This document shows, piece after piece, positions 1 through 64,000 of a stretch of 64,000 nucleotides of DNA. The notes beneath the pieces are model-generated. The model worked only from the letters and a program-made list of their open reading frames with translations. It was not told where the DNA came from and made no database searches. Where the stretch lies: assembly GCA_029959195.1 (NCBI GenBank), contig CP114123.1:2356001-2420000 (forward strand). Direction: 5' to 3'. The position numbers and the translations under genes were made by a program. The first letter of the stretch is position 1. Every line of letters starts with the position of its first letter. This stretch comes from Dictyophora rubrovolvata (taxonomy: Eukaryota > Basidiomycota > Agaricomycetes > Phallales > Phallaceae).

Positions 1-451
1 GGTGATACCGACCCTGGTGTCAAGAGCGTCAAAAAGATCTTCAACTACTACAAACAACATGGCTACAAGACTATCGTTATGGGTGCTTCTTTTAGAAACG
101 TACGTCTCTAGATGTAGTCGTTATCGCCAAACCTGGTACTGACGCAAAGTTTACGATGATAAGACCGGTGAAATCAAAGCGCTTGCAGGTGTAGATTTCC
201 TCACTATCGCACCCACGTTACTGCAAGAGCTGCAGCAGTCAACGGAACCCATTCCTCAGAAGCTTAACGCTCAAGCCGCTGCGAAAGCAGAACCCATCTC
301 TAAGATATCTTACATCGACAATGAACCATCCTTCCGCTGGGAACTTCTACAAGATTCCATGGCATTCGATAAGTTGCATGAGGGTATCAAGAAGTTCGCC
401 GAAGACGGCCAGACTCTTAAGGACATCCTCAAACAGAAGTTGTCGGCTTAG
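1..451 (+). CDS. TAL1: Transaldolase, C-terminal part (5' end outside window)
   Basis: Transaldolase moves a dihydroxyacetone unit between sugar phosphates in the non-oxidative pentose phosphate pathway in the cytosol. The window opens inside the gene. The first exon (1-99) encodes a DPGVKSV..YNYYK..GYKT segment ending in GASFRN, which is diagnostic for the family. A 64-nt GT-AG intron (100-163) splits the conserved [15 protein letters not shown] block, and the second exon (164-451) carries GVDFLTIAP and runs to a TAG stop. About 129 residues are visible. The catalytic lysine and the rest of the barrel lie upstream, outside the window. The gene is convergent with the EB1-like gene; about 440 bp of AT-rich sequence separates the two stop codons. 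Confidence 0.95.
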
Positions 452-889
452 GACCCGCCCCTTTATTTATGTCCAGTGAAACAAACAACAAGAATTACAG
501 GTTGATCGAAGAGAAGTTCTGAATGTTACCATTACAAATATGAATGATATTAGTTGAGTAGACGTTTGTAAAATTGTTTCACTAAAGTTGTCTTATGAGA
601 ATAAACACACGATGAATGATGCATGAAAGCACAAAGCGAGTCTCGGATGATATTTGAAATGAAAATCCTAATCTTCCTTCTCCTTCTATTAAAAAGAGTA
701 CTAGAAACGAAACAGAGAAAAGGGTTGCTTAAAACACGGAGATGTTAGGAAATATACCAAAGCGTGAACAGTGTTACGAGGTATAGATTATGTATATCTT
801 GATTCAAGAAGGGAGAGAAGGAAATACTACAACGGAAAAGGGAATGGAATGAGAGAAAAGTGGAAGAGAACGCGTGGACATCGGCGGTT
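452..889. other. Convergent 3' intergenic region
   Basis: This stretch separates the stop codons of transaldolase (+) and the EB1-like gene (-). It is AT-rich with no ORF that looks real, and presumably holds both 3' UTRs and polyadenylation regions. Nothing else was recognised. Confidence 0.6.
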
Positions 890-2152
890 CTAGAAGGTTT
901 CTTCCTCGTCCACGGCTTGGCCGTTTTCAGGTACCTCAAAACCATCCTGCAGAGATTATTATATTACCAACGAGCTGTATATAACTAAGAACGACCGCTT
1001 ACTTCTGTGCTATACAGAATCTTTTGAACTTCTCGTAACGTATGGTCATCGCTCCCAGCAGCCTCTAGCGTTTCCAGTTGTTGCTGGATCAGTATTTCAA
1101 TCTCACGAAGCTGAAAAGAACGACAATATAGCAGCTATCAGATCAAAAGAGAGTGGTCAGCTTACTTTTGAGAAGTAAAAATCTCGTTCTTTTTCCAAGC
1201 CTTCCAGATGAACGTTCACCTCCCGCAATTGCCCCTGCAGATTGACAATCATCTCATTCTGTTGAGCAGAGCCGGCTCGGGGTCCTCAAAAAGGTGAAAA
1301 AAAAAAAGGTTCCTATAGTCAATAACCTGGGTCTCGCTTTGGGAATTGAAAAGGAGATAAACCTACCACCAATAGGCGTTTTACCACGCGGTGGGGCAGC
1401 TCCTGATGTCAAACGGTTTGAAGGCTGCAATGGAGCAATCGTTGCTGGTATTTCAACTGGAGCACCTTTGCGACGTGCAACAGGATCATATGGATGTCCA
1501 CCGTAGTTCTGATCCCAAAACTTTTTCATCCATTGTAAGAATTCTAGGTTGTCTCTAATGCGAGCGGTGAACCGCCATACATCAGCTGATCGCGCACGAA
1601 ACAAAAAGAAGAAAAGTAATAAAACATACTGCATTTTACATTTAGTTAATTTCTCAACCGGTATAGGCTATAAACAAAAAAGGGTATTAATAGACCATTT
1701 CAAATGAAGAGTGGATGAGAGGGGAGAAAAACCCTGGACAGTATAGGGAAAGGTGAGATAAAGAAAAAGACGCGCCTTATCTATTTTCTTCGTTTTGAAC
1801 ATGGTTTGCAGGACCTTGTAATTAGCGACAAATTCATATTCGTGCTTTGCGTTCATTTTAACCCGCGTCATCGGTACATCACCTGTTCTCGCCCAAGACA
1901 GACAAATGCAGATAAACAAAGGCATTCTTAGAAAAGAGTAGGCATTTTCAATGGCAACATACCGTATATCGAATCTATGATTTGACAATACGCAGCTCCA
2001 GTCCCACATTGCTCGACTTTAGTATACGAAATTGATAAAAGCTCGTTCACCCAAGCGAGCAATTCTGTAAACGAGATGATAATTCGTTGTTAGATTAGCC
2101 CGATAAGAGTGTGAAATCACGTCAAATGCCAACCTGTACGCGATTCGGCCAT
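890..2152 (-). CDS. EB1/Mal3/Bim1-family microtubule plus-end binding protein
   Basis: EB1 proteins track growing microtubule plus ends and recruit partners to them. Eight exons (2152-2134, 2064-1963, 1882-1776, 1667-1630, 1554-1367, 1284-1166, 1110-1003, 946-890) sum to 738 nt, 245 residues. The N-terminus MAESRTELLAWVN starts a calponin-homology domain (TKVEQCGTGAAYCQI, DNLEFLQWMKKFWDQNY), followed by a basic Pro-rich linker. The C-terminus carries the EB1 coiled coil (LEKERDFYFSKLREIE) and ends in an acidic tail (ILYSTEDGFEVPE...EEETF), but not the terminal EEY/F in its usual form. The third intron (1775-1668) appears to start GC rather than GT, since no GT donor keeps the frame. The ATG at 2152 is followed by a 19-nt first exon. 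It lies downstream of, and on the same strand as, the CsbD-like gene. Confidence 0.92.
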
Positions 2153-2580
2153 TATTGATGTTGTCGATGAGGCGTGAAAAGTGGACTTTCGAGAGCTCTA
2201 GTGTAATTTGTGGAGAAAAGCCTCCAGCGGCGCTTAATAATTATCGGTCACGTGATTTATGTTGCTAGCCGAAGGGCAGAGAATACAACCACCGTGCTTT
2301 GTCCAACACGCCGTGTTTGTGCCAATGTGATGACTTCGAGGTTTACCAAATTTTTATTAGTAATGATTTTTCCCAGTGCGCCAACATGAAGTTACACCAT
2401 CTTGTCCAAAGTCTTTCAATGATCTCAGGGATACTCCTTGGATATACGTGTCCATCATTCATCCGTTCATTATTACGAAAATATCGTTTATTACTAGTAT
2501 TCAAAGATATAAACTTCAATAGTACATAATGTATCAGACAGGACAGCCCCAAAGCGAAAAATTACTCCTCGCTCGCGGCT
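2153..2580. other. Intergenic region upstream of the EB1-like gene
   Basis: This region lies between the start of the EB1-like gene and the stop of the CsbD-like gene, both on the minus strand. It should contain the EB1 promoter. Open frames here begin at non-ATG codons and look like chance. No repeat or RNA gene was recognised. Confidence 0.5.
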
Positions 2581-3059
2581 CTATGAGATGTTCTTATTAA
2601 ATTCTTGTTGGGCTTCGCCCTTGCTCTGACGTGCGTTGCCTAATTAAAAGGTAAAATTTCTAACATTTTGAACTTTTATCAGTCTCGCTTACCAGAAGTT
2701 TGTTGAGTTTGGTCACCAGTGACGGCACCTACTACGGAGTCTTTCTTGCCTCCTACGCGGTCTATAGTACCTTCGGCATAACCCCTGCGCATTGCGAAAC
2801 AACAACGTTAGCCGTCTGAATAACAACATCCGTAAACGATACATACTTTGCACGGGCGGCATCGTACTCAGCTTCACCTTCAGCGTGCTCTTGTTTGCCG
2901 CTGCTGACCCAAGATTCAGCACCGGTGGCATTTCCGATCTGATAAAAGGCTTTTGAGAAATGTGATCAAAAAGGAGGATCGCAAAATACATACAGCTTCT
3001 ACGACGGACCCTTTAATAGAGTGATATTGGCCAGTAGTTTTGTTAGGTTCAGAAGACAT
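2581..3059 (-). CDS. CsbD-like small hydrophilic protein (Hmp1-type)
   Basis: Four exons (3059-2994, 2938-2847, 2784-2693, 2639-2581) total 309 nt, 102 residues, starting [18 protein letters not shown] and ending NKNIS. The protein is rich in G, A, E, K and Q, with repeated glycine/alanine-containing amphipathic segments ([39 protein letters not shown]). This is the CsbD-like pattern seen in fungal proteins annotated as mismatched base pair and cruciform DNA recognition proteins and in bacterial stress proteins. No enzyme motif, signal peptide or membrane segment is visible. The biochemical role of the family is poorly settled; a stress-related role is inference. Confidence 0.85.
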
Positions 3060-4439
3060 GTTTTGTAATTCGTAAAGTTGTTTAGATGAGTTGTTTTTTC
3101 CTCGTATCAATGCGCTTTTTATACGCTTTACCCTTTAATAAATGTCTCTCGTGTGATGATGCATATATGATGTCATTGTCGTCGATAGCTGTGGCTCGAT
3201 TGTGTTTACCTTTAGCGCCCGGACCATCGGTGACGCAGGCGAACAAAGATGCCTATGATATCATCCGCTCCCGAAAAAAAGCCATCATTGGAGAAACTTG
3301 CTTGAGTGAAAAAGCTAACTAAGGCACATATGCACGTTGGTATCCAATTCCAAGGTATAGCGAAGCACGCTGATTATTATTCGGCGAAGGAAACATGTCT
3401 TCAACTATCAGGCTGTTTTTGAAGACGCCACTGGCAGAGACTAGGACAAGGCTGAAAATAATGTCGCATGATGAAAAGAATCATGTGTCGCAGTGAGCTG
3501 ATTGATCCGGATTCCGGAGGTGAACTGGTGGAGTACTATCTGATACTATAGGCAATGTTCACGTTTGATGCCCGAAAGTGCATGATATGGACTTTCGTCA
3601 TGATCGTGTCGCCAATCGTGCTACGAGTAATCCTGTGTTGTATCCTTCTGATCATTTTGAGAGTATTCTTAAAGTCAGCAATAAACCCGCATATTCAAAA
3701 TTGTATCGCGCGACATACGACAAAGGTAGCGTCTATGATGATGTCATAAGCGTGAAGAAACACAGCCTTTTGAAAGCGTACGTTAGGAGAAGGTCAAGAA
3801 TCCTGATGCTGTTATTGTTACTGCAAAATGACCCACATCCTCCAGGTTCGGACTCGGAGCTAATAGCTAACTGGCAACAGACAACATCGAGGACGCATAA
3901 GTTGTTGAAGCATTTCGAGAGCAGAAATATGTTGTGACAAAGTGATATCTGCACTGTAAAACAGTTTGATTCGTTCACGTGTGCGAGAATCTTGGATTCG
4001 ACATGACAAAGGGGTCCCGATGAAAGCCAAACCGGGAAACTATCCACGCAAGAGATTAAATTCGACAGCCCGACTCTTTTCGAATATCCGTGTGTTAAAA
4101 ACTTCTCTAATATTCCTCATCACTCGGGGCGTTGTTCGTCTTTTGATAACGTGGACGCTGGACAGACGTGCGTAGCGTCGCTGCGTAAATGTGCTCAGAC
4201 CAGCGACATGTGACAGCTACGTGACACCAGTTCCTTTCCGTTTCCAAATAGCAGGTCGACTAGACTGTATGAGACTGTATGCATGCTGTACGCTATTTTG
4301 ATTCCGAAGAGAATCCATATATAAACACCAGCGTGGTATGTTTATTCGCTAATATTTCCCCCCACCCCTCCCCTGCTCCTTATACCGGATACCATACTAT
4401 ATACCCTGTCTTCTTCCCATCGCGTTACTAGAGCCCAGG
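3060..4439. other. Intergenic region with an unrecognised, possibly decayed ORF
   Basis: About 1.4 kb lies between the CsbD-like gene and tyrosinase. The longest candidate is an ATG ORF at 3578-3937 (+, 119 codons) that starts MHDMDFRHDRVANR. Its composition looks protein-like in the first half (NPVLYPSDHF, LSN/VSNKPAYSKLYRATYDK) and less so afterwards, where a neighbouring frame reads more naturally. That suggests a frameshifted remnant, but I do not recognise the family. The 3' part of the region is the tyrosinase promoter: a TATA box at 4318 and a C/T-rich tract at about 4357-4378. Confidence 0.35.
4318..4325 (+). promoter_or_regulatory. TATA box of the tyrosinase gene
   Basis: TATATAAA lies 115 bp upstream of the tyrosinase ATG and is followed by a C/T-rich stretch (about 4357-4378), a common arrangement at strongly regulated basidiomycete promoters. 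The 15-bp context is repeated exactly at 6460-6474. Confidence 0.6.
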
Positions 4440-6257
4440 ATGAATACACTGGGCTCGACTGTTGCTTTCACCGTTCTTATTCTCCTGTACGTCGGGTACA
4501 TGACACATTGCGGTCCCAGCTCCAGGTTCCGTGCTAGTATGTTCACCCTCCGCGCTGTGGCTTCAACCAAATACAAATAACGATTACACAGTAGGAGACC
4601 GTCACGACACTATAACTTCAAGTACCTTCAATAGTTCACGTGTCTCAAAAGTACTAATTAGCTCCTTAATTCTCGCATCCAATCATATTTAGATCCTTCT
4701 GCGCTTACCTATGACGCCCAAATCACTTTATCTCCAAACATTTCCAATATCACTTGCTTGAAACCTCGTGTAAGGGTGGAATGGCGAGCCTTAACCACCA
4801 TCCAAAAAGAAAGCTGGATTAAAGCCGTAAAAGTGACTACGTCCCGCCTCTGTGTTCGTCCGCTCCCTGTTTCTAACATGCGCTACGCACTTAGTGTCTT
4901 GCCAAACTTCCCAGCGCAAATAACATCAACCCTGGTCCAATTCGCATAAGACATGTCATTCCCTACAACAAGAGTGCATCTTTATATGATGACTTTACCT
5001 ACGTCCATGAGGCTCTAAGAGACCATGTACGTCCTACCTCGGAAATCCAAAGATCGCAAATGTTAGACGTGTTCCCCCAGATCCATCAAACAGGCTTCTT
5101 CCTTCCTTGGCATAGATATTACCTATGGCATTTCAGCGAAACCTTAATGCAACGATGCAACTATACAGGTCCCGCCCCCTACTGGAACTGGACAATGGGT
5201 ATATGCTAGTCGATGTTCTATAGATAATATTGATACCTCGTCTTTAGACACCGAAGACTTCGACCACTCGTATTTACTCAATAACTCAGATCCAAACACC
5301 GGTTTTGGGAACTTTGGGGACAAAGAACATCAACACGCCGTCATAGACGGTGCTTTCGCCAACTTTAGTCTGGCGTACCCTTACCCGCATATTCTTCGAC
5401 GACAATTCTTTCCTTATCCTTGGTTCGATCTCCAACCTCCGTTATTTCTCAATCCTAAAATCAATGCAACCGAAGTAATTACTTTTGCTGAGATCCACAA
5501 AACCATAACGGGGTATCGTGATGATTTCCGCGGATTCCAGACTTACTTTGAAAGGATGCAGGTATGTCTCCACTGCATTTACTTTGGGTTTGTCAATCGG
5601 TCATTTTGCTCATTGATATGGAAGGGCCCGCATATGAGTATTCATTATGCGCTGGGAGGGTAATGTCCCCAGGTGGTATTGTCTGTTTGCTCGGAAAATG
5701 AAATTCAACATGTTTAAACAGTGACATCGGAGGATACTGCATTGCTGGTGCACCATTTTGTATCAACCCAAGTCTCCGTGATCCTGGAACTTCTCCTAAT
5801 GGTATACATTAAATCCAACAAACTTCCATCTCATCTCCCCCGCTGACACTGTCTGATTAGACCCATTATTTTGGTTACACCATGGGGTTAGAGGGCTTAG
5901 GCCTCCCTGTAGTCGTGAAGTTGTGATGTCTATTACTAACCTTGAACATCCCTTCAATTTAGATGATCGACAAAATATGGCACGATTGGCAACATTTTCA
6001 CAAAGAAAATATGTACGCCTTCGGGGGAGGCAGCATACGTCAACTACGAACATGGCCAAAATATCCCGTCGGTGCACCTCCGGATCTTACAGTCAGTTCT
6101 TTTCATAACATCTATCGCATTTATCATATGACACACATCTTTCTGCCGTTTCAAGCCCAATTCCATCCTCCCTTCTTTGGGCTTCTTACCAGACAGTTTA
6201 ACAATAAAGGACATGTTTGATACGATGAATAGTCTCCTCTGCTATACTTACGAATAA
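4440..6257 (+). CDS. Tyrosinase (type-3 copper protein), short secreted form
   Basis: Tyrosinases use a dinuclear copper centre to hydroxylate phenols and oxidise catechols, for example in melanin formation. Nine exons (4440-4536, 4693-4832, 4895-5198, 5248-5561, 5625-5659, 5722-5801, 5861-5886, 5963-6095, 6193-6257) give 1194 nt, 397 residues. A hydrophobic N-terminus (MNTLGSTVAFTVLILLYVGY) suggests a signal peptide or anchor. The CuA region reads VHEALRD and IHQTGFFLPWHRYYLWHF. CuB reads GPHMSIHYALGG and DPLFWLHHGMIDKIWHDWQ. The family YPxGAPP block and a TVxD-like C-terminus ending LCYTYE follow. There is no long C-terminal latency domain. The last intron is the least certain, because an unspliced read would stop at 6220. 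The gene is convergent with the F-box-like gene. Confidence 0.92.
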
Positions 6258-6462
6258 GTACAATCCCTTTCCGAGAGTATGTATGTAGTTATCACCCAAC
6301 GGTTTTACTAATGAATGAATAATACGTAAGTCATCACCAGAGGGGTTATATGTATTTCTTCGCACCAAGTAAAGAAATATTTCTCGGCGTTGTGCGCAGC
6401 GCTATATCCATGCGGTAATAGCCGTGCATCACCACCTGGTCCGTGCACGCCACGCCACGCCA

Positions 6463-6470
6463 TATATAAA
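6463..6470 (+). promoter_or_regulatory. Orphan TATA box resembling the tyrosinase promoter
   Basis: TATATAAA sits in the same 15-bp context (6460-6474) as the tyrosinase TATA box (4315-4329). No gene starts convincingly downstream, so this may be the remnant of a duplicated promoter. Confidence 0.4.
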
Positions 6471-6734
6471 CACCCCCCTGAACGTTCTTTTTTTCCCCAG
6501 AACATACTCAGCTAGGATCTATTCTATAGAAACTAACTCGAGTCTCGCATGTTTAAACGTGCCACAACCTTCTAATCCATTCGATGACATTGCGTACTCC
6601 TCCGTCATACAGAGAACATGCCTTTTTGAGGCTCGAGGACGTCGGCTTCTAGGATTACCTCTTCTTTGGAGGGGTTTAACTGGTTAGCCAACGGTTGGAG
6701 TATGAGTCTGATGGATTTTTTCCGGAATCTTTCT

Positions 6735-6758
6735 TTTGTATTTGTATTTGTATTTGTA
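6735..6758 (+). repeat. Hexanucleotide microsatellite (TTTGTA)4
   Basis: Four perfect tandem copies of TTTGTA are seen directly in the sequence. Confidence 0.9.
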
Positions 6759-7216
6759 GTAGAAAATATATCATGCACAGCGTTCAATACTATTAGACTC
6801 GAGTGGTGATATCTTAGGCAATTGGTTTAAGTAAAAGCCGAGCAAACTGAAAATTTAGGCCTCATGAGAATTATATAATGAAATTTCAATGAACCTTAGC
6901 TCTGGCGACACCGGCTCGAACGATATTATGTACGCTGGCTGGAAAGCCTCAAGGGTCTAGAGAAGGTGAATCAGTCACTCATTGGAGTTGCATCTCGCGA
7001 TCCACAAGTTCTGAAATATCTCAGAATGTTTGAATCACTTTACTAATGATTCTGTATTGTAGCGTTCGACACGAAAGGTCATGGCCGGTATCAAAAATGA
7101 TCTTATGAACCCAGAAGAATCCGATAAAATGTCACCAAACATAGTATGGAGTAGATATCAATACAAATCTGTTTCGGTTGTTGGGAATAAAAGAACAATA
7201 ATGCCGCTTCTTTCGA

Positions 7217-8414
7217 TCAATCAGTCACCATATTATCCGCCGCTATAACGAAATCGTGTTCCTCTTCATTCCAGATACACCTATGCCGCTCAAAACCTTT
7301 CCAGAATACAAGATCCGCAAGAGCAGCGCCATACATCCGAAATTCGAATGCAGTGGCGAGGATCCATGTTCTGTCCACAGGCGGATGTAAATGCGTTACG
7401 ATAATCTCCATTGTGTGTAGTTCGTGTAAGCGAAGGAGAGCCTTATATATACGTGTAACCTACCTAAATGTCAATGCAAGAACATATAGCATGCTGAAAA
7501 CAACTTACATCACCGTCCTTATACCATGGGTAATTGATGTTGCCAATACTTCTTATGTGAGGCAAGTACGAAGGCGCCAGCTCCAGAACCTCTAGCGAAT
7601 ACGTCTCTCCACGATAACCAGCAGTCAAATCGCTCATATCAAACAACAGAACTCCCTTAGGTGCAGTACTTCGCGCCAAGACTTGAGTAACGAGGAAGTG
7701 AGCAGGCGGAAGACTTTGCAAAGAACTGCCCATCCCGAATCGCAGTCTAACTTGCGTGATGGGACGTCCAGGGACGAGAAGACAAACGGCAGAGATAGGA
7801 GCGTCAATTTGAGTTAAGGACACAGTAGCATCTCGACGTAATGACAGGGTGGGCGCATAACCTTGCGGTTGATAGGGTCGGTTCGGTGGGCCAACACTAA
7901 GCACACTTGGCATATCCGCCGTATCTAGTCGAACCAACCCGCGTGCACCCGAGCTCTCGAGGAAGCTAACATATTCAGCATCCCACGCAAAAGAAGCATG
8001 GAGGGTGTGTAGAGTACCGTTGGCATTGTGCAGCGCACGCAAGACCCAGGATGCACGGATTGCCTCGGCTTCAGGGGCGAGGAGCAATATTCGCTCTGCT
8101 GATGCTGCAGCTCGATGCAAGAAATCAGAAACAAGGTGCCAGTAACTTTCGGGTGTTCGTTCGCGCTCTGTCGCACGCAAGGTAATCTGGCGAGGGTATG
8201 TTCCTAAGAGCGGTCGTGCGGTCAGGGCTTGAAGTGCTTGTTGGAGTTTTTGGGGGCCATAGAGATATATCGTGTGGTATAGACGTCTTTCTGCAAGCCC
8301 ATGGATCAGACGACATGTTCGGGTAAGCATTATCAATGTAGCATAATCGTAGTGAGGTATCAGATGGTTAATTATGCGCCGGTAAATATCGATGGGTAAT
8401 TGGCTTGCAACCAT
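7217..8414 (-). CDS. F-box-like hypothetical protein
   Basis: Two exons (8414-7509 and 7441-7217) give 1131 nt, 376 residues. The open frame extends upstream of 8414 but begins at GTG, so the ATG at 8414 (MVASQLPIDIYRRIINHLI) is chosen. Residues 5-45 resemble a degenerate F-box (LPIDIYRRIINHL, then LTRTCRLIHGLAERRLY), typical of expanded basidiomycete F-box families that feed substrates to SCF ubiquitin ligases. The remainder is leucine-rich without a clear LRR periodicity and probably forms the target-binding region. The C-terminal exon carries ALLRLHELHTMEI and ends DNMVTD. The gene is divergent from AP-2 sigma with about 250 bp between the ATGs. The F-box assignment is moderate; the target is unknown. 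Confidence 0.75.
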
Positions 8415-8667
8415 CGTATCTCCTTGAAAGATTTCATCCACAACTCCGAAAAACGTAACTTTTTAACACCGTTCCTTTATGTAAAGAAAACGTACCACAA
8501 AGACTAAAATAACCTGCGGGCCTTTGTCTTTCTTTTGGAATGGAAGACTTTCACTGGTCAGAAGACGATGGAGCGAACAAAGAAGCGTGACAGAGTTACG
8601 TTAGGCGAATTATGTAAAAGCTCTGCCAGCAGGCTTCTCCAGTCCCAACACTCCTTTCCCCCAAGCC

Positions 8668-9382
8668 ATGATACGGTTCATCCTCGTCCAAGTGAGTATT
8701 ATCTCTTTCTGTCCTGTTTTTTTTTGCATTCCTGTTAATGTTACCTCAGAACAGACAAGGAAAGACCCGTCTCTCAAAGTGGTATGTTCCATTTGATGAC
8801 GAAGAGAAGGTACGCTCGCCGAATGTCCCTTTCGTTCTTTGAAAAACACTGACTATACTTCGACAAAGGTCCGTCTACGAGGAGAAGTACATCGTTTAAT
8901 TGCACCACGAGACCAGAAATATCAGTCGAACTTTGTTGAAGTACGTTGTATCGTATTTCACCATCCATTCATGGACTCTGCATTGACTAACGGTGCAGTT
9001 CCGAAACCACAAAATCGTTTATCGTCGTTATGCTGGTCTCTTCTTTTGTGTTTGTATTGACGCAAATGATAACGAGCTAGCTTATTTGGAAGCCATTCAC
9101 CTGTTTGTTGAAGTCCTTGGTGAGTTAATAATGCTTTGATTACCTACTTGAACAAGTCAAATGAGCGTAACAAGATTCCTTCTTTGAAAACGTTTGCGAA
9201 TTAGATCTGGTTTTCAACTTCTACAAAGTATGTTTTTGCTTCGCTTTACTATAAATAGCCCTTTTGCTCAGTTCTTTCAGGTATATGCCATTCTCGACGA
9301 AGTATTCCTAGCTGGCGAAATTGAAGAGACAAGTAAAGAAGTGGTCTTGGCTCGTCTGGAGCAGCTTGAAAAGCTCGAATAA
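8668..9382 (+). CDS. APS2: AP-2 clathrin adaptor complex, sigma (small) subunit
   Basis: Six exons (8668-8691, 8750-8809, 8869-8940, 8999-9119, 9175-9227, 9281-9382) give 432 nt, 143 residues, close to the 142 residues usual for sigma-2. The sequence matches the family from end to end: [20 protein letters not shown], an [17 protein letters not shown] block, [31 protein letters not shown] and [12 protein letters not shown]. The protein is part of the AP-2 core that binds acidic dileucine cargo signals at the plasma membrane during clathrin-mediated endocytosis. All introns are GT-AG and 47-59 nt long, apart from one of 55 nt before the exon at 9175. The assignment is sigma-2 rather than sigma-1 or sigma-3 by these diagnostic blocks. 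Confidence 0.96.
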
Positions 9383-9671
9383 TGAACTTTGATGAGACCT
9401 CATGATGTGTGTATATCTATCACGCCCTCTTTTCTCTTCATACTCTCCATAGAGGCTGTATTATTACGTTACATTATACCCTCATTTTATTCTTTTATCA
9501 ATATAGTTTCTTCTTCCGGAAATGCATGGAAGTTTGTTGTACAATTGCCGAATTCATTATTGATTACATGCATAGGCTAAACTGAAAGATGCCAGTGACC
9601 GGTATTAGGAAGCCCAAATCTGAATACAAACCACGAGGGTACCTGCTTCTTTTCCAACAACCGAACTGAGC

Positions 9672-11149
9672 TCACATGGCAAATCCCATTTGAACTTCCG
9701 TCGACGAAATGGGAGAACTGATTTCCTCCCTCTCTACGTGACCTAAACCCAAGTTATTTAGGAAGGAGAATTTTGTACTTCGTTTCGTGCTCTTCCTTTT
9801 TGGGGTTCGAACAGCAGAGACCGGTCGCTGCGTTGGTAATGTCCGCAAGACAGGCGGTGAGCGTTGGGATGAGGATGGTAATGGTGGTATTAGCGGCGGC
9901 GATGAAAGATCCGATTGAGTCATCGGGCTGACATTGAGTTTTGCAGACCTGGCCGATTTCTTCGACGGAGATAGAATACTTTTAAAGCTACGTGGTCCCC
10001 GTGAACGAGAGAAAAATTCGACCAAGTAGGGGTGAAACATTCCATGAGCCGATGTATCCGCTGCTGCAGGACTAACTGGCGGTGAGAACTCCCCTTTCGG
10101 TTCATGTGTCGCAGCTATGAATCCTTCTACAAAGGGGTCGATTGCCGCTTTATATAGAAAAAAGGGGAGTTGATTAAAGTAAGTGCGGGTGTGTCGCATA
10201 GTAAGCTAGTTCTACTCACTCAATCTTGCAAGATCTATATTTTTACGACGACGTCGGTGACAGATGATTACGATGAGTGCGGCACCTATGGCTAGGATAA
10301 CGGCACCACTGAAAGCAATCCCAACTGCAGCACCAGGGGATATAGGTTGTGCATGAGATGTTAACGAGACGGGAAGATTCCCATCGTTAATCGGGGTCGA
10401 GATCGTAGAGAAAGATGAGCTTGTCTTAGTTGCAGCCATTCCCGAAGAACTCGTCGTCGACGGTCCAGTAGAAGAATTTGAAGCTGACGCCGAACTGGGG
10501 AAAGCAGCGCCCTGGCTCACTGGCTGTGGAATTGTAAGGTTATTGGACGAACCAGACGACTGGGATGGATCAGGTGAGAGAACCTGAAGAAAGTCCAAAA
10601 GGTACCAGTCATCTTGGTTATCATTCACGATCATTAAAGTATGTGTTCCATTCAATAGATTAAGGGACTGGAAAAATAAGACCCCAAAGCTCATTTCCGT
10701 CATATTTACCGGAACGGTGTAAGATTGGCCGGGTTCATTATCGAGAAAATATGTGGATTTTGTAACATTTCCTCCGAACATACTTTGAGGTACTATAGTT
10801 CCGAAGACTGAAATACCAATTCCTTTGATTGAATTGAAAAAAAAAAAATTCAAACATTGCATAATTATGATACGTAAAGGAAAATTATACCAGTAAAAGT
10901 GAAATTGGCAGTTCCTCCCTGCAGTCTACTGAGATGATCCGTTCCATCAAACGCTCCATTCCCAGACATCAGCTCCCATCCTGAGCTATATTCAATGCCT
11001 GGATCAGTATCATCAACATCCATAGTGATTCCCTGATTTTGCCCATAAACTAGAGCCGCATGGCACGAAAGCAAGATAATGCTCAAATGAAGGAGATATC
11101 TATATCGATGAAGAAAGAACGCGGAATGAATGGAGCTCCGGTTGTCCAT
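9672..11149 (-). CDS. Ser/Thr-rich single-pass membrane protein
   Basis: Three exons (11149-10891, 10822-10220, 10147-9672) give 1338 nt, 445 residues. The N-terminus (MDNRSSIHSAFFLHRYRYLL then HLSIILLSCHAALVYG) is a signal peptide. An extracellular domain of about 190 residues has N-glycosylation sequons and a galectin- or jelly-roll-like composition (DDTDPGIEY, WELMSGNGAF, GIGISVFGTIVPQ). It is followed by a Ser/Thr-rich stalk and one transmembrane helix (AAVGIAFSGAVILAIGAALI) with a basic stop-transfer RRRRK. The cytoplasmic tail is Pro/Ser-rich with basic clusters (TPKRKSTKRSTKFSF). This is a common architecture in Agaricomycetes, often likened to Mid2/Wsc-type sensors, but no sensor domain can be named. 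Function unknown. Confidence 0.85.
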
Positions 11150-11754
11150 CGACCCTAGTTGAGAGCATCCGTCGCCGCGCCCACTTGCACAACTTGCTCT
11201 ACGTCGAGGTTGGGAATTGAGCGCAATTGCGAGAAGTCAATCAAGGGACGGAATTACAAATATATATATGTACCTAGTACATCAGAACACAGCTTGAACA
11301 CAGCGTTTATGTATACTAAGTTTGGATTAGGTATCGCTGATGTCGGCCACTCGGATGCTCGGCACGAATGCCTAATAGGTCTTTGGCTTTCTTTGACATG
11401 TGGAAAATATTGGTCATTCCAACAGCCATTTGACAGTAAATTTAGTGTGAAGAGTAGCTGTCCTTCATCATGGGATTTGCGTCAGATATGTCAGCGTAAA
11501 CTTCTCACCGATGATGGAATGTGTGATTATATTATTCCAGGGCGCCTTTTAAGATCTTATAGTTCAAGTAGATGAGAGATGAAAGTTGCATTTGAAGTCC
11601 TTTGGATCAGGTTGGTTTTCAAGCGATCAACGCCAATCACAATATACCTCGCTTTCTGTCGACGTTGATACTATACTCAGTGATCCGAAACCAAATCGTT
11701 CATAGCGCAAATTTCAATGCATAGAGTTAGTGATGCAGTCATCAAATACATAGA
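11150..11754. other. Intergenic region
   Basis: This 600-bp stretch lies between the membrane-protein start and the amidohydrolase stop and presumably includes the promoter of the former. A 138-codon open frame on the plus strand begins at TTG, has no coding character and is not reported as a gene. Confidence 0.5.
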
Positions 11755-13177
11755 TCATTTATTCAGCCCTAACAATTCAATTGCCAATCCTCTTTTGATT
11801 TGCAACAAATCCTGTTCATCGAGAGGCAGTCCATCCACCCATGTCGCGCCTTCCTCCATGGTTACATACGGATAATCAACAGAAAACATAACCCTGTCAA
11901 GTCCAATTTGTCCTATGTGAAATTGTAGTAAATCAGTTGCAAAGTTTCCAGACGTCGTTTCGAAAAGGTTTGTGTGCCAGTAAGTGGTTATGGTTTCCTT
12001 CATGGGAAGGCCTTGAACCAAAGAACGTTTAAGTTCTGATCAGTGGTATAAATCAAACATCATGCAATCAAACTATAGAGTAACTCGTACGTTCATCAAT
12101 TCGGAACAGATCCGAAGGAATTCGCTCCCCGAGATGGCCTACGATCACCTTTACTTTCGGGAATCGACTAAAGGCCAATGTCAGATATCGTTTTAGCGGA
12201 GTATGCAGATCTGAAGCCTGAACGCACTCAAATATCCCATTCGCACAAAGCCCTAGAACGTGAGAGGACAATGTTGTTGCAAATGACTGAGCAGAACCCT
12301 CAAGCCATATAGCATGTTGGAATTCGAGTTGTATCACTTCTTCCGTGTTTCCTCTCGGGTGCATGTAAACCGGAACGTCCAAATCAGTAACCATTTGCCA
12401 AAACACATCATATGCAGGTTGATCGTAATAGAGAAGTGTAGCTAGTAACCAGAAGATATCAGTTGAGTCGTACAGCCACAACGGGCTTTTGGAATTAAAT
12501 GTTCTCACAATTATCAGCACCGGCTTGTTGGAAATCGTTGAGAAGTGCACCAAGGAAACCTAATTCTTCCACGGTTCGTTTGAGCTCCAATGCGGCTTGC
12601 GAGGCATTATGCATGGATAAAGCGGCGAATGCACCGAAACGCAGTGTGTTGTTAGCAATATCTTGAGCTAGCTGGTTGTTGACTTGAAAGGCCATTTGCT
12701 CAGCCATCACAGGATCGGATATGCTTTGTATACACGGTGTGGCGCATGATAAAACCATCTTTCGAAGATATAAAGTTGATTAAGGGAAGGCGATACGATT
12801 TTTAGCGATGCACGTACAAAGTCGATACCTGTCGCGTCCATATGAGCAAGACGCTGGTTATGAATGTCTGTTAAATTAGCCAAGAAATCTTCGATGGTTT
12901 GGTCTAGTGAGCATTTGTCAACTTCTGAGGGAACACATGTTTGTACAGCGTGAAACTGACTAATGGGAGGTGGAATCGACCTGACATAACAAAATAAAGT
13001 GTAAAGTCAAAAATGTCAAATAATATGAATGACCTACGCAGATTGAAAAAGTAAATCTGGGACAGTCCATGCCTCTTCAATCGCAATCTTCCCTACGCCG
13101 GTATCATTCCACTTTCGACCGAATACATGACTCGCCACCACAAAAAGCGTACTTGAAATGGAAAAGATGCGGTTCAT
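11755..13177 (-). CDS. Secreted amidohydrolase-2 family enzyme (decarboxylase-like)
   Basis: Six exons (13177-13038, 12980-12818, 12758-12509, 12441-12228, 12167-12091, 12035-11755) give 1125 nt, 374 residues. It belongs to the metal-dependent amidohydrolase-2 family that includes 2,3-dihydroxybenzoate, gamma-resorcylate and 6-methylsalicylate decarboxylases. Visible family blocks are KIAIEEAW (first metal motif), HMDATGID, LYYDQPAYD, VPVYMHPRGN, FDRFPKVKVIVGHLGERIP with the conserved His/Glu, TTSGNF, and FSVDYPY with the catalytic Asp. The first residues (MNRIFSISSTLFVVASHVFG) look like a signal peptide, which is unusual for a family known mainly from cytosolic enzymes. Substrate cannot be read from sequence; a phenolic acid is a reasonable guess. 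Confidence 0.88.
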
Positions 13178-15113
13178 TTTCCCGGACGTTCATTGATAAA
13201 GTAGCATAAAACCCTTATATCTTGAAACTCGGTGCGGCGGCCGTAATATAGAACCGTCGGCTTGCGGAATATTGAATATCAGAACCGATTATACTGTGCG
13301 TTGTGTCTAAAAAGATACCATTTAGGAAGGCATCGACGGGAAAAACGTCCAAAGATAGTCATATGCAGGTGAAGCTGTCGACATTCATAATCTCTGCCGT
13401 AATGCCTACATGATACGGTTCACGTCTCTATAACATTCGTCAGGTGGCCTAACCAGTTTTCTCATGTTTTTCAATTGTGATGCCAGGACAGGACCTTGGA
13501 GCCAGGAATGTCGGAGAGTATTGGTAATGAAAGGTCAGGGACCAGCCAAAATTGCTGAGAATCCGAGTATGTAGTAAGAGTAAACTGGATCGTTTACATA
13601 AGAAAGACAGGAAGAATGATGCGACTGGCCATATAAACGATCTGTGAGATAATGATGTAAGGTTACCCCAGACTTGGAGTCGGGTCTGTCGAGACCATGT
13701 GGTAATGCGCAAGTTCTTTTCTGAGTCACATTCGCGTACTTTCCGCTACAAAACTGCGCAAGTAACACCAACCACTTTAGAAAATTTGTAGAGACGTTGA
13801 TATGCTGTGCCAGATTTCATGAGAAAGAGTAAAATCTTATACAACACTAAACCTACGCTGAACCTGAAGCTGAACTTTCAAGTTCGACATGATCGTCACA
13901 TGGTCATTGCAATGTCCAATCAAAGAACCGGCGTTACTAATGTGCCCGTTAGCCTGAACGTCACGGACTCATTTTCAAATGACTTACAAGTCTTGCCACT
14001 ATAAACCCTTTCCAAGCTGCAAATTCAACCAAACCACCCAGTAATGCATTTTTTTCGATAACCTTATTTTGAATTGTTGAGGTCGTAGCAACATAGTACG
14101 GTCTCCTAAGTCCTGATCCGAAACGTCGGGGAGTGCGGGAATTCCAATCCCAAATATGAAATCCTGCGGAAGGAGTTAAGACACTAACGGGAAAGAGGAA
14201 ACATATGGTAGTAAAGTGTTGATTGGGGATAGGTAGAAAAAGAAAGTCTCCACATACCTCCGAATAGCATCGGCCAACCGCCCAAATATGTTTGTGGCGT
14301 ATGGGCCTCATGGCCCTACAGCTTTTTGCAACGGTCCAACCTGCGCGGTATGTGGGATATGTGGGATGTTTTTTGCATTGTTTTTAGTTAATCAGTCAAA
14401 TTTTTTATTAGGAACGTAAGGCAAGCTGAATCACGACGTGTTTGAAAGTCATGCGCGAACAAAGGGCGGAGTACCTTTTCGACTTTTTTTCAGAAGCGAA
14501 TTCACTGTGTTGTAGCTGTTCAGAGTACTGATCAAAATCGATGGTTGACCACACAGCGCAATACATCGGAATATGAAGGAAAGTAATGCAAAAAAACTAA
14601 GCTAACAACAGTGTCAATGCAGCGTGATCTCGAAACAAACGCAGCTTTGAAGGACGCTGGCGCCCGTCCGGGAGTCGCCACTTGACAAGTTCGTCGGCGA
14701 ATTTAAAAAAAACATCTATGCTTTACACACTACTTACAGGGTCAAATTAAATAGGACTTGAATAGACGACAAAGTTAGGGAGCAGGGTTGCCGTATTGGC
14801 ACTGAATGTGAAGTCTCGCCACTCGTTTGTCCGGTTTTGACAATAAATATCTACTACTTGCCATGAGATAACAAAGGAGTGGCTGGCGCCAAGCGCGCTC
14901 CAGACAAGAAAATTGAAGTTCCATGGTGTTTTCAATACAATCCACAAGTAGTAGGCAGTGCAAGACTATTTACATCGGGCCAGGCGGCGCCAGGGAACGC
15001 TCCTTTGTTGATGTGGAGAAATACTCACTGTGAAAAAACGTATAAATATTGGAAAGGCAGACTGCCACACTGGTCTCCTGCCTGTCAATCAACCTTTTGA
15101 AGAGAAGACTATT
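13178..15113. other. Gene-poor region, one doubtful small gene
   Basis: About 1.9 kb lies between the amidohydrolase and the Ser-rich gene. On the minus strand at 14311-13961 a candidate exon starting MRPIRHKHIW ends at a consensus GTATGT donor and could splice to a downstream open segment, but two reading frames are open after the splice and neither is recognisable. The 3' end holds the promoter of the Ser-rich gene. No repeat structure was seen. Confidence 0.35.
15041..15050 (+). promoter_or_regulatory. TATA box of the Ser-rich gene
   Basis: TATAAATATT lies 73 bp upstream of the ATG at 15114, a typical distance for this promoter type. Confidence 0.55.
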
Positions 15114-15806
15114 ATGACGACTAGTGGTTCAAGTAAGTATATGTCATATTTTCTCTTAACGGAGTAGAACTAACTAGCACAAAATTAACTACCGCATCTC
15201 TCGCAGCTTATAGATCGTCATCAGACAGGAGACCCAAACGACCAATATCCCCACTCGACTCTGGGACCGCGTCCACGGCCTCATCGAGTACTTGGTCATT
15301 TAGTACCGCCTGTTCTTCGATAAACACGGATTCAAGTTCAGAAGTTGCCAATCCTACCGATACAAAATACTGTCCGCAAACAAATGATCTACTAGGGAGT
15401 CGTTCTGGCCGACATAGATGTGTCACTAGTTCCTCTGTTTCAGTTTCAGGGTCAGAAAGTTACTCCGGAGGGAGCTCTACGTCTAGTAAGCCTCTTTCTT
15501 TGTTGACTACCAGTAACCAGTTCAGAGGATTCCGTTCGGACAGACGAACCATCGAGACATTATTCCATCGTTGAAGCCTCAGTTTCAGCTACAAACATAA
15601 GGCCGGGGTCTTCTTTCATTGAACAATTTGGCCGAAAGCTCAGTAACCCCACCTCATCAGCCTCTTCCAGCTCGAACAATATTCCAGAATGGACCATTGT
15701 CGGCACGGATCTATGCAAGGACTACCTGTATGTTCTTTATGAAAACGAGAAAGGGGAGCAGTGTGGGAAGATGTACCCCGGAACAGTAAGGAAGAGGATA
15801 CTATAA
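15114..15806 (+). CDS. Serine-rich hypothetical protein
   Basis: This gene was assembled by eye. Exons 15114-15132, 15207-15485 and 15526-15806 give 579 nt, 192 residues, starting MTTSGSS. The second intron is taken as 40 nt (15486-15525); a nearer acceptor would leave an implausible 28-nt intron, while the one chosen keeps the frame to a TAA stop. The first two-thirds is a low-complexity Ser/Thr-rich region with basic spots (SSSDRRPKRPISP). The C-terminal 45 residues look folded and better conserved (EWTIVGTDLCKDYLYVLYEN, then a lysine-rich end VRKRIL). No signal peptide or membrane segment is visible and no family was recognised. An upstream TATA box supports it as a real gene. Confidence 0.65.
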
Positions 15807-16794
15807 TTCATTATTGTCATAAATATGTACTACTTGTTGAAGGGATGACTAGTGTGTTTCTGTTCTTCTGCCCCTTTCCGTTTTAAACTTCTGCGCAAAG
15901 TAATCACCTTTAATTTAAGTAAACTTTGTAATGATGCCATACATATACAGGGCTTGCTGCTTGATGCCAGCTATGCAAAAAGCGGCATGAAAACTTGCAT
16001 GTCTTAGCCCAAGATAATACACTCAGAACGTGTTGTAGGTTAAGTCCCTCTCAATCACGGATGTCCCTGTGGCGCCCATTAGTGGGCCCAATGGAAGAAA
16101 CCCCGCTCACTTTATGTAGCATGCAGGCATGACTCACTGCTGTATTCCTTCCTTGGAGGAATTTTTCTTTCCAATCTCGAAAGGGAAAGGTTTGAGAGTT
16201 TTTGATTAGTCCAAGTTTATTCTGTGTTCAGTGCTCCTGCACAGTACGTACATTCACTATGCTGTTCGCATTATTTTTAGTGTCGTGGAAAACCTACAGA
16301 CTATCACCTGTAACTATATACAACACTGAGTCCGTAGGTAATATTCGATCCTTGTGGGAGGTGATGGAGAAGGGAAGAAACGTTCTTCGTAATGATTATA
16401 AACTTATCTTCTACGAATGTATCGGGTTCTATAACGGACGACGCACGGGACAACTCAATGTCTTTAAGGAAATCTTGCGGAACAACGTAATCGACCTCCA
16501 CGAAATTTGATGACGGGTTGTGGAGGAGCATTTACGTTCATGAGGGAAGGAGATTGGAGGTTAAATTGACCTCCAATCATGCTTTGCCCTCTGTCGTTCG
16601 TTGACACTTGCTGAACAAGACTGTGAAGGTAAACCCGGCGTCGTCCGGTGAACGTTGATAAAGCCAAAGCCATCCTTAGGATCGAAGACAGCAACGTTAT
16701 CTGGGGTAGTACAGAATGTCACCTAGAATGACACGATTGAGAAACAGCGGTTTATGTACATTGAATAAATCGGATGTGTAAAAAACAAGGTTGT
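15807..16794. other. Intergenic region with unrecognised ORF fragments
   Basis: About 990 bp lies between the Ser-rich gene and the Vps68-like gene. On the minus strand two overlapping open segments (16694-16464 and 16531-16304) might be exons of a small gene (MLSSILRMALALSTF..., VEVDYVVPQDFLKDIELSRA), but no splice pattern joins them convincingly and nothing matches a known family. Confidence 0.3.
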
Positions 16795-17491
16795 TTAAAG
16801 TGTCAGGTTATACTCGTATTCTGAAGATGCTTGCTGTGCGAGCCAAAGCACAATCGCCGACAGCATCAACGACACATTCTGCGCCACATTGGCGTATCCG
16901 TAGTATAGGTACCGATCTTCGTATTGTTGAACAATATATTTCAGGACTAAAAGGCTCTGTAGTGGTCGAACAAGGACAAACACAATCATTGGACTGTACT
17001 ATTCAGCGCAGAATGGAAAAGTAACGTACGAGACTTCCAACTAATCCGCCAGCCATGAGCGCAAAGCCAAGGAATAATATCAATCTCGCTCTCCACGCAG
17101 TCGAACTCCAACCACCGCCAAATGAACTTCCATCGTCTCTCAGCTGGTCTTTGTTTATTGAATAGACAATTAACACGCCAAGCGTGGAACATATCCCCGT
17201 TGTCCAGTCGAAGAAGGTGACGTGAACGGGTGGTGTGTCGTACGGTGCGTCAGCAGGTGCATGTGCATGTGCACTTAGTATACAACCATCCCAGAATGTC
17301 CAGTGAGCCAACGCAAACTAAAGCGGATGACCGATGATGTTTTAGTATTTGCCCAATTGTGCAAGGATTAAACTTACTAAGGCACCGGCAAAGTATACAC
17401 CTATAGCTCGTTTATGTTTTGAGAGAGGTAGATTTGGACATGAAAAGACGAAGAGACGGCGAGGATCATAGTCATGGCGGGGAACACCCAT
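16795..17491 (-). CDS. Vps68/TMEM50-like (UPF0220) membrane protein
   Basis: Three exons (17491-17378, 17317-17030, 16956-16795) give 564 nt, 187 residues, matching the roughly 180 residues of yeast Vps68. Four transmembrane segments are visible: VYFAGALFALAHWTFWDGC, ICSTLGVLIVY, LILFLGFALMAGGLVGSL, and VAQNVSLMLSAIVLWLAQQ. The GICSTLG and FALMAGG blocks are family hallmarks. Yeast Vps68 works with Vps55 in sorting from late endosomes to the vacuole. Here that role is inferred by homology. The gene is divergent from the decayed SMC1 locus, with only about 130 bp between starts. Confidence 0.9.
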
Positions 17492-17622
17492 GGTTGACGG
17501 CTGTTGACAGTGCAATGGCTTAGGCGCTTAGACCTTAGATTTCACGCGTCCACAGCAATACGTTCCAGAACGCGTTCTGTACCAATAACCCACCATATGC
17601 CAAACATATATCTCTCATTTGC

Positions 17623-20600
17623 ATGGAAGTATGCGACTTCAGGTCGTACCGGTCAGTTGTTTCACAAAAATCTACTGCTACGTGAGCTGACCTTATCACG
17701 AAACCAGCGACCATCAAGTCATAGGTCCTTTCAGCCAGTTCACCAGCGTAATCGGTCCAAATGGAGCCGGAAAATCGAACGTAATGGACGCCGTCTCGTT
17801 CGTCCTTGGAGTTAAAACTACTCAGCTTCGGAGTAGCCAACTCCACGATTTGATATATCGTGGAAGACGGCTTGCTCGTGAAGGCGAAGATGGTGGCCAA
17901 CAAGACGAAGAAGAAGAAACGCAAGGAGGCGAAGGTACCTCTCAGAAGGCGCGGGTTTTGGCTGTATATGAAGACCCTTCCAAAAAAGAGTGGAAATTTC
18001 AATGAACGTACGTTTGATTTTGGTTTGATTTCAGTCGTTTTTGAGCTTGCTTAGCTCACCTGCCTGGCAGAATTTCGATAAATGGAAACAGCGAATATCG
18101 GCTGAATGGCAACAAGGATCTAACATGTCTAGTCGAGCAAATTAGTGAGTCTCTCGAACTAGCCGTGGAATACGACCAAGCCAAAGCTATGCAAGACCGT
18201 GCAACTGAGAACGCCACCTTCAATTTCACTAAACAATGTGGTATTGCTGGGGAGATTAATTCAAAGAACAAAAGTCCGAAGCTGAGCGTTTTGAAAAGAT
18301 GTGCGCCGAGCGGGTTTGTCCTCCTTTCTCTCTTTATTTGTAACGTTTTATTCACACAGTCAGGATAGGATGCTTTGATTCTCCAAAGGATCCTGTGGAA
18401 GCTTTACTACATAAACTCGAAAATTCAACGGAATAGTCAAGAGATAGAAGCACAAAATGAAGATTTGTCTGCTCTGCGAGAAAGACAGAAGGAATATGAA
18501 GAAAAGTTGGCAGAGGCCCGGGAAGAACAGGCCGGAACCCGAAGCGAAGTCTCGAAACGTGAAAGAAGAGCTCGAAAACAAGAAAAAGCTATGGAAAGAA
18601 AGGTCAGTCTTGTTTGTTATCTGGGCTTCGATATATACCCATAACTTGATTAGCAACCGGGGATGGTAGCTCGGGAAGCGCAAGTTCCTCATTTAGAACG
18701 AAGGTTAAAGTCGGCCAATGACTTAGCCGAAACGACCCATAAAGACGAGGAAAAGCAAGAGCGAAAACTGGAAAGGCTAAAGGGCGAGCTTAATGGTATA
18801 CAAAAGGCCACCGCCGCACAGGGTTCGTACGCAGAGGTCTCCCTTTTCTCTCTGGAAACGCTAACGCGTCTGGGATAGGAGCTTCCAAGGAAACTACTCA
18901 TCAAGACTATTCGTTATCCGCAGAGGATCTTGATGAATATCGGAAACTGTAAACAAACGTTTTACGCAGAAAAGCGGCGCGAATGTCGAAGAAGTCGGAT
19001 CACGACAACAAGTTGAAATCCTTCGTCGAGAAGAAAAGATTCCAGGACGGGCGGTAGCTGCCCTCGATAACAAAATCCAACAGTTCAATGGAAGGGCGGC
19101 AAAGTTAGAGGAGGAACAGACCGTGCTCCAGGTACAGAAGAATGGGGTAGGGTTTCTGTGGTATACCTGTTGTCAAATAAATTGATCACTCGTTTAGTTT
19201 GAACAAAAGGTTGCCGGTCTTCAAGAAGAACTCAAACGCACGAAAGGCCAGCATGAAGAGATACAATCAGAGCGCAATAGAGTAGCGTACGTCCTTGTTT
19301 ACCAGCAAGGTATGGTGGTATTTCAGTCGTAATGTCAGGCGTATTATCTCATTCTCTTTCACAGTACTTGCGCAATCAACAGGCTGGTCAAGCCACGTCC
19401 ATCCCGTTAGACATCATTCAAGCAAAGCCCATCAATGACAAATTCCGTAGTTTCGCCAAAGGCGCAAGACTTGCAGTCGATTGTATACAATTCGACGCGT
19501 CTTTAGAACGGGCTATGTATCATGCTTGTGGCAACGCCTTGGTATGCGATACGATGGAGGTCGTTAAATACGTATGCTATGGGGGGGTCAATGGTTTGAT
19601 TTTCGAATGTTATATACATGCTTCGTTTTCTCAATCTATATCATAGCCGTAACGTTAGAAGGGACCATCATTCATAAAAGCGGACTGATTACTGGTGGTC
19701 GTAGTACACACAACAACAACAACAAGTGGGAGGAAAAAGATATTCAGTGTAGGTTTTATTTCTTGTTACGTGGGTCGTTTGTGGCAAGTTCTGAGAGAAC
19801 ACCTTATAGCGTTGCACAGGCAACGTGATGCCCTGCTCTCTGAGCTCAAAGAAATCAACAAGACGAAGCCGAGAGCCAAAGGCGACGAGACTTTGGTTGC
19901 TGAGGTCAATCGTCTGGAGTCTTCGTTAATGATAAGTAAAGATGAATTGGTATATCGGTTTATATTAAAGTTTGGAACTGTTTGGGATTGACTTTTCCGA
20001 CAGGTTGCGTGCACGCATAAGCTGACCGGGGTCAAAAAAGAACTTACGAAGCATTGGCCTGAACTTGAAAAGGTATGTGACTAGTTCATTTACGTTTACG
20101 TTTTTCATTGAATAGAGATGCTTCTCAGATGACTATGTTACATACAAGGCCTCAAAAACGTATAAAGGAGCTAACCGACATCATTGATGCGGCCGAAGAC
20201 CAAATATTTCGCAGCTCCTGCCGCAAAGTTCAAGTTTCTCATATCCGTGGATTTGAAGAGCGACAATTGAAAGCGTCCCAGAAGGAAACCGAACTGCGAT
20301 TACGATTTGATACCCAGATTGCTCGACTGAACCATCAGTATGTTTCACCTCTCATACCTGACTCTTCTAATTGAAATGTCCTTTCTTTTAAATAGAACCA
20401 AGTTTGAAGAAGATTCGTTGCAAGCTCTGAAAGATCGTTTGCAAACACGAAGTAATACAGCCAAAGAACACAAGAACACCGTTTCTAAACTCCTAGCATC
20501 TAAAAAGGCCGTTCAAGAAGAACTAAATGACGACCAAGTTGCTATTGACGAAATCCGCGAAGAGTTAAGAAAACGCTGGAAGAGAAGACGACGGCTTTGG

Positions 20601-21975
20601 ATGAGGTCAAGCGGGCGGTAGGCGGGTCGAGCAAAGCTCTCGACGAAGCTTTGAAAGACGTGCATCTAAGGTACTTTGAATAGCCTTTTATAAAAAAACG
20701 TGCGCTCAGCTGTGCTTTCCGTTTGTAGAATGATGAGATTGAAAAGCTAGCCTCAGAACGGTCCGGTATTTGCCGCAAATGTCAGCTGGAGGAAATTCCT
20801 CTGCCACTGCTCCACGGAAACCTGAAAAACGTTCCAATGGAAGAGGTGCGACACCTTCTCCATATTGTGCTCTGTCTATACAACTTCACACATCCAGAAT
20901 CTTCGAAATGAGGTGGCAATGGACGTAGGTGACGAAGACCATACACAGCGGCCCAAGGAAGTTAACGATTATGGTCTGGAAATCGATTTCAGCCCATTGG
21001 AAGATGATGAGTGTGAGGTACGTAATGAAGTTATACCGCATTACCTTATATGTAGCTTATTTTTGCTTAGGATGGTCCTACTGATGTCGGGGCCGAGTTC
21101 GACACTGCAGTTGCTAAGCTCAACACTGACATTGAACGCATGGTTCCCAATATGGAGGCTATGGAAAAGCGTGTTCTCATAGCTATCAATGTTTATAATG
21201 AATTCAAGGCTGGACGATGTTAAAGCCAAGCTGGCTCAAACCGAAAAAGAAGCCGACAAAGCTCGCAAAGGGTCAAAAACCGCCCAAGAAACGCAGGTAC
21301 TGTGGTCGATTAGGATGCTTCCGACGCTTTCTCCTGCAGGTGTGACCTTTTCAATCGTGCCTACAACCATATAGCAGAACGTATAGACGAGGTGTATAAA
21401 GATCTCACTAAAGGCAAAGCAGCTCCTATGGGTGGTGTACTTAAGTTTAGAAGACAATAAGGTTTGTCGTCTATTCTGGATGAACACCTAAACTTACTCT
21501 GCTCAAAGGAACCGTATTTGAGCGGGATAACATATCATCCCATACCACCTATGAAGCGATTTAGGGACATGGAGCAACCGTTTGGTGGTGAGGAGACAGT
21601 TGCCGTACTTGCACTCCTCCTCGTTATCCATAGGTATGAACCACCCCTAGTCTTTCGTTGCCTGGTGCCAATACTTCTTTTCTGTTAGTTTTCACCCGTC
21701 TCCTTTCTTTGTGCTGGACGAGGTTGATGCTGCGCTAGACAATACTTATGTCGCCAAGATAGCCAACTACATTCGAAGTCATGCATCAGACGAGTTTCAA
21801 TTCATTGTCATCAGCTTGAAAGGATCATTGTACGAGAAAGGGACTTCTCTCGTCGGAATATATCGTGATCAGGAGGTTAATAGTTCTCATACATTAACGC
21901 TAGATGTAGGAGACACTCTTGTCATATATTCCTCTTTTTCTGACCTTCTCATAGCTCACCCAATATGATCCTTAG
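17623..21975 (+). pseudogene. SMC1 cohesin ATPase gene, nearly full length but decayed (copy 1)
   Basis: SMC1 is a cohesin ring subunit. Almost the whole gene is recognisable, with many introns: EVCDFRSYR, Walker [10 protein letters not shown] (about 17757), the first coiled coil, the hinge (LRNQQAGQATSIPLD, CGNALVCDTMEV), the second coiled coil, Walker B FFVLDEVDAALDN (about 21706), and a C-terminus HTLTLD..LTQYDP ending at TAG 21975. Several lesions argue against function. About 40 residues are missing after EYRLNG (about 18103). There is a frameshift near 18263 inside GEI..FKEQKSEAERF and a TAA codon at about 18948 where copy 2 has CAA. About 350 bp of pre-hinge sequence present in copy 2 is deleted at 19310. 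The ABC signature reads FGGEE rather than LSGGEK. It could be a recent pseudogene or one member of a mosaic pair. Confidence 0.85.
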
Positions 21976-22308
21976 CCGTTGAAGATATTGTTATTTGTCC
22001 GCCTTTGTGATATTAATGAAACAGATAGTCAAAATATATTATCGTATAATCATGAAAAATCAGATGTGCTAATAGTACTTGCTAGGAAGTGATTTCATGA
22101 AAATAAATGTGAAACAATCTGACATCCAAAATTCAAATGCTTAATATACGTATAAGAAGATGAAGCTGGGGTCATGATATGCCGAGATTCTGCTAAGCCT
22201 AGGACATGATAGCTATCGGGTCGAGAATTATTAATACGGGACCACATTTTCATACTCGCAATAAAAGCAAATTCTTTATTTCAGCTTCGAGAATACTTGT
22301 GCATTACT
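21976..22308. other. AT-rich convergent 3' spacer
   Basis: A 333-bp AT-rich spacer between the SMC1 copy and the copper radical oxidase, which are convergent. No feature was recognised. Confidence 0.5.
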
Positions 22309-24432
22309 TTACAATGGAACACCTTGATCTGGGACAGGTGGAGATGCGCCGGTTCCAATCATAACATGACTACCAGTACTCCACACGCCATCAACAGTAA
22401 CGAAAATAAAGCCTTAAGAGCAAGTCAGTATTTCGGATTGAAAAAATAATAATAACGATTATCCCACCTGGTCCGGGTGGATATACACGGTTGTTTGGCG
22501 GACTCGTCAAAGTCACAGATGTCTTGTCAGAAGACAGCTTTGCGTCCATGAAGACTAGCCGTTGACTGGAGTGGAAGGCGTGAGACGAAAAACCAAGATC
22601 CATCAATGCGACTGAAAGAAAAAGCAGGGTATTATATCATGTTCTCCATGATTAGTGAAAATAAGAGTACCTTGCATATTCGACACATCCAAGTCGGATG
22701 GAATGTTGATATCGAATGAGAACTGTTGATTGAACAGAATTTGCGCAGGAACATTCGAAAGCACAGGACGAGGTGAGGATATGAAAGGTGGATTAAGATA
22801 TTCTACACGGAATTCACTGAATTGAAAATAGAAAGACAATGAGGTTTGCGCATAATAAATCCGAGTGCAAGGGGCTTACGTATGGAAAATAGTGTCGTTG
22901 ACAACCATCTGATTTGGATTAGATCCAGCAATGAAGACGTTGCTAAAGACGGTCAGTTGAAAGTTAGACTAGAACACCATCTTAGAACACGTACCCTGAC
23001 GGTGTCAAAGTGACAGATGAATGGTACAATCGCGGAATGTCGGTTGTAGGCAGGTCTTCGTTGCTGATACGTTGACCGAGGGGTGCATTGGGTGTATACA
23101 GCTCAGGACGAAGACTATAACCATCGTCAGCAAAAGCTGTCAGCTGTCAAAAGGAAAAGATGGTTACATACACTGGATGATCAGCGTTAGAAGCACCGAT
23201 GGGGTCACTAGTCGAGTTGATAGCAGCATAACCCGTCCGTCCACCATTTGTGATGAGCAATTGGCCATTAGGAAGAAGGATCAACTCTGGCATAATTCGA
23301 GGCTCCAACATGTGCTCAACGATCCATCCTTGCTTGATACCTTCCGGTGTCAGTGTTATCCGACTGCATTGGTTCGAAGCCGGATCTTGAGAAGACAGTT
23401 CTTCGGATGGGACTTGATCGCTATGTGCGCTACCACCGCAAACTAAAACCTCTGGTGTGAAGTCTGGTGGGGAGAGAGGGAGAAGGGCCGCTGTCCCGTC
23501 AAATGGGTTGGTGACTCTGACGCCGTTCGGGATATCGGGAAGAGGCGTCTCGGTTTGAGCTTCAATGTCGTAGATGATGGACTGGTTATTGGCTACTATG
23601 AAGACTTTTCCGTCTGGGAGTGCAAATCCTCTTTTGGAAAGGACGGCGAATCAGAGCTAAGTTGTGTTTGAAGTGAAATTACAAACCCACCTTGGGAACA
23701 AGTTTACAGGCACAGTCCTTGCGAGGAAAGAAGAGTTTCTAGGCACGCCACCATCTTTTGATGGGAAGAATTCGAAGCTGTTGACAGGATCTGTGTTGAA
23801 AAAGGGTGTGTCTTCATGCATTCCACCAATGATCATCTAGAAAGCGCGGGTTAATGAGTGATTTTCACTATTGGATAATAGAGGAACCTTACCAATGAAC
23901 CGTCAAAGATTCGTAAGGAAGAAGTGTACCATCTCGTAGTAGCCAAATGGATTACCGCGGGATCGTCAAACAGGGTGCATCCGACACCATTAGGGTCAGT
24001 GCAAGGCTCAAAGATACGGATTCCCATTCGTCCATCAATTGCCGCTGTGATGGCGGGAATATTACCACCAACACTAACCTTGAATAGGATTGAGAAATGA
24101 AAAGAGAAGAGAAAGAACAAAGCAAAACTAACCATTGTTCCATTACTCAACAACGCCCCCGAAGCACAAAAGCTGTCAGAGACGACATTGAGAGCTGTAG
24201 CAGTATTGGTTTCAAAATTCCAAAGGGCACCCCATGCTGAATGGTTGTTGATCATGAGGGGGTCATTTGAAGCACGGTCGAAGATGATTGCGAGAGTAGG
24301 TGAGACGACAATAGCTTCTAGAGCCAAGACACCAGTCGTTCCGTTCTGGACAAAATGCCAGCTCGGGTTGGTGTTTGCGGCTCTACCTAGAGCAAAGAGA
24401 CTTAACAGGATGCTAAAGTGCTTCTTGAACAT
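22309..24432 (-). CDS. Copper radical oxidase (glyoxal oxidase-like), secreted
   Basis: These enzymes oxidise small aldehydes or alcohols and release H2O2 outside the cell, feeding lignin-degrading peroxidases. Nine exons with eight GT-AG introns of 52-63 nt (first 24132-24079, last 22467-22413) leave 1668 nt, 555 residues. The upstream open frame starts at TTG, so the ATG at 24432 is used, giving a signal peptide ([18 protein letters not shown]). The motifs of the radical-copper site are all present: [15 protein letters not shown] (cross-linked Cys), [20 protein letters not shown] (radical Tyr), [20 protein letters not shown] (Tyr-His ligands) and [18 protein letters not shown] (second His ligand near the C-terminus). 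Kelch-type beta-propeller repeats lie between. It looks intact. Confidence 0.93.
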
Positions 24433-27125
24433 CAGGCTCAAAGACTTTGTAGGTGTCTTTTGGCCTTGCTTGCGCCTTTAAATACGGTTAAATTGAACGT
24501 GTGAGACGCCCAGACAAACGAAACTCAGGGACAGAAATGAAAGAACCGCACTGCGCAGCAGCGAATGCTCAGTGTTTGCAAGTAGGCGAGCAGGTATTAG
24601 ATCGCGAAATGAAAAGACGGGCTTCAGACGCGAAGGCATGGCTGTGAGAAACGGACTAGCGATGCCTAAACAGGTAAAGCACCAAGCAAATTGAACGATC
24701 CTAGGCAAAGATCTCTCAAGAGAAGCTTTGATGCATACCCAGGAGAAGGCAACCATGCGAGCAATGAGAGTTGGGATGGCCGTTGTGTGAAAACACTTGA
24801 AACTGCTTTCGCTTAGCGCGTTTCGGAGTTATCCGTGAGAAGTAGAGTCAATAAGATGAGGAGCCGTTCAGTTCTCTACAACGTTCCATACTCAGTGAAC
24901 CAGACAAAGACACGATGCTTGATTGGATATGGAATCCGGATAAGACGTTTATCCAAGTTGGATTTGTAAGGAACCTTTTAAGGTTCAAAGACTATCCTCA
25001 CGTTAACCAAGAGGTGTCGGCGTGAAGGTCGCTGGAGTGCATGAAATACTAAGGCATAAGAAAGTGAGAGTGTTGGAGAACCTGAATAGCCGCGGAGACG
25101 TGAGAATTGCAAGATAAAGAATGTGCCATCTCTGTCTCTGCAGTTTGCGACATTGGGGTCTGCAAAGATGGTACGAAGGTGTGACATTTCCGCTACGCTG
25201 GTCCCGGTATATGAACGTCAAACGGGGAAGAGAACAGCGTCAGTCGCGGGCCTAACCCAGCTCAAAAGGCTTGAAGTCAAGTTCCGGGAAAGCGTCGAGA
25301 GAGGGATCCACGGTCAACCATATGGACAATTTGAAATCTTCGTACAACTTCAAAGCCAGAGGGCATCCAGAAGACAAAAGCGTCGAGACGAGAGATTAAG
25401 ACAAATGAGGACAGAGAGACCGAAGACCGCTGGTAAAGTTGGACAAAGATCAGCTAACGGGCTGATCTCTGCGATGATATAGTGGGATAGAGTGCGTATG
25501 GTCCTTGGTGAGTGCAGCTGAAAAGCATTGGGGATCTCTTAGTTGACAAAGGATATGTAAACCCAACTGGTTGTAATCAGATGCGAACTCAAAACACAAA
25601 CCTTCTAGAATAAACTTCACATCGATAGACCAGGAGCAGGACCTATTGAATCCGATAACCTCTACTACTTCTGGTGATAAGATCTGTTATAAGATATCAT
25701 AAATAGTTAAGAAAACGTCTAACTGCTCACGAACTATTGGAATGTACCAGCTGAACTCAAAAGTAAACGTTGAATGTTTGCCCTAGCCTCCAATTTGGTT
25801 TGAAATTAGACCGTGGCCACTATTGGATGTAGTGAGGATAAGGAGGTGACGTGACCAGCTATGACGAGGACGATGTGGTACCGGAACAAGACGTTAGGCA
25901 AATGTCTTGCACGCCATGAAACCATCCGCGTCTGAGTATAGTTTAAGGCCCAAAGATTAGCTGGAATGTGATAAGGACTGCGTTGCCAAAACCAGTAGCG
26001 TTAACTTGCAGCCATAGGAACCCAGCACACTTTAAACAAAGCCCAGACCCGAGATGCCTCAGGCGGAAAGCAAAAGTTAAACTAAAGCAAAATGTCGGAA
26101 CCAACCACAAGCTTGTTTGTTTCCAAGGCAGAGAAACTTACAGTGCGCTTCCCGACCAGGACTTGAATCGCCATTGGTAACGAAATAAAGATGAAGCATA
26201 TCGTTTTACAACCAACACATGGTATGAAGGGGAAGGGCAAACGAAGAAACTACTCGAACAGAACAGGTCAAAAGATATTCGGACTAAGAAAAGGCGACAT
26301 TTACGAACGATTGGGCAGGCGGGCAACCGTATATTCGAGATGCTTGCCATCTCACCAAGGTTGGATGCACTGGATAATGGCGACCTAAATGACGCCTAGA
26401 GTCCAATCTTCATTGATGGACCACTCGCCCAAGGAAACTATCACGGAATGAATGGGCCTAGGATGACGCGAAAACGTGAGCAATCATGGGAAAGATATGA
26501 GCGCACAGTGGTGACGTCGTACGTGAGTCTATGAGTTGATAATAGAGAAGGTGTCGAAGTCGATGATAAACATCGCATAACCAGAGTCAATATTTCAAGA
26601 TGGGACTAAGTAGAATAAATGGGTGTAATACCGCGATTTAAGCAGAAAGGAATTGCACTTCTGGTGGACGTAGTACGCTTGAGCGCTTGTGAGCGGCTAT
26701 AAGCTTACATAACGATGACCTAAATGGTTGACAGGTTGGCTTCTGCTATTCCTTGCCTGCCGGTGAACACTTGATCAGGAGTAGAAGAATAACAGTACTA
26801 GTATTAGGAGCACTATTTGAAGGTGTACTACATGTTCTAAATGTCACACAGGGGCCTGAGATCCACGGATAACTGGTCACCGATCACGCACGAAGCAAAT
26901 GAGGAACCGACCACCGTGCAAAATACCAACGTGCGATGTCATATATGATGGTTTGGCGATTGGATTAGGAGACTCTTAGTCCGCGTACAACAAACATTTC
27001 GATAGGCGCTGCCAATGAAAGACCGCTTTAGAACCAGTATTTAGGAGGATAAGAAGGATAAGAAGGAGGCTGAGCTTTGTCCCTTCCCTTAGGTGCTGGC
27101 TCGAACGTCCGGGTGTCCAGCTCTA
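24433..27125. other. Long gene-poor region
   Basis: About 2.7 kb without a supportable gene lies between the copper radical oxidase and ceramide glucosyltransferase. Its first few hundred bases should hold the oxidase promoter. Open frames of 60-120 codons occur (for example 25123-25482 +, beginning at GTG, basic and low complexity), but none has introns, motifs or a convincing start. A short direct repeat (GGATAAGAA twice) sits at about 27046-27064. The region may be eroded repeat DNA, but no element could be named. Confidence 0.4.
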
Positions 27126-28550
27126 ATGCCGTCAATATTGCCCACACAGTTCTGGGCCGTATCTGTTGTCTTTGCGTGGTACATCTTCATTTGGTGTTGT
27201 GGTCTGCTGGGATGGTATGTTGCGTATGTGATCGCACGCCGCTTTCCTAACGTATTTTCTTCAATACTGACTACATCCTTATCTCAAGACGAAGTCTGCC
27301 TCACATACGACGTCCCCGGTCTCTTTTGCCGTCATCGTCACCAGATCAAGTAGAGGGAGTTTCAATCATTCGACCTTTAAAGGGCCTTGACGCCGATCTA
27401 TTCGAGAACGTCGAGTCCTCTTTTAGGCAAGACTACCCTCAGTTCGAAGTTCTGCTTGCCGTAGCGGATGAAAGCGATGAGGCGGTTCCCGTCGTTAAAG
27501 AGCTTATCAAGAAGTACCCTCATGTTGACGCAACATTAATCACAGGCAAGCTCGAGCTTCCTTCTGTCATATTCGTCAGATCCTTTAATGACCTATATTT
27601 CAGGCGAAGACGTTGTAGGCGTGAATCCCAAAGTGAACAATCTAATGCGCCCTTTCCAAAGAGCAAAATACGACATCCTTTGGGTTGTAGATTCAAACGT
27701 ACGACTCACACATAGTGCTCTAGCACACGCCGTCGACCTTCTCGATCCACCAGAGTCCTCTACTGTGCCAGATAAGCCAGGCATACGGAGGATTGCCCTC
27801 GTTCACCATGTTCCCTTCGCTTTTACTAATTCGAACTTTCTCGGTGCACGCATGGAAGAAGCCTTCCTGAACACCAGCCTTGCGAAGATTTACCTTGCCA
27901 TTAACACGCTTGCCGTCGAGCCCTGTGTAATCGGCAAATCAAATCTGTACCGCAAGTCAGATATCAGCCGTTTAGCCGCAACATTCAAACCTCCATCCAA
28001 GTCTCCAAGCCTTCTCCCACCACCGCGGCAAGTTTATGGGTTGGCTGCTTTTGGCCGTTTTCTCGCCGAAGATAATGCGATTTCGGCTGCGTTATGGCGC
28101 GAATTAGATGTTCGCCATACCTTATCTTGCGATGTTGCTGTAAATGTCATCGGGGATATGAACTTGTCTGGTTATATCTCTCGAAGAATTCGCTGGGTGC
28201 GCGTACGAAAGCACATGGTCCTGATCGCAACCCTATTAGAGCCCTTTACGGAATCAGTCCTCTTAGGCCTGCTCGGTGCATGGGCAGCACAATCTCTCTT
28301 TTTGATTCCTTCTTGGGTTTTTCTTCTCGTGCATTTCTCTTTATGGCTTACTGTCGATTTGGATATTCTTTCTAGCCTTGCCGGAGAACCCCTTCCCCGA
28401 GCCAAATTTTGGTCTTTCCTTCAAGCATGGATTTGTAGAGAAATTCTTGCATTCCCTATTTGGCTCTTCGCTGTCTTCGGGAACGAAGTCGAGTGGAGAG
28501 GGCAGAGATACCGAATGTCTTTCCCCGGGGTGGCGGTCAAGGTTGAGTAG
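27126..28550 (+). CDS. Ceramide glucosyltransferase (GT21)
   Basis: This enzyme transfers glucose from UDP-glucose to ceramide at the Golgi or ER membrane, the first step to glucosylceramides. Three exons (27126-27223, 27289-27545, 27604-28550) give 1302 nt, 433 residues. The open frame extends upstream of the ATG at 27126 only from a GTG. An N-terminal anchor (WAVSVVFAWYIFIWCCGLLG) precedes VSIIRPLKGLD and the GT21 signature series: GEDVVGVNPKVNNL, WVVDSNV (D1/D2 region), LAEDNAI (D3) and ISRRIRWVRVRK (the (R/Q)xxRW motif). Two or three C-terminal hydrophobic segments follow (LLGLLGAWAAQSLFLIPSWV). The second intron (27546-27603) is GC-AG with a GCAAGC donor. The gene appears intact. Confidence 0.94.
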
Positions 28551-28720
28551 ATGCCGGGATCATTTTTTGTTATTTTGGGCTACATTTCTTATGCTGTATT
28601 TTACATAATAGTTTGCATTATATATTTTGTTGTATAACCACATCACCATATGAACAATGTTTCTGAAATTTGTCTATTGTCCTCAACTACAATATAAATC
28701 GATCTATTATCTGGCCGGAA

Positions 28721-28760
28721 CTGATCCCGAAATTTGTTCACAATGGACTCTTCTCATGAC
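28721..28760 (+). repeat. 40-bp exact repeat, copy A
   Basis: Positions 28721-28760 are identical to 38518-38557. The repeat includes an ATG followed by codons for MDSSHD, and it lies just upstream of the point where homology to SMC1 copy 1 begins (about 28793). Confidence 0.85.
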
Positions 28761-28792
28761 GTGGAGGCTCCGGCGCTTACTGTTTTGGCCGT

Positions 28793-30885
28793 TCCGCCGA
28801 TGCAAGGTTCGTATGCAGAATCAAGTGTCTCCCTTTTCTCTTTTTGGAAACGTTAACATCTTGGGTAGAAGCTTCTAAGAAAACTGCTCACCAAGACTAT
28901 CCGTTTTCCACAGAGAATTTGGAAGAATATCGGAAACTGCAAACAAACCTTTCTCACTCCGTGGTTTACCATCGCTCAAACAAACACTTTTAAAAATGCA
29001 TGAAAGTGGCCGTGAATGTTGAAGAAGTCGGATCTCGACAGCAAACTGAAACCCTTTGTCGAGAAGAAAAGATTTAAGGACGGGCATTAGCTGCCCTCGA
29101 TAACAAAATCCAACAGTTCAATGAAAGGACAGCGAAGTTAGAGGAGAACAGACCGTGCTCCAGGCACAGAAGGATGAGGTAGGGGACCAGGGGTTCTATG
29201 GTGTACCTGTTGTCGAAAGAATTGATCACTCGTCTAGCTTGAACAAAAACAAGTCTTCAAGAAGAACTTAAGCGATGAAAGGCCAGTATGAAGAGATACA
29301 ATCAGAGCTCAATAAAGTAGCGTACGTCCTTGCTTGCAAACGATGTCAATCTTTCTGCTGAACTTTTTTTTCGGCACTCTAGTCAACGCGAAACCGAATG
29401 GAATATCAAACTACAAGAATATTACTGCGAGTTGCTTCAAGCCGGAGTTGATCAATGAGAATCTGAAAAGGAGGTTAAGAGGAAGGAGGTTTTGCTAGTT
29501 TGCAACGTATTTTTCCAGGTTAGTTGATGACTTTTCGGTTGTCCATTTTAACCTACTTAAAGAGCTCATTTAATAGGTGTTCGTGGTCGAGTTATCAACT
29601 TATGTCGGCCGACACAACGAAAGTTTGAGACTGCCGTATCTGTCATTTTGACGCGTTAATTGTCGACAATGAGAAGACTTCGATTGACTGCATTGAGGTA
29701 TGGTGGTATTTCAGTCGTAATATCAGACGTATTGTCTTATTCTCTTTCACAGTACTTACGCAATCAACGAGCTGGTCAAGCCACATTCGTCCTGTTAGAC
29801 ACCATTCAAGCCGCAAAGCCCATCAATAACAAATTCCGTAGTTGCGCCAAAAGCGCAAGACTTGCAGTCGATTGTATACAATTCGATGCGTCTTTAGAAC
29901 GGGCTATGCATCGTGCTTGTGGCAACGCCTTGGCATGCGATACCATGGAGGTCGCTAAATACGTATGCTGTGAAAAAGGCCAAGAAGTCAAAGGTTTGAT
30001 TTTCGAATGTTATATACGTGCTTCGCTTTCTCAATCTCTATATCATAGCTGTAACATTAGAAGGGACCATCATCCATAAAAGCGGACTGATTACTGGTGG
30101 TCGTAAGTACACAACGACAAGAAGTGGGAGGAAAAAGGTGTTCAGTGTAGGTTTTATTTCTTGTTATGTGGGTCGTTTGTGGCAATTTCTGACAAGTATG
30201 CCTTATAGCGTTGCACAGGCAACGTGATATATTGTACTCTGAGCCCAAAGAAATCAACAAGACAAAGCCGAGAGCCAAAGGCGATGAGAATTTGGTTGAG
30301 GTCAATCGTCTGGAGTCTTTGTTAATGATGAACTGGTATATCGGTTTATATTAAGGCTTGGGACTGTTTTGGGGTTAATTGACTTTTCCGACAGGTTGCG
30401 TGCACGCATAAGCTGACCGGGGTCAAGCAAGAGCTGCAGCATGTCAAAAAGGAACTTACGAAGCACCGGCCTGAGTTTGAAAAGGTTTGAGACCAGCTCG
30501 TTTTTGTTTTTGTTTTTCATTGAATAGAGATGTTTTTTTAGATAACTACGTCACATACAAAGCTTTAAACGTATAAAAGGAGCTAGTCGACATCGTTGAT
30601 GCGACCGACGAGGTGTATAAAGATCGCAAAGCAGCTCCTATGGGTGGTAACCTACCTAAGTTTGGAAGACAATGAGGTTCGTAGTCTGTTCTGGATGGAC
30701 ACTTAAACTTATTTGCTCAAAGGAGCCGTATTTGAGCGGGATAAAATACCATGCCATGCCACCTATGAAGCAGTTTAGGGACATGGAGCAACTGTCTGGT
30801 GGCGAGAATACACTCCTCTTCGCTATTTATAGGTATGAACCACTCCTAGTCTTTCGTTGCCTAGTGCCAATATTTCTTTTTTGTT
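28793..30885 (+). pseudogene. SMC1 partial copy (copy 2), internally deleted
   Basis: This segment is clearly paralogous, introns included, to copy 1 from about 18816 to 21680. It begins inside the first coiled coil (GSYAESS...; EEYRKLQTN), passes through a pre-hinge part absent from copy 1 (GVRGRVINLCRPTQRKFE, DNEKTSIDCIE) and the hinge (LRNQRAGQATFVLLD, CGNALACDTMEVAKYVC). It then jumps at about 30607 from the second coiled coil straight to DEVYKD..KAAPMGG, losing about 1.2 kb. It reaches the ABC signature, here LSGGENT, and ends before Walker B. Both ATPase-head halves are therefore incomplete. There are additional stops and frame changes. Homology stops at about 30885, where unrelated sequence begins. 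Confidence 0.88.
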
Positions 30886-30887
30886 AT

Positions 30888-31085
30888 CAGACACCATCAA
30901 CCTCAACCCCTGGTTCATCGCTATTACTGTCATTGCTCTGCTTGCAATGCATCGTATCACTCGTCCTGATCGGCTGAGCGACATTCCTGGTTCGTAGCTT
31001 GCGAGATATTATGTGTCGTTGCTATTGGGTTGCTACACCGGGACGGGAAAAAGATACTTGCACATTGATCGACTTCATAAGGTTA
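30888..31085 (+). pseudogene. Possible cytochrome P450 N-terminal scrap
   Basis: Immediately after the SMC1 homology ends, one frame reads [20 protein letters not shown] and [10 protein letters not shown], and slightly further LARYYVSLLLGC and LHIDRLHK ending at a GT. A hydrophobic anchor followed by a Pro-rich hinge and an HxxxLHK-like helix is how fungal P450s begin. No heme-binding or I-helix part follows. The assignment is tentative. Confidence 0.25.
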
Positions 31086-31870
31086 GTGTCGCGCTCAACC
31101 CAATCCGACCTATTGATCTTCTAATGATGAGGATAGTGTCAGTTGAGTTTTGGCTTAGATGCTGATAGGGATATAAGCTAGAGGCGACCGCAAAAAAAAA
31201 CAAAGCAACATTTAATACATACTTTAATTATGGTCTTATGAATTCGTCTAAGCACAGTTTCAGAACCGTAACGGTTTCACTCTTTCGGACATGATCAAAC
31301 ATCGTGGTTTCTCGGCAACTATTAGGAACGGGAGAAGCAGTTACTGGGGAAAACAAAGATACGCTTTGGTTTATATAACAAAATCTACTTATCGATCGAT
31401 TTCAGGAGAAAGCCTTCGTTACTCACCCTCTGTTCTGTTTCTCGACAACTTGTACACCGCGGTCCCGGGAGAAAACATTTGCATGGTTCGCTGATTGGAC
31501 ACGGTATAATAACGCGTCTTTTATCCAAGATTAAAAATAATCATTGAGCCTTCAGTAACTTTGTGTGTAGGTCTCGTTTTTGATGCGGGCATATCTAGGG
31601 GAATAAAGAAAAGGATACAGGCCGAGCTGGATGATAGTCATAGGTGAAAAAATGTCAATTGGCCCGGCCGGCCATTCCTTGTGTGACATCAATGGAGTGC
31701 TACGCGTGTGCCACGTGTTATCACACGATCTATGAGCGCCCGTACGTGCCTTGTCCTCGTTGCTTCGTCCCCGTTTCGGGACCGTTTGGGGATCGTTTGT
31801 GTTCTGTCTTTTGTTCAAGTGATATAAAATACTAGTACGTTTGTCATGAATTTCACGCGCTCATTTTGAA
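31086..31870. other. Intergenic region upstream of FunK1
   Basis: About 780 bp without a supportable gene. It presumably contains the FunK1 promoter. A run of A (31190-31200) and an ordinary mix of short open frames are present; nothing else was recognised. Confidence 0.45.
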
Positions 31871-34142
31871 ATGACCACACCATCCATAGTAAACAACTCT
31901 CCCGAGCCCGAAAACGGCGAACTTGCTACGCCGTCAACACCACCGAAAAGCAAGACAGGCAGTCAAGTATTAGACAGCACGCCTATTTCCGGCAAATCTG
32001 CAAGCCAAGACCATAACTCATTGGAAAAGGAAGACAGAGATATCCGACTCAATAAAATGGCGGACGAAATCACTGGCAAAATTGTCGGTCCTATGCCACC
32101 ACGATTATTTTTGGACAGGTATCTACCGGAGACGAACATTAAGTCAAAGCCCTTGGATCTTGATCATTTTCGTGCCGAAATTCAGAAACTGGCATCTTTC
32201 ACAAAGGAGGATACTATGTACCCCGTATTCGTGAGTTCTGCTATCTCTTTTCTTAGGTCGTTGTCATTGAATTTGTCACAGATCGAGAATGTTCAGCCAC
32301 TATGTCCGTCACTACATCTCCGCGACACCCATTCGAAGGACATGAAAGTTTTTGATAAGATCATCATTCGTCCTGACGTCTGTGCTTATACCGACACCAC
32401 CGACCTGGCACTGGGAGATCCTACGCGACCAGATATAACGATAGAATTCAAAGCTGACCCAGGCGAAGATCCTTTTGTCGACCCGGGTGAAAGACCCGGA
32501 AAGACATTATTACGTGCCGCTGGAAAGGCAAAAGAAACTTTGGGCCAAATCACTTCCTACGCGACTGCTCAACAATCGGCTCAATTCAGGACACACGTTT
32601 TCTCAATGCTTGTTCTGCCTTCCTATTTCAGGCTACTCCGCTGGGACAGATCTGGAATGGTTGTTACCGAAAAGATCAAGCTGACCGATTCGTTGCTTTT
32701 TGAATTTTTGCATCGGTATAGTCATGCTACGCCAGAACAACGGGGAGTGGACGTCACAGTGATCAAACCCTCACCTGCTGATGCCGCCGCTGCGCGCGAA
32801 GCCCTCAAGTTATCGCCCAGCGCCACCCTCGTCCAGTTCTCGGTGTCGCCCAACAAAGGAGGATATATTGTCTCTCGTAGAACATACATGGGTTCCGGCA
32901 AGTCCCCCCTGGGTCGTGCTACCAGATCTTTTCAAGCCTATTCGATAAAGCACAAAGCTGTTGTGTTCTTGAAGGAGGCTTGGCGCCTTGCCTCTCAAGA
33001 ACCTGAGCACGAAATCTACGCCAAACTCCATGCGAAAGGAGTACCTTATATAGCGACGGTTATCGATGGGGCAGACATTATGGACCACGTAACACATACT
33101 CAAGACCTCGTGAAAGAGGAACCTGCATGGGCCGTTGATCTGCCTAAGCGTCTGCGCAAACATGTACACTATCGATTAGTTCTCAAAGAAGTCGCGTCTT
33201 CTCTCACAACCTTCTCATCAACAAAACAGCTTGTACAAATAATTCGACAAGCTATTATTGGTGCGTTCTGCTATTCATGATGTTTTCTTCAGTCTCTAAA
33301 AATTTGTTAGCGCATCAAAAAGCTTACGAAGACGCGGGAATCTTGCATAGAGATATCAGCATCAACAATGTCATGATCTTTAACGACCAAGCGCTTCTTA
33401 TTGATTGGGATCTATCCAAGAGTAACAACGAAGACCAAGGGGCAAGAGAAATTGAAAGAACGGTACGAGAAGTTTTTGATATTTTAAGTTCCGTCTATAA
33501 CATGTATATCAGGGCACTTGGCAGTTCATCGCAGCTCGGTTGCTGCGCAAAGTAGTGACGCCCCCAGGGCCTCACAACTTGACGGATGATTTAGAATCAT
33601 TTGTTCATGTCTTGACTTGGATGGGGTTTGTGTATACGGCTCATGCACTCGCCAAGTCAGACCCAGTCAGGTTAACTCAATTTTTGAAAAGCACTTACGA
33701 TGGCTCCTATCGAGACCAAGATGGAAAATATTTCGGAGGAGACAACAAGATCGATCACTTGCTCAATGGGAGACGTCTAGTCGAAGCCGGTTTTTCTAGC
33801 GAAAATCTCTTCCGTTTACTTAAAACGCTGACTAAACGATTTGCCGTCCGGTATGTGGAGCCGTCTTTTTGGGAGACGGAATCCCCCCTTGATATTGCCC
33901 AGAAGGATAAAGTGATCAATGCACACAACGCTAAACTCGAGAGCATTTCGAATTCGCAATGGATAGTCGGAGTATTCGACGAATTTCTTAAAGAAAACTG
34001 GCCCGAGAATGACGCTGCGGTGGATAATAAGCTTGTGCAACAATCAGAAACGACAACAAGCCTGAGCGTTCATTCAGCGAGTAGTCAGCGAAGATCTCGG
34101 GAAGGTACAGATGACGGAAGCCGGAAAAAAATGAAGCCTTAG
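31871..34142 (+). CDS. FunK1 fungal-type protein kinase
   Basis: FunK1 is a kinase-like family expanded in multicellular fungi. Three exons (31871-33260, 33311-33462, 33513-34142) give 2172 nt, 723 residues. The N-terminal 110 residues are Ser/Pro/Thr-rich. The family N-lobe follows (IIRPDVCAYTD, DITIEFK, GQITSYATAQQSAQFRTHVF, SYFRLLRWDRSGMVVTEKI), then VVFLKEAWR. The C-lobe has the catalytic loop GILHRDISINNVM with LLIDWDLS as the DFG equivalent (aspartates present), GTWQFIAARLL, and DDLESFVHVLTW. The tail is long, basic at the end (RRSREGTDDGSRKKMK) and possibly nuclear. Cellular targets of the family are unknown. The gene looks intact and is followed by a relic of its own C-terminal region. 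Confidence 0.92.
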
Positions 34143-34320
34143 ACGTCTCATTTGCATGCTGCGGCCGATAATGAGTTTCACTGAGCGTCAGTGAGGTTTC
34201 TCAATTATTCTGGTTATCGGGGCACATGCTTGGCATGCGTTATGACCGTCACCCTAGGTACATAATGTGCTATGTGTATAGAAAAATAATATGCAATACC
34301 AATGATTATCGTAAAATTGA

Positions 34321-34605
34321 TTGAAACTATGTCAGCCCCGTGAAAAGTCTTATTGGATCGGAAAACCTGCTCATCTTGTCGCCCGAAAGGATGAGGTGAT
34401 CAATGAATACATAGCCGCACTCGAGAACATCTCAAAATCTCAACAGATGATAGAGGTATTCGATGAATTTCTTGCAGCAGAAAACTGGCCCAAGGATGAC
34501 TCTGCGGTGGATCATGGGCTTGTGGATACTTATAGCACGGAAACGGAGAACGCTTACATATTGAGATCAGGCAACACTAAGTCGAGTTCCAAGCCGTCCG
34601 GTTGA
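34321..34605 (+). pseudogene. FunK1 C-terminal relic
   Basis: The frame from 34351 reads KDEVINEYIAALENIS, VFDEFLAAENWPKDDSAVD and closely parallels the FunK1 C-terminus at about 33900-34030 (KDKVINAHNAKLESIS, VFDEFLKENWPENDAAVD), also at nucleotide level. No kinase domain precedes it. It is best read as the remnant of a tandem FunK1 duplication or of unequal exchange within a FunK1 array. Confidence 0.75.
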
Positions 34606-35345
34606 AGAGTAATAGAATGCATGGCGACGAATGGCCTAGACATGTTGTTTCGTAATCACATGGACGGTTTCGGTGATATACCGTTCGGGAAGTCTACGTA
34701 TTCGACAACTTCCGTTTCCAGCGTGTTGCCAGGGACACTCAGGCCAATGGTACACGGCGAAATAGAATCGCTTCAAAATAAAACTGTGATGAACATGCGT
34801 TAAAAGACGTGGATAAACTTGCATAGAATATTGGGACTTGCCATGTTACGAGTCTTTACAAGGCCGACAAAGCAGCCATGACAGGCATATTGCTAATAAG
34901 GGACGTGTATCTTGATTAGAAGAAGAACTGGATAAGTTGTGCTTTGAGAACACGCCGGCAAGATAGACCATCTATAAAGTGGTTTTCTGCATGGTCGTTA
35001 TAACAAAAGTCCCGTTAAAGAATCAGTAAAGTGTCGATAAGAAGCGAAGAGAGCACGACTTATTACTGATTAAGCCCAGGATATCGATTAAAAGTACAGC
35101 GTAAACCTATACGCAATGACAACCTATCATTTATAACATGTGAAAGAACAAAATTACTTACCTTTGAAGTTGGTATCCTTGATAAACGGATTCAGAAGGC
35201 TGTCGCAACGGGGCCGCGTGACGTGACGATAGTTACACTAGTCGATTCGCCAAGGTCTTCAAAGAGACGTTCAACCACATCTCCCACATTGCTATCGTTT
35301 GTGACCCTTTCCTTTTATTTAACATAAAGTAAGCCTTTTTTTAAA

Positions 35346-35365
35346 AAAATAAAATAAAATAAAAT
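35346..35365 (+). repeat. (AAAAT)4 microsatellite
   Basis: Four perfect tandem copies of AAAAT inside a longer A/T-rich tract that starts with a T-run and A-run (about 35336-35350). Confidence 0.9.
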
Positions 35366-38300
35366 AATTTCCTCGTCGTTTGTCTAATTAGTGTATAGGT
35401 CTTTTTCCGTCGTTGTTGCAGTCGAATCAGTACGACTTACAACTTGGCTTAAACGCTGACACCCGCAAGTCTCTCTTTTCTTTAGACAAAACCAGCTAAC
35501 GCCCTTCTCTTCTTTAAGTCAGGCTGTTGCGGATGGTGAATGCATGGTGGTTATCATGGGCGGTAAACGAGTCCGTGAACCCTATCAGGCCTTGACGATC
35601 AAGTAAAGTCCTTCTGTACATTTGTTTCTTATTCGAATTTGCTTACAAACCTTATCAAAAACTAGTTCAGTCTTGCTGTTCGGTTTGGAGGCATGTACGA
35701 CAGTTCGATTATTGTGGTTATACATGTCAGTTTGTGTTCACTCGTCGGTGGGTATGCTTTTGTTTGTTGGTTCGTTCTCATTTCATGGTTAATGACAGGA
35801 TTCTCCTTGCTTAAGCTGATACGCGTTTCTCTTTCAGGATACCCCAAGGCGTGTGATGACGTTTAGGGGTGATAGTAGCAGTAGTCTCGTGGTTGTATTT
35901 CCTGATGCCTCAACGAGTGAGTTAACCGGACGTCTTAGCCGCATTTTACAGATTCATTGTTCTGTGTAGCTCAACATGTCTATCCGGAATCTCTTTCTCT
36001 TTCCTTTCGGGAACTGCCACAACGAACCTGATCACAGTGCCGACACCCTGGTCGGGACTCGCACACTCTCTCACAATGACTCTAGATGAGATAAAAACGT
36101 AAGTCAGCCAGCTATGAAACTTTCCGCCAGTACAAGTGTTTAAATGGTCATAGAATCTATGTCAGTACTACCTTGCAACGTTGACCTTGCCTTCCAGTTT
36201 GTATACGTACTGTGGACACTTTGTTATATGTCATTGAAAGAAAACCTTTAGGTGTATTTTGCGTGCCTGAGCGTTTTTGCTATCGATGAGATGCTTATTG
36301 ATTTACAGTTGAGACTCCTGTCTAACCGTCAAATGTGTCATAGGCAAGGGTGCACCAGGTTCTGTTTTTTTTTCCATCTTCAACTCCACATAACGTTCAT
36401 TGGTCATGCTCTGTAAGACGTTGTTAGGCCCTCAAAAGAGACGAATCTGGAGTTACTGAAAACCGTTATGAAAACTGTAATCAATGGTATGGGCAGGTTC
36501 ATGCATTCTTTCTAACAGGAATAACGGCTGAAGACGGTGTTTTTTCTTTCTTTTTTTTTTAAGCGTTTGCAGGCTGAATAAAATTGTCGCAGGCGTGGCT
36601 TTTGTTGTTGTCATGAGATTTGCCCAGACTCTACTGGTAATTCTCCAGAGATGCAGTTGTGTGGATTCCGAAAGGCGGCCCATCATATGCTGATGTTAAC
36701 TGGGGCTCTGTTCTTGGGATTGACAGATACCAGAGGTTGAGTAACGGAGCGTTATCATAGTCGAACTATGACGAAACATTGGAACGCACGCTCCAGTTGA
36801 ATGGCTCACCCCAATCGAACTTGGAATAAATGGATAGTGTGCTGAAATAATTAATTACTGCACGAGATGAATAGTTTAAATATATGAAGACAATATATTA
36901 TTAAATCCAAAGCGGTATCAAGCTAGATTAAATGTCCTGCACAATCCCAATAATACTTCGTTAGTGCAAAGATATGACGAAATATGATGAGCTTACCGAT
37001 GATTCAAAACCGATATACTGAACGCAAACTGAACAAGCGTTGTAGAGAAAGAGATTGAAGTGGCATAAACTTTGATGAAATGAAAATGAAAAAGAGAAAG
37101 AATAAAGACAGAAGATAACACGTACGTTAGAGAGTAATCAGAGTACGGAGTCACAGATAGGGCCCGGAAGATAACGGTGGCACGAACAAGAGAAGCGACC
37201 ACGAGCGCTTCAAGCTCAGCTAGCAACATCCACAATGTGAACGGCTTTTCCGGGGATGACGAGGCTAGCGACCGTACATACACCAGTAAGCCCTTTTGGT
37301 CTTCTGCCCTGCGATTATGGTTTAGTGAATAAAGGTAAATAGGAAAGAGAAAATGGCAATAAAAAGTTCACAGCAGACTCTACATATACCGTCGCTAAAA
37401 TATCGTACGTGTGCTTTTATATCAATACGCGCTCTTGAGGCTAAAAAGTGGACCGCTTTATTAGGAGACTCAGGGACACTGGGCAATCAACATTAATCTA
37501 GACCCTCGAAACTTCACTCAAGTAGACACCACAATCGTGCACCACTAATACGCACCTGCTACAACCCAATCCCCAATCCCAATGCTAATCCCAGGATAAT
37601 TCCTCGGATTCTTAACTCGACATATTTCGCATGACCATCGCCTTCTTCTTATGCATCAGACTTGGCTTTCATAAAAACTTCGCAGTTTCACCTTGGAAAG
37701 AGCACAATTCGCTTCGCGATATCCCACCCTAACATCAATCTTATTCATCCAACCACCCATGTTCGAGCCTTTCCTATCGATGAACGAATCCATCCTCCAA
37801 GGCTGCGCACGCCTCTCCACACACACACTACTATGACAGTATGACTGTCGTCACACGCACTACTGGAGCTGGGTACAATGTCGCCGTCGGGTTTGTATTT
37901 GGTTCAAAGGTCTTGTGAAGAATCAACAGTCACCGTAAATGCGATGTACAATATTAACCCTCGCGCCATAATAACCGGTCTTCCTTTGGTATGGGTCCGA
38001 TTCACGACTCAAAGACATGGAGCTCGAAACGTCACTCTGACTTGTCCTGTCACGTTCACTTGGCTAACAGATGTTGTGGAGCTTAAGGTACACTTTTGAA
38101 GTAGACTTGTCGGGCTTTATTGTAATACTAATTGTTTCTTGGTTCTATTCCATTTTGTTTGGGGATTGACGATGATAGTGAACAAGGCGAGGGTTACAAA
38201 GATATTTACTCAGCGAAACACAAGATTATGCGTATTCATCAGTCCTACAAATGAGCTTTCACATTTCCATATGGTAAAATGATTGATACGATGCGGGCCA

Positions 38301-38517
38301 TGAATGTCCCTAAACTCGATTGAAGGACGATATGTTTCCTATGTTACCTCCCTCACGATGGTGTTAGCGAGTACAAGGACAGCCATGGACATGGCGCCGG
38401 AAGCACCGATCAATGCCACTTTGCACACATCCTCAAGCCTATGATATGGCTATCATGGCACCACCCAGGGCTCTTGTATTTGGCTACACATGGTTCTGTA
38501 GCAAGCTCTCCTAAACC

Positions 38518-38557
38518 CTGATCCCGAAATTTGTTCACAATGGACTCTTCTCATGAC
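38518..38557 (+). repeat. 40-bp exact repeat, copy B
   Basis: Identical to 28721-28760. Here the ATG inside the repeat (38540) opens a frame MDSSHDSFSQPFQVIYAT that continues for about 50 codons. In copy A the frame continues differently (MDSSHDVEAPALTVLAVP). Confidence 0.85.
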
Positions 38558-39393
38558 TCTTTCAGTCAACCCTTCCAAGTCATTTATGCCACAATTCTTT
38601 TTCGACCAGAGACGTATTGGACTACAATGACATCATACCATACGTTCATATTTGACCAAAATCCATCCATACAAGATATAATAGCTTAACTCCACTATTT
38701 CCCGTCATTTTCTCCAACTGTTTTACCTCCATGCGCCGTCAGTTTCAAACCCCGACTCCCTCCTCTCCGAGTCTTTTGACTAGTTGTTTGTCATGTACAT
38801 TCAATCCCCGTATTCCATCCCGTATTCCATTCCCTTGGGTTTCAGAATTAGCACCGGGGTTCGTTGCCATCGCCGCCTAACAACACGAGTCAATTGATAC
38901 ATATAGGCAACATTTATTGACTCCTGATTCCGCAGTCGAGTGGAGGAGGTCATTCTTGCTTGAATTTCTGTCGGCCCTGGACATGACCAGATAAGAAATG
39001 TCAGAAGACCACAGACTGTACACACATACAGCAACTGCCTAGATCTCTCGAATGCCAAACTCCAGTATGTAATCTTCTTTCCCCCAAAGACTTCCTCCAA
39101 CCCACTCGTCCAAAAGTTGAGGCTGTGAGCCAGTCTATGTAAAACGTAAGGGCGCCACTCGTATGCCATACGTAGGTCGTAACACAGTGCAAGGCGAAAA
39201 ACCGTCTTTTTAAAATTCCCATGCTCCCCTTTTTAGACTGTTTTTTCCCTCGTTCAAGGTCCATTTCGAGACCGTCTCGCACAATCAAAGGCGACAACCA
39301 GCTCGCTCAATCCCGATCGTCTCACTTGACCCTTGTTGCTTACGGGAAGGTGTATCACATGTCCTTCTATTTGTATTATTCCACCAGGTCATA

Positions 39394-39402
39394 TATATAA
39401 AG
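39394..39402 (+). promoter_or_regulatory. TATA box of the carboxylesterase
   Basis: TATATAAAG lies 86 bp upstream of the inferred initiation codon at 39488. Confidence 0.6.
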
Positions 39403-39487
39403 GATACCTCAACTGAGTCTGTCATTCGGACCCGGGATAAAAAAACGCGCTCCCCGACACTTTTGTGACGACGTTTGCTTAACAAAA

Positions 39488-41852
39488 ATGTAAGTTGATG
39501 TCGGAACTGTTATTCGAAATTTCGCCGATTAATTTGCCTCTTCAATCTTTAGGTCCAGTCGCTTGTATACTGTTCTTTGTCTTGCCGTCGCGATGTCAGC
39601 ATACTCTAGCAATGTACCATCACCCTCTTCTTTACGATCATCAATTCACCTACTTCGTCAAAACGATTTAAATTGTATGTTAAGATTTATTTTGTTGTGT
39701 GCACCCCTCAAGTGAACATTTGTTGATCAGTCACCGATGCGAGTAATCATGCCAGCGTGATGGTGATCGAGCCCGTTTCGTTCACCCAAGCAATTGAAAA
39801 GTGCGGTTTACTTCACGAGAACCTAGTCGACATCAACGTTACCCCCAAGTTCCATGATGATCTTAAATCCCTTCTTTCTTATCTCGAATTTCGTGGTGAC
39901 TATCCTCCCGGTCAAGCATTTTGGATCGGAAACAAGAATCCCAAGCAGCCGGCAACAGTGAAGCTCAACGATGGAAGGTTAATTCAAGAGACCCCTTTTC
40001 CCGTGCTCTCAGTGCTTTCGAGACTCCCGGCTCTTTGTTCTCAACAAGCGCCGTTCCGTCCTGCTAGTCAGAGTGACAAAAATCCTGATTTTCAAGTCAG
40101 TGTCTCTTCAGACCAAATCACCTACATTGGGTGAGTTGTTTTTATTTTCCCCTTTCCGAGGCAAGTCGGTAGCCTAACACGAAAAAAAAAAATCGATCCT
40201 CCTAGATACCGTGACCAACTCTCTTTCCGATTTCTCGGCATTCCATTTGCCAATCCTCCAAAACGCTGGGAACATTCTACTGTCTCCAACACCGAAGCCG
40301 TAACCCATATCAATGCGACCAATTTCGGAAGCCAATGCTGGCAAGCCGGTACCGGTCCCTTCAGCGAGGACTGTCTCTTCTTGAACGTCTTTACACCTAT
40401 ACTTCCCGAACCAAATACTAAGTCTTCCAAATTGAAACCTGTTCTATTCTGGATTCACGGTGGTGCATTCACCGGTGGAACCGGAGCGGATGCCACGTTC
40501 GATGGTGGCGCGCTGGTGTCGCGTGGGGATGTGGTCCTTGTCACGATTAACTATAGGGTGAGCACTTTAGGCTTCCTCTCTATTAACGGCGGGGTCATCA
40601 CCGGAAATTATGGTCTCCACGATCAAATAACGGCTTTACAATGGGTTAAGGATCACATCAACGCATTCGGAGGTGATCCTAATAGAATTACCGTCTTTGG
40701 TCAAAGTGCTGGGGCAGCAAGTGTTCGCGCATTGTTATCTAGCCCACTTGCTACTGGACTTTTCGCCGCAGCCATACCAATGAGTAACCTAATGGGAGAC
40801 GGCTTTTCGGCACAGTTCTCCATTTATCCCACTCCTGAGCAAGAACTTATATTGGCGGGTAATGCGGTCATCCAAGAGGCTGGTTGTGCGAATTCGACGA
40901 ATGTCGTGGCATGTCTCAAGGCTGTACCTCCTCAAATAATAACCGGGTTAGCAACTACGGCACGCTTCCTCGTCGTCGACGATATAGTTTTACCCAACAA
41001 TCAGCTATCACTCAACCATACCGGTTTTGCAATTAATGTTCCAACTATGTGGGGCACTATGGCAGAGGACGGTGCTGCGTTCATCGGATTTCCCACTACT
41101 GGTCAGAGCTTGCAAGCTGCTCTAAGCTCGATTGTTGGTTCCACGAGCGCAAGTTCGGTGGCTAGCAGACCAGACTTGTTCCCCGTTCCAAACGGACGGA
41201 ATGGGACTTTGGACATTTTTAACCTAACCGCGCGAGCGGCGACAGATGTCATGTTTAGGTGTCTGGACCAAGCAACCGCTGTAGCTGCTGTGAAGAACGG
41301 TATCTTTTCTAAAGTGTTCTACTACACTTTTGCCCGCTCGTATCAGGTATCGTTATGGTTTACAATTTTTTGTTGCAGCAAATACGTCTGACAACTCTTC
41401 TCTCTCTCTAGACGCCTGGTTTCGACCCCAATGCCCCCGTTTGCGACCCCCCTAAAACGGCAACCCATCCGTTCGGAGACCCGAGCCTACCGTACTTCCG
41501 CTGTCACTCTGGCGAACTATTTTACGTCTTTAATACACTGGACCAATTCGGCCTTCCTTTCCGAGATGATGCAGGTGATCTCTCCATGACACAGATCACG
41601 ATGGACTACTGGTTGAGTTTCGCTTGGAACCACGATCCAAATCCGCCCAAGGAGTGGCTTGTCGCTCGTGATTATACTATCACACTGGCCGCCGTCGAAG
41701 AGAGCGGCGTTTGGGAGCCTGTTAATGCCGAAAGACCCATGTTGCGCCTTTTGGACTTCCCCGTGAGAAAAGGGTTGAGCCAGGTTCCATTCCAAGACCA
41801 GGCGCAGTGCGAATTCTTGGGATCCGCATTCTCTCTGAATGCCTTGGAATAG
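39488..41852 (+). CDS. Type-B carboxylesterase/lipase, secreted
   Basis: Five exons (39488-39489, 39553-39674, 39731-40130, 40206-41346, 41412-41852) give 2106 nt, 701 residues. The start codon is split by the first intron (AT|G), which is the only way the signal peptide MSSRLYTVLCLAVAMSAYSS is reached. Residues 30-170 form an N-terminal extension not typical of the family (GYPPGQAFWIG-like region, GDYPPGQAFWIGNKNPKQ). The alpha/beta hydrolase follows: FLGIPFANPP, EDCLFLNVFTP, WIHGGAF (oxyanion hole), nucleophile GQSAG at about residue 342, an acidic EDGAAF segment and the CHSGELFYVFNT region carrying the catalytic His. The enzyme is expected to cleave carboxylic esters outside the cell; the substrate is unknown. 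Confidence 0.9.
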
Positions 41853-43044
41853 AATTTGGTTTAGATCCCTTTGTTTTCTTAACTACAGTTAGTAAAATCG
41901 GAGATGTATGCGCTAGCGGAGAATGTCAGACTGGTGTACCTTTTTGAATTGAAAAACAATTTCCTGTTAACGCCGTAGCGATCGTTTTCTTCTTTACTTG
42001 ACGTGTTACTAAACCATCGCGTTCTAAGTACATTAATTAGTTGTATACCAGACAATAAAAGCGTAACGTAAGGTCTCGAAATTTCGCTTGGGTTTTTATT
42101 CTTTCAGGTACATACAGTACTATTCTCAATTGACCGCGCCCGGTGGTCAGCTTGACACTGGCTCTAGATAATGTGCATTGATCAAAAAGATACAATTCTC
42201 TCTCCACACGTTTCGTTGCTTCCATATTAGTACGTACATGCAATGCTGTCGGATGAGGTCAACTCTCCTGCGGCCCTGCCGTGCCGAAATCTGTGGCTGA
42301 CTCCTGTATGTTACATAACCGGTAAGTTGTAACCCTGCTAACAAATAGATACAAATAGTAGGTCTTCGGACACACTACCGAGAGCCCTTTGGTGTCAAGC
42401 GTATCCCCAGAATAATTAGATAAGCCTTGCGAACTCATCAGTTTAGACTTTGCTTATGTTTCCTACAGTCACACTAATTCCTATTGAGTGAGGCACATTT
42501 TCCACACATGCTGTTTACACCGAGTCACATCTTTTGAATCATAATTTCGTAGAGCGAATCATCAATTGATTTCGTAGCTTCTTACCCTCGATTATCTCGC
42601 ATGTCGATATCCTGACTTCCGTCATCTCCTATCATCACACAGGAATATCGGCACAGCAAGTGAGTTTCCGTTAGTTTTAGGATCGATACAACAGCCGAAG
42701 TAAACGACAAGAAGTATGAAGAAGCGATTGAGGTAATTCTAATTTCACCTGGCCTCTCATTTGCCACGTGACAATCGTTTTTAGTAGGTCTCGTATGGAA
42801 CGGCCATATCGCTTGTCAGCATCTTTCACTCCTGCGAAGATTCTATTATCTCGATGAATCTTCCGATTGGTTAATAGAAGACATGGAATACCATTTTAAT
42901 ATCGGGTTAGTTGATATGAACTCAGAGTACAATAGGGTCGTGTTTTGTTTAGATTCAGACTTAGGAGTTTTTTATTTACAGTTTGCTATTTACCGATGAC
43001 TCATTAGGAGAGAGCGGAAATAGGGGTATAAATTCTGTCTCCAG
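41853..43044. other. Intergenic region upstream of the MFS gene
   Basis: About 1.2 kb between carboxylesterase and MFS transporter on the same strand. No OR frame here has coding character. The 3' end just before the ATG has a TATAAATT sequence only 18 bp away, more likely part of the leader than a working TATA box. Nothing else was recognised. Confidence 0.45.
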
Positions 43045-45251
43045 ATGCATCATATCTTATCGATGAGCCGTAACCTCAGTGGAATGTCTGAGAGAACTCC
43101 TCTCCTTCGTGATCACGACCAGTCAGCAATAGTCCTTGTTGTAGACGATCCCACTGGCATTCCGCCACCATCGGAAACGTACAATGTCTACGAGAGATTT
43201 AACCCCTCCCAAAAGTGGTTTATAACGGTTGTCGTGTCGATGGCTGGGTTGATCGGCCGTACGTCGTCTAGTCTTTTCCTTACTTAGCTTATCACCTAAA
43301 TAATATTTTTTATATATCAGCATTCGCTTCGGGGAGCTTTATTCCAACTATATCAGAGGTCGCAAAAGATTTGAACACAACAGGGACGGTTGTCAAGTTC
43401 TGCAAAGATCTTTCACGTACGCTTTCGTTATAACTGACATATTGACTAGCTATGTTGTCGGCATTTATATTTTTGTCGTGGCTTTGGGTAACTTGATCTG
43501 GGCTCCTTACGCAGGTTTTTGTATGTATACTTCTGCTTTCCTTCCCATATTGGTATGTCTTATTTTTTCTTCTATTAGATGGTCGTCAGCCAGTGTATTT
43601 GTGTTCGTTGCCACTTATCACGATTGGATCCTTCATTGCGGCCACGGCGAAAAGTGTTCTGTGGCTAATCGTTGGTCGGAGCATACAGGGTTTTGGATCT
43701 TCATGGTTGGTTCATGCATCACCCTCGTGACCAGATGCTGCAATATAACTAGTGTCCTCTCCGTTGGAGCTGCGACCATATCAGACATCTATAAGCTTGA
43801 AGAACGTGGCACGGCAATGGGGGTCTTCTTTGGGGTAAATATTTCCAATTCAACCAAATTAGACAAGTTCAAATTCGACGTGGTTGTAGTTCATTCTTCT
43901 CGGACCGCCTTTGGCACCAGTCACTGGTGGTTTTCTGGCCACGTATGCTTCGTGGAGGATTATGCAAGTTTTGCTTGGCCTTCTGGGTTTTGTTGTTTTC
44001 ATAGTGGTCTTGTGTTGCCTTCCCGAAACAAGTCATCCGGGAGAAAGAGGTATCGACAAATTGATTCTGCAGAACAAAATTAAAAATGGAATCAAATCTA
44101 ATCTTTGCGACGAGAAAGATACAAGGTGGCCTTGGGTATGGTTAAGTCCCCTCACCTCGCTTTATCTCATTAAGGGACCGGTGATACTATTCGTGGTAAG
44201 TGTTGATATTGTTTTTTTGGTGGAATATAATAAATTAAAATGCACCTGACTCATTAGGTTCTGTCGTCATCATGCATGTTGGTATCTTATTACAGTAAGC
44301 CGGTGTCTTGTTTTCGAAAACGAATCTTACGCGCATCGACATAAGTATTAATCATCCCAATGGCTTACACTCTGGTAAAAACCATCGTCTCTAACAAAAG
44401 ATCTTAATTACATTACAATTTAAATAGGGTCCGGCATACGGACTCAACACGCCTGCGGCAATCGGTGCATGCTTTTTACCATCGGGCCTTGGCAACATCA
44501 GTAAGTATTTCCTCTTCAGGCTTTCACACCATCGAATCGGCAAATTAATATGAAGCTTTCATCTACTTTCCTAGTCGGCGCAACTGTGGCAGGCCGTATG
44601 GCTGACATCGCAGTCATACGAGGACGGAAACGTAGACTAGGCAAATGGTATCCAGAAGATCGGCTCCTTGCAACCGTTCCAGGTGGCCTCGTCTTAGTTC
44701 CGTTCGCTCTGACAGTATTCGCATATACAGCTACGTATATTCCGGGGAAGACCGGACTAACAATCTGTTTAATATGCCTGTTTTTCAATGGTATGGGTGT
44801 AAGTATACGTTTTCTCTCGCTGCTGTTATATTGATACTGTCTTGAGTAGGTTGATATAGTTCTGGCACCGTCTTCTACATATCTTGTGGATATCATGCAT
44901 ACAAAAGGAGCCGAGGCTATGGCCGTCTCCAGGTATGGCCGGTCACCTGTTCACTAATAACCATTCAATAAGAGAATCTCATTAACGAATGACAGTGCGG
45001 CTAGAAATGGTTTTAGTGCTATCGCATCGGCTTTGGTGCTTCCAACAATGAACAAAATTGGTTTAATAAACACTAACCTGATAGCGGCTGCTCTGGCTTG
45101 GGTTTCCTTTTCGTGCGTTTCTGTTCTCTGAGAATTTTGAATTAGGTTTATATTTTCCATTGAATTTAGATGTCTTTTCGTCACAATCAAATACGGAGAT
45201 AGGCTGAGGGCAATGGTAGATGTTGGTTATACGACTTTGAAGGATGTGTGA
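43045..45251 (+). CDS. MFS transporter
   Basis: Thirteen exons (43045-43258, 43321-43396, 43450-43520, 43579-43705, 43753-43834, 43890-44195, 44258-44294, 44346-44374, 44428-44500, 44575-44798, 44850-44932, 44996-45112, 45170-45251) give 1521 nt, 506 residues. Family marks are SERTPLLRD near the N-terminus, WFITVVVSMAGLIG (TM1), LIWAPYAGFYGRQPVYL (the GRQPVY loop of drug:H+ antiporters), SVGAATISDIY, the antiporter motif GPPLAPVTGGFLATYASWR, ACFLPSGLGN and GRMADIAVIRGRK. This resembles the DHA1 polyamine/drug group. Exon 8 is only 29 nt (ILIIPMAYTL), and without it the frame breaks. The substrate is unknown. It is convergent with the SDR gene, with about 170 bp between stops. Confidence 0.92.
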
Positions 45252-45423
45252 GGAAGAGAATCATGGGACGTCTATCTTGTGCTCGCTCGTCATAGAAAGT
45301 AATTTATTGTATTCGTGTGTCTATTTCCAAATGTTTATGCTTATATCTTGACAATACAAGTACAGGACCGCGGAAAACATTGAATAAAAAGCGGTATTTG
45401 CTGAAACGCATTAAAGTTACGAC

Positions 45424-46694
45424 CTAGTCAACTAGCGTCCCGCCATTGACATTGAACGCTTGTGCTTCAAATTGGTCAGACTCAGCTTAGAAGCGCGAAG
45501 ACGAAAATTATCACCCGTAACAAAGCCAGCGTCTTCAGACGCTAAATACGAAACCAGGCCAGCAACATCGTCTGGAGAGCCGATGCGTCCGACAGGAATT
45601 GCGTCAGCAAGCTGCGAAAGTGATTTCATTTAGACCTTTGCTTTCGAAATGACAACGCATCCCTACTTTACGAAGCCAAGCGCCGTCAGTGTCCCCTTTA
45701 ATCCTATGGTGCTCATCAACTGCGTCCACTAAGTAAATATAACAATAAGCTTCGTTAACTCTTGAAAGAGACTAAGTAGTGGGGACGTACGCATGGGAGT
45801 GTGAATCACACCTGGAGCATAAGCATTGACTGTGATGTTGTAAGGACCCAGCTCTTGAGCTGTGGAAGGTCGTGAGCCTCTTTAGTGTCGATGAGATGGC
45901 ATTAGATAATAGACACACCTGCCGCTTGAACGAGTCCTCGGACGAAGAATTTGCTGCCCGAGTACAAGGACGCACCCGACGTGGCTGGAAAAAGTATCTT
46001 GATTACTCTATGGGGACAATATATTAAGCAAACGTCTAACAAATGTACCTTTCTTTCCAGCGGCCGAGCATGCTCCTACAATAAGTGGTGTCCGAATTAA
46101 TCACAGAGGACATTATCAGCGTAGAAACAGCCTTCCTGACCTATAATGCGGCCCCCTCGACCTTGTTTTATCATTTGTTTGGCCGCTTCTCTGAAAGCCA
46201 AGAAGGTACCACGAGCATTAAGGTTCATCAAAGCATCGTATTGCTCGAGCGTAGCTGGGAATTTCAAGTTGTTTTTCAAATATGAGAGGAGAAGCCGCAG
46301 CGTAGAATAAAGGTGACAAACTGTCCACAATGAGACCCTGAGATATTATCCCCGCGTTCGCAACAAACTAATGTATGTTAGTTTTTTTAGCGTATGTAGC
46401 ATTATCATTTCACGAACTGACAATGTCTAATGAGCCCAGACGCATAACAGTTGTCTTTATGAGATTCGCAACAGATTCTTCATTGGATGCGTCTCCAAGA
46501 ACGCTTAATCCTTTCCGCCCGAGATTTTCAATCTCAACAACTACAGACTGTAGTTGTTTTTCTTTCGATGGAAGATCATTAACGACGACATTGTGACCAT
46601 CTCGAGCAAGTCGAAGTGCAATGGCTTTTCCTATTCCCTGTGCGGCACCGGTGACAATTGCTACGCGTACGGAAGGGGCGAGAGTGGAAGACAT
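45424..46694 (-). CDS. Short-chain dehydrogenase/reductase (classical SDR)
   Basis: Nine exons (46694-46422, 46367-46322, 46254-46141, 46075-46049, 45984-45919, 45859-45791, 45728-45667, 45611-45515, 45464-45424) give 795 nt, 264 residues. The NAD(P) fold is complete: [20 protein letters not shown] (TGxxxGIG), NDLPSKEKQ after strand 2, VANAGIIS (NAG), and the catalytic SAAGK...YSGSK with Ser, Tyr and Lys. APGVIHTPM and [19 protein letters not shown] follow. The last intron (45514-45465, 50 nt) decides the C-terminus: spliced it gives [12 protein letters not shown], the family-typical end, whereas unspliced it would run into a basic tail stopping at 45432. It resembles fungal diacetyl/acetoin-type reductases, but the substrate is not readable. 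Confidence 0.92.
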
Positions 46695-48366
46695 GTTTTT
46701 TTGCAGCTGCTTGCCATAGAATATTTTGGAAATCTTATATAAAGACCATATTCACTGAGTCAGCTCCAGTTACCCGCAAAGGTTTGCGTATATCTTTCGG
46801 CAGAAGGTTCGCGTAACGTCTTTCGGCAAAAGGAGGAAACAAGCTAATGAATGAACGTTCTGAACCCCATCAGGCATGAGATCCTTTAAAGAATACAGAA
46901 TAGCCCTAACTGTGATATCGGGTCTGACAGAAGTGGGCATTGGGTCGATAGCTCAATATACGGTTGATGCGCCGACAAATGGGGCCGTTGTTCTGGACAA
47001 GTACATCTGCAGAAGACTTAAGGATTGAAAACGGCGAATGTATAGCTAATGAAATGAGAATCAGCAGGTGCGGGATCACTTGGAGTAGCTAGTATTAAAT
47101 ATTAATGGCTCGAGTCAGCGCGGGCTCGTGCGCACGAAAAAAACTGCGTACTGGCCTTCCGTCCAGGGTTGATCGTCCACTCTTATTGTGAGGGCCAAGA
47201 AATATCCATCGAGAGACTAACTTTTGTTTGCCTGAGAGTTTCTTTTTTAAAAAAACTAGGATCTTTCGGGAGGTTGATGTCTGAGTGAGTAGTATGAGGC
47301 GGGGCAACAATGCTCTAAGGAATCTTTTGGTAGGGTATAACCGCACCTTAACCTATAGCGGTGTCGAGGAGGCACTCGAAAGCTTTAGACTTTTCTGGCT
47401 GATAACAAAGGATGAGCTAAATTGCATAGGTAGTCAGCACATGCAGCGCAGGTCAGCAGCACCTGGAGATGACATCTGGCTAGTTCCGCGCGCGCGCTGA
47501 TTGCCGATATCAAGGACTACGCCGCACTTCTCCACCTGAAACCTTTGAATGTAACGATGGACCTCATAGCTAACATGGTTTATCTCAAGGTTCGGCATAA
47601 GCATTGATTACAATACCCAGTAATGAAGCTTGAAATGTCAAACTTCTTTCGCATGAACCACCGGTGCATCACCGCTGCAGTGGACGTACTACTCTATCTT
47701 AAAAAGTGCCGAATCCCGTTTGCCTCTAGCGTGGCATATTCATGGCTATTGGAGCATCCGGCTTCTTCGAACATCCCATCACGGACTAATTTTAGTCCAA
47801 GAATGCTGCGTCCTGTACAGGAGGCAGGAGGAGCTAACGGAGCTGTACATCGATCAACCAGTCTCTTTAAATTTGATGTAACACATATGCGGCCTTAATA
47901 TGGTTCGGACAAATCTGAATCCCTACAACGTTCCTCATATTCCTTTCAAGGTCTGCTGCTTTTGTAATGAGCTTGTAAATTGTTTTCACGAATATTTTTG
48001 TAAGTAAAAATAAATTCTAGTTTACTCTAATGTCGTATTTATAGCAAGCTGTCATGAACATTATGACAAGACAGACACAGTGGCCGTGTCTCCGTAAAGG
48101 TTTCGCTGATGATATTTACTAAAACCTGCGGTAATCTGTACTGTTCTTTCAGTAGCGCTTCGCCTGCGATTGGGCTCAACACGGTGCTCTATCATTCCGC
48201 AGAAATCGTTCCTGGTAACTTATAACTTCTTTCTTTTGAGGCCGAGGATCCCAAAGATATAAACTCTTTCAACGCTTTCAAACCCACACCTTTATTCCCT
48301 TATCACTATACTGAATCCACCTTTTCATTAATACTTTTTTTTCGCTACTCTACAGAACAGAACGTC
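46695..48366. other. Gene-poor region between SDR and RTA1-like gene
   Basis: About 1.7 kb. A TATA-like TTTATATAAG on the minus strand at about 46734-46743 would serve the SDR gene, about 40 bp upstream of its ATG. An ATG ORF at 47623-47898 (+, 91 codons) has no recognisable motif and no exon partners. No repeat was named. The 3' end is the RTA1-like promoter. Confidence 0.4.
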
Positions 48367-49577
48367 ATGCCGAGTTAGTCCATCCTGTTAACTCTTTGTG
48401 CATGAAGACGCTTTGACGGATTAACAGATACAACTAATTCACAAAACGTCACCGGTCCAACAACGTTATACGGCTATATTCCCACGTTCTGGGTTTGTGT
48501 TACATTTCTTACACTATTTGGCATAACGACTAGTAAGTTCCCTGTGCACAATATCTCTCAAGAACAAGAATAACATCTCCCTTTCTCGAAGTTATTCACC
48601 TTGCGCAGGCGCTATTTATTAGGCCACGGTTTTACTGGATAATATTTACTTTTGTACTTTGTGGCATAGGTGAACTGATAGGCTGGAGTGGTCGGCTCTG
48701 GAGTAATATAAATCCTGAAAATCATAATGCTTATTTGATGCAGTAATTACTCCAATTTCAATTTTTCCCGAAACGAAGTGACTCAGTGCTCCGCAGGTTT
48801 ATAACGACAGTCTTTGCCCCAGTGTTTCTCACAGCAGCGCTATACAATGTTGTTGCCCATATTATCCCGGCTATCGGGGAAGAGTATAGTCGAATTAAAC
48901 CTAAGACCTGTAAGTCGTTTCGCTGGTATTCATTTTTCTACTACAGTTCTTTTTATCGTAGATGTGAAGATCTTTGTTGCTATTGATATTATCTGTCTTT
49001 TCGTTCAATCTGCTGGGGGTGTAATAGCCTCTTCGTCTAATACAAACACGGCAGGCAAGATAGGAACCGACGTTTTTCTTGCAGGAATATCATTTCAACT
49101 CGGTTAGTATCACAGAATAAATGTCTTCTGTTATACCCATTAAATCACAATTTTCAGCTGCATTATCATTCTTCGCCATTCTATCCGTCGAGGTCATACA
49201 CAGATACCGTACAAAAAAACCGTTAAGGGCTCGTTCTCCCGGTCATGATTACATTCTTCCTTCTTCTTCATCAGATGTTACTATACCCTTTATAGGAGAG
49301 AAGCTAGGATCTCCAGATCTCGAAAAGCGTATCAATCGCATGGCTATAGGACTTGCCATTGCGACAAGCTTGGTATTCATACGGTACAGAACTTTCCTCA
49401 GCATTCAGTTTCGTATCTCACGACAAAAAAAGGTCATTCTACCGAATAGCAGAGCTAGCAGACGGCTTCCATGGTGTCATCATTCGAACCCAAGCCTATT
49501 TCACTCTTTTCGATGCGACCCCAATTGTGCTGGCGTTGCTGACTATGAACCTTTTTTCACCCTCTTTACTTCTTTGA
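48367..49577 (+). CDS. RTA1-like seven-transmembrane protein
   Basis: Seven exons (48367-48373, 48428-48532, 48592-48742, 48797-48909, 48962-49102, 49158-49383, 49433-49577) give 888 nt, 295 residues, the size usual for the family. The first exon is only 7 nt (MP+A). Family features in order: LYGYIPTFWVCVTFLTLFG, GIGELIGWSGRLWS, FITTVFAPVFLTAALY, KIFVAIDIICLFVQSAGGVI, GISFQLAALSFFAI, and a C-terminal YRIAELADGFHG with TQAYFTLFDA. RTA1/RSB1-type proteins of fungi are linked to resistance to 7-aminocholesterol and to movement of sphingoid bases across membranes. This member's ligand is unknown. Confidence 0.92.
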
Positions 49578-49660
49578 TTACGCAACGGTTACGTTGCCAA
49601 TGGACATAGTATTTCCCGTAAAGATTTATCATTATCGGTCGATTGTATGATAACGTTAGT

Positions 49661-49733
49661 GGTTCGGTAGTTCAGTTGGTGGAACGTCTGCTTAACACGC
49701 AGAAGGTCGTCGGTTCAAGCCCGGCCCGGATCA
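49661..49733 (+). tRNA. tRNA-Val (anticodon AAC)
   Basis: A 73-nt cloverleaf without intron. The acceptor stem GGTTCGG pairs with CCGGATC (two G-T pairs). The D arm follows TAGTTCAGTTGGT. The anticodon stem-loop CTGCTTAACACGCAG has AAC in the loop. The T arm is GTCGG TTCAAGC CCGGC, and the discriminator is A. The A box and the B box (GGTTCAAGC) are intact. A T-run follows directly. Confidence 0.95.
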
Positions 49734-49737
49734 TGAA

Positions 49738-49747
49738 TTTTTTTTTT
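49738..49747 (+). terminator. Pol III terminator of tRNA-Val
   Basis: A run of ten T begins 4 nt after the tRNA 3' end, the usual RNA polymerase III stop signal. Confidence 0.85.
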
Positions 49748-49931
49748 GTCTCTTGTCGGACTATATCCATCTTATCCATATCAGCCTATTGATCAACAAT
49801 GGGGCCCTCGCGTTGTCAGCTCCATATCCGCGTTGATTTTAACAAAACAATATGTTCATATTTCGATTTGGCACATGATACATTTAAATTCTTTCTCTTT
49901 GACAGTGTACAGACGGATAAATTCCGATCCT

Positions 49932-50868
49932 TTAGAGTTTAGCGCCGCCGGTAGCTTCTACAAAACGTCTCTCAGCTTCTTCAAAGTTGATGACGTTCCA
50001 AATAGCATTGAGATACTAGTTGATAAAAGCAAGATTTTAGTAAGGAGCGCAATCTTTTAGCCCAAAAGAAGAAAATGAAGCATACATCTGGCTTTACGTT
50101 TTTGTATTGCAAATAGAAAGCATGCTCCCACATGTCAATTCCGATGAGAGGGACGTGAGCTTAAGTGAGACAATATTAATACTGAAAGCATGGAGCGAAA
50201 ATAAAATAAAAACTGTTACTTACATAGCAACGGGTCTTGATTCGCGGTGGTGATGATCTCCAATTTCTTGGTCGTAGGGCTGTATCCCTAATTGTCCAAA
50301 CAGAATCACGAACCTTTATCAAAAAGTATTACGAAGCTACTAACCAACCAACCCCAACCGCTACCCTGAATAGCTGCAGAGGCCGCATTCATTTTCTTTT
50401 TGAATTCATCAACACTTCCAAAATCACGCTCTAAGGCGGCTTTCAAAGGGCCGTCCTGACATTTACCTCCACCGGCGCTGACAGGCGCCAAGATTCTCCA
50501 AAAGAGTGTGTGATTGATATGACCTGAAAATGCGATTGACGATTAGCAATCGCGACAATCGATCGAATGTTGATTTTTTTATCGATCTTACCACCACCAT
50601 TGAATTTGAGAGCGGCTTGAAGAGCGATACGCTCCTTAGGAGATGTTGTCTGAGCGTAAGAATTTTCCGCAGCATTCAGCCCGTTAACGTAGGTCTGGTG
50701 GTGCTTAGTGTGATGAAGAACCATGATCTCTTCCGAGATGTAAGGCTCAAGCGCATTGTATGGATAGGTCAACGGTGGAAGGCTGTGCTAGAGGATCTTA
50801 AGTAATTCAGTATCTGTACAAAAAGATGTGATGTATACGTTTCCGAAGTTTTGTCCTGACACTGACAT
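49932..50868 (-). CDS. Manganese superoxide dismutase, no mitochondrial presequence
   Basis: It dismutates superoxide to H2O2 and O2. Six exons (50868-50863, 50787-50592, 50523-50345, 50287-50224, 50159-50086, 50015-49932) give 603 nt, 200 residues. The first coding exon is only 6 nt (ATGTCA). The mature protein begins directly, [17 protein letters not shown], so it is probably a cytosolic Mn-SOD rather than the matrix form. Metal ligands are visible in [13 protein letters not shown] (two His regions), FWRILAP and [12 protein letters not shown] (DxWEHAYY signature with Asp and His). GGGHINH and GSGWGWL are typical of Mn/Fe SODs. It is head-to-head with the MCC alpha gene. Confidence 0.94.
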
Positions 50869-51046
50869 ATCGTTATCGCTGTTGTTGTATTGTTGTGGTA
50901 GAGTGAGAGAGTTCTTGTTCGGCTTCGGGCCCTGTCGTCACCGTGACTTGTCTGGAAGATTCCATAGTCCGGTCGCAATTCGAAAAGCACGTGACAAATC
51001 ACTAGCGCTCACTGGAGACTGCTCGGCTTAGAGAGCTTCATTGCGT
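50869..51046. promoter_or_regulatory. Bidirectional promoter between Mn-SOD and MCC alpha
   Basis: Only 178 bp separates the two start codons on opposite strands, so the two genes must share this promoter region. No TATA box is evident on either strand. It contains short pyrimidine/purine tracts and CA-rich sequence. Confidence 0.6.
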
Positions 51047-54000
51047 ATGCTGTCCAAGGCCACGAAGAACGTCAAACTACGACACCACGGCTACGCCGGC
51101 TTAGCAACAGGAAACTTTCATGGTCTTTTACTTTCGAGGAGTCCTTCGTCATTGTTACCCAAATACCGTGACTCTATCCGAACTATACCACGGCGACGCC
51201 ATTATAGTGAACATAATCACTGCGCAGCCTCAGGTTAGAATTTTTCATTTTGCTTCGTCCCGTTTATAAACATTTAATTCACGCTTGATAGATGTCACTT
51301 CCGGGAAGATAGCGGCAAAGCATCAGCAGAAACCATTATTTGACAAGATCCTTATTGCTAATAGGTGTGATGCGCAGGCTTATCTTCTCTCGTAAATCGA
51401 TGGCTACAACAACTTTAAAGGGGGGAAATTGCGTGCAGAGTCATCAAAACAGCCAGGAAATTGGGCATCAAGACTGTAGCTGTATATAGTGAGGCCGATA
51501 AAAATGCGTTGCATGTTCGGATGGTACGTGATACCTCCTCCCGGATTGAGATCAGGCTTCTTTACCGACTGCCTTCAATAGGCAGACGAAGCGTATTTCA
51601 TCGGACCAGCACCTTCTTCCGAGAGTTATGTCAGTATGACAGCTGTCTTGACCTGTTTTATTTTCAGCGAAATAATTTGATGCGCTTAAATTTACATATC
51701 AAATAGCTTCGAGCGGATAAGATTATTGAAGTTGCAAATCGATCTGGAGCACAGGCAGGTTTCCTCCATTTCCCTTCTTTCGAAGGCCGTATCGTAATGA
51801 CCAAACCTTTAGGCAATTCATCCGGGGTCAGCGGCTGTCTTTGATGTTTCTTTCCCTTGACAGGGGGTTGTTGAAAGCCTTTTGGTCTTAGATACGGCTT
51901 TCTCAGCGAGAATGCAACTTTTGCGCAGCGTCTAGCTGAAGAAGGATTAATTTTCATTGGTCCGCCCGTTAGTGCTATCCGGAGTATGGGATCAAAGAGG
52001 TTTGTACTAATAGATTCTCTTTTTACGTTTATTTGCGTTGACGCGTTGTATTTGTGGTTGATAGTGAATCCAAAGATATTATGATTGGTTGGCGTTGATA
52101 ACTATTTCCCCCATTTTCACTTTAAACCTAATACTTTCCAACTAATTAGCCGCAAACGTTCCATGCGTACCGGGATACCACGGGGCATCCCAAGACACGC
52201 CAACACTCCTCAACGCAGCTGCTTCAATCGGCTACCCGGTGCTGATTAAGGCAGTTCTGGGCGGGGGTGGGAAAGGGATGCGCATAGTTGATTCCGAATC
52301 TGGCTTTGTCGAAGCTCTCGAATCGGCTCGTCGGGAGGCAAAGAAGGCGTTCAATGATGAACGGGTTTTGGTGGAGAAGTATATTGAGAGACCGCGACAT
52401 GTTGAGGTGCAGGTGTTTGGCGATTCGTTCGGTGAAGCTGTTAGTCTTTGGGAGAGAGACTGTTCGGTGCAGAGGAGGCATCAGAAGATTATCGAGGAGG
52501 TGCGTGTTGTCGCTCCTTTGTAGATCAAGTCATTAATTTTTCGTTGGATAGGCTCCTGCGCCTGGATTACCGGACGAGATTCGGATAGATCTTGGTGCCA
52601 AAGCCGTGGCTGCCGCTAAAGCTGTTAACTATGTCGGAGCAGGGACCGTAGAATTTATATTCGACAACGATACCAACAAGTTTTACTTCATGGAAATGTA
52701 TGGTTTCCAGTCAATATTTTTCCGCATTAATAAACCGAATCGAATAGGAACACACGTCTACAGGTTGAGGTAAATGCCCACTCTTTAGGCTCTTCCTAGA
52801 CAATATCTGAAGCAATTTATGTTAGCATCCAGTGACGGAAATGATCACGGGACAAGATCTTGTACAATGGCAACTAGAGGTGCAGGATGCGTTATGAACC
52901 TTTCTCCCGTGTCTTAACATTGCTGTGATACAGGTAGCAGCCGGAAACCCACTTCCGCTCACTCAAGCAGAAGTCCCACTCATAGGACACGCATTTGAAG
53001 CACGAATATACGCTGAAAACCCCCGAAATAACTTTCTACCTGATGTCGGGCCGTTAATTCATATGTCTACGCCTGACCCATCGTCTGGTATACGCCTTGA
53101 GCAAGGTATCGAACAAGGTTCCAACGTTGAAGTTTATTACGATCCCATGATTTCCAAGATAGTGGCACATGGTAGAGACAGAACTGAGGCTTTGCGGGTG
53201 CTGAGGAAGGCTCTGGAGGAGTATCAGGTCGTCGGCGTGTCTACGAATGTAGAGTTTTTGCATGCTCTCGCGTCTCATCGGGCGTTTATTGACGGAGAAG
53301 TCGAAACTGGTTTTATAGCGGTATTAGTGTTTGGTTTCCTATTTGGTTATCTTCTGTGGCGTAACTTTTTCCCTCTTCTCAGAAACACCACGAATCATTA
53401 TTCCCCGATCTTTCTCATCCCCCTCCTGAGGTATTGGCTCTGGCAGCGTTATTCACTATTGTCAGAGAAGAGAAACTTACGACTACTATCAATTCACCTT
53501 GGACAACGTTGATTTCCAAACGGTTCGGGGGCGAAATATATGACAGAACTGTTCGACTTCAAGCCGAATTACAGCCATCCGAACCATCGGAGATGACAGT
53601 TCATGTCGTCTTGAAATCTCAGAGCTCATTTGATGTAACTGTCATGACGTCCAACGGCAAATGGACTTATGATTCCGTCGCTGCCTCGCTATTGAACGAC
53701 GGGAAAACATTATCTAGCGTGTTAAATGGCGCGCAGAGAAAGACGGTGATCGTTTCTCAGTTCCCACCTTCAACTGCATCATCAAGCTCGACTGCCGAGC
53801 GACTCCACGTCTTCTATGGCGGCCATAAGCATTCAATTCTACTTCCCGCACCAAAGTGGCTTCAGATGAAGGGTGAAGCCGCTTCTGGCGCTGCCGCAGC
53901 GGGGAAGGGATATATAAGAGCCCCAATGCCGAGTCTCGTTGTTGACGTGAAGGTAAAGCCTGAAGATAGAGTTGTGAAGGGACAGGCGATTATTATTTTG

Positions 54001-54132
54001 GAAAGTATGAAAACTGAGACTGTTTTGAGAGCGGAGAGCACTGGAGTTGTTAAAGGTGTTGGGTGTAAAAAGGGGGAGATGGTGGACGAGGGAAGGGAGT
54101 TAATTGAAGTTCAGTATGATAGTCAGGAATGA
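51047..54132 (+). CDS. 3-methylcrotonyl-CoA carboxylase, alpha (biotin) subunit
   Basis: It carboxylates biotin and passes it on to carboxylate 3-methylcrotonyl-CoA in leucine breakdown in mitochondria. Fourteen exons give 2313 nt, 770 residues. Exon 6 is 14 nt (51813-51826) and exons 8 and 11 are 23 and 22 nt. The frame above 51047 starts at TTG, so ATG 51047 is used. A basic N-terminus ([18 protein letters not shown]) fits a matrix presequence. Biotin-carboxylase blocks: [28 protein letters not shown], the ATP-grasp loop [43 protein letters not shown] and [12 protein letters not shown]. The C-terminal biotinyl domain has APMPSLV and ESMKTE with the biotin Lys (ESMK instead of the commoner EAMK). 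It appears intact. Confidence 0.95.
51813..51826 (+). other. 14-nt microexon of MCC alpha
   Basis: GCAATTCATCCGGG encodes the invariant AIHPG of the biotin carboxylase domain. It is flanked by CCTTTAG upstream and a GTCAGC donor downstream, and the following exon (51892) completes Gly and continues YGFLSEN. The preceding exon ends at 51754 before GCAGGT, so the upstream intron is GC-AG. Confidence 0.85.
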
Positions 54133-54498
54133 GGGAGTAGTTTTAAGTTCACAGATCGTTGTATTCTAAAATTGATTTCGTAGTCGAACTTACTCATTTT
54201 ATAACGATTAAAATACTCCGCCAAAACAGTACCTCTATAAGTGAAGGGATCCAATGATGACATTCTTTCAACGGTTATTTACAAACGAACAAAAAAAGGA
54301 GCGTGGGTATCAAACACCATGTCGCGAAAGTCATAAAAGGCCCTAAGAACGTTTAAGGTAAGAAGGAAAAAAAATGAGACGTTGGGAAGACAATAAGCAA
54401 AAGGACAAAGGAAAAAAAAATGTTTGGGTGGAAAAAAAAAGGATAAGAAGAGAAAATAAAGTTCGGCAAGAATACGAGATGTACGTAGTCAAAGTCCG
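54133..54498. other. Convergent 3' spacer
   Basis: 366 bp between the stop codons of MCC alpha (+) and ROT1 (-). It has several A-runs (about 54368-54430) and no gene. Confidence 0.5.
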
Positions 54499-55354
54499 TT
54501 ACAAAAGTACCGTGATAGCACCAAGGAGAATCATCAGTCCTATGCTCCCGGTCATGTATACCAGCCGAGACGACGAAGCAGAGTTCCGTGCTACGAGGTC
54601 ACGTCGGATGTTACCGCTGGCAGTGGCAATCGGTGTAATGATCGGGTGCGTAGGAAGCATGTTGGGTGGATTGGCAATGAGATTCATGGGGGCAACGGGT
54701 GTGCCATCGAACTCGTACAGATTCAAATGAACGCCGGTGCCACCGGGGAGGGGGAATACCCGCCACATGCTGAACAGGATGGACTGATTGTACCGAGTGA
54801 CTTGGTTGGAAAAGGCGGAGCAGGGGTTTTCTACTTGTTGAAAGCCGTCTGCGCCGAAAGGTTTTAGTAGTAAAGAACCATTTGGTAGATATTCCATATC
54901 CCCGTGTTGCCATGTTATAACTGCCGTAATACAATTGGGATTGGATGCGTTTGAGGTAATTCGGTAGTCGAATTGCTCGAAAAAACTTCCGTTCGGTGTG
55001 TCGACGCTTCAAGTAAATGAATGATGTTAACTTGATCGTCTTGGGAAAGAGAAAGGACGAGGATGACATACAAAGAGATACCCCTTCCTGTGGTATTAGG
55101 ATATAAGACTCTCATGCTAATAGGATCCACATATGGCTGAAGGAGATGTTAGCCTGTCCATAACGACCAAAAGAGAAAGGGATAAACTCAACAGATCCAG
55201 TTATAACAGCACCGCTACCCGTTGACCAAGTACCACCCAATGCAGTCGCATTGTGGGTGCTATCTAACACAATTTGACCCTGTCCAACCACTGAGGTGGC
55301 CCAAAGGAAGAGCAGAGAAGAGAATATCAGGCTGCTGTTGCTGTACCACATCAT
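54499..55354 (-). CDS. ROT1: ROT1-like ER chaperone
   Basis: Rot1 is an essential ER-membrane folding factor in yeast, linked to beta-1,6-glucan synthesis and cell-wall integrity. Three exons (55354-55193, 55136-55072, 55006-54499) give 735 nt, 244 residues, the family size. A signal peptide (SSLIFSSLLFLWATSVVGQG) is followed by DSTHNATALGGTWSTGSGAV, TGRGISFVDTPNGSFFEQ, CITAVITWQHGDMEYLPNGS (WQHG with conserved Cys), FGADGFQQVENPCSA and LYEFDGTPVAPMNLIANPPN. A C-terminal membrane helix closes the protein (MTGSIGLMILLGAITVLL). Two adjacent ATGs at 55354 and 55351 are both possible starts. The family conservation makes this one of the more secure calls. Confidence 0.94.
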
Positions 55355-56764
55355 TGAAGGTGTTAAATTTTTTTTTGTTGTTTGAAGATAAATGTTAAAA
55401 AGGGATTAAAGAAGCGGTCGCAAGAGACGATAACCAATCTATGGTGAGCAAGAAGGAAAAGGATGGTCGGTGGTCGGCTGTCCTCGTGCGACGGGGGAAG
55501 GTAGGCGGGAGTGGTGGTTGAGTGTGATTGTGTTGAGGGGGGCATAGTGGTGTTTGAGGGACTTGTTTGAGCATTAGCGCCGCAGCAAGTGTGTGTCATT
55601 GGTGCGCGGACCCCTGACACCGATGGAGTTCCACCTGTCACAGGCTCTGACGAACAAGGAAACTAGAAATCCCAATTCATATACAAGTCATCGGATGGAT
55701 TTACGAGCTCATATTTCTAGGCTGAGTCGTGTTTAACATGTATCTATAACTTGTGTACGCCTGATTTCAATGAATGAATACGAATGGACCATCAGATGAT
55801 GGCCACAACAACGTGGCTCAATAACTGGGCCTCTATCGTGAATTTTCCTATGACTTGGAGTGTTTTTCACAAGTTGCAGATTCAGGCAGAGCCTTTACCT
55901 GACAGAATTGAGCTCGACATCCAGAAAATGAAGCATCATACATGGAAGAAATTGCCAAGAGTTGGTCATTAGCATCGGAGCCAAGATGTTCTTATAGGAA
56001 AATGTTAATTATACTCTATATAATAAAAGCATGACGTGTTTGCAGTAATAGCAATCTCATCGCCAAGCCAAAAATTTCCGTGTTTGACTGGGTGTGATCA
56101 TGTTCAGTTTCGGCCGCCACAACTGAACATCAAATGTCGAGTGGGAACTTGGATACACCGCAAGGCAAGGCAATGCAACACGCTAGCCTAGCATAGGATA
56201 TGACCATGTAGAGGGATGGTGACTACATAGTTAAATCGTTAATATTCATGCATACATCAGACCGTCGATGCCCTAGTATAGGGATTGTGACTATCTGATC
56301 TCGAGAGGGTTAGACATCTTCCGATAAAAGAAAAGATGCCAAGTTTTATAAGATTCTAAAGGAAACATGGTGTGCGTTGTCATTAATCATTAATAATTTT
56401 CACTCTTTGCACCCCTTTTACTTAATGTTTGGACTCAAGGCCTCAGCAAGGGCCAAATAAGAAGAACCAAACAAGAACGCTTGATTGGCTGGTGGGGCAT
56501 CGGAAGCAGGGGCAGCCTTACATTGATTCCGAAGTCTGTTGTCTGTGTCCCAAATTTGGAACTCAGCCAGTCAGCTGCCAAGGAGATTTCTTTATTTTTT
56601 GTCTTCGTTTTTCGTGTGCGCTGTTTTTCTATTTACATATTTATTTCTACGGTGGCTGTTCCTCCCTTTATCACATATACCATACCATACCATCCCGACC
56701 CCATCATCCTCGCTCTACTTTCATATTACTCTTTAGTCTTAACCTTCTTGTCTCGAGTAGAGTC
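55355..56764. other. Intergenic region upstream of the kinase
   Basis: About 1.4 kb between ROT1 and the kinase, whose starts diverge, so it holds both promoters. It contains an in-frame extension of the kinase ORF from 56429, but that begins at TTG and reads as C/T-rich leader, not protein. Nothing else was recognised. Confidence 0.5.
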
Positions 56765-57974
56765 ATGCCTAAATTCACGGAACTTGCAGCCCCGGTCCAT
56801 CCTTATCTCACCTCCTCTTCCACTCAAAATGTATCAGAACAAGAAACCTTTCAAACTCATAACGAGGACGATTGGCAATTTAAACACGGCCATAGTCACA
56901 ACCATAATCATAATCAAGACTTCGAATTTGACAATGCACACGACTTGATGTCTTTCAACCACCCTAATTACCGCCTCCACCATCAGCAAGAGCGAACTCG
57001 CTCCGAATCGCTGAATGACGACCTCCTACACTCTACCGAAACTTTATCCCCGGCGGCCTCCTTTCTATCATCATTTCTCTCATCTTCAGCACCCGCCTCT
57101 CATATTTCACCAGACTCATCCGGTCAATCTATAGCGGGCTACGTCCTCGGTCAGACAATAGGTCGTGGCGGCTTCAGCACTATCAAAGAGGGTCAAAGCC
57201 CATCAGGCGATATCGTAGCTATCAAAATCGTCCGCCATACCGCCTTCGACAGTCTCCCGCTTACTGAACGGAGACAACAAAAGTCCCGGTTTACACATGA
57301 AGCACGAGTCTGGGCCTCGCTGTCCCACGAGAACATCCTCCCTCTCTTTCAATGCCACCACACCGCCACCGCCACATACCTCATAACACTCTATTGTCCC
57401 GCTGGTTCCCTGTTCGACATTTTGAAAAGAGAGGGAACTCCTGCGCTGGAGCAAACAGATTCTGGCTGCATGTTCCGCCAAGTCGTTAAAGGATTGCGAT
57501 ACATGCACGAGTCAATGGCTCTCGTTCACTGTGATGTCAAGCTTGAGAATGTTCTCGTCGATGAGAGTGGAGTCTGTAGAATTACTGACTTTGGTCTCAC
57601 TAAGAGAATTGGCGATGATCCTTCTCTTTACAGCTCAGAAGAAGATGATGATGACGATGACAACGATGATGCATATGAAGATGAAGCGGAATTCGACCAA
57701 CAACCACTAACGAACTCGGGCTCGGCTTCTTCTATCTCCAAAAAAAAGCGACGCAGTCGTAGCCGAGGCAGAGCAGGCTCGACAACTCTCCCGGTTCATC
57801 TTTCATTGATGCGCCATGGCCCGCAACAACGGAACAGAGCAACTCGTCCACGACACGCCACTGAAACTCTAGTCGTACCCAAACTTTCAGATTATTCATT
57901 TCCACCCGGATCACTGCAATATGCTTCCCCTGAACTGCTTCTTCCTCGACCACACCCTTCACAGCATCACCACC

Positions 57975-58006
<32 letters not shown>

Positions 58007-58934
58007 CAAGGTGCTAGCAATCGTTATACCGCCCACCCCGCGCAGGATATGTGGGCTTTAGGTGTTCTGCTCTATGCGTTGCTTACTGGCCGGCTTCCGT
58101 TCAGTGATCCTTATGAGCCCCGTTTGCAGATGAAGATCGTAAAAGGTATGTTTTTTTGGTCTCTCCAACTGTTTAATTGCTCATTGACGTTGATCAGGTA
58201 CATTCAGTATACCCAGAGACATTGGTACACACGCCGAAGCAGTTTTGAAGGGTTGTCTGCACAAAGATGTTTCCCAGAGATGGAATATATCTATGGTGGA
58301 AGACGCAGCCTGGGGTATTGGATATGGCGCTGTAGACGTTGCGTCATCCGTCAGTGTTAGTGAGAAACAACACCCACATCAACAACAGTTTCGTACTAGT
58401 ACCCACTTGGACCGAACGCAAACGACGCAAACTCAATTACTAAACCAAGTGGAGGAGTTGTCGAGTAATCTTTCCCATTGTTCTGTGGGAATGTCATCGT
58501 CATCACCTCCGCTTTCGCCGCTCTTATCGCTCTCATCGCCAACATCATCTCGTTCACGTGGTCGCAAGTTCACAGCTCAAGTCCGCAGTCAAAGTCGAAG
58601 TAGAAGTCCGAGCTCGTCTCCACAAACACCAATTGATGAAGAAGGCGTCGACTTTTATGAGAACGAGCGTAGGAGCAGGAGCGGGCAAAGTCGCGAGAGT
58701 GTAGTGCGGTTTGTGTTGAATGAGCCTCCCACGACACGTGGAAGGTCGGATAGGATGATGCGCGGAGATGTTGATTTGGATTATGCCACGGCTGTTGTTG
58801 ACGAAGAAGATTGTTGCAAAACTGCTGAAACTGAACTGTCGGAGTCCAAGTCGAATTCTAAGGACGCGGCGTCGAACGCCAGGGCAAAATCAAGGTCGCA
58901 GAGTCGAACGCGGAGCTGGTCCTTCAACATTTGA
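56765..58934 (+). CDS. Ser/Thr protein kinase with low-complexity inserts
   Basis: Two exons (56765-58145, 58198-58934; intron 52 nt) give 2118 nt, 705 residues, starting MPKFTELAAPVHPYL. Residues 1-120 are low complexity with a His/Asn repeat (HGHSHNHNHNQ). The kinase domain has the Gly loop GQTIGRGGFSTI, the ATP Lys in VAIKIV, VHCDVKLENVLV (HCD in place of HRD), and DFG in ITDFGL. Between DFG and the APE-equivalent (SPELLLP) is an insert of roughly 110 residues: an acidic run (SSEEDDDDDDNDD), a basic run (KKKRRSRSRGRAG) and an eight-His/seven-Gln run. DMWALGVLLYALLTGRLPF marks subdomain IX. The C-terminal 200 residues are Ser/Arg-rich (RSQSRSRSPSSSPQTP). No close family could be named; it resembles yeast CAMK/Kin-type kinases in general layout. 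Confidence 0.9.
57965..58009 (+). repeat. CAC/CAA trinucleotide tract coding His8-Gln7
   Basis: A CAT/CAC run followed by seven CAA codons lies inside the kinase activation-segment insert. Such tracts usually vary in length between strains. Confidence 0.9.
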
Positions 58935-61900
58935 ATATGAAATGCATGAGTATTGTTTCAGCTTTTTTAATCAGTCTAATGTTATTCTTTCTTTTTTTTT
59001 CCGTTCTTCCCATCATCATCATTGTACTTGTCACGCATTGTACGGGCGAGTTTTAGGGCTTGTGTTACATATGCTACTTATTTATCTTTCATGCGCTCAT
59101 GCTTACGACTTTTCTTGATTGTTGCATACCATGTGTTCTGTCTTTGTACATTGTACGCGCGCGCAGCAGTGTTTTGTGAAGGTTTTTTTCTTTTCCTCCT
59201 CGATCTTGTTTCCTACCCCATTTATTTATCGTTAACAAACTGTATTATACATCGCATGTTATACCAGAAAAACACGGTTGTATATATATACGCGTGCCAA
59301 CCAGAAATTTGAATTGGTGCAACTGATATCGCAGTAATTTGGCGTTAAAGGCTATTATTATTATGAACTTGGAGTCCGGTGAATCACTGAATAGCAGTCC
59401 TATCACTGCGTGATTGGTTAGATTAACGGTAGGTATAGGCATATAAAAAATAACGAATATTCATTCATTAGTTCAAGCTGAAATTTCTCCGGTTCACTTA
59501 CATGAAGAATTTCCCCGGGGGAGCCCGGTCACAAAAACGAAAGACATACATATGTGCCTTACATATCGACACTACTAAGTGAACGTAAAAGTCTAGAACG
59601 TTAATTACTAAAACATTATTCTAATCTAATAACTATCAGATCATCGAGAACGCTGCCGACATGCTGGTAGTTTTCACGAATCCGGTAACCACGTGCCATT
59701 ATAGTAGATTCAGATGATTACTAACGCCGAGGTCGTCCGTCAGAAATAAAGAGGTGGCAGGCGGAGATGTAGATGATTGAATTAATTTGGGTTTGTCGAT
59801 TTGATGAGAAAGAGAGAAGGACTCTGGCGAAAAAAAAATTAGAACTTGTTGTTCACAATCATGGAGCTCTACATCGAAGAATGTGGTACGTGAAAGAAGT
59901 ATTCATTCCTCTCCTCTTTTAAGTAAGACTCGATACGGTTAACGAGTTCAAGGAAGTTTGCTCCTCTTTATATTTGAAAAAATAAAAAGGTGGAAGAGTG
60001 GGTGTCGGTTATCACTACCAAAGTAACGTGATAGCGCTGCAGTCCGATAAGCTGGGTGGGGTGCGTACATACATGTGGGTACGTACAAGTTAATGCATTA
60101 TTTTGTTTCTAGCATTTTTTTCGCGTACAAGCTTCATGGAAGACTAACCCAAAAAAATAGATGGTTGTGAGATAAGTCCTTGTCAGATTCCGAGGCCGAT
60201 TCTGTCGATTAAATTTTCAGTAAGAGGATAGGCGTGATAGGGACACATTAGGCACGCGGATTAAAAAGAGACAGATAAGTCGATTGTCTATTCTCTCGTG
60301 TGAGTCCGGATTAAAGTCTTCGAGTCAAGGGCCTTTTTAGCTGGATCATTTGGCTTGCATCTTGATAACTTGAGCCCACACAAAATCAATGCGCCCCGCA
60401 CGTGTTTTTGAAACTTCTTCTCAAACAATAATAGACTGCATGAACCACTTTGAGATGTCAATTATGGTGGAATGACGTACCAGGCGCAGGCTAGCTCGAT
60501 TCTCTCGAAATCGAAATCACTTGGAAAAAATGTATGATTCTGATGAGAGGAGTCATTTTGAGGTAAGGAGGGGGACACGTTTACCCTAATGGTGAGCTAA
60601 TCCTGATGGTGCCAATATGTCGGAGCTTTGGACGGTAGCCCCTCTTGCTGTGCTGTGTACAAATATCAGCTTAAGAATTTATCATTTTTTCATCCACTCC
60701 AAAGCGGGAGAAACAGCGTCCCTCTTTCTTCTGGCAGTGGGAATTGTACGAGAGATCGCAGCAAGGCCCAGGTCAGGTTACAAAGTTCTCTTTTCTGTTT
60801 GATATGCTTGGATCCCGAGATCGACCGACCCAACGAGCAAGAAACCTGTCCTCTCGAAATCGACCGGGTCGGAGAAATATACGGGAACGGAGAAAACCTA
60901 GGAGAAGAGAAAAAAATTTTCTTTTCTTATTAATATGTTCGGACCTTAATTGAGACGATCGAGATGGATGTGAAAAAGTGGGATACCCCCACACAAGTTT
61001 CCCTTTACAAATACACGGAAATTTTTGGGTCAGTGAATCACCAGATGTCATGTTCAACAGATTTCACAAGTTCATATCGTGAGGGATTCTTCTTTTGATT
61101 GTTGCGATAGCTCATTTGCTGGGATTAGTTGGTACTTCGGAAAAACTACGGAAATCGTTAAAAATATAGTTGGTAAGCTTTCGTCGCAAGCTCTTCTAAA
61201 ACTTACCAAAGATTTTTTGAATGACCAGAATATTCCCGCAAAACATTATACTACCTGTTTCTCAAAAGGGTCAAAAGTATCCGACTTTTCATCGTAGCAA
61301 GGGGTGTGAATACACAAGAAATTTGAACAATTGTGACAAACGTGTGACAATCACTTTGCGACATCCGGACTCCAGCCGTTGTCTCAATGCAAAGTCGAAC
61401 AAATAAGTTAGCGGCTTACCCCAATTTATTTTATCAACCTTCTATACAAAAATCTGAATTTTTTCACGAACCAGTTAATTTAAAGTTAATTACAGCCTGA
61501 GCGCTCGATTCACCTTCACAAAAGCACTCCGGTCCTCACTTCCGATGATGATTGAAAGGTTTTTAGTCTTTTGCCCTTCTTAGCTGTAGTCTACGAGGAC
61601 GCTCATTGTGGTTAGTAAGTAGAACGAAACTCAATTTATAGATAACTCAACTTCGGGCCGTTCCAATCATCTGACCCTGTTTCCTAGAGCTTAGATAAAG
61701 ACCGCCTTTGCAAGGAACACTTGTGTCAGGACATCGTAGGTCACAAGGTGGGGCTTATTTCGTTATTCAAGATTTAGATGAAGTTTCTCTCAAAGACTCG
61801 GCAAGGAGGAGTAATTTTTATATCCTATTTGACCTCAGAAAAGGAGCTACACAAGCGGATCCCTCAGTCATTGTGAACATTGAGTCATTGACACCTGCTC

Positions 61901-62641
61901 TAACTCCCCGGGCATTAATCGAATATTAATCCCTCCGAAGGAGACTAAAAGGCTCTCGAGAAATCACACTATGTAGTCATCAAAATTGACAAGACGGCTT
62001 GGATTCGTCTGCTTCCTCATTGATTGAATTCGTAGTGACAAAGAATATTGTCCACTTTAGATGCAGACAAGTGACAGACCCTCATATTTACATACATATT
62101 AATACAAGGTAGATTAATAGAGTCTAACCAAGTCCAATCAGGCCGCGTCTCCGAATTCAAAAAAAAGTATGTTTATTGTGATAAACTGATAATAAACCGA
62201 TGCTTTCACATGCAAGCGTTTCCTGTTTGCGCAACACCCAAATTTGAGATGTCATGATAAAGCAAACGTGTACACACGAGATGATATTGACCTGGCAATT
62301 GACTAGTAACATGTACACTCGATGTTCAACTTCGTTACCAAACACAAAAGTCTATGATTATACTACGCAAAAATATAGCTACGTATACATTGGCCCATGG
62401 CAATTACATACATAACAGCAAATACTTGCTATCCAAAATGGACGAAGCTAAAACGAGCCGAATTTAAAACATGGAAAGATAGTATACGGCTTCGAACCAA
62501 AATGTGTATAATGTTTTCCCCTTCAACAAGTCTTTCCCTTTGAATTACGTGTTGATTGAACACGCAACCGCTCTTGCTTAACGTGCAGACGTGTTACTTT
62601 GACAAGCAGACTTTCAAAGAAAATTATAACATGACATTACT
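58935..62641. other. Long gene-poor region
   Basis: About 3.7 kb between the kinase and proteasome beta-6 stop codons, which are convergent. Only short, motif-free open frames are present (for example 60617-60802 and 61708-61929, the latter starting at TTG). The composition is AT-rich with scattered T- and A-runs. A TC/CA-rich stretch near 59000-59240 is probably the kinase 3' UTR. No tRNA, snRNA or transposon was recognised. Confidence 0.4.
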
Positions 62642-63957
62642 TCAGTCTTTCTTTAATTCCCTCCGTATAACAAATATTCGTTCGGCTTCGCTCGGCGACT
62701 GTAATTCTTGAACATGCTTGAACGAATCAAGTCCTTGAGTCCCCCGCCCACGAGCTAATATGACAAATATCTCCAAACCATCGCCGACCTATGAGGAATA
62801 AATTTTTAATCCGCTAAAGGGAAGGGACGCAATATACAAACCTCAATATGGCGCTCAGTAGCTGATGTGAACGAATCGATGACAAGCTGGATCACATGCC
62901 GCAATGGTAGATGAGTTGGGTGGGACTTTCCTAGTACAGGTGTTTGGTTTTTAAAATAGATCTAAAAGTGTGAATTGATGAGTGATGAGACGTTTTCTTC
63001 TCGCAGTGTCTAACTTCCTACCTGATTATCGAGGAATGGTTGAATGAGCGTTTGGGCTGCCCCAGCAGCTCTGCAGGCTTCTCGCTCATACGAACCCACA
63101 GGATCAAACGAATACACAGCACCAGTCCCTGTAAAAGGGTGAGTACATATTTTGTATGCGCTCCTAGAATATAAAACAAGTGAAGAATCGGACCGGCAGG
63201 ACTTAAACCTTGAAAGACGCGGTCGGAAAATGTTTTTTTTTTCACCCAAATGACATCCTGCAGCTTTGTAAGAATCAATCTGAACACTCATCTATGTGTG
63301 TGTTTTGGATGATAGGCTCAAAAGCGTGAGAGTCAGGGCAGAACATTTCCAAAGTGAGATTCGCGAGACCGACATTGGTCAGGTACCGAAAATAACAAGA
63401 GATGCAAGTCAAGATAGAATATAAACCTACCATCTTCTTCAATGCCACCCAAGATGTTGTAGACGTAATATGGGAAAAAACGTTGAGCATAAAGCATCGT
63501 TTGAATCAATCGCGCGATGGCGCGAAGTGGCATATCTTTGGAATGAGCATGGCGATACCACTGAACATAAAAATACACGTGTTTGTTAGTGGAGAAAGGG
63601 AAGTACCAATCGCTGAAAGACATACATCAAGTCGTTGCTTGACCTTTTTGACGAACATGTTTCCGTCTGCTGCAAATCCATTGACAGCCAGAACAGCTTT
63701 GTCGGTCCTGAGAGAAGAAAAATGCGCGTGTTTGAGCGATATTTCCTTTACAGTATTTCTTTATGAAATGAAACATGGAAAACCTACAATTTGAAGACTT
63801 TGGGTGCATATCTCGTCTGAATACTGAAACCTTCTGACTGTCTTGTGTCGCCAGCAATGACGCCGAAGTCTGCGCCAGCAATGGCAAGAATTGTTCCACC
63901 ATTTTCTGTGTAGGGATTGAATTGGTGTTGCGTTGGATGTTGGGAGTAGTGGGACAT
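62642..63957 (-). CDS. PRE7: Proteasome 20S core subunit beta-6 (PRE7)
   Basis: A structural beta-ring subunit of the 20S proteasome. Six exons (63957-63788, 63707-63626, 63560-63431, 63128-63022, 62961-62842, 62788-62642) give 756 nt, 251 residues. Starting [20 protein letters not shown], it runs through [78 protein letters not shown] and ends IRRELKKD as in Pre7. The threonine at the would-be processing site (GGT) is present, but the beta-6 subunit is not proteolytically active in this family. All introns are GT-AG. It sits at the right end of the window, complete. Confidence 0.96.
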
Positions 63958-64000
63958 ATTTCTCTGTTTAGAAAGTAAAAGCAGGGGTAGGAGAGAGAAA

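Follow-up and report, generated by a model that had tools for sequence, protein, structure and literature searches.

Decayed copies of a subtelomeric SMC1 gene in Dictyophora rubrovolvata, one of them in a rotated block that likely passed through a DNA circle

Introduction

Subtelomeric pseudogenes of the ordinary duplicated, non-processed kind keep their introns, decay neutrally, have a parent gene elsewhere and are exchanged among chromosome ends. In the fungus Dictyophora rubrovolvata we describe such copies of SMC1, an essential cohesin gene; unlike in the ordinary case, the parent is this essential gene, and it lies near a telomere itself. One of the copies sits in a block whose gene order is rotated relative to the parent locus, and two described systems come closest to it.

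In human segmental duplications mediated by circular DNA, with blocks of 22–3918 kb, an order A-B/C-D becomes B-A/D-C (PMC7450558). That report describes several traits that recur in our block: a rotated order, a junction within the copy between what were the donor's two ends, adjacency in the donor of the points where the copy begins and stops, resolved junctions with only microhomology or short indels, and pseudogenes in some of the derivative copies. Our case differs from those described there in its size (~7.8 kb), in its fungal host and in its position near chromosome ends. A 17-kb segment of Zygosaccharomyces bailii is reported to have been amplified in wine yeasts by way of eccDNA (PMC3053389); as here, the setting is fungal, the inserted forms are attributed to a proposed circle that opened at more than one point, and junctions have little or no sequence similarity. 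The Z. bailii segment is described there as horizontally acquired, independently inserted several times and equipped with a functional replication origin, whereas ours is a native essential-gene segment for which one rotated insertion was found. Among the open-licence papers listed, we recognised none on decayed SMC1 copies at the ends of fungal chromosomes and none on circle-mediated duplication in basidiomycetes. The locus would provide a small, base-level example of fungal gene duplication via a DNA circle, in which a single near-complete assembly shows the donor, the rotated copy and the junctions.

A full-frame SMC1 gene near the right telomere of C6

The genome assembly comprises 28.24 Mb in 11 contigs, with telomere repeats at all seven of the chromosome ends read, and the window, the 64,000-nt stretch analysed here, lies close to the right-hand end of contig C7. 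SMC1 sequence occurs at five further sites in the genome: a full gene on C6, broken copies at the right end of C5 and the left end of C8, and short 5′ pieces at the left ends of C6 and C11. The expectation that an intact SMC1 should exist elsewhere was borne out by the assembly search: C6:2677868-2682933 holds a gene of 25 exons and 1238 aa whose frame is full if a single GC-AG intron is accepted, and between this gene and the C6 right telomere lie ~28 kb. The best PDB match of its protein is SMC1 (6yuf_A, E 5.4e-291), and the GC-AG intron is intron 15 (GCTTGT), where both pseudogenes carry GT. Copies aside, the matches listed by a six-frame genome search with this protein, in which 37 of 39 first-look candidates were scored, were all of 22–49% and lay on C2, C4 and C9. 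The C6 gene is presumably the working SMC1 of this fungus, and expressed. An essential cohesin gene is thus situated in a chromosome end that changes fast, with its copies piling up and dying there, which raises the directly testable question of whether SMC1 copy number or expression is unstable.

Two decayed SMC1 copies in the window

The original prediction of two decayed, intron-containing SMC1 copies was confirmed at 17608-21975 (copy 1) and 28803-30886 (copy 2), both on the plus strand. For copy 1, SMC1 homology spans 17606-22235; the former CDS, at 17608-21975, has 85–87% DNA identity to the C6 gene in three blocks, and the co-copied 3′ flank (21976-22235, plus strand) ends its homology at 22235, equivalent to C6:2683185. 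The predicted losses of about 40 residues after EYRLNG and about 350 bp before the hinge were found as a 170-bp deletion directly after EYRLNG (114 exonic bases, 38 codons) and a 367-bp deletion that takes 263 exonic bases from exons 10-11. A frameshift and a stop had been predicted and are present, the stop as TGA at 18003, but the damage had been understated. The start codon has changed from ATG to ATA, with an in-frame ATG at codon 6; further frame-breaking exonic indels of 4, 1, 10, 1, 20 and 5 bp accompany in-frame ones; intron 7 is shorter by 37 bp; the intron-20 donor has changed from GT to GC; and the ABC signature LSGGEK has become PFGGEE, as read off the sequence.

Copy 2 begins 6.6 kb beyond copy 1, runs from the end of exon 6 to intron 23, and matches C6:2679259-2681085 and C6:2682339-2682645 at 84%. 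As predicted, it keeps the pre-hinge part that copy 1 lost (exons 10-11) and lacks about 1.2 kb, found as a 1258-bp deletion of exons 16-22, together with everything from Walker B onward, ending in intron 23 immediately ahead of the Walker B exon. It also carries three in-frame stops and several frameshifts, and its cut 3′ end adjoins a dispersed repeat (30887-31099, plus strand) with 86–90% identity to C5:2734358, C5:8021 and C3:2854122 and weaker matches on C11 and C8.

Introns lie at the same positions in the C6 gene and in both copies, upholding the earlier reading of a DNA-level duplication; retroposition is ruled out by the kept introns. The two copies align to each other in three blocks at 76–84% identity, far beyond chance, and diverge by 11.6–12.8% at all three codon positions as well as in introns. 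The lesion list for their overlap region holds no disabling lesion common to both. Their "complementary" deletions look coincidental, exons 10-11 having survived in copy 2 because the large deletion there hit another part of the gene, and a functional link between the two sets of deletions is rejected in view of their different lesions.

Changes polarised among the three sequences were counted after dropping columns gapped in any compared copy and copy 2 positions outside 28803-30884, and the same filter was applied in the C5/C8, silent-change and CpG comparisons below. At codon positions 1/2/3 plus introns, the C6 branch has 6/3/40 + 39 changes, copy 1 has 19/21/23 + 21 and copy 2 has 23/23/21 + 40, and Fisher tests of constraint gave p values of 4e-8 and 2e-7. 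This substitution pattern shows that the C6 branch is constrained and that copies 1 and 2 are neutral. For the time since the C5 and C8 copies split off, the signal of constraint on C6 is no more than suggestive (C5, p 0.09; C8, p 0.02). The NG86 dN/dS between the two copies, with codons holding a gap or stop in either copy dropped, is 0.53, not 1; since simulations run free of constraint, with the transition excess seen in the data, gave a mean of 0.62, and 13 of 60 fell at or below 0.53, this ratio does not contradict neutrality. Silent changes are more numerous on the C6 branch than on copy 1 (79 vs 44, p 0.002), so the tree of the three is no simple clock-like star. Copy 2 is a fragment that decayed on its own, and part of its history since the departure from the C6 lineage may be common to copy 1.

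The suggestion that the pair could be a mosaic, assembled from two haplotypes of a single SMC1 gene, would have to accommodate their divergence at every codon position and in introns, their different lesions and flanks on one contig, and the third, constrained full copy on C6, from which each of them differs; we reject it as very unlikely on the divergence and flanks in the assembly, and give it almost no credence. With parental introns, lesions, a neutral branch and a full-frame parent elsewhere, both copies are ordinary duplicated non-processed pseudogenes whose origin is unusually clear.

Copy 1 lies in a circular permutation of the C6 locus

Copy 1 is part of a longer block, 16342-22235, which lies 52–58 kb from the right telomere of C7 and corresponds, in circularly permuted order, to C6:2675988-2683807. 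On C6 the order is VPS68 - SMC1 - gene X, and in the window it is X-fragment - VPS68 - SMC1, with 16342-16698 corresponding to C6 2683179-2683807, 16698-17522 to C6 2675988-2676819, and 17606-22235 to C6 2677866-2683185. The left end of the block (16342-16377, plus strand) matches C6:2683179-2683213, where its right end also stops; 33 of 36 columns are identical with one gap (genome-wide E 4e-4), and the score of 29 compares with a shuffled maximum of 15 (0 of 500). It is followed by a truncated piece of gene X, a gene downstream of C6 SMC1 (16378-16698, minus strand; C6:2683472-2683807, 76% identity, E 7e-68). A caveat to the permutation is that its left arm consists of a 36-column match and a 321-base match at 76%, which lie 258 bp apart in C6.

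At 16698/16699 gene X (C6:2683807) is joined to the 3′ flank of VPS68 (C6:2675988) with 1-bp microhomology, and we read this as the closing junction of a putative circle. Beyond it, at 16795-17491 on the minus strand and head-to-head with copy 1, lies a three-exon VPS68-like gene (UPF0220). Its frame is intact: the spliced model encodes 187 aa with no exonic indel and differs from the C6 copy (Pfam PF05255, E 4.5e-54) by dN 0.024 and dS 0.179, codons with a gap or stop again being dropped. Absent from the original prediction were the block start at 16342, the VPS68-like gene and the third-gene fragment, the location near a telomere, the five further genomic sites with SMC1 sequence, and the permuted order of the copy 1 block.

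The two ends of the block converge on one C6 point (2683179 and 2683185), overlapping by 7 bp. Inside the breakpoints, similarity scores are 29, 98 and 182; outside them all scores are lower, three of the four rising slightly above the shuffles (15, 15 and 14, reached by 8, 6 and 26 of 500), and the left outside comparison scoring 9, reached by 492 of 500. A ~1-kb C6 insert between VPS68 and SMC1 was excluded from the three-way alignment; searched as a repeat family, it matched only itself and an 85-bp stretch of C10. The block thus has the A-B/C-D to B-A/D-C order, ends that are adjacent in the donor, 1-bp microhomology at the closing junction and only weak similarity beyond the breakpoints, the pattern published for duplication via a DNA circle.

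Proposed origin of the rotated copy

We consider it likely that a small DNA circle from the C6 locus re-inserted in C7 and yielded the rotated copy 1, which later decayed neutrally. From the junctions we infer a physical circle and an order of events in which a ~7.8-kb piece (measured on present-day C6), with VPS68, SMC1 and part of gene X, would have been copied into a circle, its ends joining via microhomology. The circle would then have opened elsewhere, at a site immediately downstream of SMC1, and inserted 52–58 kb from the C7 right telomere, giving the X-fragment, VPS68, SMC1 order. Copy 1, being redundant, would have decayed neutrally beside a VPS68 that kept its frame; copy 2 is a second, truncated SMC1 piece that likewise decayed neutrally.

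The X-to-VPS68 junction in the orientation seen at 16698 would also be produced by an older C6 tandem, [VPS68-SMC1-X][VPS68-SMC1-X], that lost one unit and from which a stretch beginning in the first X and ending after the second SMC1 moved to C7 without any circle. The ends of such a stretch would be independent, yet they fall within 7 bp in a ~7.8-kb unit (~0.2% by simple arithmetic), and aligning the window to C6:2674488-2685307 revealed no second unit; we regard this history as unlikely. Less probable still is template switching in one replication event (MMBIR/FoSTeS-like), copying X first, then jumping back to VPS68 and on through SMC1: it fits the 1-bp microhomology and would give the same order, but copying must end by chance at its own starting point.

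The direction of transfer is addressed by gene X, whose open frame on C6 has at least 605 codons and spans 2683807 (a 319-aa part of it has no match in Pfam). Because this frame runs uninterrupted over the joining point, the order on C6 is probably the older of the two. A history in which C7 was instead the original locus, with C6 a derived rotated copy and the C7 original dying afterwards, draws support from the short VPS68-SMC1 spacing that C7 has in common with the old pieces at the left ends of C6 and C11; by that spacing C7 keeps the older spacer, and C6 seems to have grown by ~1 kb. On C7, however, gene X is interrupted and its remnant joined to VPS68, and the C6 branch is the constrained one, leaving a C7 origin very improbable.

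Under the circle reading, other SMC1 pieces would have been shed to the left ends of C6 and C11 earlier and, judging by divergence, to the right end of C5 and the left end of C8 later, with exchange between ends. More tentatively, and with doubts that outweigh our confidence, the telomere-near SMC1 could repeatedly give off circles or fragments which then insert again at the ends of other chromosomes or at other ends. The dead copies would then form a dated series, from C6 left/C11 left through copies 1 and 2 to C5 right/C8 left, shed by one working, still-unstable locus.

CpG changes in the copies

On copy 1's own branch, polarised with C6 and copy 2, C:G to T:A changes affect 3 of 90 CpG and 26 of 512 other C/G sites (p 0.60), and RIP-like or CpG mutation as the main driver of its decay is not supported there. 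Against C6 and C5 the counts are 26/225 and 66/956 (p 0.026), a comparison that mixes copy 1 changes with changes on the C6/C5 stem. Copy 2 has a moderate CpG excess (19/126 vs 33/501, p 0.004), with C:G to T:A making up 52 of its 107 changes, and the excess is larger in the C5 copy (21/212 vs 19/899, p 1e-6) and the C8 copy (27/210 vs 22/894, p 8e-9). These counts suggest a RIP-like or CpG-methylation decay that would be moderate for copy 2 and strong for the C5 and C8 copies. The functional C6 branch leans toward CpG as well, at a lower rate (5/180 vs 4/900, p 0.009).

A full-frame SMC1 on contig C6

DNA searches of the assembly (28,239,528 bp in 11 contigs, C1 to C11) with either of the two decayed SMC1 copies of the window, copy 1 or copy 2, reached C6:2677866-2683185, within which C6:2677868-2682933 yields a 25-exon model of 1238 amino acids without a stop. 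The top solved-structure relatives of the C6 protein are SMC1 (6yuf_A, E 5.4e-291; 7w1m_A, SMC1A, E 1.1e-219), and Pfam finds SMC_N and the hinge. A six-frame assembly search with this protein, in which scores were given to 37 of the 39 first-look candidates, listed 73 matches; those outside the SMC1 copies named here, on C2, C4 and C9, are just 22-49% identical, as would be expected for other SMC proteins, so the C6 gene is the only full-length SMC1 among the matches listed. SMC1 is in general an essential gene; the intact one that the original prediction anticipated elsewhere would be the C6 gene. Its introns are GT-AG except the GC-AG intron 15 (C6:2680959-2681014), whose donor reads GCTTGT and which retains GT in both pseudogenes; the GC form is either derived, and possibly weak as a splice site for a gene that is essential, or an erroneous base.

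Decayed SMC1 copies near chromosome ends

Mutual alignment of copies 1 and 2 (three blocks, 76-84% identity) and six-frame reading, which finds SMC pieces in several frames, bore out the positions originally proposed for both. The former coding sequence of copy 1 is 17608-21975; homology in copy 2 (28803-30886) runs from the closing bases of exon 6 to a point within intron 23, where a dispersed repeat takes over. Among the disabling lesions listed in their overlap, none is common to both, and copy 2 may stem from an ancestor of copy 1 or have a separate origin.

TTTAGGG/CCCTAAA arrays, the so-called plant type of telomere repeat, occur at all seven contig ends read, of 22 in all. On C7 (2,430,384 bp; window, C7:2356001-2420000), subtraction places the block around copy 1 52-58 kb and copy 2 43.5-45.6 kb from the right end. 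Between the end of the C6 gene and the right end of C6 lie 28 kb, and all SMC1-derived sequence among the matches listed is at most 58 kb away from a contig end; taken together, 22 zones of that size would cover about 4.5% of the genome. Two further copies, C5:2746617-2749769 (minus strand) and C8:5230-8367, are 95.5-97.1% identical to C6 and 98.9% to each other over 4.07 kb. Both carry the same stop at codon 392 and the same 1984-bp deletion, and in both the acceptor of intron 21 is lost; they are a single dead copy, swapped from one end to another. The 5' ends of SMC1 (about 70% to the C6 gene) and of a VPS68-like gene (VPS68) recur at C6:29925-30673 and C11:1962-2710, in surroundings 99.3% alike over 3.7 kb. 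The observation itself is real and for the most part ordinary, the window copies being duplicated pseudogenes; what is unusual is an essential gene in such a setting.

An exact 40-base direct repeat (28721-28760 and 38518-38557) has its first unit shortly before copy 2. The segment 31094-34318, which carries a fungal-specific protein kinase (PF17667), is 95% identical to C2:3129542-3132814, a site 16-20 kb short of that contig's right end. Gene content, of which this kinase is an example, and short introns are the grounds for judging the genome fungal. A glycosyltransferase family 21 stretch (27004-28657) is duplicated at 82% identity elsewhere on C7 (C7:2219886-2221548) and at 74% on C1.

Copy 1 lies in a rotated block

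Flank searches showed that the block of copy 1 extends beyond SMC1. Its left end (16342-16377) and a piece of a neighboring gene X (16378-16698) match C6:2683179-2683213 and C6:2683472-2683807, downstream of SMC1 on C6; its VPS68 part (16698-17522) matches C6:2675988-2676819, upstream of SMC1, and its SMC1 part (17606-22235) matches C6:2677866-2683185. The order VPS68, SMC1, X on C6 is therefore X, VPS68, SMC1 in the window. Junction 16698 fuses the outer ends of the C6 segment, which share 1 bp there; those of the window block both fall at one C6 point, overlapping by 7 bp. It is this change, from A-B/C-D to B-A/D-C, that Chicote et al. (PMC7450558) describe as marking a circular intermediate, and the micro-homology junctions resemble theirs; a wine-yeast segment (Galeote et al., PMC3053389) offers a fungal precedent. 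Inside the arms, similarity scores of 29, 182 and 98 were reached by 0/500, 0/200 and 0/500 shuffles; outside the breakpoints (left, right, beyond X, before VPS68), scores of 9, 15, 15 and 14 were reached by 492, 8, 6 and 26 of 500, a weak similarity that is probably compositional. The arrangement points clearly to a circle-type origin of copy 1.

The C6 order is probably the older and that of C7 derived, since on C6 an open minus-strand frame of gene X (at least 605 codons, with no end yet reached where the sequence examined stopped) spans the joining point 2683807, whereas C7 retains just a piece of about 320 bp, fused to VPS68. Against this counts the VPS68-SMC1 spacer: the window and the 5' pieces on C6 and C11 have a short one, and at the C6 gene it is about 1 kb longer. 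Apart from 85 bp on C10, this extra sequence is not repeated elsewhere in the assembly; it is most simply read as having been inserted later on C6. VPS68 in the window keeps an intact three-exon frame that departs from C6 at 31 sites (8/4/19 at codon positions 1/2/3) and in 10 amino acids, and its lack of lesions over 564 bp is at most mild evidence that the gene is in use.

Substitution patterns of the decayed copies

Changes assigned to branches by three-way comparison numbered, at codon positions 1/2/3 plus introns, 6/3/40 + 39 for C6, 19/21/23 + 21 for copy 1, 23/23/21 + 40 for copy 2 and 12/10/10 + 15 for C5. Fisher tests contrasting positions 1+2 with position 3 plus introns separated copy 1 (p 4e-8) and copy 2 (p 2e-7) from C6, with p 0.09 for C5 and 0.02 for C8. 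Copies 1 and 2 diverge by 11.6/11.9/12.5% at positions 1/2/3 and by 12.8% in introns, as expected if both have been dead since their split.

The synonymous divergence from the intact C6 gene suggested with the original prediction, computed by NG86, is dS 0.260 for copy 1 (dN 0.055, 1079 codons) and 0.333 for copy 2 (dN 0.064, 451 codons). Copies 1 and 2 differ by dN 0.107 and dS 0.203 (ratio 0.53, 356 codons), and C6 and C5 by 0.016 and 0.037 (0.43, 736 codons); over 729 codons the ratio is 0.45 for C6-C8 and 0.65 for C5-C8. These ratios lie below 1, but NG86 takes no account of transition excess, and unconstrained simulations, started from the C6 codons with 81% transitions, also give means below 1: 0.62 (0.36-0.97; 13 of 60 no higher than 0.526) for a pair like copies 1 and 2 and, over wide ranges, 0.68 and 0.69 for two cases like C5/C8. 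Silent changes are more numerous on the C6 branch (79) than on that of copy 1 (44; p 0.002) and, non-significantly, copy 2 (61; p 0.15), an excess that may reflect a short stem common to copies 1 and 2, or exchange of sequence between them.

In the C5 copy (21/212 versus 19/899 at other sites) and the C8 copy (27/210 versus 22/894), C:G to T:A changes cluster at CpG, as would be expected of methylated DNA. Copy 2 has a moderate CpG excess (19/126 versus 33/501, p 0.004). On its own branch copy 1 has no CpG concentration (3/90 versus 26/512, p 0.60); a cruder test against C6 and C5 gave a slight excess (26/225 versus 66/956, p 0.026). The functional C6 branch leans toward CpG at a lower rate (5/180 versus 4/900, p 0.009), with 9/106 versus 23/503 (p 0.15) since the copy 1/copy 2 split. 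Among polarised changes in the near-telomere copies, C:G to T:A accounts for 40 of 47 in C5 and 49 of 57 in C8.
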